From positions 1-40,312 of IMG/VR virus record IMGVR_UViG_3300017782_000057: a DNA stretch of 40,312 nucleotides; one strand, 5' to 3'. The position numbers and the translations under genes are program-made. The notes beneath the pieces are model-generated. The model did not search any database. It had not been told where the DNA came from and worked only from the letters and a program-made list of their open reading frames with translations. Position 1 is the first letter of the stretch. Every line of letters starts with the position of its first letter. Source of the DNA: a virus. This document shows positions 1-40,312 of this stretch, in pieces.

Positions 1-5
1 ACTAC
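1..5. repeat. Terminal 5-base direct repeat (ACTAC, also 40308-40312)
   Basis: The same five bases open and close the window. Overlapping them joins the ORF on 1-2712 to the ORF on 38958-40310 in frame, reading TGSSLTNLGVGMTIAG across the seam. Joining without any overlap gives a TGA after two codons. A 2-base overlap (AC) also keeps the frame and adds one Ser. The repeat is probably a trace of assembly circularisation, not a biological terminal repeat. Confidence 0.6.
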
Positions 6-2712
6 TTCCTGTTAAAATATTACTACCTGCTGTTGCAGTTAAACTCTTATATTGAACTCCTCCAAAAAAAGCTGTGTTTGTAAACTGCTCAGATGTAATG
101 GTTGCTGTGCTGTCAAATACATTGTCAAACAAATCAATATATGTTATTTCATCTTCGTCGTCAGCATCATCTCCACCATCAGGTGGGTCATTATCATTGT
201 CATTACCGTCACTTCTAGTTACATCAAGAAAAGAATTGTCTCCAATATGTAAGTAACCACTATCTCCAACTGCCATAGAACTTACATTTGCCTGCGTTTG
301 TATTTTATTCCATTCTCCTGTTCTAATATTATATTCATATAAATCAGGCTTAACTCTTCCAAACCTAAATAAAACAACTTCTTTTATTGGGTCATATTCA
401 GCTATAGTTTTATCTTTTTCTGATTCTTTGTTCCATATGTCTAGTATTGCACCACCTATAGCATTTATAGTAAAAGCGTTATCTATTGAATAAATATTAT
501 TTAAACTGCAAAAATAAACCTTAGACTCTACCTTGACTATTGAGTTTGGAGCAATACAACCTATAAACTCATTACTTTCTAAAACGCTATAGCTAGAAGG
601 GTCTATACTAGGAACTCTAAGACGATAGATACCGAACTCCATAAAGACAACAAGGCTGTCGCCCATACTTTTTAATCCTTGTATTCCACCACCTTCAGGG
701 TCTCTAATTCTAATATAGTTTGCTATTGGAATAATAGCAGGCATACCTGCCTCAGAATAGTTTATCATATCAGGGTAATATTCACTTAGCCCATCAGGGT
801 CAAGTCTAACATTACCAACAAACATACGACCACCGTGATTCTCACTATATAACCATCTTAAATCAGTAATTGTACCGTGAGGAACTGTTGGCAAAGAACC
901 GTCTGCCTCTCCCTTGTCATTATAAACAATAGTAACAGCCTTAGAAGAACTATCATAAGTCATAGTAGTGTCTCCACCTGTTACAGTAAAAGCATCAACT
1001 GTATTCTCTGTTACAAAATTAGTTGATTGACTTGGCAAAGAATAGTCGTCTGTTAAGGCATCTATATCAGCAGAAGGGTCTCCGTTATTATCAAGAGTGA
1101 ACATAACCATCTTAGTGTCGTGTAAATAAATATCTTCAGTAATATTTTTAGTAGCATTAGTTTTGTCCTTGTAGTTTAAACTAGCTGTGCTACCTGCGTG
1201 CGTGTTAGGTCTATTAAAAACACCTGAATGAGAATAGATTTTATCCTTACCCATATAAGAATTTAAAACCCCAACATATATTTCGTGGTCGTTATCTGCT
1301 GAATAACTACTACCATTTGTTGTCCATCTATTAAATCTAAGAACAACTGTTTTACCTGTAATATTTGTCCAAGAATTTTCATATCCGTCTTCGTCAATAT
1401 TACCGTCGTCATTGCTACCATTCATATTTGCTTCAGATTGTCTTACATAAAGAAATTTACCGTCAGGGTCTTTACCTGTTGTACTTTCAGCCCAATTCTC
1501 CATATTTAAATGCTGAGATAAGACCTGTGAGTCTTCAGACCTAAGCATCTGCCCACCTATATAATAAGTAGCACCTGTTTTATCATCTGTTACTTGTGTA
1601 TATGCAGTATTACTATTTCCATAAGTATCCCCTTGAGCACCTTCTATCATAATGTTATATGTCCATTGGTCATTTGTACCATTTGTCCATTGTGCAACAT
1701 TTGTATTTTCATCGGTGTATTTGTTATTCCATATAGTTACTAATTCTGCTACTGTTGGAAAACCTTCAGGGCTATATATAATATGCTTACCTGCAACAAA
1801 AGTATCAGAACTTACAGTAGTCCCAACAGCCCCGGCAGGAGTTAAAAGATTAATTGTTTTTATTGCTCTAAAAGCAGGCTCTGCACTACCTACTACAGGT
1901 GCTCTATAAACCTTATAACCTGTAAGGCTACAGGGTATACCTGTTCCGGCAGATATACTTGAAACTAAATTAGTGGTTAATGTTAGTGAGGCGTTAGCCT
2001 GTCCGTTTCCACCACTTACTGCTACAGCTTGAGATTTACTGTCGTCTATTACAGCCTCATTTACCCCGTCATATATAGGAACAAAGTTATATCTATAATT
2101 ACCATCTGCTAATTCCCCATATGATGTATCTACAGAAGAGGTCAATGCGTGCTGTCCCGGGTATTTTCTATGGAAGTCTTCTATGTAGACTCCTGAACTT
2201 TTTGTGTACTGACCTAAAAACTGAACTCTACTTTTTACTGCCTGTATAATTTTAGGTTGAAATTTGTGACCAAGCCCTACTAATACATAATCTCCAAAAG
2301 GTTGGAAAGTTATTTTCTTGGGTACGCTTGTTTGTTGATTGGCTATTGCATATAAAAAATCATTTCCGGGTGGATTATTATTTGAATTATAATTTAAAAC
2401 ATTGTCATCATAGCTATCGGTTAATAAATCATTATAGAATCTATCCATCCTATAAATAATACCACGTTGATTACAGTATATAAGCCACTCTTCTCCACCT
2501 CCCGTAACCAACTTGCTATTTCTAAACAAAAACATAGAGTCAAAACCTCTATCGGTCTGTTGAGATACTTTAGTAGCAATGTCTCTCCGTTTAAGAACCC
2601 CTGTTGTACTTGTGTCAAAATTATGGGTTTGTGGAGTAAATTCTTTTTTTAAATCTTCAGGGTCTGCATTTGATACAAGACCTCCAAAGATAGGAACTTT
2701 TACTACGCTCAT
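1..2712 (-). CDS. Giant tail protein, nozzle (tail tubular B)-like, N-terminal part; cut by the window edge
   Basis: This is the first 904 codons of a large virion protein that runs off the left edge. The start ATG at 2712 overlaps the stop of the upstream adaptor gene (ATGA). The N-terminus (MSVVKVPIFGGLVSNADPED) resembles the opening of podovirus tail nozzle/stabilisation proteins, which begin with a short hydrophobic segment followed by FGG and D-rich residues. The rest is beta-rich with many T/S/N/G residues and no membrane segment. Near residues 830-860 there is an Asp-rich stretch (D/N repeats around GNDNDNDPPDGGDDADDED). If the window ends are joined over the shared ACTAC, the frame continues directly into the ORF ending at 38958, giving about 1353 residues. 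The position after two adaptor-like genes fits a distal tail-tube or nozzle role; this is inferred from context and weak sequence likeness. Confidence 0.72.
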   Translation of the reverse strand, partial: MSVVKVPIFGGLVSNADPEDLKKEFTPQTHNFDTSTTGVLKRRDIATKVSQQTDRGFDSMFLFRNSKLVTGGGEEWLIYCNQRGIIYRMDRFYNDLLTDSYDDNVLNYNSNNNPPGNDFLYAIANQQTSVPKKITFQPFGDYVLVGLGHKFQPKIIQAVKSRVQFLGQYTKSSGVYIEDFHRKYPGQHALTSSVDTSYGELADGNYRYNFVPIYDGVNEAVIDDSKSQAVAVSGGNGQANASLTLTTNLVSSISAGTGIPCSLTGYKVYRAPVVGSAEPAFRAIKTINLLTPAGAVGTTVSSDTFVAGKHIIYSPEGFPTVAELVTIWNNKYTDENTNVAQWTNGTNDQWTYNIMIEGAQGDTYGNSNTAYTQVTDDKTGATYYIGGQMLRSEDSQVLSQHLNMENWAESTTGKDPDGKFLYVRQSEANMNGSNDDGNIDEDGYENSWTNITGKTVVLRFNRWTTNGSSYSADNDHEIYVGVLNSYMGKDKIYSHSGVFNRPNTHAGSTASLNYKDKTNATKNITEDIYLHDTKMVMFTLDNNGDPSADIDALTDDYSLPSQSTNFVTENTVDAFTVTGGDTTMTYDSSSKAVTIVYNDKGEADGSLPTVPHGTITDLRWLYSENHGGRMFVGNVRLDPDGLSEYYPDMINYSEAGMPAIIPIANYIRIRDPEGGGIQGLKSMGDSLVVFMEFGIYRLRVPSIDPSSYSVLESNEFIGCIAPNSIVKVESKVYFCSLNNIYSIDNAFTINAIGGAILDIWNKESEKDKTIAEYDPIKEVVLFRFGRVKPDLYEYNIRTGEWNKIQTQANVSSMAVGDSGYLHIGDNSFLDVTRSDGNDNDNDPPDGGDDADDEDEITYIDLFDNVFDSTATITSEQFTNTAFFGGVQYKSLTATAGSNILTGSS

Positions 2713-3908
2713 ACAATGTTGCCACGAAAACTTAGGTCGGCAACAACCATTGTACCTGAACCTGTCCCCTTGCCACTTATCTGACCACGAACTAATTCTC
2801 TGTTTCTTAAATACTTAGCCATAAATCTATCAGATAATTCAAATTCTTTCTCTTGCTCTGCTAACATAGACTTAGCATAGTCTACTAAATATAAATGGTA
2901 TATATCAGGTATTACAGGGCTTAGTATATCTAAGTCATTCCACGTTAGAGGAAGACTAGCTGAAGTTGCTCTTGCTCCGAGACCTAATGAATCCCATTGG
3001 GACGTTAAGGTGGCAAATGTATAACTACCTGATATTACTGCTAGGTCATAAGAATCGTCCAATGTAAACAATACCTCATTCTGCCTAAACTCTGAGGTAA
3101 ATGTTGCTTTCGCTCCCATTGGAATAACGCTACCTATTCCATTAACATCGGTAAACGTAATAGAACTATTCGTCCTTGTACTATTTGAATAAGAAACTGT
3201 ATCGCTGTGGCTACCTGTCTCTGAATTTGTCCACTCCAATAAAAGATGTCCGTTTGATGGTACAATACCAAACAAAGACCCGTCCCCCGTCATAACTATA
3301 GAATTTGAACTTTGATTTATTTGAGTTTGCATTGTTAGGGTAAGTGAACCGTCTACAACGTCCCCTAATATTAAAGTACCATTCTTTAAATCATTTCTAT
3401 CACTATGAACTACGCCTGTTGCACCTGAAACACTACCCTTAACCTTTACACCTTGTTGAAAAAAACCATTGTCTAAGTTTTTGTAATTTATTTTTTTATA
3501 AGTTTTATTAGCCTCTACTGCTGTAGGCTGTGCTATGTATTGAAAGTTTATTAATGTCTCTTCATCAGGATGAGGTACTAATATTAACTGCTGAGAGGTT
3601 ATCATATAATATCTAGGAGTACCCGTTACCTGAGTTCCATCTCCTTTAATTCTATTAATTTGTTCTCTGTAAGGTTGGAGTTGATGTTCGTTAGCTGTTA
3701 TAGCTGACTTTAATTCTAAAAAATCAGCAGGCATATCAAACATATTGTCATCATTATTACAAACAATAGTCTTGTCTTTTATATAAGCCTTAGTGTGGTA
3801 TGCTAAATCTCGCTCTCCTTCTTCTAAGAACTTTCTTGCAATAGCTTTATTATGAGGATTAGTACCAAATTGTAAAACTACTCTATCTACTAACTCTGTC
3901 CACTTCAT
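2709..3908 (-). CDS. Putative head-tail adaptor / tail connector protein (399 aa)
   Basis: The N-terminus (MKWTELVDRVVLQFGTNPHN, then an FLEEGERDLAYHT helix and a DMPADFLELK turn) is of the kind seen in phage head-tail connector/adaptor proteins: helical start, then a beta region describing a D-P-A-D-F-L motif. Residues about 145-200 carry a Gly/Thr-rich beta segment (GVKVKGSVSGATGVV) of a type often inserted in structural proteins. The C-terminus returns to a helix (YLVDYAKSMLAEQEKEFELS) rich in charged residues, as in gp6/gp11-like connectors. Its start overlaps the previous stop by one base and its stop overlaps the giant tail gene by four (ATGA), indicating translational coupling. Family assignment rests on pattern and position only. 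Confidence 0.6.
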   Translation of the reverse strand: MKWTELVDRVVLQFGTNPHNKAIARKFLEEGERDLAYHTKAYIKDKTIVCNNDDNMFDMPADFLELKSAITANEHQLQPYREQINRIKGDGTQVTGTPRYYMITSQQLILVPHPDEETLINFQYIAQPTAVEANKTYKKINYKNLDNGFFQQGVKVKGSVSGATGVVHSDRNDLKNGTLILGDVVDGSLTLTMQTQINQSSNSIVMTGDGSLFGIVPSNGHLLLEWTNSETGSHSDTVSYSNSTRTNSSITFTDVNGIGSVIPMGAKATFTSEFRQNEVLFTLDDSYDLAVISGSYTFATLTSQWDSLGLGARATSASLPLTWNDLDILSPVIPDIYHLYLVDYAKSMLAEQEKEFELSDRFMAKYLRNRELVRGQISGKGTGSGTMVVADLSFRGNIV

Positions 3909-4792
3909 TAAATATTACTCTGTTTTTTAGTTACATCCATATTGCCCACCTTAGCATTTAAAGCACCAATAATTTCTAATCCCTTTTGGTGCATTGATTG
4001 AGACCTTTGGTTTTCTCCGTCACTATGTAATAATTCTGCACACGCTAAAAAAACTAAAGCATCGTGGGCAACGCTCGCTATCTCAGGCTCTTGATTTCCT
4101 AAGTTGCTTATTTTATTTGGTTTTCTATAATAGATAAGTTGAATGTCCCCAAACATAGGAAGGTCTTTAGGAAGTATTAAATATTTTACTTCGTGTTCTC
4201 CATTTCTTTTTGTTTCTGATGTTCTAACAAATACAGGGCTTTCTCCCTGAGGGGTATACATATAACTATTCTCTAATTCATATCTACCTAATTGGTCAGT
4301 TAAATGAATCCAAACAATGCTTTCATTAACCTTAGCACCATAGTTAGTATGGTCATTTGGTATTAAATAAGCACTTTCTATTTGGTCAAATAACAACTCG
4401 TATCCGAATTGATTCTTTTGTGTATTCTCAGTTAAGTCACTTAATAAAAAATACCCCTTCCATATACTAGCTTTTTGAGTTGCTGTTAAAGTAATTTGAG
4501 TGTTAGAACTCATTGGAGTTTGAAAATTAGTAGGGTAAGCATATTGATAATTTGTTAAAAACTGATTATCTGTGTGTAACTTACCTTCTACTATAGCAGT
4601 ACCATTGTGGTCAAAAAAAGTATTTAATTTTTGTTCGTGTAGCAACCTAGATAAATACTTCTTATCTAAATATGCTCCTATACGTTGATTGGCTGAGTCT
4701 ATTGCTAATATAATGTCATTAGAAGTATATGTAACACCATCCTTATCCTCAACTCTTAATCTTATTTGCTCTGCTATATTAGATACGTTCAT
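3908..4792 (-). CDS. Putative head completion/adaptor protein (294 aa)
   Basis: The first 50 residues (NVSNIAEQIRLRVEDKDGVT, then YTSNDIILAIDSANQRIGAYL) have the helical pattern of phage adaptor proteins that dock under the portal: an alternating N-terminal helix, a T/S-N-D helix cap, and an A-x-x-R helix. The middle is beta-rich and the end is helical (ALVFLACAELLHSDGENQRS), matching the usual adaptor layout where a C-terminal helix embraces the portal. It directly abuts the upstream gene and overlaps the downstream adaptor-like gene by one base. Two consecutive adaptor-like genes between capsid and nozzle would be expected in a short-tailed phage. No catalytic motif is visible. Confidence 0.55.
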   Translation of the reverse strand: MNVSNIAEQIRLRVEDKDGVTYTSNDIILAIDSANQRIGAYLDKKYLSRLLHEQKLNTFFDHNGTAIVEGKLHTDNQFLTNYQYAYPTNFQTPMSSNTQITLTATQKASIWKGYFLLSDLTENTQKNQFGYELLFDQIESAYLIPNDHTNYGAKVNESIVWIHLTDQLGRYELENSYMYTPQGESPVFVRTSETKRNGEHEVKYLILPKDLPMFGDIQLIYYRKPNKISNLGNQEPEIASVAHDALVFLACAELLHSDGENQRSQSMHQKGLEIIGALNAKVGNMDVTKKQSNI

Positions 4793-5275
4793 TTACGCCC
4801 TTCTTGTAAGCCTACGTTTTTTCTTACCTTTATCATCTGTATATGTTTCATATCCAAGTGTATAAAACTTTCCCTTTTTACCACTTAGACTAATTGATTT
4901 TTTACTATGGACGTTTTTACCATTTTTACTTGTGGAGGATTTTGTAAAGTGAAACCTTCCTCTTTTCTTGTCACTATCTCTTATCGTCATAGTGTTCTTA
5001 CCGTCCTTTTGTCTTACAACACTTTTTACGTCTGATTTTTTTCCGGAAGTTTTTTCCGTAAGAGATGAACTAATCCCAACAGCTTTCATACCAATATCTT
5101 TTTTCTTTTTCAAAGCCTTTAGATAATAACCTGCGTTTGCCTTTTTCATATAAGCACCCTTGTCCTTAAAACCACTTTTCATATTTTTATAATTCTTTTC
5201 ACTAATTGTTGAATTAGCTTTAGACCTGCTAGTTCCTGCCTTTTTTCTTGCGTTAATATTTGCGTATAAACTCAT
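4793..5275 (-). CDS. Lysine-rich basic virion-associated protein of unknown function (160 aa)
   Basis: This 160-residue protein is extremely basic: Lys and Arg dominate throughout, with clusters such as KALKKKKDIG and DDKGKKKRRLTRRA at the end. It contains many Ser/Gly residues and no obvious fold-defining motif, membrane segment or cysteine pair. The start ATG at 5275 immediately follows the stop of the DUF6321-like gene, and its stop abuts the next start, so it is clearly part of the head operon. The composition suggests nucleic-acid or capsid-interior contact, for example a packaged DNA-binding protein. That role is inferred from composition alone and I do not recognise a family. Confidence 0.55.
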   Translation of the reverse strand: MSLYANINARKKAGTSRSKANSTISEKNYKNMKSGFKDKGAYMKKANAGYYLKALKKKKDIGMKAVGISSSLTEKTSGKKSDVKSVVRQKDGKNTMTIRDSDKKRGRFHFTKSSTSKNGKNVHSKKSISLSGKKGKFYTLGYETYTDDKGKKKRRLTRRA

Positions 5276-5581
5276 TTACTTACACCTACAATTCCATTTT
5301 CTCAATGCTTTATTAACTCTACTATTAGGGTCATTAGCTGTCTTCGCACTTGTTAATCTTTTTTTCATACCACACATCCTCGCACAAAAACTCTTTCGTC
5401 TTGACTTCGCCTTACCCGTTGGGTTTTTCTTTGTTACAGGTGCTTTTAAATTACCACCTGTTGCCTTATTGTAACTTGCCCTACCCTTAGCATTCAATCC
5501 ACCTGACTTAGATTGACCTGCTTTTCTTGTCCAAGCAGGCGACTTAGCCATTGCAGAATGGGGCTGAGTTAACAGCCCCAT
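5276..5581 (-). CDS. DUF6321-like small basic phage protein (101 aa)
   Basis: The sequence contains the distinctive run AWTRKAGQSKSGGLNAKGR followed by a K-NPTGKAKSRRKSFCARM core, a D-PNSRVNKALRKWNC segment and a CRC near the C-terminus. I recognise this as the DUF6321-type family, small basic proteins found next to structural genes in many tailed phages; its function is unknown. Four cysteines (CARMC and WNCRC) could bind metal. The first ten residues (MGLLTQPHSA) may be an extension, since a second Met at residue 11 (MAKSPAWTRK) matches the usual start of the family. It lies between the capsid gene and another very basic protein. Confidence 0.7.
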   Translation of the reverse strand: MGLLTQPHSAMAKSPAWTRKAGQSKSGGLNAKGRASYNKATGGNLKAPVTKKNPTGKAKSRRKSFCARMCGMKKRLTSAKTANDPNSRVNKALRKWNCRCK

Positions 5582-5614
5582 ATTTATGTATACTAATTGT
5601 CAAAGAACTAAGTC

Positions 5615-6667
5615 TTATGAACCTGATGCAGGGATAGCTGTATCGTAATCAGTAGCAAGACCTGTAATTTCACCTACAGCTTTTGCTCTGTTGCTTACAA
5701 TCAACTGACCTTGCCAAAGAATATGACCTGTTTTAGCATCCTGTGTAACAGGAGACTTAAAACCTGAGAAAGAAAAGTTAGCCTTACGACTATGTACCAT
5801 TCTCATATATTCTTCGTTAAGGAAGTATGCTTTCCCGGCAGGACAAGAAGGGTCAACAACCAAATCTACGCCACGATATTTCATAGCGATAAATCCGGCA
5901 TCAGCCATTGCTCCTGCACCCATATCAGGTGTTCTTTTCTTATCTGATAAGTGTTGTTCGTACATATCAAATACAACCTGAGGACAAACTATCAATGAAG
6001 GTTTGTCGCCTGAGTCCTTAGACATAGCTTCCCAACCTTTTCTGAATACTTCATCAATGATGGTTGATTGTCCGTCGAACTTAGAAGTTGTACCTGCTGT
6101 TACGCCTGCGATTGCTCTATCAGTTGCATCTGTGTGAGCGTCTACAAAAGCACCCTTCCAATAACTATTGGCTGAAGGGGCTAAACCACCTAAGGTTGCA
6201 GATGCTGATGCAATCTCAGGGAGATTGACCAACTTCTCATCGTCTACACCATAAAGAGCATCAGAGAATTTCTTAGTAAGAGATTTCTCAGCGTTCTTCA
6301 TTTTAGCACCTAGTAAGTCAACTAACTTTTCCGGGTTGTCGTTTACACGCTCTTCATATCCTGAAATAGATACAGATGCGTATGCTTGAGCCCAATCGTA
6401 TTTCGCACTCTTAGCGAACTCGCCCGGGTCAATAGACATTTCATCATATCCATCGTAGAATCCTAGCGATGCACTATCAGCGTGTTCTATTGGTTGATGT
6501 ATTTGATTACCTGAGGCATTAGGTCTTGACTTACCTAAGAGCCTATTAAGAAGTACAGACTTCTTCTTTATGTTATCCACCATTTTGGGGATATACTGTT
6601 CTTTTGTTAGCGAACCAAGCGAAACAAAATTTGCTACACCTGTGCCGGCTATTTTTCCTGTTGCCAT
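5615..6667 (-). CDS. Major capsid protein (probable HK97 fold)
   Basis: This 350-residue protein sits directly after the scaffold gene and before the connector genes, the standard place for the major capsid protein. It starts after a strong AAAGGAG ribosome binding site 8 bases upstream, as expected for the most abundant virion protein. Sequence features include an N-terminal arm (VSLGSLTKEQYIPKMVDNIK), a long helix with the NPEKLVDLLGAKMKNAEKSL stretch (like the HK97 spine helix), a LIVCPQVVFDMYEQHL segment, and a late VDLVVDPSCPAGKAYFLNE motif typical of P-domain/E-loop-containing coat proteins. No protease is encoded nearby, so maturation is probably scaffold-driven without cleavage. The exact capsid family is not certain. 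Confidence 0.82.
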   Translation of the reverse strand: MATGKIAGTGVANFVSLGSLTKEQYIPKMVDNIKKKSVLLNRLLGKSRPNASGNQIHQPIEHADSASLGFYDGYDEMSIDPGEFAKSAKYDWAQAYASVSISGYEERVNDNPEKLVDLLGAKMKNAEKSLTKKFSDALYGVDDEKLVNLPEIASASATLGGLAPSANSYWKGAFVDAHTDATDRAIAGVTAGTTSKFDGQSTIIDEVFRKGWEAMSKDSGDKPSLIVCPQVVFDMYEQHLSDKKRTPDMGAGAMADAGFIAMKYRGVDLVVDPSCPAGKAYFLNEEYMRMVHSRKANFSFSGFKSPVTQDAKTGHILWQGQLIVSNRAKAVGEITGLATDYDTAIPASGS

Positions 6668-6692
6668 TATAAAACTCCTTTGTTAATAGCGA

Positions 6693-7595
6693 TTATTCCA
6701 TTATGTTGTATCGAGTCAATGCTATTTCTGCTATTTCATCAAAATCTTTACCTACAGGAATTGGTTTTTCTACATTTCCCTTTCCTGAGGGCTTAATTTC
6801 GGGTTGAGATTTCAGAGCATTTGCCTCTTCTACCGATTGTATTGCTTTTATCAAGGCAGACTCTCCGTTAGACGTTGCTGTTGCAAAGACATAGGCATCT
6901 TCCAAAGATAAGTTTTTCTCTATTGCAATCTCCAAGACATCATTCAACGCCTCTGTGCTAGTTTGCAATTCAGGATGCTTAACAATTAAATTGGCAATAT
7001 CTTTGTCAACTTGCTGTTCAGCCTCCATACTCATTATCTTATCTTCTAATAAAGTTACCCGGTCATCTTTTACATCAGGTTCGTCAATAGATTCCTGTTC
7101 TTGTTTTGGCAACCCCTTGTATTCATCAACGCTCTTGAATAAATCGTGGTCAGAACCTAACATCTCTTTTATTTCATCTGATTCAGTTAAAGTAACAACT
7201 CTTTCCATTAGATTATCTAACTTCTTTCGTTCTTCTGAAACTTCCTGAGCCTTTTGAGTATTAGACTTCTGCCATTCGTCCCTATTCTGTAGAGCATCAA
7301 TAGCAAGAGTTAAGTCATCGTTAGAATACTCTTTGTCATTGTAAACAAAGACTTGAGATTCTTCTGAGACTTCTTCAGTAGAAACACTTTCTTCTTCACT
7401 TGGTTGCTCAGTTTCCTGAGTCGCTGTTTCAGCAGTAGCAGTTTCTTCGCTATTTTCGACAGTAGGTTCGGGAGCAGACTCGAATTTCGGTGCATCTTCC
7501 TCATCGGGAAGATACAGCGATTCTACTTGGTCGCTCGTAAGTTGAACACCGTACTCACCATCTTCTAAAACTATTTCTTTTGTGTCATTTGACAT
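6693..7595 (-). CDS. Scaffolding protein
   Basis: A 300-residue, strongly acidic protein between portal and major capsid genes. The N-terminal third is low-complexity Glu/Thr/Ser-rich (residues about 35-80, ATETAT and SEEESVSTEE repeats); residues about 95-200 are predicted coiled coil or extended helix (EWQKSNTQKAQEVSEERKKL); the C-terminus carries a helix ending near RYNIME. Acidic, helical, elongated proteins at this position are the usual scaffolds of podovirus heads; they drive procapsid assembly and leave during packaging. An AGGAG site lies upstream of the ATG at 7595. The assignment rests on composition and synteny. Confidence 0.8.
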   Translation of the reverse strand: MSNDTKEIVLEDGEYGVQLTSDQVESLYLPDEEDAPKFESAPEPTVENSEETATAETATQETEQPSEEESVSTEEVSEESQVFVYNDKEYSNDDLTLAIDALQNRDEWQKSNTQKAQEVSEERKKLDNLMERVVTLTESDEIKEMLGSDHDLFKSVDEYKGLPKQEQESIDEPDVKDDRVTLLEDKIMSMEAEQQVDKDIANLIVKHPELQTSTEALNDVLEIAIEKNLSLEDAYVFATATSNGESALIKAIQSVEEANALKSQPEIKPSGKGNVEKPIPVGKDFDEIAEIALTRYNIME

Positions 7596-7637
7596 AATTA
7601 ACTCTCCTATTTTATTATGTAAAAACTTTTTGTCATA

Positions 7638-9473
7638 TTAATTTTCTAGCGTACCTTTCGCCTGAGACATCATTGCAGGATTAGACCTTAAATTCTTCAT
7701 CATCTCTTCCTTATTTGCACCAAAACCACTTAAATCAGGTGGCATTTTAGCTTGTGCCTCTGCCTCTGCCTGCTGTGCTTTAGCCAATTCTTTTTTCTGC
7801 TCTTCCATTTTAGCTAATAGATTCTCTTTATCAGGCATATTTAAGTTCTGTATTATGTATTCCGGGTCGGTTACTATACCCATTTGGGCTAATTGCATTA
7901 TTTTATTCTCTGCAAACTGCCTGTTTTCAGGCAAGGTAGAGCCAACTCTAACTCTAACCATTATATCTTTCTCTTTAAATAACATCCCTACAACACTTCT
8001 AAACTCCATACGTCCTGAAGAATGCTGAAAAGGAATATTAACAAATTTCGTGCCAAGCTGTTTAAACATTGTCAGCCACATCTGACCTAATAATTGCAAC
8101 GCTCCCTCTACTGTTCTAGCTTTATAATCAATTTTACTACTACTTGCTTTTTGATATAGCTGTGCTTGGACACCTGATGTAACATTGGTGTCTGCTTTAC
8201 CTTGTGTAGCTTTGTTAACTCCACTCACAGACTCAAACATATCTAACAGTATATTATATAGATTAAATACATAGTTAGGCATACTCGCAGGGGATTGCAT
8301 ACTAACTTGACCTGCTCCTCTTTTACGAATTATTTGCCCCGGCATATTACTGATTTGGTCTTGCACGTCTGCTGTTTGGTCTACTACCCACATCGGATTA
8401 GCCATAAGATGTACATTGTCCATTACTTGGCTTGAAATACGGTCTAGGGCGAGGTTTAAATGCTTTAGCCTACGTGGTTCAGGTCTACCCCAAAACTGAT
8501 GGGCAGAGCCCGAATTTTTCATATGAATAAATGGGAATGGATGGGAGATATGATTTTCTTGATTAAAGAAAGGATACTTTGTATCTCCATCAAAAAGTAA
8601 AACATTTCCTGCTATACATATCTTTCTAACACCCCTACGTTCTTTATTAGGGTCTTTGTCTTCATCGTTGTTCTCTTCAGAAGACATATAATCTTTAGTA
8701 TTGTCTCTCATATAACACTCTATAAACAATACGCTTTCTTCTTGGTCTCTATATGCTTGACTTTTTGATTTATATAAGTCAGTTCCCTCATCGCTAGTCA
8801 CAGATACAACGGATTCTTCGCCATCTCTTCTAACTGTTTTATGGGCTTTAAAGTTTTCTAATTCCCTGTCGCTTTTTACAAATTGTCCTAACTCGGGGTA
8901 CATCTTTCTAATCTCATATAAAGGTGTAGGGGATGCGTAGATAACCCACTCGGCATTTTCTAGTTTAGTAGCTGAGGGATTAACAAAGAATGTGTAAGGG
9001 TCTACTATATCGCAATCAGGTAAATCATCATATTGATTATAAGACAGCTTTAATAAGCCTGTTCCATATACTAAGTAATCCAATAAAAGTTCAGACACTA
9101 AGTTCTGCATATCTCTTAACTGCCAAAACTCATCCATCACAGCCTGTAAAGTATCAGCCATTTTATAGTCAATAGGGTCGTTTCCGACAGCCATTACATC
9201 TAATTTAGGTTGTTGAGAATTAAGAATTGGTATCATTGTGTCTATTGCACTACCAATAAGGTCTATAGTCATCTTATTCCTAAATTGAGGCATATTAACC
9301 CCTTCCCAATGGTGTCCGTGATATAAAGCCTCAGCCTCTCGCCACTCATTGTACATCTCTTCTTTATGTTCCCTAGCTAACTCGAACATAGCAGTTACCT
9401 TAGCTATTACTGCATCTTGCTCTGCTGTTGGTTGATAATCTGATTTAGGTTCACTTCCTGTATATGTCGCCAT
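7638..9473 (-). CDS. Portal (head-tail connector) protein
   Basis: The 611-residue length and conserved pattern fit a podovirus-type portal. The N-terminal helical region (ELAREHKEEMYNEWREAEAL, then YHGHHWEG) is followed by a conserved NKMTIDLIGSAIDTMIPIL segment, a DYLVYGTGLLKLSYNQYDD wing motif and a VDPYTFFVNPSATKLENAEW motif characteristic of portals. The middle includes LKHLNLALDRISSQVMDNV and a VSGVNKATQGKAD region near the stem. The C-terminus is a long Gln/Ala/Glu-rich helix (MEEQKKELAKAQQAEAEAQA) as in barrel-bearing portals. The dodecamer would form the DNA entry channel and terminase docking site. The gene lies between terminase and scaffold genes in the expected order. Confidence 0.9.
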   Translation of the reverse strand: MATYTGSEPKSDYQPTAEQDAVIAKVTAMFELAREHKEEMYNEWREAEALYHGHHWEGVNMPQFRNKMTIDLIGSAIDTMIPILNSQQPKLDVMAVGNDPIDYKMADTLQAVMDEFWQLRDMQNLVSELLLDYLVYGTGLLKLSYNQYDDLPDCDIVDPYTFFVNPSATKLENAEWVIYASPTPLYEIRKMYPELGQFVKSDRELENFKAHKTVRRDGEESVVSVTSDEGTDLYKSKSQAYRDQEESVLFIECYMRDNTKDYMSSEENNDEDKDPNKERRGVRKICIAGNVLLFDGDTKYPFFNQENHISHPFPFIHMKNSGSAHQFWGRPEPRRLKHLNLALDRISSQVMDNVHLMANPMWVVDQTADVQDQISNMPGQIIRKRGAGQVSMQSPASMPNYVFNLYNILLDMFESVSGVNKATQGKADTNVTSGVQAQLYQKASSSKIDYKARTVEGALQLLGQMWLTMFKQLGTKFVNIPFQHSSGRMEFRSVVGMLFKEKDIMVRVRVGSTLPENRQFAENKIMQLAQMGIVTDPEYIIQNLNMPDKENLLAKMEEQKKELAKAQQAEAEAQAKMPPDLSGFGANKEEMMKNLRSNPAMMSQAKGTLEN

Positions 9474-9476
9474 TAT

Positions 9477-9722
9477 TTATGCCTCTGCAAATTTAATTCC
9501 CCCTGCTATTATATCAGATGTCTGAAAATCTGTAGCCTCAGAGGTTGCTTTTAATAAAAATATTTCGTTCCAAGAATGCTCAAATTGCTTGCAGGCATCC
9601 TCTCCTGAGTCAATCATCTGCTTTTCTAAGCGAGATATTTCCTTAGTTTCTTCACTATCGTAATCAATGCTTAAATCCCATTCGTTTTTTTCGGGATTCC
9701 ATTTATATGTTTCTTTAGCCAT
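9477..9722 (-). CDS. Small acidic protein between terminase and portal (81 aa)
   Basis: An 81-residue acidic protein starting MAKETYKWNPEKNEWDLSID. It contains an early charged helix (ETKEISRLEKQMIDSGEDAC) and ends in a short hydrophobic tail (IIAGGIKFAEA). I recognise no family, metal site or membrane segment. It lies 9 bases after the large terminase stop and 3 bases before the portal start, so it is co-expressed with packaging genes. Small helical proteins at this site may act as terminase or portal accessory factors, but nothing in the sequence proves that. Confidence 0.6.
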   Translation of the reverse strand: MAKETYKWNPEKNEWDLSIDYDSEETKEISRLEKQMIDSGEDACKQFEHSWNEIFLLKATSEATDFQTSDIIAGGIKFAEA

Positions 9723-9731
9723 TTGGCATCA

Positions 9732-11105
9732 TTATGCTAGTCCTGTATAAGTATTTTCATCTTTTTGCAAAAGAGCAATCTCTTTTTCTATCCAAGTCTT
9801 TTCTTTTACTAAGTGAGGCTTACCTAGGTGCATTAAACCATAACGCAAACTATCCAAGGCGTGGTCACTTCCGTCTGTATCTAAATCTTCAGGTTTAGAC
9901 TTGCTATAGATAGCTGTCGCAAATTCCTCAATTAAGTTACTACAATTCTTAAAGATTTTAATATCGCCACCCTTTTTGTCCTTTGTATTTGTTTCGTGCA
10001 AATATTCACGTACTAAGTTCCAACCTGACATCCTATTGTTGTTGGCTCTCATAGTAGGTATCCCCTTAAATAGCATTATATCAGCTATAGATTGATTTGA
10101 GGGGGCTATTATGTCAGACCTATTCGTGTTTTGGGGGTTGCTTATATATGTGGAAGGGTCAATTATTGTAGCCATATAATCCTCGTCGCCTGACAATTCA
10201 TTAATTTTATTTATATGGTAGTGTAATTCTTGACCTGCCTCGTAATGTTCTCTATATACGTGGACGTTTTGGTCAAAATCTACTGCAAACCAAAGGCAAG
10301 CGAAAGGGGCACGGTAACCATAGTCAATACAACGATATTTGTACCAAGACTCGGGAATTTCATAGGGGTCAACGACGTGTTCTGCTCTATTAAATGTACT
10401 AAAAAACTGACCTTGGAACACATCCCAATCTCCTAACAGCCACATCTTACGCAATTCTTCAGGTAAAGATTCTAACTGCTTTACATAGTCGGGGTCAGAC
10501 TCTACTAATGTAGGATTATCATATATAGTAGATGGAATAAACACTTGAGTACGTTCATTTCCACCTATAATTATCTCATTAGGGTCTTTAACAAATCTTT
10601 TCTTAACCCAATTATGCCCCTGCCCCCCGGGATTAGTCGTGAGAAAAATCCTAGGAGGCATTTCGGGGTGGGGTGAACGGACGGAGGATGTGACACGTTC
10701 ATAATCTAATTCATTTGGAATAAGTGTGACCTCTTCAATAAGTAATTTATGGTATTGGTGTCCTAGGTATTTCTGAAATGCTGTATCTTCTGATAGATGC
10801 CCCGTCCTAAACTTCGCACCACTTGGAAAACGAAACTCGGTAGGGTTACCAACAGTTTGAACATCAAGAAAACGATAAAAGAACTTAGCCCTATCAATCC
10901 AATCACGTAAGTCGTCATAATTACGTCTAAGAACCAACGCACGAAATTGGGGATTGTCAAGGTATTGTGGTTCAATAAGCCAAGCAAGTCCTGCTTCAGT
11001 TTTACCCCCTCCTCTTGCACCACCATACAAGACCGTATGAGCATCCACCGAAAGAGCCTTAGTTTGCTGTCCTTCGTGGGGTGTCCAAATAACATTGTCG
11101 CTCAT
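9732..11105 (-). CDS. terL: Terminase large subunit (packaging ATPase-nuclease)
   Basis: All hallmarks of the large terminase are visible in 457 residues. Walker A is GGARGGGKT at residues 28-36; a Walker B-like LLIEEV lies near 125; the coupling motif IFLTTNPGG follows at about 155. The C-terminal RNase H-like nuclease half begins with CIDYGYRAPFACLWF (first catalytic Asp), continues with TIIDPSTY, and closes with DGSDHALDSLRYGL (final catalytic Asp). The enzyme powers DNA translocation into the prohead through the portal and cuts concatemers. The start ATG at 11105 overlaps the preceding stop (ATGA). The gene lies upstream of the portal in the late operon. A unit-length, circularly permuted genome would fit a headful packaging type, but this is not provable here. 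Confidence 0.96.
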   Translation of the reverse strand: MSDNVIWTPHEGQQTKALSVDAHTVLYGGARGGGKTEAGLAWLIEPQYLDNPQFRALVLRRNYDDLRDWIDRAKFFYRFLDVQTVGNPTEFRFPSGAKFRTGHLSEDTAFQKYLGHQYHKLLIEEVTLIPNELDYERVTSSVRSPHPEMPPRIFLTTNPGGQGHNWVKKRFVKDPNEIIIGGNERTQVFIPSTIYDNPTLVESDPDYVKQLESLPEELRKMWLLGDWDVFQGQFFSTFNRAEHVVDPYEIPESWYKYRCIDYGYRAPFACLWFAVDFDQNVHVYREHYEAGQELHYHINKINELSGDEDYMATIIDPSTYISNPQNTNRSDIIAPSNQSIADIMLFKGIPTMRANNNRMSGWNLVREYLHETNTKDKKGGDIKIFKNCSNLIEEFATAIYSKSKPEDLDTDGSDHALDSLRYGLMHLGKPHLVKEKTWIEKEIALLQKDENTYTGLA

Positions 11106-11425
11106 TTCTTTTTACGCCACTTAGAAAGTGGATTAAGATTTAATTCCTTCTGATACCACTTTAACTGTTCTTCTAAAGCTGTCATTTTAGCATTTTCCTC
11201 TACAATATGTTTGGATATAAGTTCTTCAATTTGGGTATTAGCAAATTCCATTCGTGACTCAAGGTCTGCAATTCTATTTTCAATTTGTACGTATCCATAC
11301 ACAACAAGACCAATGGCAGTAAAAATTTGTAAAAGCCACTTAATATTAATATGGAAACTGAGATTATCGTCAACCAACCCTGATTTGAAAGACCTCGCTG
11401 TCTGTGGATTGTAATCACTACCCAA
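11102..11425 (-). CDS. Single-pass membrane protein with coiled coil (holin/spanin-like position)
   Basis: Using a TTG start at 11425 the product has 107 residues. A membrane segment covers about residues 30-50 (WLLQIFTAIGLVVYGYV) and is followed by a coiled coil (QIENRIADLESRMEFANTQI and on to about residue 90) with a Lys-rich end (SKWRKKK). No in-frame ATG is available upstream of a stop, so the unusual TTG start is the best choice; its ribosome binding site is weak. The layout resembles the 92-residue protein at 25285-25563 in the lysis region. In podoviruses a membrane protein beside the terminase genes is often an inner spanin or holin-like protein, which is a possible but unproven role here. 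Confidence 0.6.
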   Translation of the reverse strand: MGSDYNPQTARSFKSGLVDDNLSFHINIKWLLQIFTAIGLVVYGYVQIENRIADLESRMEFANTQIEELISKHIVEENAKMTALEEQLKWYQKELNLNPLSKWRKKK

Positions 11426-11507
11426 TGCTAACCAATATGTATAATAAAAGCATTAAAGAAACGATACCTAAAGTGGTTACCACTATAAAGGTTTGTTTTT
11501 CATTCAT
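11418..11507 (-). CDS. Tiny hydrophobic membrane peptide (29 aa)
   Basis: ATG at 11507 opens a 29-residue ORF (MNEKQTFIVVTTLGIVSLML, then LLYILVSIG) that is almost entirely one membrane-spanning helix. Its start lies within ATGAATGA, just beside the stop of the 57-residue ORF, and its end overlaps the following gene by eight bases. Such tight chaining is seen throughout this operon and supports a real gene. Very short single-helix proteins next to packaging genes can be holin-like or membrane-targeting peptides. No homology is recognised and the small size keeps confidence modest. Confidence 0.45.
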   Translation of the reverse strand: MNEKQTFIVVTTLGIVSLMLLLYILVSIG

Positions 11508-11673
11508 ATATATATCTCACAACTAGGGGGTAGCTAAAATTCGTAGAATCCGGGTTGGGGGTGTATACTTGCCCACACTCTGCCTTTGTAAAAAAAAGAC
11601 TAGACTTAGGAGTACGTACTGCACGTCGTCCCTCGGTTGGGGGTCTCATTTTACTTTTTTTGCGTGTGACCAT
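11500..11673 (-). CDS. Possible small basic protein (57 aa), no recognised family
   Basis: The ORF starts MVTRKKSKMRPPTEGRRAVR and ends PLVVRYIYE; the first 20 residues are strongly basic. An AGGAAG sequence lies nine bases before the ATG at 11673, and the stop overlaps the next tiny ORF's start region. It follows a promoter-like TATAAT at 11704-11709. There is no motif, cysteine pair or membrane helix. It would fill the otherwise empty stretch between the small terminase-like gene and the membrane protein gene. It could also be chance, since the surrounding 250 bases have no other support. Confidence 0.4.
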   Translation of the reverse strand: MVTRKKSKMRPPTEGRRAVRTPKSSLFFTKAECGQVYTPNPDSTNFSYPLVVRYIYE

Positions 11674-11703
11674 TTATTTTTTCTTCCTCGGTGAACTCTT
11701 TCA

Positions 11704-11730
11704 ATTATACATAATATATGTTATGTGCAA
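11704..11730 (-). promoter_or_regulatory. Candidate promoter within the packaging region
   Basis: On the minus strand TTGCAC (11730-11725) is followed 15 bases later by TATAAT (11709-11704). The 15-base spacer is shorter than the preferred 17, so strength is doubtful. The spacer contains the inverted repeat CATAA-TATATG-TTATG, which could be an operator. It would drive the terminase-to-tail genes separately from the small terminase-like gene. Confidence 0.35.
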
Positions 11731-11752
11731 CTTTGCTGTAGACGGGGCAAGG

Positions 11753-12076
11753 TCAATTCTTAACCTTACTATTGACAGCAGGTTCACTCGCTCCTACCCT
11801 TTTCTCTTTGGACGGTAGAACTATCACGCCACTCGTCGTAGTAGCCTCAACTTTCATCTCTGTAGCCTTTAATTGAGGTGCGATTCTGTCCATTAAAAGA
11901 GAGGTTGCTCTCATCTGATTCTTGTGCTCAGGGTCAAGGGCTATGTCAAAGCACATCTGCACTAAGTCCAATGTTTTAGGGTGTTTACGTATCATCTCGC
12001 CAAAGTTAGATGCGTTCTTTCCTGACGGGTTTCCTGATTTACCCTTGCTAAATTTAGTATTCTTGGTCTTACTCAT
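11753..12076 (-). CDS. Putative terminase small subunit / DUF5681-like DNA-binding protein
   Basis: A 107-residue protein beginning MSKTKNTKFSKGKSGNPSGK. The FSKGKSGNPSG stretch is the signature of the DUF5681-type proteins that occur beside large terminase genes in many phages; it is followed by a helical region with an HPKTLDLVQMCFDIALDPEH core and a MRATSLLMDRIAPQLK helix. The position, first in the late block and upstream of the large terminase, fits a small subunit that recognises phage DNA and starts packaging. The tail (KEKRVGASEPAVNSK) is basic and probably disordered. Assignment as the small terminase is by family likeness and synteny. Confidence 0.65.
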   Translation of the reverse strand: MSKTKNTKFSKGKSGNPSGKNASNFGEMIRKHPKTLDLVQMCFDIALDPEHKNQMRATSLLMDRIAPQLKATEMKVEATTTSGVIVLPSKEKRVGASEPAVNSKVKN

Positions 12077-12126
12077 AAAAAAATTCCTGCCCTTACTGCG
12101 TCCAATTTCGGTTAGTTTTTGCTGTC

Positions 12127-12178
12127 ATTATATAGAATGTTAAGCAATTTATCACTTTTGTCATTAGATTTTTTCTCG
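12127..12178 (-). promoter_or_regulatory. Candidate promoter(s) for the late minus-strand block
   Basis: Two sigma70-like arrangements face the late genes. A perfect TATAAT lies at 12132-12127, about 50 bases before the ATG at 12076, but with no good -35. Farther up, TTGCAT and TCTAAT are spaced by 17 bases in the AT-rich stretch around 12150-12190. Either could start late transcription. No phage RNA polymerase gene was seen, so host polymerase is presumed. Confidence 0.4.
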
Positions 12179-12216
12179 TCGACAAATGCAATTATTTTAT
12201 ACTTTTATTAAAGTTT

Positions 12217-12245
12217 TACTTGTTTAACAAATTTAACTAATATAA
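12217..12245 (+). promoter_or_regulatory. Candidate rightward early promoter
   Basis: On the plus strand CTTGTT and TATAAG (around 12240) are separated by about 16 bases in a strongly AT-rich run. Transcription would begin near 12250, exactly where base composition changes and the hairpin-rich non-coding region starts. It is the best candidate for driving that RNA and the genes from 12735 on. Confidence 0.4.
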
Positions 12246-12269
12246 GTTATGCCATCGCCACGGTAGCCG

Positions 12270-12546
12270 ATACTTAGAATTTGGCAGGCTTTCAAGAGTT
12301 TTTGACAATTAGATTTTACGCTCCTCTCTCGAGACTACACGAGGGTCGGTAACGAGTTTACAACGAATAACGAGTTACCAAAGACCCATAAGACAGACGG
12401 TCACTCCGAGTACGAGAGGGGACAGTTTAATCAACGAGTGTCCCAAGGGGTAGCACATCGAATAGAGGACGAGCAAATCCAATACGATTTCTCGAGACCC
12501 TCACGACATACAATTTATGGGAATCCAAATCAATACTTAGAATTTG
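12270..12546. repeat. 14-base direct repeat ATACTTAGAATTTG (12270-12283 and 12533-12546)
   Basis: The 14-mer occurs twice in the non-coding region, 263 bases apart and in the same orientation; the flanks differ. It could be a protein-binding site in the control/origin region or an RNA loop repeat. Only two copies were noticed. Confidence 0.5.
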
Positions 12547-12633
12547 ATGCACGGTTTACCTAGGGAGGTTGGTGGAATTGTTAGAGTGAACGGTTGACGG
12601 GGAAAGGACGAGTTCAAATGTCATCTTACCAAT

Positions 12634-12685
12634 AGCTAGGATTCTGAGAGAATTACGAGAGGTTCGCAACCTTACCTAGCTACCA
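12634..12685 (+). ncRNA. tRNA-like element with CCA end, divergent
   Basis: AGCTAGG (12634-12640) pairs with CCTAGCT (12675-12681), followed by A and CCA (12682-12685) as in a mature tRNA 3' end. Inside are a small hairpin, ATTCT-GAG-AGAAT (12641-12653), and a T-arm-like GG-TTCGCAA-CC at 12661-12671 with a 7-base loop. There is no room for normal D and anticodon arms. The T-stem has one mismatch and a G-U pair, and the loop lacks the conserved A at its fifth position. It separates the structured region from the ArdC-like gene leader. It may be a relative of the three clearer elements downstream or just a hairpin. Confidence 0.35.
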
Positions 12686-12699
12686 AATTTTTACAAGTT

Positions 12700-12726
12700 A
12701 ACACACAAAACAAAAACAGAAAAAGG
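12700..12726 (+). promoter_or_regulatory. A-rich leader with ribosome binding site (copy 1)
   Basis: AACACACAAAACAAAAACAG is followed by AAAAAGGAG and, seven bases on, the ATG at 12735. The same A/C-only motif precedes four other starts in this block (13873, 14787, 15335, 16343). It keeps the ribosome binding site free of structure next to hairpin-rich sequence. Confidence 0.55.
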
Positions 12727-12734
12727 AGTCTATA

Positions 12735-13787
12735 ATGGCTAAATTCAAAAAGAAGTTCACACCAATCACAGAGCAAGAGCATATCGACAGAGTATGTAAA
12801 CCTATTCTCGATTCAATGGAGAAGGGACAAGTACCTTGGCATAAACCTTGGGACGTGTCACTCAATGCTCAGGGCAATCTAGTAGCAGGTGTCCAAAAAT
12901 CCCTATCCTCAGGGAAGTTGTACGAGGGTTTTAATAGCTTAATATTATCTATAATAGCTAATCAAGAACAGTACAAGAACCAATATTGGGGAACTTACCT
13001 CGGTATCAAAAAATCAGGTGGTCAGATTCGCAAAGGCGAGAAGGGTGTCTATGTCCTCAAGTGGGATTTCATTCCTGTCGTCAAAGGTCAAGACGATTGT
13101 ACCAAGTGTAAGGGTGCTATTGTCTACGTGAAGGGCAAGAAACAGCCTTGTACGAAATGCGAATCAGAGAAGATAAGAACATCTATCAAGATGTACTCTT
13201 CTGCTGTATGGAATCTTGACCAAGCCGATTGGGCTGACGGTGTCCCTGAGAAGTTCAGACCTGCAAAGCCTAAGAAAGTAAAAAAGCCGACGAAGAAAGA
13301 AGAGCAGGCTCGTATCAACCGAGTATGCAAAGAGGCTCAGAAGGTAATTGATGCTTATATCCCTCAACTCAGAGGTGGTCTTACCGACGAGAAGATAGAG
13401 AGCAATGATGCTTATTATTCTCCATCAAGAGATGCGATAGTTGTCCCTGCTAAAAAGCAATACCCAAGAATCGAAAGTTATTACAGGGTAGCTTTTCACG
13501 AGATGGTTCACTCAACAGGTCACAAATCTAGGCTCAAGAGATTCAAAGAGTATAGTAATCATATGCACGGGTCAGCCGACTACAGCAAAGAAGAGTTTGT
13601 TGCTGAGATAGGTGCTTGTGTATTATCTAGTTTCTTTGGCACAGAGACAAGTGTCGACCTAGAGAATAGTGGTGCTTATCTTCGCTCTTGGAAGAAGGGT
13701 TTAGCGAACAACAAGAAAGACATCGTCTTCGCTATAGGTCAGGCTATGAAAGCAGTTAATTTCATAGTCACAGGCGACAAGAAGTAA
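12735..13787 (+). CDS. ArdC-like antirestriction protein: ssDNA-binding domain plus zinc metallopeptidase
   Basis: The 350-residue protein has the two-part layout of ArdC-type proteins. Residues about 12-115 match the N-terminal ssDNA-binding domain (GQVPWHKPWD at 31-40, GFNSLILSI, YWGTYLGIKKSGGQIRKGEK). The C-terminal half holds the peptidase motif HEMVH (255-259), preceded by YYRVAF and followed by STGHKSRLKR, with a later EEFVAEIGA that can supply the third zinc ligand. An insert between the halves carries CTKC (122-125) and CTKC (139-142), a zinc-ribbon-like unit. ArdC family proteins shield incoming DNA from restriction and some are delivered with it. As the first gene of the plus block, after a clear AAGGAG site, it is likely made very early. 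Substrate of the peptidase is unknown. Confidence 0.88.
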   Translation: MAKFKKKFTPITEQEHIDRVCKPILDSMEKGQVPWHKPWDVSLNAQGNLVAGVQKSLSSGKLYEGFNSLILSIIANQEQYKNQYWGTYLGIKKSGGQIRKGEKGVYVLKWDFIPVVKGQDDCTKCKGAIVYVKGKKQPCTKCESEKIRTSIKMYSSAVWNLDQADWADGVPEKFRPAKPKKVKKPTKKEEQARINRVCKEAQKVIDAYIPQLRGGLTDEKIESNDAYYSPSRDAIVVPAKKQYPRIESYYRVAFHEMVHSTGHKSRLKRFKEYSNHMHGSADYSKEEFVAEIGACVLSSFFGTETSVDLENSGAYLRSWKKGLANNKKDIVFAIGQAMKAVNFIVTGDKK

Positions 13788-13804
13788 CCGACGAGTACGC
13801 CACA

Positions 13805-13864
13805 AGGGTCAATGGTTCAAGAGGGAGGTTCGATTCCTCCCTGACCCTCTACGCACTATGCGTA
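13805..13864 (+). ncRNA. tRNA-like minihelix 1 (acceptor stem + T-arm) with 3' hairpin
   Basis: AGGGTCA (13805-13811) pairs with TGACCCT (13842-13848). GGGAGG (13823-13828) and CCTCCC (13836-13841) form the T-stem around the loop TTCGATT, a perfect T-loop consensus. The two stems abut on the 3' side, making 13 stacked pairs; only 11 bases join them on the 5' side, so D and anticodon arms are absent. One C separates the element from a second hairpin, TACGCA-CTA-TGCGTA (13850-13864). It starts 17 bases after the ArdC-like stop codon and precedes an A-rich leader. It resembles the minimal substrate of RNase P. It is not a decoding tRNA. Confidence 0.75.
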
Positions 13865-13872
13865 TATTAAAT

Positions 13873-13892
13873 AACACAAAAACACGAAAGGG
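13873..13892 (+). promoter_or_regulatory. A-rich leader with ribosome binding site (copy 2)
   Basis: AACACAAAAACACGAAAGGG lies just upstream of the ATG at 13901, with AAAGGG as the ribosome binding site. It follows tRNA-like element 1 and its hairpin. Confidence 0.55.
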
Positions 13893-13900
13893 TTTCTATT

Positions 13901-14203
13901 ATGGAAAACATACTTGACAAGTGGATGATGTTAGCTTTTGATATAGTTATAAAGCATCCACATTTAGACGAACTATACAGAGGCTATGGCGAGCACTACG
14001 AAGATTTCTTTGCTTATGCAGAGGAAATTGGTGGTTCAGATATGAACATTTGCCTAGATGCTTACTTCAAAGATAATAACACAACTTGGGAGAAAGAACA
14101 GACTTTCTTTGACGAGATAGGCTTGTCGATGAAGTGGTTCTTCAATCAGCATACTTGGATAGAATCTTTTCAACTAACAACAGCAGGAGAGTACAATGAG
14201 TAA
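13901..14203 (+). CDS. Small acidic early protein of unknown function (100 aa)
   Basis: A 100-residue acidic protein rich in aromatic residues: MENILDKWMMLAFDIVIKHP, then YGEHYEDFFAYAEEIGGSD and a TWEKEQTFFDEIGLSMKWFF segment. The pattern suggests a compact helical protein. No cysteine pairs, membrane segment or catalytic motif is visible and no family is recognised. Its end overlaps the next gene by eight bases, so the two are translationally coupled. Small acidic proteins in early phage operons often act on host enzymes or mimic nucleic acid, but nothing specific shows this here. Confidence 0.7.
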   Translation: MENILDKWMMLAFDIVIKHPHLDELYRGYGEHYEDFFAYAEEIGGSDMNICLDAYFKDNNTTWEKEQTFFDEIGLSMKWFFNQHTWIESFQLTTAGEYNE

Positions 14204-14720
14204 ATTACTATGGCAGTTTTTTGGAACAGGAATCGAGTGGAGAGAGTGGTTTTCTTGTGTTGCACAGCAACGAGAGAAGACACCAACTAGGTTCAGATTT
14301 TACAGGAATCTTCACAAGTCAGGAGAGACTTATTCTTTGCAAGGATATTTCAAAGGCTTTGGATGGAGAGTGATTGGTTACTTTCAATACATCAGCTTGG
14401 AGAACGTCGACAACCTGAAGTTTATTGTCAACAAGCGAGGCAGAGATAAAGTCATCAAAGAGCAACGCAAGAACGTGCACGCATTTATAGAGTTTTCTAT
14501 TAATGAAAACAGCGTAGTCGATTTCGACAGGGACAGAGTTGGTTTTAATATGCTACCCTATGCGATGACAAGTCTACCCGTGAAGTACAACCCGTACAAG
14601 TTCGATTGCTTTCAGGTGATGAATCCTTGGGGGTCAATACCGACTATGCCTATCAAAGACGCAACAGGCTATAACAGGCTCTTTGTCAAGCCTAATCGAG
14701 GAGTGGAGATTCAGGCTTAG
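14196..14720 (+). CDS. Early protein of unknown function (174 aa)
   Basis: The 174-residue product is basic in its first half (REKTPTRFRFYRNLHKSGET), with a KGFGWRVIGYFQYISLENVD beta-rich centre, then an RGRDKVIKEQRKNVHAFIEF helix-strand and a Pro/Asn-rich tail. It looks globular and soluble, with many aromatic residues. I recognise no family. The ATG follows an AGGAGAG site lying inside the end of the upstream gene. tRNA-like element 2 starts 14 bases after its stop. Confidence 0.72.
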   Translation: MSKLLWQFFGTGIEWREWFSCVAQQREKTPTRFRFYRNLHKSGETYSLQGYFKGFGWRVIGYFQYISLENVDNLKFIVNKRGRDKVIKEQRKNVHAFIEFSINENSVVDFDRDRVGFNMLPYAMTSLPVKYNPYKFDCFQVMNPWGSIPTMPIKDATGYNRLFVKPNRGVEIQA

Positions 14721-14734
14721 TATATTATATAATA

Positions 14735-14778
14735 AACCCTGCTTGGAGTTTACATAGGTTCGAGTCCTATGCAGGGTT
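14735..14778 (+). ncRNA. tRNA-like minihelix 2 (acceptor stem + T-arm)
   Basis: AACCCTG (14735-14741) pairs with CAGGGTT (14772-14778). CATAGG (14753-14758) and CCTATG (14766-14771) enclose the loop TTCGAGT, a perfect T-loop consensus. The connector is 11 bases. Geometry (7+6 pairs, 7-base loop) equals that of element 1 although every stem sequence differs, so pairing is conserved by compensating changes. It is followed by CTCTTTTT, so an intrinsic terminator role is also conceivable. A TATAAT at 14728-14733 lies just before it. Confidence 0.75.
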
Positions 14779-14786
14779 CTCTTTTT

Positions 14787-14804
14787 AAACACAAAAACAG
14801 GAGG
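14787..14804 (+). promoter_or_regulatory. A-rich leader with ribosome binding site (copy 3)
   Basis: AAACACAAAAACAGGAGG is followed by five bases and the ATG at 14810. The GGAGG and spacing favour ATG 14810 over the in-frame GTG at 14804. Confidence 0.55.
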
Positions 14805-14809
14805 TGCAA

Positions 14810-15031
14810 ATGCACTTAACAAAAACAAAACAAGCCAAGAGATTGGCACGTAGCAAGCGTATAAAAAAGCAAGCTAATATGAAGAGAAACACGAGAACTG
14901 TTTCAACAGGTAGCAAGCTAGTAAAACCGTTTGCTGTAGAAGAAGTCAAGCAGGAGCAACGTGAGACCAAAGCGATGGAACAGCAAGGCTTATTAAATAA
15001 ATTCAAGAACATATTCAAGTCAAGCAAATGA
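14810..15031 (+). CDS. Small basic protein (73 aa)
   Basis: The protein begins MHLTKTKQAKRLARSKRIKK and its N-terminal 40 residues are extremely Lys/Arg-rich, suggesting nucleic-acid binding. The C-terminal half (VEEVKQEQRETKAMEQQGLL, then NKFKNIFKSSK) is a probable amphipathic helix. No family is recognised. The GGAGG site five bases upstream defines the start. The stop overlaps the next start as ATGA, so both proteins are translated together. Confidence 0.65.
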   Translation: MHLTKTKQAKRLARSKRIKKQANMKRNTRTVSTGSKLVKPFAVEEVKQEQRETKAMEQQGLLNKFKNIFKSSK

Positions 15032-15321
15032 GGTGGCTAGAGAGGTTTATGGTTTGGCTTATAAAACCAATCGAGTTACTGAGGAGCGAGATACCCTGCA
15101 AGCATAGTGAATGGCAAGCAGAAGGTAGTCCTAAGATGATTGACCACACAACGGGTTATCAAATCATACCCGAGTGTAGCTGTCACGTAGGAGACTCGCT
15201 GTTTGACAAAGCAGTAGACAGGTGGGATAAAGTTATGCAATGGATGTTTATATATATAATAATATCATTCGGCATAGTCTTAATCCAATTTATTATTCTC
15301 TTGTTTGCTAACTCAAACTAG
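15028..15321 (+). CDS. Small membrane protein with cytosolic or periplasmic Cys/His region (97 aa)
   Basis: The N-terminal two thirds contain PCKHSEW, then a DHTTGYQIIPECSCHVG segment that could bind a metal through Cys/His. The C-terminal third is a strong membrane helix (MFIYIIISFGIVLIQFIILL) with a short FANSN tail. This tail-anchored layout suggests a membrane-associated early protein, for example one altering the host envelope or excluding other phages. That function is inferred from topology only. Coupled to the upstream gene through ATGA. Confidence 0.65.
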   Translation: MRWLERFMVWLIKPIELLRSEIPCKHSEWQAEGSPKMIDHTTGYQIIPECSCHVGDSLFDKAVDRWDKVMQWMFIYIIISFGIVLIQFIILLFANSN

Positions 15322-15334
15322 TTTAACTTATCAG

Positions 15335-15354
15335 ACAACACACAAAAAAGGAGG
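15335..15354 (+). promoter_or_regulatory. A-rich leader with strong ribosome binding site (copy 4), aimed at an ATC codon
   Basis: ACAACACACAAAAAAGGAGG ends in a full AAGGAGG. Five bases later comes ATC AGT AAA at 15360, in frame with the following gene; no ATG, GTG or TTG is near. No tRNA-like element precedes this copy. Confidence 0.5.
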
Positions 15355-15359
15355 TTACT

Positions 15360-15692
15360 ATCAGTAAACAAACACAAGCACAAAGATGGGTAAAATGTAT
15401 ACCCGATTACTTGCTAGGTTTCCCTGAACCAATCGAGCAGTACGGTACTTTGGTTCGAGAACCTAACGGGAAAGAATACTTTCATCCAATAGTTAAGATT
15501 GACCCTATCGAGGGTACAGTTAGCTTTGGAGAAAAGCATCCTAACTCTATGTTGCGAGTCGTCGATGTCATTAAGACCTACTCTAAACCACAGGATTGTT
15601 GCAGAGAATGGGTAGGCTCAAAACCTGAGCGTATTAAAAGATACAAGCAACAAATCAAGCAGTTGAAGAGGAGAGTTTCTTATGGCAGATAG
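15360..15692 (+). CDS. Early protein of unknown function, probable non-canonical ATC start (110 aa)
   Basis: The frame is open from upstream of 15360. A perfect AAGGAGG sits five bases before ATC AGT AAA CAA ACA, the typical place for an ATG AGT AAA start. The first ordinary alternative is TTG at 15411, which has no ribosome binding site and would remove 17 residues (SKQTQAQRWVKCIPDYL region). The protein has a beta-rich centre (EQYGTLVREPNGKEYFHPIV) and a basic C-terminus (ERIKRYKQQIKQLKRRVSYG). No family is recognised. ATC starts are rare, so either this is a deliberately weak, IF3-sensitive start or the ATG was lost by mutation or sequencing error. Confidence 0.6.
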   Translation: MSKQTQAQRWVKCIPDYLLGFPEPIEQYGTLVREPNGKEYFHPIVKIDPIEGTVSFGEKHPNSMLRVVDVIKTYSKPQDCCREWVGSKPERIKRYKQQIKQLKRRVSYGR

Positions 15693-15975
15693 GAATAAAT
15701 ACCCACCAACTCACACAGCAAAGCAGTTGGCTTACGAGTATGCTAAAGCACATCCTAGGAAAGTTATTAATTCCGATGGTACGATTCAGCAGAAAGGAAA
15801 GAAGTGGCATTGTCCACGAGTAACGCCTGTTAATTTATGCAGGACACTAGTGGACATAGGCTACTTGTACAAACGAGTAAAAGGCTCACCTTGGAAGTGG
15901 GTGGATGAATACAAAGTTATGAATACTGTTCGTTCATTCCCTTACGAGAAAGAGGACATCATTCGTGAAGTATAA
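15682..15975 (+). CDS. Small basic early protein (97 aa)
   Basis: Starts MADRNKYPPTHTAKQLAYEY and contains AKAHPRKVINSDGTI and a TPVNLCRTLVDIGYLYKRVK segment resembling a winged-helix-like core: helix, short loop, then basic strand. Net charge is positive, so DNA binding is plausible but unproven. A GAGGAG site lies upstream of the ATG, which overlaps the end of the previous gene by 11 bases. An 18-pair hairpin starts 22 bases after its stop. Confidence 0.65.
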   Translation: MADRNKYPPTHTAKQLAYEYAKAHPRKVINSDGTIQQKGKKWHCPRVTPVNLCRTLVDIGYLYKRVKGSPWKWVDEYKVMNTVRSFPYEKEDIIREV

Positions 15976-15997
15976 CTCGCTTTGGATTAATATAACT

Positions 15998-16036
15998 CTT
16001 ACCCTTGAGCAGGTTAGCAACTTGCTTAGGGGTAAG
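15998..16036 (+). ncRNA. Perfect 18-pair hairpin with 3-base loop between early genes
   Basis: CTTACCCTTGAGCAGGTT (15998-16015) pairs over its full length with AACTTGCTTAGGGGTAAG (16019-16036), using three G-U pairs around the loop AGC. There is no T-tract, so it is not an intrinsic terminator. It takes the same gene-boundary position as the tRNA-like elements and would be a good RNase III-type substrate or an mRNA-stabilising hairpin. Confidence 0.65.
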
Positions 16037-16074
16037 ATAACCCTTAAACAAACAAAAGACAGGATAGCACTACT

Positions 16075-16263
16075 ATGGCGATTGTAAAAGAATGGCAACC
16101 TAAAAGCGAATACGCTAAGGAAAAGGTTGACGAGACCAAGATGGTTAAGCTGAGTATTACTGAAATGGATTGGAGACAACTAAAGTCTAAAGCAATCTTG
16201 AAAGGAATTACCGTTCAGGATTTAGCAGGACAAGTTCTACGAGAACATATCTTCAAGCACTAG
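16075..16263 (+). CDS. Ribbon-helix-helix-like DNA-binding protein (62 aa)
   Basis: The C-terminal 40 residues (MVKLSITEMDWRQLKSKAIL, then KGITVQDLAGQVLREHIF) match the ribbon-helix-helix pattern: a short strand with alternating residues (VKLSI), an amphipathic helix, a G-I-T-V turn and a second helix with the L-x-x-x-V-L-R end. Such dimers bind DNA through the paired strands and often repress their own operon. The first 22 residues are a charged extension. The ribosome binding site is weak (AGGA about ten bases before the ATG). tRNA-like element 3 begins 16 bases after the stop. Confidence 0.72.
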   Translation: MAIVKEWQPKSEYAKEKVDETKMVKLSITEMDWRQLKSKAILKGITVQDLAGQVLREHIFKH

Positions 16264-16279
16264 GTAGTATATAATAACA

Positions 16280-16343
16280 AGCCCTGCAATATGCACAAGT
16301 CAGGTTCGTACCCTGAGCAGGGCTCTATGGCAACTACGCCATA
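16280..16343 (+). ncRNA. tRNA-like minihelix 3 (acceptor stem + T-arm) with 3' hairpin
   Basis: AGCCCTGC (16280-16287) pairs with GCAGGGCT (16317-16324). TCAGG (16300-16304) and CCTGA (16312-16316) enclose TTCGTAC, a near T-loop lacking the conserved A at position five. The total is again 13 stacked pairs with a 12-base connector. After a single C comes TATGGC-AACTAC-GCCATA (16326-16343), the same arrangement as after element 1. A TATAAT at 16270-16275 lies just before it. Confidence 0.7.
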
Positions 16344-16366
16344 ACAACACACAAAAACGAAAGGAG
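16343..16366 (+). promoter_or_regulatory. A-rich leader with ribosome binding site (copy 5)
   Basis: AACAACACACAAAAACG followed by AAAGGAG leads, after six bases, to the TTG start at 16373. It follows tRNA-like element 3 and its 3' hairpin. Confidence 0.55.
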
Positions 16367-16372
16367 TATATC

Positions 16373-17281
16373 TTGAGAAAGTATATACCAAACAACGAGT
16401 TACATCGTACAGCAGTAGACCTTGTAGCTAACCTAATTACTGCTATTAAAAACCACCCTGAGTATGGTGCTTTTGAGATTCACAAAGTCAGTAGACCTAC
16501 TGTCGAAGAGATTACAAAGAAGTCACTAGGCAAAGAGTACAAGCACAGCAGAGTCCATTGTGGAGATGTTTATATATATACTTATATAAAAACACCACTA
16601 GGTCAGAGCGTTAAGCTAAAAGTTGGTATCGAGTGTGGTACTGACAACTCTAGTTCTTACGGTTCTGACAGCAGATACTCTGACATCAAAGACCTCTATC
16701 GAGTTGGAGACCTTGGTGTTGCTTATGGTAATAAAATAAAGCAATTAAGAAAGCCTGAAACAGCTATCGAATATGCTTTAGAGTTACTTAAAGACAAGTA
16801 CAATTCTGCTGAGAAAGACATCAATAAGAATACTCGTAGATGGTGGGCTTATAAGCATCTTACTAATGAGTTCAATGTTAAGCCTAATCTTAGAGGGCAA
16901 ACGTGGATACATTCTGCTACCATCAGATTCGACCAACCTAAGTGGATGAGAAACGAGTGGGATGATTATAGCTTACTTACAGACCAAACCTTTGATTACG
17001 TTATTGGTTTAAAGTTCGATGATGATGAGAGACAATCAGAACCTACTACTTGGAGGTACAGAATACTTCAGAGTCGTGGTAAGGACACCTACTTCGAGAC
17101 AGCAGAGCAAGTTAAGGAGTACATATCAAGAGATATATATAACCTTTGTTGCGAGGTATGGAATATAAATACTACTCGTGAGATGATGTTCAAGCACCAC
17201 GACAAGACATTCAGAGACCTAGCGTTTATGGATGGAGATGGATATTCTGATGACTCTGACAGATTGGATTGTCAGAAATGA
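16373..17281 (+). CDS. Early protein of unknown function (302 aa), TTG start
   Basis: A TTG at 16373, six bases after AAAGGAG, is the best start because no ATG lies near this strong site. The 302-residue product begins MRKYIPNNELHRTAVDLVAN, has a central beta-rich part (VHCGDVYIYTYIKTPLGQSV and KVGIECGTDNSSS), a Lys-rich helical part (ELLKDKYNSAEKDINKNTRR), and an acidic tail (MDGDGYSDDSDRLD). There is no recognised domain, membrane segment or catalytic signature. The stop overlaps the next ATG (ATGA). It is the largest unknown in the plus block. Confidence 0.75.
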   Translation: MRKYIPNNELHRTAVDLVANLITAIKNHPEYGAFEIHKVSRPTVEEITKKSLGKEYKHSRVHCGDVYIYTYIKTPLGQSVKLKVGIECGTDNSSSYGSDSRYSDIKDLYRVGDLGVAYGNKIKQLRKPETAIEYALELLKDKYNSAEKDINKNTRRWWAYKHLTNEFNVKPNLRGQTWIHSATIRFDQPKWMRNEWDDYSLLTDQTFDYVIGLKFDDDERQSEPTTWRYRILQSRGKDTYFETAEQVKEYISRDIYNLCCEVWNINTTREMMFKHHDKTFRDLAFMDGDGYSDDSDRLDCQK

Positions 17282-17532
17282 GAAAGCCACGTAAACTAGC
17301 CCCTTCTTTCGTTAGGAGGGGCACAGAAAGAACTATCGTTCTACGAGATGACCGAAAGGATGGGGCTCTGGCTAGAGTTCATATTAGGTTTGCTGAGGAC
17401 GGTAGTTGTTGGATTCATAAAGGGTTCGGAAAGCCTACAGACGAGAGTTATTGGGAACTTGTTCACGAGTGGAAAATGATTCGAGTGAAAGGAGTAGGTA
17501 ATGAGCATAAAAGTAAAATGCAGAACGTGTAA
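17278..17532 (+). CDS. Small basic protein (84 aa)
   Basis: The ATG at 17278 overlaps the preceding stop in ATGA. The product starts MRKPRKLAPSFVRRGTERTI and has a beta-like centre (LARVHIRFAEDGSCWIHKGF) and a basic C-terminal tail. Its last 32 bases overlap the HNH gene. No family is recognised; a small nucleic-acid-binding or HNH-partner role is only a guess from charge and position. Confidence 0.62.
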   Translation: MRKPRKLAPSFVRRGTERTIVLRDDRKDGALARVHIRFAEDGSCWIHKGFGKPTDESYWELVHEWKMIRVKGVGNEHKSKMQNV

Positions 17533-17950
17533 GGGGTGTGGTATGATTTACGACATAGAAAAGTTCCCCTTGTCTAACGGTTTACAGCTTGACAGAAATG
17601 GACAGCCTTACCGTAGACACCTTTGTGGAGAGAATGGCAATAGCTGTTATCATAAGCACAAACGCAATCTACCAAGTGAGAAACGAGCAAAGCAAAAAAG
17701 ACTAAGGCTCTTGAAATCTCAGTTAGCTTGCAGGAAGTGTGGATACTCAAAGAAAACACATCCTACCTTCAGCACTTGGGCTCTTGACTTTCATCATCAT
17801 AGAAAGAACAAGAAGTTCAATGTTGGCAATATGATACGAGACGGTTATGGTTGGGATAATATACTTAAAGAAATATCTAAGTGTGTTGTTCTATGTAACC
17901 GATGTCATACAGAGTCACACGACAGTACGAGTTACAGAGACAGTAAGTAA
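17501..17950 (+). CDS. HNH endonuclease
   Basis: 149 residues with a complete HNH core in the second half: CRKCGY (zinc pair one), ALDFHHHRKNKKFNVGN (first His pair), a WDNILKEISKCVVLC helix, and CNRCHTESH (zinc pair two plus final His). An additional N-terminal zinc-like CRTCKGCG and CGENGNSC region may help DNA recognition. HNH enzymes nick or cut DNA with one metal ion. It may be a free-standing homing enzyme or serve in host DNA breakdown or packaging. The start follows AAAGGAG and overlaps the previous gene. It is the last gene before the terminators. Confidence 0.88.
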   Translation: MSIKVKCRTCKGCGMIYDIEKFPLSNGLQLDRNGQPYRRHLCGENGNSCYHKHKRNLPSEKRAKQKRLRLLKSQLACRKCGYSKKTHPTFSTWALDFHHHRKNKKFNVGNMIRDGYGWDNILKEISKCVVLCNRCHTESHDSTSYRDSK

Positions 17951-17954
17951 AACA

Positions 17955-17990
17955 CAAAAGCCCCTGCCAATTAAGGTGGGGGCTCTTGTT
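17955..17990 (+). terminator. Hairpin terminator 1 of the plus block
   Basis: AGCCCCTGCC (17959-17968) pairs with GGTGGGGGCT (17975-17984) around the loop AATTAA; TCTTGTTTTC follows. It lies eight bases after the HNH stop codon. Confidence 0.7.
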
Positions 17991-18004
17991 TTCATTTGTC
18001 AACC

Positions 18005-18034
18005 TGCCTCAGTTAATCGAGGCATCTTTTTTTT
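18005..18034 (+). terminator. Rho-independent terminator 2 of the plus block
   Basis: TGCCTC (18005-18010) pairs with GAGGCA (18019-18024) and TCTTTTTTTT follows directly. It backs up the first hairpin and separates the plus block from the convergent minus block that ends at 18067. Confidence 0.82.
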
Positions 18035-18066
18035 CATATTAAGACATCAAACGCCAACCCAATGCC

Positions 18067-18357
18067 TTAATTCTTTTGAGGTTCTATCTTCCCTCTCTTT
18101 ACAAGTTCGTGGTATTTAACTCTAAGTAAGCCGAGTAACCTACCGTATTGGTCAGGATGTAAACAAGACAATGATTTAGTCCATTTAAAATCGAATCTTA
18201 AAACCCACAAGGTTTGATTAATTCCCATCAAATCCTGAGCCTTATTCCACTTTAAAATAAACTCTTCCCATTGAGGATAGTCTGTATAGTCCTCCCCTTC
18301 AAAATATTCTTCGAGCCATTTAGTAGTAGTTATTTTTTCGTTCTGCACTTCGGACAT
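18067..18357 (-). CDS. Early/replication-block protein of unknown function (96 aa)
   Basis: 96 residues starting MSEVQNEKITTTKWLEEYFE, rich in Trp and Tyr, with a GINQTLWVLRFDFKWTKSLS centre and a YHELVKRGKIEPQKN basic tail. It appears globular and helical. It has no metal motif or membrane segment. The ATG follows AAGGAAAAAGAT and lies 28 bases inside the end of the preceding gene. It is the last gene of the block, facing the plus-strand terminators. No family is recognised. Confidence 0.65.
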   Translation of the reverse strand: MSEVQNEKITTTKWLEEYFEGEDYTDYPQWEEFILKWNKAQDLMGINQTLWVLRFDFKWTKSLSCLHPDQYGRLLGLLRVKYHELVKRGKIEPQKN

Positions 18358-18593
18358 ATCTTTTTCCTTTTGCCTAGCTTAGGGAAGTCTTGATAATAGT
18401 TAACCCTTTTAACTGCGTCTGTCCAAACCTTTTCCCAACAAGAACCACACGAGTTGCAAGCATAGACCTTGTCGTCAACAGGCACTTTCTTTGGATTCCG
18501 ACTTCCCCTACGACGGATTTCTTTTTGGTGTGCTTTCTCAAGCGAATCAATTATCCAATTTGTCTTGATTTTTACTTCCCCTATGCTTATCAA
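18330..18593 (-). CDS. Zinc-ribbon protein with YYQDFPKL motif (87 aa)
   Basis: Two Cys pairs, CNSCGSC and CPKC, bracket the segment YYQDFPKLGKRKK, forming a probable zinc ribbon. The N-terminus is basic (KAHQKEIRRRGSRNPKK). The same YY-x-DFPKL and paired-Cys layout occurs in the protein at 21786-22094, so the two are related. The start is uncertain: TTG at 18593 is the first in frame but has poor spacing to its GAGG, and no ATG exists in the N-terminal region. It overlaps both neighbours. Function is unknown; zinc ribbons of this size bind nucleic acid or protein partners. Confidence 0.62.
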   Translation of the reverse strand: MISIGEVKIKTNWIIDSLEKAHQKEIRRRGSRNPKKVPVDDKVYACNSCGSCWEKVWTDAVKRVNYYQDFPKLGKRKKICPKCRTKK

Positions 18594-18741
18594 CCTCAGC
18601 TATGATAGCACGAGCAGTTTGTTTATCAACGTGTGTGACTTCTAGTTCTGAATACTGATTCTTTAAAAGCATTTTAAGAGCCTTATAGATAGTATCAACA
18701 CCCTCTTGTCCTACACGGTATACCTTAGTATCACTTGTCAT
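18547..18741 (-). CDS. Small protein of unknown function (64 aa)
   Basis: 64 residues beginning MTSDTKVYRVGQEGVDTIYK and followed by a helical ALKMLLKNQYSELEVTHVDK stretch and a basic end. The pattern suggests a short strand plus two or three helices. The ATG at 18741 lies 11 bases inside the end of the resolvase-like gene, and its own end overlaps the zinc-ribbon gene. No recognised family or motif. Confidence 0.6.
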   Translation of the reverse strand: MTSDTKVYRVGQEGVDTIYKALKMLLKNQYSELEVTHVDKQTARAIIAEVDKHRGSKNQDKLDN

Positions 18742-19021
18742 TAAAAACGTCCTCTAGTTTTTGGATTACAAAAATATCTCCCCTGTCCTGCTTAAAGAAA
18801 ACCATATCACAGTTTCCTAGTTCAAGCCACTTAGGAGTAGACTTCCTAACCTTACATTGTATTTTAATACCATCTGCGAGTACATCAACATCTTCAGTAT
18901 ATCCTAATGCAAGACCATTAGAGCCCCAAGCCCTCTTAACATCTTTAAAGCCAAGGTCTTTAAGTTTATCAACACACTCGTGCTCAAACCTATTGCCCTT
19001 GGCTTTTGATTTACTAGCCAC
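18731..19021 (-). CDS. Holliday-junction-resolvase-like PD-(D/E)XK nuclease (96 aa)
   Basis: The sequence follows the Hjc/RecU-like pattern: KGNRFEHECVDKLKDLGF with catalytic Glu13, a VKRAWGSNGLALG loop, TEDVDVL containing the Asp, and IKIQCKVRK where Gln55-x-Lys57 takes the E-x-K place. The small size matches archaeal-type resolvases, which bind four-way junctions as dimers. In a phage it would debranch recombination intermediates or concatemers before packaging. It overlaps the DUF1599-like gene by one base. The alternative is a VRR-NUC-like nuclease. Confidence 0.72.
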   Translation of the reverse strand: MASKSKAKGNRFEHECVDKLKDLGFKDVKRAWGSNGLALGYTEDVDVLADGIKIQCKVRKSTPKWLELGNCDMVFFKQDRGDIFVIQKLEDVFNDK

Positions 19022-19383
19022 TACTTACCCCACTTCTGCTCTTTAACAAGTGTAGCCATAATACCATAATTAGACAAGTCTAAGAAAGCATCTTCTACTG
19101 ACTCATCAACAGCAGACTTCCTACCCTTCATTAAAAGATTCTTTATTCTTTGAATCTTATCATTCATCCTGAACCATATCCCTGTCAAAGACAAGTTTAT
19201 TTCTTCATCAGTTTCTAGTTTTGTTCCTACTGAGATATTTGATGAACCATAATCGTGTTGTTTCTTACAGAACAATTCATATTGTTCAGCTTGTAGTTCC
19301 TTGAATCGTTCTGTCATCTCGGGATACTCTTTTTCCATTAACGACGGGTAACAAACTACCCCTGCATCATTTTTTATTTTCAT
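19021..19383 (-). CDS. DUF1599-like (nucleotide modification associated domain 1) protein
   Basis: Motifs KKQHDYGSSN, LTGIWFRMNDKIQRIKNLL and ESVEDAFLDLSNYGIMATLV fit the DUF1599 family, an all-alpha fold related to MazG-type nucleotide pyrophosphatases. The K-x-x-DYG, K-x-x-R and E-D-x-x-D-L-x-N-Y residues are the expected conserved positions. Such proteins occur in phages with nucleotide or DNA metabolism changes, but no partner base-modifying enzyme was recognised here. The 120-residue length is typical. The start overlaps the end of the preceding membrane-protein gene by 17 bases. Confidence 0.78.
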   Translation of the reverse strand: MKIKNDAGVVCYPSLMEKEYPEMTERFKELQAEQYELFCKKQHDYGSSNISVGTKLETDEEINLSLTGIWFRMNDKIQRIKNLLMKGRKSAVDESVEDAFLDLSNYGIMATLVKEQKWGK

Positions 19384-19501
19384 TAGCTACTATTCTCCTG
19401 TCTCTTTTGTTTAAGTAATATAAAGCAACAAGAATTAATCCAACAAGTATGTCATCGAATATTCCTGTTATTGCAATTTCCCATAAGTAATACCAAGTCA
19501 T
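19367..19501 (-). CDS. Tiny single-pass membrane protein (44 aa)
   Basis: ATG at 19501 follows a full AAGGAGG four bases away, one of the strongest ribosome binding sites in the window. The product starts MTWYYLWEIAITGIFDDILV, continues GLILVALYYL as a membrane helix, and ends in a charged tail (NKRDRRIVANENKK) predicted to lie in the cytosol. The gene fills the gap between two recognised genes and overlaps the next by 17 bases. Function is unknown. Confidence 0.65.
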   Translation of the reverse strand: MTWYYLWEIAITGIFDDILVGLILVALYYLNKRDRRIVANENKK

Positions 19502-19510
19502 ATAACCTCC

Positions 19511-19921
19511 TTAGTCTATTGGGGATTTAAGAAATGATTTATAAAAATTAATACCATCTACCTGATTATTCTTTGGATGATATAAAGCAAATGATACGTG
19601 GTAAAATTCTCCTCGTCTCTTATTCTTATACCATATGATATAAGTATTACTATCAACGTGACAAGGAACAGCAATCCAATCTGCTGTTGTGTCTCTGACC
19701 CTAACTGCTATAGACGTATCATTGACCATAGCAGTATGATATTTAACCTGAATAGTTATATACTTTTTCTTATGATATACAACATAATCAATTCCAAAGT
19801 CATCTACCACAGGGGCGTATAGTTTAGCATCTTTTTTCAATAGATATTGTTCCACTATGTTTTGACCTATATGCCCTTTACGAGCAGTAGTCAGATTGTG
19901 ATGAAACTTCTTCAGAGTCAT
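19511..19921 (-). CDS. PD-(D/E)XK endonuclease-like protein (136 aa)
   Basis: From ATG 19921 the product reads MTLKKFHHNLTTARKGHIGQ, then NIVEQYLLKKDAK. Glu24, Asp45 (DFGIDYVVY) and Gln58-x-Lys60 (ITIQVKYH) form a PD-(D/E)XK catalytic set, followed by a beta-rich end (IAVRVRDTTADWIAVPCHVD). An upstream ATG at 19987 would add 22 residues, but it lies deep in the preceding gene; the GGAG before 19921 is too close to the ATG to be ideal, so the start is uncertain. The set resembles the small endonuclease family that includes resolvases and intron-encoded nucleases. Confidence 0.65.
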   Translation of the reverse strand: MTLKKFHHNLTTARKGHIGQNIVEQYLLKKDAKLYAPVVDDFGIDYVVYHKKKYITIQVKYHTAMVNDTSIAVRVRDTTADWIAVPCHVDSNTYIIWYKNKRRGEFYHVSFALYHPKNNQVDGINFYKSFLKSPID

Positions 19922-20066
19922 CTCCTTTGGATTTCTTAATAGGATATTCTTTATTACAAGGTTCGCATATCCATATATCATCTTCATATTTCTGTGCTTT
20001 GTCTACTTCCTTGTCACAAAGTTCGCAGAATATCTTTTTAAATGGGCTATCGTCTATAAGTTTCAT
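19878..20066 (-). CDS. Small zinc-ribbon protein (62 aa)
   Basis: FCELCDKEV and WICEPCNKEY give two CxxC pairs separated by about 17 residues, the spacing of a zinc ribbon. The N-terminus is short and the C-terminus is acidic and Ser-rich (KGDDSEEVSSQSDYCS). It overlaps the end of the tiny membrane protein gene and the start of the nuclease gene. It may support the neighbouring nuclease or replication protein, but only position suggests this. Confidence 0.62.
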   Translation of the reverse strand: MKLIDDSPFKKIFCELCDKEVDKAQKYEDDIWICEPCNKEYPIKKSKGDDSEEVSSQSDYCS

Positions 20067-20175
20067 ACTTATTTAACCCGTGTACTATCAATACAAATGT
20101 AAGACTCAGTATGAACAGACCCCAAATAACTGACAAGCCCATTAACATCCAAGTTGGTAAATCTATTATAATCAT
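20047..20175 (-). CDS. Tiny single-pass membrane protein (42 aa)
   Basis: The ATG at 20175 overlaps the stop of the replication-initiator-like gene in ATGA. The product starts MIIIDLPTWMLMGLSVIWGL and continues FILSLTFVLIVHGL as a membrane helix, ending KYETYRR. The exact stop-start coupling supports a real gene. It is too short to assign a function. Confidence 0.6.
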   Translation of the reverse strand: MIIIDLPTWMLMGLSVIWGLFILSLTFVLIVHGLNKYETYRR

Positions 20176-21263
20176 CTATTACTTCCTCCAAACATATTTA
20201 AAAATGCTTTTACTTTTGCCTCATCCTCTGAAGTAGGTTCTTCCTGAACCTCCTCCTTCGGCTTAGGATTGTTTCTTGCCTGCAACTGATTCCATTCAAG
20301 TTTAGTTAATAGCTGACCCTCCTCACATAAAGGACAGTATGGTGGGATGTTATCTTTTTCAAAGTCCTGAGTTACTTTACAAGCCTCGCACTTACGCTTA
20401 ACTTTCTTATCAACAGGTTTACTAGCCTGACCTTTATTAGCCCAAGCATATATACCTGACTTCCACCAATAAGCCGAAGACTTAATTGGTGTCTCTTCTT
20501 TACGCACCCTGCTACCATAATATTCTGTAACACTCTTAGCCTTGTCAAACCCTAGCGTCTTAATTACACTCTGAACTAGGTATCTCTCACCATTAGGTTG
20601 GTATGGCAACCAACTCTTACTTATCCTTATCAATTCATTAGTTAGTATTCCTAGGTTCTTTCTATCTTCGCTCACTACTTCAACGTACTCTTGCCTTTGG
20701 TTGCTATACTCTAAAGAGGTAACAGAAGTATTAACAGAAGAATAGTCTTTATCTTTAATAGAACTAATATCTGTTTTATCTTTAATCCCTTTATCTATTT
20801 CTTTCTTATTATTGTTGTTGTTCTTTTCATTCTTTTGATATAGTTCGGGTTTATTCTGTATGTCATTGCGTTGGTCATTGCGTTGTTCACGTCTCTTTAC
20901 GGTGCGTGCATCATAGTTGTCAGGATTCTGATAAGTGTCGTAGTTACAGACAGTTACGTGAAGTCCCCGTGTGGTCTTCGCTGTGTGTATCATATCGTGG
21001 GTCACTAAGTTGTTCAATGCAGTACGTATCTGATTGTCAGTATACTGATGTTTGCGAAACCCGACATACCAAGCTAATTCCTCCCGTATCTTACCTATAG
21101 AAGTAAACATCTGCCCCCGTTTAAACTTCCTGCCATCTACATAGTTAACCTTTAATAGTAGCCACATATAAACTTCTCTACAGCAAGGTGTAAACTTAAA
21201 GAAGTCCGACTCCATCATTTGTCTAGCTAATAATATGTAACCACCTCTTATGTGGTCACTCAT
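20172..21263 (-). CDS. Replication-initiator / replisome-organiser-like protein (363 aa)
   Basis: The N-terminal 110 residues (GGYILLARQMMESDFFKFTP, then EVYMWLLLKVNY and DNQIRTALNNLVTHDMIHT) form a winged-helix region of the type found in phage O-like and DnaD-linked initiators. A long Asn/Lys/Asp linker (about 125-190) leads to a helical domain (LGFDKAKSVTEYYGSRVRKE, AYWWKSGIYAWANKG). The C-terminus has CEACK and CPLCEEG, a zinc ribbon, and an acidic tail ending FLNMFGGSNR. It probably loads host replication proteins at the origin. ATG 21263 is chosen because it overlaps the previous stop (ATGA). Confidence 0.68.
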   Translation of the reverse strand: MSDHIRGGYILLARQMMESDFFKFTPCCREVYMWLLLKVNYVDGRKFKRGQMFTSIGKIREELAWYVGFRKHQYTDNQIRTALNNLVTHDMIHTAKTTRGLHVTVCNYDTYQNPDNYDARTVKRREQRNDQRNDIQNKPELYQKNEKNNNNNKKEIDKGIKDKTDISSIKDKDYSSVNTSVTSLEYSNQRQEYVEVVSEDRKNLGILTNELIRISKSWLPYQPNGERYLVQSVIKTLGFDKAKSVTEYYGSRVRKEETPIKSSAYWWKSGIYAWANKGQASKPVDKKVKRKCEACKVTQDFEKDNIPPYCPLCEEGQLLTKLEWNQLQARNNPKPKEEVQEEPTSEDEAKVKAFLNMFGGSNR

Positions 21264-21802
21264 ACATCCACCTGCCCAACGTGAAAACAATCCCAATATT
21301 TTTCTTGAACGTGTACCATAGGTTCTATATCGCCTGCAAATCCTCTATCTGTTCTGCCACCCATACGAACACCTGCCCTACATAACTTTTCCTCTGTTAT
21401 CATCCAATAATAAAAGCCATCCCTCATTCTAATAACAAAGAAAGGTTTAGTACCTGTTAGCTTACCCCATTGAAGTAAGTCCTTACATTTAAGTAAAGAT
21501 AGTTTAACAGTATAATCTCCAATAGTAGTCCAATCTTTCATATACCACTTACATTCAACGAAAGCTACCTGCTTTCCGAAGTCTGTAGTAATTAAATAAT
21601 CTATTTTATATTTATCAGGCAACTTATTTGCTACTAAAATATGGTCGCCTCTCTCTTTATTGTATATATTATTAGGCAAATCGCTGTGTTGCATCATAGA
21701 GGCACACATAGTATCGACTAAAACTCCCTGACGTTTAACGTCTATGGGTTTTTCTAGCCTGATATTGACTTTGCCTAATTGTTCATTAGGTGTTGCTATC
21801 AT
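21260..21802 (-). CDS. PD-(D/E)XK nuclease-like protein (180 aa)
   Basis: A catalytic set is visible at IDYLITTDFG (Asp68) and VAFVECKWY (Glu83-x-Lys85), the classical spacing of restriction-type nucleases. After it comes a Trp/Lys-rich part and FFVIRMRDGFYYWMITEEKL, a beta-strand pair. The N-terminal 60 residues, with an R-GDHILVANKLPDKYK segment, probably form the first helix and strand. It lies between a zinc protein and the replication initiator, overlapping both by a few bases. A role in recombination or host DNA breakdown is plausible; the substrate is unknown. Confidence 0.66.
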   Translation of the reverse strand: MIATPNEQLGKVNIRLEKPIDVKRQGVLVDTMCASMMQHSDLPNNIYNKERGDHILVANKLPDKYKIDYLITTDFGKQVAFVECKWYMKDWTTIGDYTVKLSLLKCKDLLQWGKLTGTKPFFVIRMRDGFYYWMITEEKLCRAGVRMGGRTDRGFAGDIEPMVHVQEKYWDCFHVGQVDV

Positions 21803-22094
21803 TTTGTATCCTTATAGGTTTCTTTGTTGGTTTGTGTGTGTCGTTGCACTTAAAGCAATCGGCAACGGGCAACTTGAGTTTAGGAAAGTCTTTATAGTAA
21901 GAGACATCACAATAGTCCCCTGCTACTAGCCAATCCCAAACTCTGTTGCATTGCGAGCAAATGGAGACTCTAAAAACGTGGAGTCCCCATTTCTCACTAA
22001 CAGACGGTTTAAGTACACGTACTTTACGCCTGCCTTCAGGGGTGTGCATATTAGTCGCATCTACGACCCATTGTATTCCCCTGTTTTTTGACAT
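21786..22094 (-). CDS. Cys-rich zinc-binding protein with YYKDFPKL motif (102 aa)
   Basis: CSQC and CFKC pairs bracket VWDWLVAGDYCDVSYYKDFP and KLKLPVAD, giving the same layout as the protein at 18330-18593: a CxxC, a W-containing spacer, YY-x-DFPKL, then a second CxxC. The N-terminal 55 residues (VVDATNMHTPEGRRKVRVLK) are extra. The family is unknown. It lies between the SSB-like and nuclease genes, so a DNA-metabolism role is likely by context. Confidence 0.65.
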   Translation of the reverse strand: MSKNRGIQWVVDATNMHTPEGRRKVRVLKPSVSEKWGLHVFRVSICSQCNRVWDWLVAGDYCDVSYYKDFPKLKLPVADCFKCNDTHKPTKKPIRIQNDSNT

Positions 22095-22096
22095 TG

Positions 22097-22588
22097 CTAG
22101 AATGGCAAGTCCCCATTTTGAACAGGGTTATTCTTACCTTCTAATGCCGAGAGTCTAGCCTCTATTGCAGATAGCCTTGACTCTGTATCCGAGGTAGCAA
22201 CGGGAGTTGCTTGAGGTTGTGGTGCAACAGCAGGTGTACCGTGTACCATTGCTTGAGGTTGCGAAGTCCCATTGGCAGGTTGTGCCACCTGAGGCTGTGC
22301 ACCATTTCTTACATCAGCCAAACATAGATTGTTCACAAAGAACATTCCATAGTCTTGTTGACCGGGTTTCGTGCTAGGGTTAGAGCGTTTCTCTATTGTA
22401 ACGGGAGTGTTCATACCAATGTTCATCTCCTGTAGCAAGTCGGTTAGACCTTTACTTGCATCAAAGAAACGTCCATCAGATGTATTGTACTTCATCCCGA
22501 ACTGTGTTTGTTCCCAATTAGATATAGTAAACGCTTGGCTTGAACCCATCGCAAACTTAATCTTATTGGCTGTGTCAAAATTGGACAT
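22097..22588 (-). CDS. SSB-like single-stranded-DNA-binding protein (163 aa)
   Basis: The protein ends in NGDLPF, an acidic-hydrophobic tail of the kind SSB proteins use to recruit partners. Before it lie a Pro/Gln/Ala-rich linker (about 95-130) and a short coiled coil (ESRLSAIEARLSALEGK). The N-terminal 90 residues (TISNWEQTQFGMKYNTSDGR, MNTPVTIEKRSN) could form the OB fold. A full AAGGAGG lies five bases before the ATG, so high expression is expected. It abuts the exonuclease gene. The tail and context support the call, but the OB fold is not proved by sequence. Confidence 0.65.
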   Translation of the reverse strand: MSNFDTANKIKFAMGSSQAFTISNWEQTQFGMKYNTSDGRFFDASKGLTDLLQEMNIGMNTPVTIEKRSNPSTKPGQQDYGMFFVNNLCLADVRNGAQPQVAQPANGTSQPQAMVHGTPAVAPQPQATPVATSDTESRLSAIEARLSALEGKNNPVQNGDLPF

Positions 22589-23416
22589 CTAGTCCTCCTT
22601 ATCTTGGTTGTTTATTAAGAAATTATGGTCGACGTTATTTAACTTCAATTCGGTCTTAGGGGTATACCAAGGTTTGATAGGATAAGTCCCATCTTTCAAG
22701 GCATATCTAATTCTGAACAACTCCATAATTTTGTTCCATTCTGCTATTAACTTCCTACCTTTTGGGGTATTCAGTTCTGTTGTTGTAAACTTATAGGTAG
22801 GCTTAATGTGATAATCTGCATTTATATATAATATACCTACAGTAGTCATCTGATGTTTAGGAAAAATAGCATTCCATAATAAAGCGTAAGCAACGCCTTG
22901 TAATGTGTGGCTATCTTGTTGTGTCCCTGTCTTAATATCACTAATCATATTAACACCATTAGCAAATTGTAAAGGGTCATCACAACTACCTGCCCAATCA
23001 AACTTGGGATGATATAACATTACCTCAGTTCCTAAAAACGTAGGTGCGTAATCATCAGCCCAAACTATATAAGCCTCTACATATTTCATAACCCTTTCAA
23101 CGCAAGATTTTACACCCTTAAAGTATTCAATACTAACGTGAGATAGGTTCTGCTTTATGTAGTCCTCAACAAAATTAATATCTAAAACAAAAGTAGGGTC
23201 AGCCTTCATCATATCTAAGATGTCGTGAACGACAGTTCCTAATCCTGCTTTAGCCCTAACAATAGTTTCACTATAATGGCTGTAGTTCTTTAGCCAATTA
23301 TCAAAACCATATCCCTTAGGGTTCATTTTATTAAGGATTGTTGTAACACTATAGTAAGGCTTAGTACCATCGGTATACATACGCCCCAATTTAGTGTCTA
23401 TTCTATTAACTCCCAT
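22589..23416 (-). CDS. RecB/Cas4-like PD-(D/E)XK exonuclease
   Basis: 275 residues with an ordered nuclease motif set: YYSVTTIL (21-28), GTVVHDIL with His64, GTEVML with Glu131, AGSCD with Asp146, ISDIKTGT with Asp160-x-Lys162, and QGVAYALLW with Gln173 and Tyr177. This is the RecB-family nuclease signature found in phage exonucleases. Together with the SSB-like protein downstream it suggests an end-resection or recombination module. A GGAGG lies before the ATG. It follows the HTH protein gene by 14 bases. Confidence 0.88.
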   Translation of the reverse strand: MGVNRIDTKLGRMYTDGTKPYYSVTTILNKMNPKGYGFDNWLKNYSHYSETIVRAKAGLGTVVHDILDMMKADPTFVLDINFVEDYIKQNLSHVSIEYFKGVKSCVERVMKYVEAYIVWADDYAPTFLGTEVMLYHPKFDWAGSCDDPLQFANGVNMISDIKTGTQQDSHTLQGVAYALLWNAIFPKHQMTTVGILYINADYHIKPTYKFTTTELNTPKGRKLIAEWNKIMELFRIRYALKDGTYPIKPWYTPKTELKLNNVDHNFLINNQDKED

Positions 23417-23430
23417 TTATCCTCCGATTA

Positions 23431-23649
23431 TTATGAGTTTACTTGTCTACTATCTATATAAGATATAAGACTCTCCTGTTTAACTAATAGGGTTTTATAT
23501 GTTGGGCGTGAGCCCACCACTTTTCCCTCTTTTATAAGTTTCTTAATTGCCCTTATGGTTAGACCCGTCATCTCTTCAGCTTTTGGCAATGTAATATATA
23601 ATGAATATTGTGTCATAATCGGTATTAATACGTATGAATCTACAGCCAA
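23431..23649 (-). CDS. HTH (excisionase-like) DNA-binding protein
   Basis: The core LPKAEEMTGLTIRAIKKLIK and EGKVVGSRPTYKTLLVKQES is the winged helix-turn-helix of MerR/excisionase-like proteins: an E-x-TGLT turn, a recognition helix, then a G-K-VVG wing. The listed start is TTG at 23649; ATG at 23616 (MTQYSLYITLPKAEEM) gives the more usual length and is my preference, although neither has a good ribosome binding site. As the first gene of the minus early block, preceded by palindromes, it may regulate its own operon. There is no integrase, so a true excisionase role is unlikely. Confidence 0.72.
   Translation of the reverse strand: MAVDSYVLIPIMTQYSLYITLPKAEEMTGLTIRAIKKLIKEGKVVGSRPTYKTLLVKQESLISYIDSRQVNS
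23622..23635. promoter_or_regulatory. Overlapping palindromes at the start of the HTH gene, possible operator
   Basis: GTATTAATAC (23622-23631) and ATACGTAT (23628-23635) overlap. They lie just upstream of the preferred ATG at 23616. An autorepressor site is possible, though in AT-rich DNA such short palindromes also arise by chance. Confidence 0.3.
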
Positions 23650-23669
23650 TAGAATTAATATCCAAACAA

Positions 23670-23699
23670 GAAAAGCCCCACTAAAAAATGAGGCTTTTC
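23670..23699. terminator. Hairpin between early promoter region and HTH gene (attenuator-like)
   Basis: GAAAAGCC (23670-23677) pairs with GGCTTTTC (23692-23699). On the minus strand the hairpin is followed by TTGTTT, a weak T-tract, and lies between the likely promoter and the first minus early gene. It may act as an attenuator for that block. Confidence 0.5.
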
Positions 23700-23805
23700 A
23701 ACGACAGGAGAGTCGTAGACGAAATCAAAGTATCGTCACGCACAATTTATATATAAACAACTATTCATCCCTTTGTTTAAATGATATATAGTCGGAATTT
23801 CTTGT

Positions 23806-24018
23806 ATGATAAAACTAATAATAACGACTATTTTAGGGATATTTATATCAACTGTTCCTGATGGTACAAAGGTACAAAAGGGTAGACCTAGAATCCTAGA
23901 ACTAAAAGATAGGGACGGGAATCTACACCATTACAATGAATTTTGTGATAGTGTAAAAGTACAGGAAAACCTTTGGTGTAATTACCATTGGCAGTATGAG
24001 AAAGTAGAAATAAAATAG
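23806..24018 (+). CDS. Lone small protein with N-terminal signal/anchor (70 aa)
   Basis: A 70-residue ORF on the strand opposite its neighbours. It starts MIKLIITTILGIFISTVPDG, a short basic start plus hydrophobic core like a signal peptide or membrane anchor, then a charged region with two Cys (NEFCDSVKVQENLWCNYHWQ) that could form a disulfide outside the cytosol. No strong ribosome binding site is visible. It ends 12 bases before a hairpin. Proteins of this type sometimes mediate superinfection exclusion, which is only a guess. Confidence 0.5.
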   Translation: MIKLIITTILGIFISTVPDGTKVQKGRPRILELKDRDGNLHHYNEFCDSVKVQENLWCNYHWQYEKVEIK

Positions 24019-24029
24019 TCTATAAACAG

Positions 24030-24054
24030 AAAAACCCCCATTTAGGAGGTTTTT
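24030..24054 (-). terminator. Terminator of the late minus block (bidirectional)
   Basis: AAAAACCCCC (24030-24039), loop ATTTA, GGAGGTTTTT (24045-24054). Read on the minus strand all ten pairs form (one G-U) with a T-run at the end, so it is best as the late-block terminator; on the plus strand one pair fails. It lies about 75 bases after the endolysin stop. The remaining bases to 24126 hold no feature I can see, except a CACACACAAAAACC stretch at 24055. Confidence 0.75.
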
Positions 24055-24126
24055 CACACACAAAAACCTAACAGTAACACCTGTTAAATCTTGCCTTCGG
24101 TTAATGATAAACTACGAATAATTTAT

Positions 24127-24618
24127 CTAAACTGCAAGGGCTCTTCTGTACCAACCAAAGAAATATTTTTCAAGGTTTGGTTTCCTAGTACAAAGGTCAG
24201 CATAATACTTAACTCTGTATGCACGAAGTCTATCAGGCTCAGGTTTATACTTCTTGGTCTGAGCAATAGTGTTTTTTCCTATTCGTCCATCGACTTTAAG
24301 ATTCCCACCTTTGATATTAACCACTTGCTGAAGTATTCGCATAGCCCGACTAGCACCCATATTGACGCACGAATCAAAGATAATGTGCCTGACATTACTA
24401 GGTAATTCAGCAACACGATATTTATTCCAATAATCTTTATAGTAGATTTTAACAGCCTCGTGCTTGGTGAGAGACTTAATGTCAAGTTCCGGGTATGCTC
24501 GTTTAGAGATGCCAAAATTAGTTTCTCCACCCGGGTCATTTTTGTCCCAAACATATCCACCTTCGTGGTCTAATGTATCGTATACAATCTCTAAGAATTG
24601 TGGGTCTGATGAAGACAT
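24127..24618 (-). CDS. Endolysin, GH108-type lysozyme
   Basis: The motif DHEGGYV with Glu19, followed by NDPGGETNFGISKRAYP, is the glycoside hydrolase family 108 signature; these muramidases cut the glycan strands of peptidoglycan. The second half (VDGRIGKNTIAQTKKY) resembles the family's C-terminal peptidoglycan-binding part. I prefer ATG 24618 (MSSSDPQFLE), which places Glu19 at the usual distance and starts two bases after the previous stop; an ATG at 24663 with GAGG upstream would add 15 residues. No signal peptide is seen, so release needs a holin. It is the last gene of the late block. Confidence 0.9.
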   Translation of the reverse strand: MSSSDPQFLEIVYDTLDHEGGYVWDKNDPGGETNFGISKRAYPELDIKSLTKHEAVKIYYKDYWNKYRVAELPSNVRHIIFDSCVNMGASRAMRILQQVVNIKGGNLKVDGRIGKNTIAQTKKYKPEPDRLRAYRVKYYADLCTRKPNLEKYFFGWYRRALAV

Positions 24619-24620
24619 TA

Positions 24621-24794
24621 TTAACCAATGCGTTTCAAGAGTACGCCCTTGATGACTTTCCATAATGCCTCAAGAATTGCTCTTTCTGTTTTTTCTGAAA
24701 TTATCGGGATGTCTATTGCTTTATTTAACTCGTCAATAATCTCATCTTTAGTTGAATCTCCAAGCAGTTCATCTGCAATCATTTTCATTAACAT
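24621..24794 (-). CDS. Small lysis-region protein (57 aa)
   Basis: ATG at 24794 lies three bases after AAGGAG. The 57-residue product starts MLMKMIADELLGDSTKDEII and continues as charged helices (ERAILEALWKVIKGVLLKRI). It is amphipathic, not clearly membrane-spanning. Its stop is two bases before the preferred endolysin start. It may be a lysis accessory protein by position, but I do not recognise a family. Confidence 0.6.
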   Translation of the reverse strand: MLMKMIADELLGDSTKDEIIDELNKAIDIPIISEKTERAILEALWKVIKGVLLKRIG

Positions 24795-24804
24795 ATTATT
24801 CTCC

Positions 24805-25146
24805 TTATCTTGTTACTTTTGCGTTACCGTTTAGGCGACCTTGTATGTATTTAACATCGTCACTAATGTTGTCAATGTTGTCTACTAATTTCTCGTGTCG
24901 CCTATCCATTTTATCATTGATGTCTTTTTTAAATTCATTAATAGCATCAATTAATTTTACTGTAATTTGGTATGTAGAGTTTAGTTCTGTTTTTTGTACT
25001 GCTATACTCTGTTTAATTAATTCTAAATCTTCTGATTGTTCTTTGTTTGTTGACATTAAAGACTTAATCATAAATGCAAAAAGGGCTACTACAACCCCTG
25101 TTACTCCTATTGAAGTATATAATTCGACAGCCTCGGACGCTCCCAT
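24805..25146 (-). CDS. Holin-like single-pass membrane protein (113 aa)
   Basis: A membrane helix near the N-terminus (IGVTGVVVALFAFMIKSLM, residues about 13-31) follows a short acidic start, and a long charged coiled coil fills the rest (SEDLELIKQSIAVQKTEL to the end). This N-out, one-helix plus coil layout is like BhlA/UviB-type holins. It lies upstream of the endolysin gene and starts just after GGAG embedded in the previous stop. A holin role is the best guess; a spanin-like role is also possible. Confidence 0.62.
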   Translation of the reverse strand: MGASEAVELYTSIGVTGVVVALFAFMIKSLMSTNKEQSEDLELIKQSIAVQKTELNSTYQITVKLIDAINEFKKDINDKMDRRHEKLVDNIDNISDDVKYIQGRLNGNAKVTR

Positions 25147-25148
25147 AA

Positions 25149-25292
25149 TTACTCCTTAATTTTTTTAGTTTTTAAATATAAATAGTAGATTTGAATTGCA
25201 AACATTATACACATAAGAATACCTGATATAATGTCTGTCCAATAAACAAATCCCAAACCCGTGCTTACTCCTGTCACTCTTAAACTATCCAT
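25149..25292 (-). CDS. Small membrane protein of lysis cassette (47 aa)
   Basis: ATG 25292 overlaps the preceding stop by eight bases. The product MDSLRVTGVSTGLGFVYWTD, then IISGILMCIMFAIQIYYLYL, has one membrane helix and a short KTKKIKE basic tail in the cytosol. It is one of three consecutive small membrane proteins upstream of the endolysin; one of them is probably the holin and another a regulator. Confidence 0.58.
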   Translation of the reverse strand: MDSLRVTGVSTGLGFVYWTDIISGILMCIMFAIQIYYLYLKTKKIKE

Positions 25293-25563
25293 TGTCTCTT
25301 AACCTCGCAACTTCGTTTTCCAATACTTTAATTCTTTCATTCTGTTTAATATCAGCAGGTATCTCGGCATCTTGATTAGCCTCTGCATCTTCTTCTATAT
25401 TAGTAATATGCTCTTCATTCATAGCTACTTGATACTCTAAAAATGATATACGAGCATTTAATTGACTATATCCCCACACCAACATCACAACAAACGTAAC
25501 TGCCTGTATAATCATAGGCAGACTTATTGTCATTGCAGTATTATCTGATATTGGTTTATTCAT
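25285..25563 (-). CDS. Membrane-anchored coiled-coil protein (92 aa)
   Basis: A membrane helix (IIQAVTFVVMLVWGYSQL) is followed by a coiled coil (NARISFLEYQVAMNEEHITN). The pattern VWGYSQLNARISFLE resembles VYGYVQIENRIADLE in the protein at 11102-11425, so the two look like paralogues at the two ends of the late block. It may be an inner-spanin or holin-like component. The C-terminal half is charged and ends RLRDNG. Confidence 0.6.
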   Translation of the reverse strand: MNKPISDNTAMTISLPMIIQAVTFVVMLVWGYSQLNARISFLEYQVAMNEEHITNIEEDAEANQDAEIPADIKQNERIKVLENEVARLRDNG

Positions 25564-25566
25564 TTT

Positions 25567-26466
25567 TTAAGTTTTAACTGACCAAACGTATTTAGTCCCC
25601 TTCCATTCAAGCTGAGCATTTCCTTTACTTACTGTAAATGATTTAATGTCGCTAAGGTGGTCGTTACCGTCTGACCCATTTGCTCCTGTTGCCCCTGTTG
25701 CTCCCTGAGCCCCTGTTGCACCTTGGATTCCTTGAGCACCTTGTGCTCCTGTGTCGCCCTTTGCTCCATTAGTACCATTAGTACCATTAGTTCCGTTAGT
25801 ACCTGCGTTCCCTTTAGCACCTGTATCTCCCTTAGCACCCGTTGCACCTTTTAAACCTGCTAACTGAGAACTTGTAAAATCAGAATAAACAAAAGCATCG
25901 CCTTTATCACCTTTAGCACCATTGCTACCTGCCGAGCCCGTGTCTCCCTTTGCTCCTGTATCTCCCTTTGCCCCTGTCGCTCCGGTTGCTCCTGTAGCAC
26001 CTTTGAGACTTGCAAGTTGTGTAGAAGTGAAGTCGCTATAGACAAACGAATCTCCTTTATCGCCTTTCGCACCTGTTGCTCCTTGGATTCCCTGTATCCC
26101 TTGTGCTCCTGTATTTCCTGTGTCTCCTTTTGCTCCTGCACTTCCGGGGTTTCCTTTTGCTCCTGTTGCACCTGTGTCCCCCTTATCTCCTTTTGCACCT
26201 TGACTAGACCACTTCTCTGATTCTTCCGAACCAAAAGCATTAAATACCATTTTGTACATATGATGAACATCATCGTGTAACTTATTTAAGTCCCCTCTTA
26301 ATTCTTCTATAACATCAATTATGTTGTTTGAAATAGGGTCTTCAGTAGCACTCATCTGACTATCGTCTGACTTGTACATATGAGCCATCTTAGCTTTAGT
26401 CTTGTAGGTAGTAGGCTTGCTTGTTAAGTTAATTAAATTTGAATTTGTTAATTTTTCTTTTGCCAT
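25567..26466 (-). CDS. Collagen-like fibre protein (299 aa)
   Basis: Residues about 90-275 consist of G-x-y triplets (GAKGDKGDTGATGAKG and so on), interrupted twice by near-identical non-collagen segments: FVYSDFTSTQLASLKG and FVYSDFTSSQLAGLKG. A helical N-terminal part (ELRGDLNKLHDDVHHMYKMV) probably trimerises; the C-terminal 30 residues (TVSKGNAQLEWKGTKYVWSV) form a small beta tip. Collagen-like rods of this sort build phage tail fibres. TAATG links it to the preceding fibre gene. Confidence 0.8.
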   Translation of the reverse strand: MAKEKLTNSNLINLTSKPTTYKTKAKMAHMYKSDDSQMSATEDPISNNIIDVIEELRGDLNKLHDDVHHMYKMVFNAFGSEESEKWSSQGAKGDKGDTGATGAKGNPGSAGAKGDTGNTGAQGIQGIQGATGAKGDKGDSFVYSDFTSTQLASLKGATGATGATGAKGDTGAKGDTGSAGSNGAKGDKGDAFVYSDFTSSQLAGLKGATGAKGDTGAKGNAGTNGTNGTNGTNGAKGDTGAQGAQGIQGATGAQGATGATGANGSDGNDHLSDIKSFTVSKGNAQLEWKGTKYVWSVKT

Positions 26467-27485
26467 TATATTTTCGCTATTGTTAATACTGCCCCATAGA
26501 GATACTTAGCTGTGTTAGCAGGAAACCATCCTATAACCATATACCTGCCATTAGTATCATCTGCTGAAATTCCTGAAGATGGGTTAGTAACATTGGTAGT
26601 ATTTGTGTATTGCTGTGCAGGTGCTTGAGCACTTGTAGTTGAACTAGTCGCTATTGTAGAATACGATAGAGATACTGTAACACTAGCAGTTCCATTTACT
26701 CTCCAATGAGTTACTTTATATCCACTAGGTATTGGAACATTTGCATAAGCCTCAAGTTGGTCATACATAACCCTTGCTTGACCACCGTTGTCTACCATAC
26801 CAACATTACCATATTGATTGTCGTCATTGACCATAAAGTCACTTGGTGGTACAAATATTTTTGTTTGTGTATGCCAACCAAGATTTGATTTTATTGGGGT
26901 AACTGCACCGTCTGCAATTTTAGATACAGTTACTACATTAGTACCTAATTTAGCAGAACTATTAATTGCATACGTAGATAATTGAGTTCCTGAAACTGCT
27001 CCATTTGCTATATGAACACCGTCAATACTTCCATTAACATAGTGTTCTGAATTAATAGAGTCATCGGCTATCTTGCTACCATTAACTGAGTCGTTCCCTA
27101 ACTTTGCATTAGTTACTTGACTATTAGCTATTGTATCTGTAGCAATAATTCCATTTGCTAATTTAGAAGGATGGTCAACAGCACCTGTCGCTAACTTTGC
27201 TCCCGTTATAGCTGAGTCTGCAACCTTATTAGTGGTTACTGCACCGTTTTTTAATTTGAGGTCAGTTACTGCATCGGTGGCAATCTTGTCTTGAGTTACT
27301 GAAGAGTTGTCAAGGTTGGCTGACCTAACAGCCCCTGTTGTTAATTTAAACCTATCAACAGAACCATTAGCTATCTTTGCATTAGTTACTGCAAGATTTG
27401 CTATTTGGGTTGTACCGACTGAAACATTGCTATTTTTATAGCTACTGTCGTCATCATTTGTTATAATTCGTTTCCACGTCGCCAT
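26466..27485 (-). CDS. Tail fibre protein with repeats (339 aa)
   Basis: Starts MATWKRIITNDDDSSYKNSN, the same peptide that opens the fibre gene at 29211. Residues about 25-190 are imperfect repeats of the form VTNAKIANGSV, AITGAKLATGAV, with an I/L/V every few residues, predicted to form a beta-solenoid or trimeric fibre shaft. The C-terminal 130 residues (HWRVNGTASVTVSLSYSTIA) are a separate beta domain likely to be the receptor-binding tip. Its stop is coupled to the collagen-like gene. Confidence 0.78.
   Translation of the reverse strand: MATWKRIITNDDDSSYKNSNVSVGTTQIANLAVTNAKIANGSVDRFKLTTGAVRSANLDNSSVTQDKIATDAVTDLKLKNGAVTTNKVADSAITGAKLATGAVDHPSKLANGIIATDTIANSQVTNAKLGNDSVNGSKIADDSINSEHYVNGSIDGVHIANGAVSGTQLSTYAINSSAKLGTNVVTVSKIADGAVTPIKSNLGWHTQTKIFVPPSDFMVNDDNQYGNVGMVDNGGQARVMYDQLEAYANVPIPSGYKVTHWRVNGTASVTVSLSYSTIATSSTTSAQAPAQQYTNTTNVTNPSSGISADDTNGRYMVIGWFPANTAKYLYGAVLTIAKI
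27423..27485 (-). repeat. Shared fibre N-terminus coding repeat (second copy 29149-29211)
   Basis: The two fibre genes share a DNA stretch of about 60 bases coding for MATWKRIIT and DDS-x-YKNSN; 17 of the first 20 residues are identical. Duplication or exchange of a virion-docking peptide is the simplest reading. Confidence 0.7.
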
Positions 27486-27487
27486 AT

Positions 27488-27703
27488 CTACTTAGCCTTT
27501 GACATCTGTGCTCCGTTTGTAGGCATATCTATGGGAGTTAACCCCTCTATTTCGGGTTGGAATTTTTCACTAGCACGGTCAAGTTTTTCTATAGTTTTTG
27601 CAACTACAATGCAATCTCTACCCTTTACTGTAATATTTTCCAATGCTGTGGACAATAAATTCACTTCGTTTTCACTTAATTTTACTATTGATAACTTACC
27701 CAT
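27488..27703 (-). CDS. Small fibre-associated protein (71 aa)
   Basis: 71 residues with an acidic-helical core: LSENEVNLLSTALENITVKG and KTIEKLDRASEKF. The L-x-x-NE-x-x-LL ... KG ... K-L pattern also appears in the neighbouring 71-residue protein, so they seem related. It overlaps the next upstream gene by 16 bases. Position among fibres suggests a chaperone or minor fibre component. Confidence 0.58.
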   Translation of the reverse strand: MGKLSIVKLSENEVNLLSTALENITVKGRDCIVVAKTIEKLDRASEKFQPEIEGLTPIDMPTNGAQMSKAK

Positions 27704-27911
27704 TTAGATTGCTCCTATGTATCTTTGCTAATTTAGATAACACATTATGAGCCTTGTCTACTTCAGAACCTTTGAAAGAAGAGTCCATAAAAAGTTTTAG
27801 CAAAAAATCTGTGTCATTTGCATTTAATTTTATGTCCTCTTCTTCTCGGTTGTCTACCTTAACAATACCACTAGGTTTGCTTTTATTATGAAAAGCACTT
27901 TTACTCGCCAT
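27696..27911 (-). CDS. Small fibre-associated protein, probable paralogue of its neighbour (71 aa)
   Basis: Begins MASKSAFHNKSKPSGIVKVD and contains LNANDTDFLLKLFMDSSFKG followed by an EVDKAHNVLSKLAKI helix. Its core aligns with that of the adjacent 71-residue protein (L-x-x-N-x-x-x-L-L ... KG ... KL). No function is known to me. It lies between two fibre genes that share N-termini. Confidence 0.58.
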   Translation of the reverse strand: MASKSAFHNKSKPSGIVKVDNREEEDIKLNANDTDFLLKLFMDSSFKGSEVDKAHNVLSKLAKIHRSNLNG

Positions 27912-27927
27912 ACTATCTCCTGTTCTT

Positions 27928-29211
27928 TTACGCTGTTCTTACGTATAGTTCGTGTGTTCCACTTCTTTGCCAAAAACTTCCTACTCCGTGTTCATCGTTG
28001 GTATTAGTAGGTGCAACTGTCTCAGCAAACTGAACTGTTGCTATAGCAGGCTTTTTACTATCATAATCAATTAAAAACCTGTCTGCGTTCTCTGCCCATA
28101 TAAGTGATGCGTTTAACTGAGTTCCTCTTTCAACTGTAAAACCTGCGTTTTGAGATGGAGTACCTGTCTCGTCTGCGTTTAGAACAAGAATGTTATCTCC
28201 GATGTTTACAGTATTAGAATCAACCTGAGTTGTAGTTCCCTTTATGGTTAAGTTACCGTTTATGTTGACCTGACAATCGTTATCTGAGTCTCCAATTTCT
28301 AAAGTATCATTAGAATCTAAAGCATTCAAAATTGATTTAACACTAGACTCAGTACAAGATACAATCCCTGACGCTGAAACCTTAGCTGTGTTTGCTACGT
28401 GCTCATCAAAAGTTGCCTTACTCATTACACCTGATACTGATGAACTAGCTACAGGAATTGTAGCGTTTGTACCGTCTGAAGACGTTATTACTCTTGCACC
28501 TGTTGTCCCTGTAATACCTAAGTTGGTAGTGACGTTAGATGTTTTAGCAGTATTCGCAGTTATCGCATTTGCTTGAGTAGTAGTGATTCCTACCTTTGCA
28601 GTATTAGCAGTTATAGCACTCGCTTGAGAGGATGAAATTCCTGTCTTCGCAGAGTTTGCGTTCAAAGCAGTAACATAAGCTGATGTCATAACACCTGCTT
28701 GTGATACTGTTGCTTTTCCCATACTAGCATTTGTACCATCAGAACTATTAATTGAAACATCGTTTGCGTTGTGGGTTACACTTAGATTGGTTGATACGTT
28801 AGGTGCAGTATTAGTAATCGTTAGAGTATCTGTATCTGCATCAGTTGATATGCCCGTTCCACCTTCAAAATCTATAGTTTGAAGTTGTGTTATTGCTGTA
28901 CTAGTAGTGTCGCCTGTAATGCTTATACTATCTTGTACATACCTTCCGTCTAGGTCTACTGTGACCGAACCACCTGCTGAATCGGTAAGTGTTACAACAC
29001 CTGTTCCTGTAGCAAATGCTAAACTAGAATTTGTTGTATTACTACCTGCTGATGCTGATAGCAAACCATTAGCGTCAACTGATAGGTTACTTCCAACCTT
29101 TACACCACCAACAGCACTACCTGTTGCTATAGGCAAATCTCCTGTAACTATATTACTATTCTTATAATTACTGTCATCAGCCTCTGTTATTATTCGTTTC
29201 CACGTTGCCAT
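27928..29211 (-). CDS. Tail fibre protein with ITANTAKVGITTTQA-type repeats (427 aa)
   Basis: Starts MATWKRIITEADDSNYKNSN. The first half is Ser/Thr/Gly-rich beta repeats; residues about 185-230 are helical repeats (SAKTGISSSQASAITANTAK, VGITTTQANAITANTAKTSN) like those in fibres of marine phages; residues about 290-360 include SDNDCQVNINGNLTIKGTTT, a beta-strand segment common in fibres. The C-terminal part (HGVGSFWQRSGTHELYVRTA) is a probable tip. It shares its N-terminus with the fibre at 26466-27485. Confidence 0.8.
   Translation of the reverse strand: MATWKRIITEADDSNYKNSNIVTGDLPIATGSAVGGVKVGSNLSVDANGLLSASAGSNTTNSSLAFATGTGVVTLTDSAGGSVTVDLDGRYVQDSISITGDTTSTAITQLQTIDFEGGTGISTDADTDTLTITNTAPNVSTNLSVTHNANDVSINSSDGTNASMGKATVSQAGVMTSAYVTALNANSAKTGISSSQASAITANTAKVGITTTQANAITANTAKTSNVTTNLGITGTTGARVITSSDGTNATIPVASSSVSGVMSKATFDEHVANTAKVSASGIVSCTESSVKSILNALDSNDTLEIGDSDNDCQVNINGNLTIKGTTTQVDSNTVNIGDNILVLNADETGTPSQNAGFTVERGTQLNASLIWAENADRFLIDYDSKKPAIATVQFAETVAPTNTNDEHGVGSFWQRSGTHELYVRTA
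29149..29211 (-). repeat. Shared fibre N-terminus coding repeat (first copy)
   Basis: Partner of the repeat at 27423-27485. Both code for the MATWKRIIT opening peptide of separate fibre genes. Confidence 0.7.
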
Positions 29212-29243
29212 TTCTTATGACTCCTTTTCTTTTTGTTTTTGTA

Positions 29244-29747
29244 TTACAAATAGCACAGTAGGCTTGTACCATTCCATAGAACCGTGCCCTCAGATTGACC
29301 GGACACGTCATTCTCATTTGTTTCTTCAAAATCCAAACTTCTCACATTTACTTCGCCTTTGTTTGTTATAGCGAACACATCTGCGTTGCCTACTCTAAGT
29401 TTGAAAACTGTTCCTGTTGTTCCCGTTTCCACGTTAAACAGATATTGGTCAATAGAATCTAAATTGATTGTATTGCCAATATGTAAATCATTTACTCTTA
29501 AATCTCCCTCTACCGAAACTTCTGTCTTGCTAATCTGAATTGGTAAAGGAAATCCTGCACCGTCTCTTATGTATTTTAAGGCATCTGTTGCCCCTGCGTT
29601 GTTATTCGTTGAATCATTAATAGTTAAAAGGTCTCTATAGACCTCACTTATCGCAACAGTTCCTAAGTCTGTTCCTAATGTCCCTGAATAAACAGTTCCC
29701 GACGGTTGGTTGCTATCGGGATTGGGTGCAATTCCTGAATCTGCCAT
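29244..29747 (-). CDS. Putative fibre/structural protein (167 aa)
   Basis: 167 residues with a Gly/Ser/Thr-rich start (DSNQPSGTVYSGTLGTDLGT) and beta-strand-like segments (EVSVEGDLRVNDLHIGNTIN, TVFKLRVGNADVFAITNKGE). This is a fibre-like pattern: short strands with a G-N-x-x turn. It lies between the giant ejection protein and the fibre genes, as a fibre hinge or adaptor might. The last residues (TVLWNGTSLLCYL) are hydrophobic. No exact family is recognised. Confidence 0.6.
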   Translation of the reverse strand: MADSGIAPNPDSNQPSGTVYSGTLGTDLGTVAISEVYRDLLTINDSTNNNAGATDALKYIRDGAGFPLPIQISKTEVSVEGDLRVNDLHIGNTINLDSIDQYLFNVETGTTGTVFKLRVGNADVFAITNKGEVNVRSLDFEETNENDVSGQSEGTVLWNGTSLLCYL

Positions 29748-29790
29748 ATGCTATTTTACCTATATATACCTTTTTGTCATTTGTTTTTTA

Positions 29791-32700
29791 TCATCTTGTG
29801 CGAGTTCTTCTCGACCTTCTAGTCTTTCTTCTTGATTTTTTTCTATAACCTGAATTTTCAGACTCTTTTTTATTTCCATATTTTTCTTGTAAAACTACAC
29901 CACGACCTATACCAAATCTTTCAGGTCTCTTACCCCACCAATCTTCGTTCCACCAATATAAATGTTTACCAAGCAAAGGTATGTGGGTATATGTTCTAAG
30001 ACCTGTTTTTTCTATGTGTTTTCTAAGAGCAGGCATTCCACCTTTTACATATTTTTCAGTAGATGTATAAATGTCTTTAACAAAAATATCATTAGCTGTT
30101 GATGTTATTGGTGGCAAAGCTAATCCAATAATGGCATTATCAATACCTTCTCTCTTTGCTTTCCAAAATGTAAACTTACTTAGACCTACCATTTTTAATA
30201 AATTGCCAAGTAACCTATCGCTAATGTCTGTCTCCCTACCTGCTATAATATCCTTTAATTCATCTGTTCCTGCCTCAGCCATTACTAAGGTGGTTATAAG
30301 ACCAACTAATCTTACCATATATTTTTTTCTATTGTTTATCATCGCTATGGTGTCGCCTGCCTCTTTTGCCTCAGCATACTGTTTATTTATATAGGCAACT
30401 TCATCTCTCCATACATCAAATCTTTTTAACATAAATGTTTTTAACTGATATGCTATTCTCCCGTTTGGCATATTTAAATAACCAACGGGAACTTCAGACC
30501 TACCAATAGGTTGAACCTTAAGTAACTCCGTATACGACAACAGCATTATTATTTCACTATTATTATTTTCTTTTAAGTCGGTAAGAATTTGAGATATTTC
30601 TTCTGAATTAAAAGACTGCTGTAATCTATAAATAAAGTCCGAATATTCTTTCTTTGTAGGGTTTTTTGCTAGTGTTCTAAACTTTGATATTGTTGCATTT
30701 ACGGTTGTATCCTTACCAATCTTATCCATACGCTCTAGCTGAACCTTTTTAAAGACCCATTGTAAGGCATTTAATATTTTATTTTTTCCAATCTCAGGCT
30801 TTATTTCCTCTGCTATAGAATCAACACCGTAGTCGTCTCTAGCGATAAAATTATTATCCTTCTTGCCTCCAAAGTTATATATCATAGCAGAGGTTAAAGC
30901 CTTAATTGTTCTATACCCACCTGTAGGTATTCTAAATAATCCCCTGTCTCCTGCTCTCCATACTGAAAGACCAACATCAGCAATCTGAGTAACTGCTGAA
31001 AAAACAGAGCCCATAGAAGTAATATATCCTATGCTTTTAGCGTGGGCTACAAAAGGGCTTGATTTACTTTTATTAAAATATGCTTGCAATAAAGTTCTCA
31101 TCCTAGCCTCAGAATCTTTACTAAGACCATATTCTTCCATAGCCTTTAACAAGAAAGAATCTATAGTATATTCCATCCCGACTAATGGAATCCCTTGTGC
31201 ATCTAAATGGATTTTTACCATTTTTTTCATTGCGTCAAAAGCATCACGCTTGTTTTTAAATTTTAATCCTGTAGCATCTTTACCTGAATGTTTATGTGCT
31301 ACGATAAACTGACTACCTTGTTTCCTTACGGTAAACTTACTTTGTCCTAAAAATCTCTTACCTGCTATAGCCTCAGTTACCTGAGCCATATAAATACCAA
31401 GAGCATCGTATGTTGGTGCATAAAAAGTATTAGCATTATCATTCAACGTATTTATTTTTCTAATTTTAAAATTATCAGGGTTTGTTGTATTTGCACCTGC
31501 TCTACCTAGTAACACACGTTGCATCACTTCAACTTCTTCTTCCAAGCTAAGAACTCTTTTTATGTCTTCGCTTGATTCTTCAATCTGTTCTGATATTGCT
31601 TTTTTGTCTGATTCGTTTGCAACGTATTCTAATAAATAATTTTTTAAAGCAACGTGGTCTACAACGCTCCTTGGAAAATAATCTTGTAATACTCCTGAAT
31701 CAAATCCCAAGGCATCCTTATCTATTGCTATTTTATCAAGTCTTTTTCGTGCTTTTAGTACATCCTCATATAAACCGTACTTTTCCAACAAGGGTCTTAT
31801 TTCAGTATATTTTTGATTTTTTAAACCCTTGTCTATATTTAAATAATCATTTCTAACCATCATATCTTTATCAGACTTCTTATGCAATGCTTTTAGTTTT
31901 TTTATTAATGGGTCAACGTCAGCCATTGATTCATTATAATATTTTAAACTATAGAATTGAAATCTTCTAAAAAGAGCAGGTAGTTTAGGGTGAAGTTTTC
32001 CAACCTGCGTACTAAAGGTAACTAAATAATCCTTCCATTGTTTTGGTGCGTATAGTTTTTCATATTCCTTTTGTTGTTTTTTAGAATCCTTTGATGCGTA
32101 CTGTGCTCCAAATTTTCTATACGGTCTTATTCCGTCTCGTGGCTCTTCTTCGTTTAAATCTATTCTTCCGAGAGTTGCCCCTTCAGAGGTTGGGGAGACC
32201 GTGCTTTCAAATGCTCTTTTGCCACTTCCTCGAATATACGCTCCTTCTCGTCCGTTAGGTTTAGCGACTTCAGTATTTTGATTACTGCTTGAGGTGTTAC
32301 GTCTTTGCTCTGCTCTGATTTCCGAGTAACTGCCATAATCTGACTCCTTCATTTGTTTTTGTGACTTTGCATTTTGATTAAGGTACATTGCTTTTTCCAT
32401 ATACCACAGCAAAGCCTGAGTTTCCATAGCTGATAGTTTTCTACCCATTGCTTTAGTTACTCTTTTGTCATTGGATATGCTTTCAATAATATCTCTAAAT
32501 AATAAAAAGTTTTGACGACTACCCGGAGCATCATACATCTGTGTGGTATTTGAGTTAGGTGCAAAATAGTTATCTCCAAAAAGCCTACCTACGTCCTTAT
32601 TGGTTTGCTTATATGGCTCTCCTAACCATCTGTTTATTTGCCTAGTCATCCATAAGTCTATAGTAGAAACATCAGATTTACCTAAAAGGTTAGCAACAAA

Positions 32701-35700
32701 TGTTCCAACTTTAAATCCAAAAACCTCTGCCCCGTAAACACCATCAGCTATTTCTAAATGTTGGAATCCTTCCTTGTTGCCAATACTTTCAGTTTCTTGA
32801 CCAATCTGATTTAAAATACGATTTATATCTCTAGGGTCGTGCCTTGTACTTATCCACTCAATAGTCTTTTTAAATGAATTGTTAAATACTTGTTCTTTTA
32901 AATCATATAACATTTCGATATTTAAAGCTATTGCGTTAGGCATTTTTAATACCTCCCCATCTAGCTTTGTAAAATATTTATAGTTACCATCTCCCTCTTC
33001 TGTTTTAAACTCAGGTCTCCCCTTTTGTTCTATATGCTTATATATATTAACAGCATATATGTAGTTATTATCAACAGCTTGATTTGGAGAGGTTAAACCT
33101 AAAAGAGTTCTAAACAATAATTGATTATCAGCACCATATTTTTTGTCTAATAAAGATGGCAATTCCCCTGCTCCTGTTACCCTTATTGCTTTATCAACTG
33201 CTACCGTATACCAATCAATAGAAATGTCTATATATTTTCTTCCGTCTATATCTTTAATAGCCCCAAGGGTATCAAATACTGAAAGTAGTTCATCTTGAAT
33301 TTCTAAGACACCTGTCTCGGTTGCTCTTTTTACAAACTCTTGATATTCCTCTCTTGTAAAAGTAGTGTTATCAACATTCCAAGATTTAGTATTTTTATCC
33401 CATTGTCTACGCATACCCTGTTTAGCATCTCCTAGGTCTCTGTCTATAGCTTGGAATTGTACGAAAGATGGTGTTTGTTGTCCCTTCCCTTTAAAAACTA
33501 ATTTGTTTTCTGTGCCCCATTTATTGTTTTTAAAATTTGTTTTACCAAATAGTCCTGAATGCCTTTGGGTAACTTTTTGAGGGGTAGAGCGTTGTTCTCC
33601 TTTTGGCAACTTAATACCCGTAGGCACATCCTTACCAATCATAAAATCAATAATTTTATTTCTCTGCCTAGTCGTAGTACCCTTAGGTAGATTTATTTCA
33701 AAAGTACCATTAGGTAACATTTTACGAAAAGCATCGGTAACTATATTAATAAAGGCTCTGTCTACCTTTGTATTTGTTAAGGTAATGCTCTCTGTTAATT
33801 TGGTTGGTAGCCAAAGACCTATATAAGCACCTTCTGTTTTATCTTTACCTTTGCTGTCTTCAAAAAACTCCTGTATTGCACTTAGATGGTCTCCCTTCTT
33901 ACCCTTGTTTTGGACAGGAAGATTTAAGTCCTTTGTTATTTCTTTTAATACTTGTAATCTTGTTGCAGGCATTATTGCTTGTGCAACTTCAGGGTTCTGA
34001 CTTAATATATTTAAGATTCTAGTTCTTGAAAACTCTTGATTCTTTAAATTATTAACTTCTTCATTGTTTTTCTTTATAATATTAGAATCTTTATCTACTT
34101 CATTTATTTCTTTAACTACTTCATCTAGCGTTAACTGCTCCCCCATTAATTTCTCAAGACCTTTCATCTTCACAGTTCTTTTAACTATGGGTTTATCTTC
34201 TGCAACATTTTCATCTACTTCAGGAACTTTAAAAAGTTCTCCTTGGTTATTGTCTATGCTTACCCAAACATCTTCATTAGTTGCAGGTGGAATCCTAAGT
34301 TCTGCTTGGTCTAAAGGTATTCCTGTTGTCTCTCCTTCTAATAGAGCATATAACCTACCTGACGAATCAGGCTCTATACTTATTATCTTTTTAGGAGTCC
34401 CAAATTGGTCAGCACCATTAACAATCCATTGTACGAAATCATCAACCTCAGGTAACCCTTTAGGGTTAGCGTTATATTTTCCATCTATTTCTTCTATAGT
34501 CACAGCAGGTCGAGAAAGAACGCTCATAGGTTCTGTAAGGTTTACTGATGAACCTTGCTCAGGTAGCTGTAACATTTCAGACTCACGCTCCTGAATGCCC
34601 ATTAATTCAGTAATAATATTTGTACCATCTTCTCTTTCAAATTGAGCATCAAATCTTTCTGCTAACTCTTTAGGCAATGATAAAGTACCTGTGTTATTTT
34701 CTTCCTGTTGACTTGTAAGCCCTAGGTACTTATAGACAAAAGATTTGCTAAACAGTTCCCTGCCTTGAAAATTACTGCTTTTTTCTTGGTTGCTTTGTAT
34801 CCAAGCATCTATATCATTAAACAAGACAGGGTCAATGTCTTCTAATCTTCTCATTACTGCCTCAGAAACGTCCTCTAATACTGCCTCATTTGAGGCGTTC
34901 CTACCAAATATTACATTTACCGTTCCGTCAGATTCTTGAAAGTTAAAAGCCTCAGGAGACAGTAAATACTGATTGCCACCTGTTTCGTTATCGTATCTAG
35001 GGTTATCTTTTTCTATTTGAGCATCTTTATAATCTTTTGGGTTGTAACCAATATCTATTAATTCTTGTTCTGAATATGTATCTACTAATTGTCGGTCACT
35101 AAACAATATTTTTGTTTTGTCTTTTAAGGCAGGCAAAGCACTAGCTGACCTTAAAAACTCTGAAAATTCATCTGATAGTTCAGACGTTGCATTTTCTTTA
35201 GCCTCGGCTCGTGACTCATATTTAACATAGACTTCCTCTAATAACTCGTCTATATTTCTTTGCTCTCCGGCTACAAGAGTTCCAACGCCTTCAAATGTTC
35301 CACCACCTATAACACCAATGGCAAACGCTTTTTTCATCTCAGGGTCTAGCTTTCTAACATCTAATACTAACTCCGGATTATCTATTTTATCGTCAGCTAC
35401 AGCCCTTCCTAAATCTTGAAAATATCCCTGTAAAACTTCTTCATAACCCTCAGCTAATACACCTGCTCCAATACCTGCACCCCTAAACCAATTACCAAAA
35501 TTATTGGCAAGCCTAAAGGGTAGTCTGCCATATATACCAAATAACTGAAGACCATCAGAAACCATTAATGTTTGATTGCCTAAATAAACAGTTCTCCCTG
35601 CTAGACCTGCCTCTTCATCTGAGTACCCTAATTCTTTCATATGATTCCACGTACCACCTGCTTCAATTAAAGCCTCTGCTTGTCGTCCACCTAATGCACC

Positions 35701-36708
35701 TGCTACAGATGCTGATATTGCCTCTCCTGTTCTTAATTTTTTTACTGCCCCTGCACCTGTCCTTGTACCTCTCCAAGCCTTTTCTATGTTAGCAAATCTC
35801 TTTGCGTGTGGTAATGCTTTATATACTCCTGCCCCTACTCTACCAAATCCAAAATATGGTATCATTAAAGAAAGCATAGATGGTATTGCTGTTGGGGCAT
35901 CTATAGTCCAAAAGTCTTTACTTGCTATATGTTCCCAATTAAACTCAGCATCATTTTCTCTTTCTACCGTATTTACTTTTCTACCTGCCTCTCCCCATTC
36001 GGCAATATCTTTACCAACATCTAATCCCCACCAATCTAACATACCTCCTAAATCAGAAACCATACCATAGCTACCTGCTTGCATAGAGTCTACAAATTTT
36101 CCAATATTACCTTGGCTTACATTTTCGGGCGTAGTTGGTTTTCTGTTTCCAAAAGAACCTGTTAAGTCTTCTACAGTTAATTCGCCTGAGTTTAAATTAC
36201 TGTCTATCTCCTTAGCCTTGTCAGGGTACATTTCTATTAAGGCATCATAAAAATAGTTTGTCTCTATTTGGTTATCAACATTTCCAACTGCACTTTCTAA
36301 CTCGACTTTTTGACTTTCGTATGCTTTATACGTATCTAAGTGACCTGCATAATTTCTAAGTTTTTGTTGTTCGTCAGGAGTTATGTCGTCGAATGATGCG
36401 TTATTCCCGTAGACATAGTTTTTAACAAACTCTAATGTGTTGCCATTTGACTTATCCCATTGATTGTCTATAATAGCTTGACCAACAGCCAAGCCACTAT
36501 CTAATGTTGGGAAAGCAGGTCTAGGCATAACCTCTCCCCCTGCGTTTGTTATATTAGGGGAAAGACCACTACGAACAGCCCCGTACTCAGACATCCAATC
36601 CGTATATACAGAAACCCCATAAGGGTTATTAAAGAACATTGAATCGGGAGTTTCAAAGTCGGGATTTTCAAACGATGCTACACCGTCATATAGCCATTTA
36701 TTTTCCAT
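29791..36708 (-). CDS. Giant internal virion / ejected polyvalent-type protein (2305 aa)
   Basis: At 2305 residues it is the largest gene and takes the place of the gp16-type ejection protein. Visible parts: N-terminal 400 residues with hydrophobic segments (IPSMLSLMIPYFGFGRVGAG, AFAIGVIGGGTFEGVGTLVA); a small beta unit near 760; a SAP-like helix pair near 950 (RLQVLKEITKDLNLPV); a helical domain about 1120-1400 (LLGLTSPNQAVDNNYIYAVN, STIDLWMTRQINRWLG) like one seen in phage polyvalent proteins; a basic linker; and a C-terminal region (GRSEVPVGYLNMPNGRIAYQ, then DVWRDEVAYINKQYAEA) typical of large polyvalent proteins, ending in an Arg/Lys-rich tail (KKSRRKTRRSRRTRTR). It is probably packed with the genome and ejected. 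Domain names are from memory and should be tested by profile search. Confidence 0.78.
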   Translation of the reverse strand: MENKWLYDGVASFENPDFETPDSMFFNNPYGVSVYTDWMSEYGAVRSGLSPNITNAGGEVMPRPAFPTLDSGLAVGQAIIDNQWDKSNGNTLEFVKNYVYGNNASFDDITPDEQQKLRNYAGHLDTYKAYESQKVELESAVGNVDNQIETNYFYDALIEMYPDKAKEIDSNLNSGELTVEDLTGSFGNRKPTTPENVSQGNIGKFVDSMQAGSYGMVSDLGGMLDWWGLDVGKDIAEWGEAGRKVNTVERENDAEFNWEHIASKDFWTIDAPTAIPSMLSLMIPYFGFGRVGAGVYKALPHAKRFANIEKAWRGTRTGAGAVKKLRTGEAISASVAGALGGRQAEALIEAGGTWNHMKELGYSDEEAGLAGRTVYLGNQTLMVSDGLQLFGIYGRLPFRLANNFGNWFRGAGIGAGVLAEGYEEVLQGYFQDLGRAVADDKIDNPELVLDVRKLDPEMKKAFAIGVIGGGTFEGVGTLVAGEQRNIDELLEEVYVKYESRAEAKENATSELSDEFSEFLRSASALPALKDKTKILFSDRQLVDTYSEQELIDIGYNPKDYKDAQIEKDNPRYDNETGGNQYLLSPEAFNFQESDGTVNVIFGRNASNEAVLEDVSEAVMRRLEDIDPVLFNDIDAWIQSNQEKSSNFQGRELFSKSFVYKYLGLTSQQEENNTGTLSLPKELAERFDAQFEREDGTNIITELMGIQERESEMLQLPEQGSSVNLTEPMSVLSRPAVTIEEIDGKYNANPKGLPEVDDFVQWIVNGADQFGTPKKIISIEPDSSGRLYALLEGETTGIPLDQAELRIPPATNEDVWVSIDNNQGELFKVPEVDENVAEDKPIVKRTVKMKGLEKLMGEQLTLDEVVKEINEVDKDSNIIKKNNEEVNNLKNQEFSRTRILNILSQNPEVAQAIMPATRLQVLKEITKDLNLPVQNKGKKGDHLSAIQEFFEDSKGKDKTEGAYIGLWLPTKLTESITLTNTKVDRAFINIVTDAFRKMLPNGTFEINLPKGTTTRQRNKIIDFMIGKDVPTGIKLPKGEQRSTPQKVTQRHSGLFGKTNFKNNKWGTENKLVFKGKGQQTPSFVQFQAIDRDLGDAKQGMRRQWDKNTKSWNVDNTTFTREEYQEFVKRATETGVLEIQDELLSVFDTLGAIKDIDGRKYIDISIDWYTVAVDKAIRVTGAGELPSLLDKKYGADNQLLFRTLLGLTSPNQAVDNNYIYAVNIYKHIEQKGRPEFKTEEGDGNYKYFTKLDGEVLKMPNAIALNIEMLYDLKEQVFNNSFKKTIEWISTRHDPRDINRILNQIGQETESIGNKEGFQHLEIADGVYGAEVFGFKVGTFVANLLGKSDVSTIDLWMTRQINRWLGEPYKQTNKDVGRLFGDNYFAPNSNTTQMYDAPGSRQNFLLFRDIIESISNDKRVTKAMGRKLSAMETQALLWYMEKAMYLNQNAKSQKQMKESDYGSYSEIRAEQRRNTSSSNQNTEVAKPNGREGAYIRGSGKRAFESTVSPTSEGATLGRIDLNEEEPRDGIRPYRKFGAQYASKDSKKQQKEYEKLYAPKQWKDYLVTFSTQVGKLHPKLPALFRRFQFYSLKYYNESMADVDPLIKKLKALHKKSDKDMMVRNDYLNIDKGLKNQKYTEIRPLLEKYGLYEDVLKARKRLDKIAIDKDALGFDSGVLQDYFPRSVVDHVALKNYLLEYVANESDKKAISEQIEESSEDIKRVLSLEEEVEVMQRVLLGRAGANTTNPDNFKIRKINTLNDNANTFYAPTYDALGIYMAQVTEAIAGKRFLGQSKFTVRKQGSQFIVAHKHSGKDATGLKFKNKRDAFDAMKKMVKIHLDAQGIPLVGMEYTIDSFLLKAMEEYGLSKDSEARMRTLLQAYFNKSKSSPFVAHAKSIGYITSMGSVFSAVTQIADVGLSVWRAGDRGLFRIPTGGYRTIKALTSAMIYNFGGKKDNNFIARDDYGVDSIAEEIKPEIGKNKILNALQWVFKKVQLERMDKIGKDTTVNATISKFRTLAKNPTKKEYSDFIYRLQQSFNSEEISQILTDLKENNNSEIIMLLSYTELLKVQPIGRSEVPVGYLNMPNGRIAYQLKTFMLKRFDVWRDEVAYINKQYAEAKEAGDTIAMINNRKKYMVRLVGLITTLVMAEAGTDELKDIIAGRETDISDRLLGNLLKMVGLSKFTFWKAKREGIDNAIIGLALPPITSTANDIFVKDIYTSTEKYVKGGMPALRKHIEKTGLRTYTHIPLLGKHLYWWNEDWWGKRPERFGIGRGVVLQEKYGNKKESENSGYRKKSRRKTRRSRRTRTR

Positions 36709-37623
36709 TTACTTTATTATTTTTTTTTCCAATGCTGTACCATATGCTTTTGAATTAATCCCTGCCGAGTTAGATACATTTGAACCTGATTGAGTTCCAC
36801 CTTTTTTTATAAAGTTTCCTGCCTCTTCTTCTGTCATAGGATTTCTTTCTGTTGTCGTACCGACAGTACCTTTACTATGCTTTGCCATCCATTCAGGGGT
36901 TGAATCTATTACAAAAGGGCTCGGCATTGGGTCATTTGCATTTCTCATCTTACCTGCTAAATCAGGGTCTAAGGTAGGATTTGCTTTATTAAAATCAACA
37001 ACATTCTTACCTAGGTATCCTTCTATATCTGTGTCAGGGTCTTCATAGTCTTCTTGGGTTTTTTGTTTAATATCTTTAGCTACTCCATCAAACTTATCAA
37101 CTATTTTTACAATACCGTTCTTATCGGTCATTACACCACTTGGTGGTTTTCCACCTTTCCTGATTAACCTTTTTGCATTTGCAAGAGCATCAGGGTCGTA
37201 TTCAGATATTGGCTTAATAGCATTTATATATCCCTCTTGAACTAACTGTCTAGTTTGCATTATGTTTTTATTCTCTTGAAGATACTGCATATATTGAGTA
37301 GCTGAAATAGGCTTATCTGCGTTTTCAGTTCCATCGTCATAATAATATTTACCATCGTCTCCTTCCCTGATTGGGTGCATTGGATTTTTATTATCAAATT
37401 CTGATAACTTACCTAAAGCAGTTACATAGGTTTTATAATATTCTCTCTTACTTACTTCCTTTGCTTTTTTCAAATCAGTTGCATTTTTATTTGCATAAGA
37501 TTTTGCTCTGCTATCAATCTCGTACTGCTTTATAGCATTCTCTTGTGCTAGTTTGGCACTATCAACCCTTGCTTTCATTAAAGCCTGATGGTACTCGTTA
37601 TACATTTCCCTTGCGTTACTCAT
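36709..37623 (-). CDS. Putative internal virion protein (304 aa)
   Basis: 304 residues, helical and charged at the start (YNEYHQALMKARVDSAKLAQ, ENAIKQYEIDSRAKSYANKN) and disordered, Gly/Asn/Ser-rich toward the end. It lies directly between a gp14-like protein and the giant ejection protein, the gp15 position in T7-like order. No enzymatic motif is visible. The ATG follows the preceding stop by eight bases and its stop abuts the giant gene. An ejection-tunnel component is the likely role, inferred from position. Confidence 0.6.
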   Translation of the reverse strand: MSNAREMYNEYHQALMKARVDSAKLAQENAIKQYEIDSRAKSYANKNATDLKKAKEVSKREYYKTYVTALGKLSEFDNKNPMHPIREGDDGKYYYDDGTENADKPISATQYMQYLQENKNIMQTRQLVQEGYINAIKPISEYDPDALANAKRLIRKGGKPPSGVMTDKNGIVKIVDKFDGVAKDIKQKTQEDYEDPDTDIEGYLGKNVVDFNKANPTLDPDLAGKMRNANDPMPSPFVIDSTPEWMAKHSKGTVGTTTERNPMTEEEAGNFIKKGGTQSGSNVSNSAGINSKAYGTALEKKIIK

Positions 37624-37631
37624 AATATCTC

Positions 37632-38285
37632 CTAAGCTAAACTTTCTTGTTCTTCTACGTACTTAACTTTACTAGGGTCGAAATCCGGCATTGTAGAATC
37701 ATCATATCCTATACTAACATCTGTACCTTCAGTACCTGTTACCTTAGGCATACCACCTGAACCCAACATTTTTTGTTGTGCCCCTAAAGTCATTAGGTCT
37801 AATCCACCTTGCATAAAGTTAGATGCCCCTTGTTGCATTACTGCTTTTCTTCTATCGGCTAATGCTTTTTTATAATTATATAAATTCTCTTCGGCTTGCT
37901 CTTTATATGCTTTATTAGCTGAGGTCTGCCTTTCTCTCATTTGTATACCTTGAGTGGTTTGAGCATCAGCTAATTGCTGTGCCTGTTTTAAACCAACTTG
38001 GTTAGCAAGCCCACTTGAACCCATACCTTGAAAAGCCATAGCCCCTCTAGCGTTTTCTACTGCTTGATTCATTGTCGAGGTTGCCTTTCTCGTTCCAAAT
38101 TGCTCTGCACGTTGCACATCTGCATCCGTTACTGCCTCTGCGTTCAGTTTTTCTCTTAAATCCTTCATACGCTTTAATTCTAAATCTGTTGCTTTTCCAC
38201 CATCTAACCAATCTAAGCCACCCTTTATCATTTTCCCACCTGCTTGTACAGCAGATGCTATTGCCATTATTTCTAAACCTGTCAT
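37632..38285 (-). CDS. gp14-like internal virion protein (217 aa)
   Basis: The protein begins with a membrane-active-looking Ala/Gly helix (MTGLEIMAIASAVQAGGKMI) and continues with long Ala/Gln/Lys helices (RAMAFQ-type GMGSSGLANQVGLKQAQQLA, ADAQTTQGIQMRERQTSANK). This is the usual pattern of T7 gp14-type ejection proteins, which insert in the outer membrane when DNA enters. It starts immediately after the upstream stop (TAA ATG). Its place before two further virion proteins supports the role. Confidence 0.7.
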   Translation of the reverse strand: MTGLEIMAIASAVQAGGKMIKGGLDWLDGGKATDLELKRMKDLREKLNAEAVTDADVQRAEQFGTRKATSTMNQAVENARGAMAFQGMGSSGLANQVGLKQAQQLADAQTTQGIQMRERQTSANKAYKEQAEENLYNYKKALADRRKAVMQQGASNFMQGGLDLMTLGAQQKMLGSGGMPKVTGTEGTDVSIGYDDSTMPDFDPSKVKYVEEQESLA

Positions 38286-38519
38286 TTAACTAACCTCACT
38301 TAAAGATACTTTATAAGTTCTATTGTCTAATTTCGCATATAATCCTATTTCGTCATTAGAAGGATTTCCACTTTTTATACTGTCTTTGCCTAATGCTACA
38401 AATAAAAAAGTTCTGTTAGCCATCCTAGAAACAGCATTATAATCTGTTGTAAACTCTACATTATTTTGTTTGCCCAATACTTCATCGTGCAAAAACTTTA
38501 AATCGTCTTGCTTACTCAT
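38286..38519 (-). CDS. Small virion-region protein (77 aa)
   Basis: 77 residues starting MSKQDDLKFLHDEVLGKQNN, with a beta-rich end (IGLYAKLDNRTYKVSLSEVS). No recognised family. It overlaps the end of the preceding gene by eight bases and its stop directly abuts the next ATG. Position suggests a minor tail or assembly protein. Confidence 0.6.
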   Translation of the reverse strand: MSKQDDLKFLHDEVLGKQNNVEFTTDYNAVSRMANRTFLFVALGKDSIKSGNPSNDEIGLYAKLDNRTYKVSLSEVS

Positions 38520-38958
38520 TGCTACCTGCGTCCACTTCTATTTCCATTCCATATATTTCACAACCACCTGTTATCCAAGTAGGTGTTTTTATTTTTAACT
38601 TTATAACCTTAGCCCTAGAAGTCGCCTTAACAGAATGAATACCTCTCTTAGTCAACTTTTTAAAATTAAGAATATGACAAGGTGTCTCTTCAAAATCCTT
38701 ATAAACATATACTGTTATAGCTTTTTGACATAAGTAACTCATTGATATTCTGCGAATTTTTACACTTGTTTGATAATCTACTAACTTAAACCACTTTGTA
38801 CTTCTTACTGATTCGTAAAACTCTTGACCCACAGAATTACTATTTAATGCTCGTAACCTCCATACTGCTGAACCACCTTGACTAGCATAATTGTAAATAG
38901 GCTGACTAATAATAGTTGTCGAAGGTGGCGTATATACCTGATGATTTGCTTGTGCCAT
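38512..38958 (-). CDS. Tail-region beta-rich protein (148 aa)
   Basis: ATG 38958 overlaps the stop of the giant tail gene (TAATG), so it is preferred to the upstream TTG at 38985, which would add nine residues. The product (MAQANHQVYTPPSTTIISQP start) is beta-rich with SVGQEFYESVRSTKWFKLVD and VIKLKIKTPTWITGGCEIYG segments. It resembles small tail-tip or fibre-attachment domains in layout only. Coupling to the nozzle-like gene suggests a tail role. Confidence 0.62.
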   Translation of the reverse strand: MAQANHQVYTPPSTTIISQPIYNYASQGGSAVWRLRALNSNSVGQEFYESVRSTKWFKLVDYQTSVKIRRISMSYLCQKAITVYVYKDFEETPCHILNFKKLTKRGIHSVKATSRAKVIKLKIKTPTWITGGCEIYGMEIEVDAGSNE

Positions 38959-40312
38959 TACTGTTCTATTCCTTTCTCTAGCCAACCTGCCATAGGTACA
39001 ATTCCCTGTTCAGGCTCTATAGGATTACTAGGATAATAAGTAATCAATTCAACCTGTTCTTCTAATAAGGGGTCGTAACCGTAGTTAGTTGTATTTAATA
39101 AGTTTTCAGGATAGTATGATTGCACCGAACCTGAATAGTCTTCATCTTGACCTGAAATGTCTACAAGTCTATAAATAATTGCGTAAGCAACCTCTCCACT
39201 ATAAGCACTATTACCTGTATTTTTTATTGGTCTATATCTTTGAAGACTGCCTGTTGTATTTTCGTCTAATTGATATATATGAAAAAACTCAAACGTGTAA
39301 GTAACATTATTTCCAAACTTGTGCACGTTATGTTGTGTTGTCCCCATATACCTTGCTATTTTTGCCGATTGACTTCCCATAGCTGTTATTAGCGTAGTAG
39401 TATTACCTGTTGAATTAAAATCGGTGCTATGGTTTGCCAATCTACTCCAATATGGAAAATGTTCGTAAGAGTCTCCTGAACCGTTTTCATCTGCTGTAGA
39501 TGTGCTACTATTTACTACATTTATAGAAGGTAATACAAAATTACTTGAGTTTTCTCCATCGTCCTGACTAGAGTTTGCATCAGGTTTTATATCTATCCAT
39601 TTCCTCCAATTATAAACATCAGGAATAAATAAGAAAAACCCTACACTTGAATTAAATTTTTGAATAGGTTGTTGTGTGTAACTAGAGTTTTTCCATTTTA
39701 AAGCAACAATACTTTGATTATGACTTTCAGGAACTATCCCATTTCCAATAGATTGGTAGTCTCCTGAGTTGTAAACATAATTAACATCTAACCCTCCATT
39801 TAATTGGTCTTGAAAAAACCTAACTTGGAGATTGTAGGGAGGGGAAGAATTTTCACAAAACACTCTATTAAAAATAAAATTTTGAGGAGACCCATTATAT
39901 TCTGTTGGGTCTAGCCTTAATAGATTCCCTACTATTAATTTCCTTGTAGAACTAATACTTTCATAAATATTATTATCGCTAATTAACTCTAAGAAAATAT
40001 AGTCTTCATCGCAAAAATAACCGTGACTCAATTTTCCATTTGAATTTGTAAAGTCAGTTTCAGTTAAAAAATACCTAAACAAATCTGAGCCTGAATGATA
40101 ACTTTTTAAACCAAAAAATGTTCCTGCTGTATTTGAGTGACCTGATACCTCATAAGTAGGTGTAGCCCCACCTCCGGGTGCACTCGCTGTAGCATTTGTA
40201 CTAATAGCTACTTCTCCTGCACTATTATCAACGCCCGTTATAAGAACTGTTTGAGCATCAGGTAAACCATATCCGGCTATAGTCATACCAACTCCTAAGT
40301 TAGTCAAACTAC
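38958..40312 (-). CDS. Giant tail protein, C-terminal part; continues across the window ends
   Basis: This open frame enters from the right edge; the first possible start in it (TTG at 40307) is very probably internal, because the frame joins the ORF at 1-2712 when the ACTAC ends are overlapped. The seam falls in LTNLGVGMTIAGYGLPDAQT, an Ig-like/virion repeat pattern (G-M-T-I-x-G-x-G-L-P) whose first strand (ITSEQFTNTAFFGG and TATAGSNILTGSS) lies in the other part. The rest is beta-rich with aromatic residues (NTAGTFFGLKSYHSGSDLFR) and a C-terminal EPEQGIVPMAGWLEKGIEQ. It is the distal part of the nozzle-like tail protein. Confidence 0.72.
   Translation of the reverse strand, partial: SLTNLGVGMTIAGYGLPDAQTVLITGVDNSAGEVAISTNATASAPGGGATPTYEVSGHSNTAGTFFGLKSYHSGSDLFRYFLTETDFTNSNGKLSHGYFCDEDYIFLELISDNNIYESISSTRKLIVGNLLRLDPTEYNGSPQNFIFNRVFCENSSPPYNLQVRFFQDQLNGGLDVNYVYNSGDYQSIGNGIVPESHNQSIVALKWKNSSYTQQPIQKFNSSVGFFLFIPDVYNWRKWIDIKPDANSSQDDGENSSNFVLPSINVVNSSTSTADENGSGDSYEHFPYWSRLANHSTDFNSTGNTTTLITAMGSQSAKIARYMGTTQHNVHKFGNNVTYTFEFFHIYQLDENTTGSLQRYRPIKNTGNSAYSGEVAYAIIYRLVDISGQDEDYSGSVQSYYPENLLNTTNYGYDPLLEEQVELITYYPSNPIEPEQGIVPMAGWLEKGIEQ

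Follow-up and report, generated by a model that had tools for sequence, protein, structure and literature searches.

Covarying tRNA-like minihelices at the early gene boundaries of mostly marine, uncultured phages: candidate sites of mRNA punctuation

Why do hairpins built like the acceptor stem and T-arm of a tRNA stand between the early genes of a virus? The window, meaning the whole stretch of 40,312 nucleotides analyzed here, has tRNA-like elements at three early gene boundaries, designated W1, W2 and W3. A preliminary description proposed that they punctuate a polycistronic early mRNA for cutting by host tRNA enzymes. The region contains the following features.

12633-12682, plus strand: leader element W0, a three-way junction before the first early gene
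12735-13787, plus strand: ArdC-like anti-restriction gene, upstream of W1
13805-13848, plus strand: W1, tRNA-like minihelix, AGGGTCA / ATGGTTCAAGA / GGGAGG-TTCGATT-CCTCCC / TGACCCT
13850-13864, plus strand: second hairpin directly 3' of W1, TACGCA-CTA-TGCGTA
13901-14203, plus strand: early ORF of 100 aa between W1 and W2, no family found
14196-14720, plus strand: early ORF of 174 aa, Pfam Phage_L5_gp82, upstream of W2
14735-14778, plus strand: W2, tRNA-like minihelix, AACCCTGC / TTGGAGTTTAC / ATAGG-TTCGAGT-CCTAT / GCAGGGTT
14804-15031, plus strand: early ORF of 75 aa, downstream of W2
15997-16037, plus strand: 19-bp hairpin, not of the T-loop type, at an early gene boundary; kept in relatives L046 and L055
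16075-16263, plus strand: ORF of 62 aa upstream of W3, conserved in the clade
16280-16324, plus strand: W3, tRNA-like minihelix, AGCCCTGC / AATATGCACAAG / TCAGG-TTCGTAC-CCTGA / GCAGGGCT
16326-16343, plus strand: second hairpin 3' of W3, TATGGC-AACTAC-GCCATA
16373-17281, plus strand: ORF of 302 aa, downstream of W3

Minihelices in the window and in related phages

Each element stacks 13 base pairs (7+6 in W1, 8+5 in W2 and in W3) and contains a connector of 11, 11 and 12 nt, respectively. On re-check, the coordinates, pair counts, connector lengths and three loop sequences of the preliminary description were all reproduced, as were the distances of 17, 14 and 16 bases from stop codon to element; all three elements do begin with A and finish with TCT. 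In the 40 kb, both strands included, W1, W2 and W3 are the only strict matches with a TTC loop, and first-order Markov shuffles yield 0-3 matches of any such architecture per replicate. Scores of 14.8-15.4 for the three compare with a shuffle maximum of 13.1 for 773 kb of relatives, and folding z-scores are -2.1, -2.8 and -3.4. The minihelices are not a product of chance.

Several familiar identities were rejected. ARAGORN finds no full tRNA genes in the window, and one of its calls in the relative L177 overlaps an element. The Rfam tRNA model RF00005 gives W1 19.6 bits, against 29 required, and does not list W2 or W3. No Rfam family matches the window at gathering score, lax thresholds giving sub-threshold matches only. 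Connectors run from 0 to 14 nt across all T-loop elements and the anticodon arm is absent, so these are not tRNAs. An intrinsic terminator is a poor match, since five or more T residues in the 8 nt past the stem occur in only 1 of 47 elements, and a promoter with the element at +1 was dismissed because relatives do not preserve the TATAAT-like boxes that precede W2 and W3. The earlier remark that no such family had been described holds for Rfam and the literature searched.

Among terminase relatives, a scan recovered about 42 distinct, strongly covarying elements, carried mostly by marine, uncultured phages. Two phages whose terminases are distant or unrelated have elements as well; none was found in the Pelagibacter phage isolates HTVC033P and HTVC115P (about 36% TerL identity). 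In the set of elements, which is biased by selection, covariation is 0.936, against at most 0.243 for slid partners, and 99.5% of 191 double-change cells are paired, a figure subject to the same bias. The out-of-clade set gives 0.861. A selection-free check found GTTCRANTC motifs lying in a 13-step stem in 51 of 64 cases on the early strand and 0 of 14 on the opposite strand.

A covariance model, R1, built from 22 relatives that do not belong to the window's clade, ranks W1 (E 1.4e-11) and W2 (E 1.9e-10) as its top matches in the window. W3 is degenerate and scores weakly (12.6 bits, E 0.64) because its T-loop has lost A58 and its connector is without TGG or any other YGG. Its orthologues by position, which lie 3' of the same gene at the same gene boundary in L138 and L142, are significant elements, reaching E 7e-8 and 3e-6. 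Orthologues of W1 occur in L044, L046 and L055, each 3' of the same ArdC-like gene. Covariation and the out-of-clade model strongly bear out what the preliminary description had set as its test, conserved pairing with compensating changes at the gene boundaries of relatives. That the elements form RNA structures and are conserved is, on this comparative evidence, near certain.

Compensating changes at nearly all stem positions mark maintained structures and refute, as a general account, descent from decayed tRNA genes or attachment-site fragments. Temperate relatives do bear a probable attP in the form of a tRNA 3' end, but this lies apart from the elements and has no 13-pair helix, and we find such an origin scarcely credible. 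The attP core of these relatives occurs too widely to point to one host. A TerL scan of genome contigs for a prophage relative, run as a host search, found none, and no close TerL was found in the 101, 369 and 385 genomes searched.

Anatomy and placement of the element

The family consensus has an invariant outer A-U pair, then an invariant C, and a T-loop reading GTTCRANTC. The outer A-U pair is present in 41/41 T-loop matches, compared with 31/119 matches having other 7-nt loops, and C follows it in 41/41 T-loop matches. Features of the tRNA T-arm, with its TTCRANN loop, are retained: G53-C61 (42/42), T55 and C56 (42/42) and A58 (41/42). Along the 3' strand, the distance from T-loop to CT or CA is always 13 nt, that between tRNA positions 61 and 73, and all 42 elements end in U-C-U/A.

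The preliminary description saw an acceptor stem and T-arm only. One variant, in L149, does lack any connector, but connectors in the family hold a mini-hairpin with a YGG loop: GG occurs within it in 39 of 41 T-loop elements, and the mini D-stem around YGG averages 1.86 bp, against 0.98 in controls (0 of 2000 as high). This mini-hairpin is a D-arm reduced in size, which together with the T-loop could make a tRNA elbow.

Placement is strict, between the stop codon and the Shine-Dalgarno of early genes, with 29-58 nt from element to downstream start codon. A second hairpin begins 1-2 nt past the helix (U73) in 41/47 unique elements; in L046 the site of W3's second hairpin holds instead an unrelated one, GAGTCA-AGA-TGACTC, and W2 is followed by CTCTTTTT, where a clear second hairpin is absent. 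Genomes carry up to five or six copies. In L177, L176 and L169 the order is gene, element, gene, nearly every early gene being punctuated, which makes plain the gene-by-gene arrangement behind the earlier inference of tRNA punctuation.

Copy number and tRNA-like shape might suit decoys acting in trans, which would tie up the host's tRNA enzymes or divert defences that target tRNA; the strict placement and the linked second hairpin point to a role in cis and make decoys very unlikely. A regulatory site would be another use of the same placement: RNA polymerase, or a protein of phage or host origin, might bind both hairpins and control translation or antitermination for each early gene. A pair of hairpins 1-2 nt apart resembles HK022 put RNA, which binds RNA polymerase, and the elements do lie 29-58 nt upstream of start codons. 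Antitermination, however, needs no copy at every gene boundary, the stem sequences are unconstrained, and no gene is common to all element-bearing records, partial ones among them; we rate this model improbable.

Boundaries without a T-loop element in the same operons carry other structures, namely three-way junctions, the 19-bp hairpin and H-type pseudoknots. W0 is composed of an outer 8-bp stem, ATTCT-GAG-AGAAT and AGGTT-CGC-AACCT; compensating changes in its outer stem appear in L043, L044, L046 and L055, and analogous leader elements in L169, L176, L177 and L185. Such variety fits a general structural role in 5'-UTRs as well. The elements and hairpins might then be insulators that are never cut, protecting mRNA from 5'-3' or 3'-5' exonucleases or separating translation, and the overlap of some elements by stop codons agrees with this. 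Insulation leaves unexplained why the tRNA T-loop, the GG of the mini-D-arm, the exact 13 steps and the A...UC identity are conserved while stem sequence is free, and we consider it unlikely, if a serious minority view.

In phage T7, the early polycistronic mRNA is cut at gene boundaries by RNase III, and hairpins at early gene boundaries invite the same reading here; the 19-bp hairpin would suit that enzyme. The T7 sites differ in structure and have no T-loop. For RNase III, thirteen pairs, usually with an interruption of 9-14 nt, make a short helix, and neither a T-loop nor a D-like GG is among its known determinants. There is little chance that the elements are RNase III sites.

Predicted processing by host tRNA enzymes

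Structure, conservation, covariation and position make tRNA-like punctuation of the early mRNA by host tRNA enzymes the best explanation, one that we hold with middling confidence. The element would be an anticodon-less tRNA mimic within the early mRNA, composed of the 13-pair acceptor/T helix, the T-loop and, in most cases, a very small D-arm with a GG that would dock on the T-loop to give a tRNA elbow. Host tRNA-processing enzymes would recognize it in the polycistronic transcript and cut there, with RNase Z cleavage on the 3' side, just past the invariant U at position 73, as the likeliest event. The downstream mRNA would then start with C-U or C-A, followed by a protective hairpin, an A-rich stretch and the Shine-Dalgarno. 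RNase P may also cut on the 5' side, at or beside the invariant A-U pair, where the upstream stop codon falls outside the element. Elbow, cleavage, choice of enzymes and benefit, in the form of separate, stabilized mRNAs, are all predictions of this model. The occurrence of elements across distant or unrelated terminases, together with the failure to find a phage-encoded processing factor as a gene common to all element-bearing records (some of them fragments), suggests a recognition factor supplied by the host.

Judged by sequence features, the predicted 3' cut fits better than the 5' cut. A U placed no more than 2 nt past the discriminator stimulates the B. subtilis RNase Z about 200-fold (PMC10100781). 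CCA is lacking in 42/42 elements, and position 75 (+2) is U in 33/42 and A in the other 9. RNase P cleaves acceptor/T hairpins efficiently and at the canonical site, and tRNA-His and tRNA-Sec have 8-bp acceptors (PMC11143913). The preliminary description arrived at 12 pairs, the length RNase P measures, by reading the outer A-U as a -1:73 pair; what is conserved, however, is a stack of 13 that includes this invariant pair. With U73 and no CCA, the elements are ill suited to the RCCA contact that bacterial RNase P makes, a bacterial rule that may not be the host's. At 7/45 elements, moreover, the stop codon of the upstream gene reaches into the helix past A-1, and a 5' cut there would remove the stop and create a non-stop mRNA.

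Tentatively, and with just under an even expectation of being right, we propose that a hitherto undescribed class of RNA is common to uncultured phages from at least three terminase lineages. It would be a tRNA with a mini D-arm and no anticodon arm, serving as a modular mark at which host tRNA-processing enzymes would cut polycistronic phage mRNA between genes, each downstream mRNA being left with a protective 5' hairpin.

Comparison with known systems

In animal mitochondria, tRNAs lie between genes, sometimes over stop codons, and are cut out by RNase P and RNase Z. The phage elements are likewise tRNA-shaped and intergenic, some overlapping stop codons, with cutting only predicted here; unlike the mitochondrial ones, they are not tRNAs, lacking an anticodon arm, and belong to DNA phages. 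The acceptor-T model substrates for RNase P of McClain and Altman are synthetic hairpins of 12 pairs with CCA. Both designs place acceptor stem, T stem and T-loop in one hairpin, the phage form having 13 pairs and U73-C74-U/A75.

Plant mitochondrial t-elements are tRNA-like sequences at mRNA ends that are cleaved by RNase P and RNase Z, CCA-tailed and uncharged (PMC11658184). They are homologous to tRNA genes, whereas the phage elements are short, have no recognizable tRNA ancestor (the window gives no threshold Rfam or ARAGORN match) and recur at most early gene boundaries. C4 antisense RNA of P1/P7 and M3 RNA are non-tRNA phage RNAs cut by host RNase P (PMC11143913); those are single small RNAs, whereas the elements here are repeated between genes. 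By the hairpin rule of Mimivirus, hairpins between viral genes set mRNA ends by cleavage (PMC4402537), but that system, from which the phage elements differ, uses long palindromes, a viral enzyme and polyadenylation in a eukaryotic virus.

The motif represents a new structured RNA family, one that annotation tools can mistake for a tRNA. If the punctuation model is true, the family would provide dozens of natural minimal substrates of RNase P and RNase Z, and would explain how compact phage operons can yield individual mRNAs and need neither promoters nor phage nucleases to do so. Phage gene expression would be tied to host tRNA maturation, and a bacterial virus would be carrying out mitochondria-like punctuation with a minimal tRNA mimic.

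T-loop minihelices in the window

The window is an uncultured virus record of 40,312 bases with a G+C content of 37%. Its closest isolates are Pelagibacter phages, and because these share only about 36% terminase identity, the phage is assigned to an uncultured group.

Window, minus strand: portal, terminase, DnaD-like helicase loader and tail genes
Window, 12.7 to 18 kb, plus strand: block of small genes, the first an ArdC-like anti-restriction gene
Window, 29791-36708, minus strand: 2305-aa protein without a PHROG match, partly conserved in relatives

Three hairpins with T-loop-like loops lie among the early genes as the preliminary description had them, each between a stop codon and the Shine-Dalgarno sequence of the next gene.

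13805-13848, plus strand: 7+6 pairs, connector 11, stop codon 17 nt upstream
14735-14778, plus strand: 8+5 pairs, connector 11, stop codon 14 nt upstream
16280-16324, plus strand: 8+5 pairs, connector 12, stop codon 16 nt upstream

ARAGORN finds no tRNA in the window, and the Rfam tRNA model scores the first minihelix at 19.6 bits, under threshold. At 8416-8487 of a related locus, L177, ARAGORN calls a tRNA-Phe on top of one such element, so annotation pipelines may report these elements as tRNAs.

Conservation and anatomy of the element

Terminase alignment A5 supplied 80 further loci, more or less distant. Compensating changes at gene boundaries in relatives, proposed earlier as a check, are seen: at the same boundaries in three relatives (L044, L046, L055) stem sequences have changed yet pairing is kept, with double changes present, and both sides vary at 11 of 13 pairs among 42 distinct elements. 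Selection of these 42 through pairing inflates the percentage paired; their covariation score is 0.936, versus at most 0.243 with slid partners. Two features outside the selection criteria are an outer A-U pair, present in 41/41 T-loop elements versus 31/119 hairpins with other loops, and a C directly after the helix (41/41). A descriptor (7-nt loop beginning TTC, 13 pairing steps, 5' insert of 0-18) scanned against 773 kb of relatives returned dozens of elements at 14 to 15.7, while a shuffled version of that sequence reached a maximum of 13.1. GTTCRANTC motifs in family loci, chosen without a pairing criterion, fall within such a stem in 51 of 64 cases on the early strand and in 0 of 14 on the other.

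Covariance model R1 was built from 22 elements, all from outside the window's clade. Its best matches in the window are the first minihelix (E 1.4e-11) and the second (E 1.9e-10); the third, at E 0.64, is below significance. Judged from its sequence, the third is a degenerate copy, whose membership rests on position and on orthologues in relatives, where the T-loops are regular.

On the terminase tree, elements occur in most members of one large clade and one member of its sister clade, a tally in which a weak element in L053 fell under threshold and several contigs were not long enough for a verdict. When all viral contigs were scanned with the pattern, more elements came up: some in L341, a phage whose TerL identity is 31%, and three in L350, a siphophage-like record whose terminase is unrelated. 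The early blocks of three related loci (L177, L176, L169) begin with a leader element, after which genes and elements alternate; few boundaries lack one.

The 3' strand measures 13 nt from the T-loop end to the conserved C in every element, as between positions 61 and 73 of a tRNA. Where the helix junction falls varies between elements (T-stem of 4 to 9 pairs), and the total pair number is fixed; in one variant (L149 4399-4431) the connector is absent and the 13 pairs run uninterrupted. The connector contains GG in 39/41 elements, placed in a YGG loop with 2 to 4 complementary flanking bases in most (GCAtggTGC, GTAtggTAC, GAAtggTTC, GAGCtggtGCTC), a level of complementarity reached by 0/2000 controls. 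We infer that this mini-hairpin would be a D-arm in reduced form, with a GG that may dock onto the T-loop. C-U or C-A follows the helix directly. A second hairpin, its loop often AATTAA, starts 1-2 nt past the helix in 41/47 elements, followed by an A-rich stretch, a Shine-Dalgarno sequence and a start codon at 29-58 nt.

Other structures at early gene boundaries

At the first early boundary the place of the T-loop minihelix is taken by a three-way-junction leader, whose position is conserved across the group.

Window 12633-12682: three-way-junction leader
L169 5702-5654: three-way-junction leader
L177 9170-9122: three-way-junction leader
L185 8950-8902: three-way-junction leader
L176 5195-5147: three-way-junction leader

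A near-perfect 19-bp hairpin at another early boundary (window 15997-16037), a possible RNase III site, is retained in L046 and L055.

The L148 and L149 phages are temperate relatives of the window's phage; L149 12296-13407 and L148 10380-11475 hold an integrase, an HTH repressor and a probable attP consisting of a tRNA 3' end (AGGGTTCGAATCCCTCTCTCTCCA). H-type pseudoknots of one shared architecture precede early genes in this temperate sister clade.

L148 844-869, 1135-1164, 2460-2485: H-type pseudoknots
L149 120-145, 1545-1574: H-type pseudoknots
L145 16169-16141: H-type pseudoknot
L141 8151-8125: H-type pseudoknot
L144 15371-15396, 16830-16855: H-type pseudoknots

Their layout is ACCCT a GCCGGG g AGGGT aa CCCGGC, then AAAGATTTTTCTTAA, then a Shine-Dalgarno sequence. 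Each of the two stems shows compensating changes, and an Rfam search of the L148 and L149 pseudoknots gave no match.

Proposed processing by tRNA enzymes

The T-loop, elbow-like GG and fixed length of the element correspond to what enzymes acting on tRNA measure. RNase P accepts acceptor-T hairpins as substrates, the D-loop being dispensable (PMC11143913; PMC4919913). RNase Z cleaves past position 73 of substrates that lack CCA, and the B. subtilis enzyme is stimulated by a U no more than 2 nt away (PMC10100781). The preliminary description had proposed tRNA punctuation of the early mRNA. On the 3' side the proposal agrees with RNase Z, since the elements lack CCA and 33/42 have such a U. An RNase P cut on the 5' side is less certain because of U73, the missing CCA, the 13 pairs, and an upstream stop codon that overlaps the helix past A-1 in 7/45 elements. 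Given the RNase Z fit and the weaker RNase P fit, our preferred reading, to which we would give an even chance, is tRNA-like punctuation in which the 3' cut is the chief event. If RNase Z cut 3' of U73, the downstream mRNA would begin 1-2 nt before a hairpin. A hairpin close to an mRNA 5' end is a common stabilising arrangement.

The idea of punctuation is not itself new, because it is known from mitochondria and t-elements (for the latter, PMC11658184). No such phage system was found in a library of mainly open-access papers, and no Rfam family matches the element. The carrier of the proposed punctuation looks like a new RNA family.
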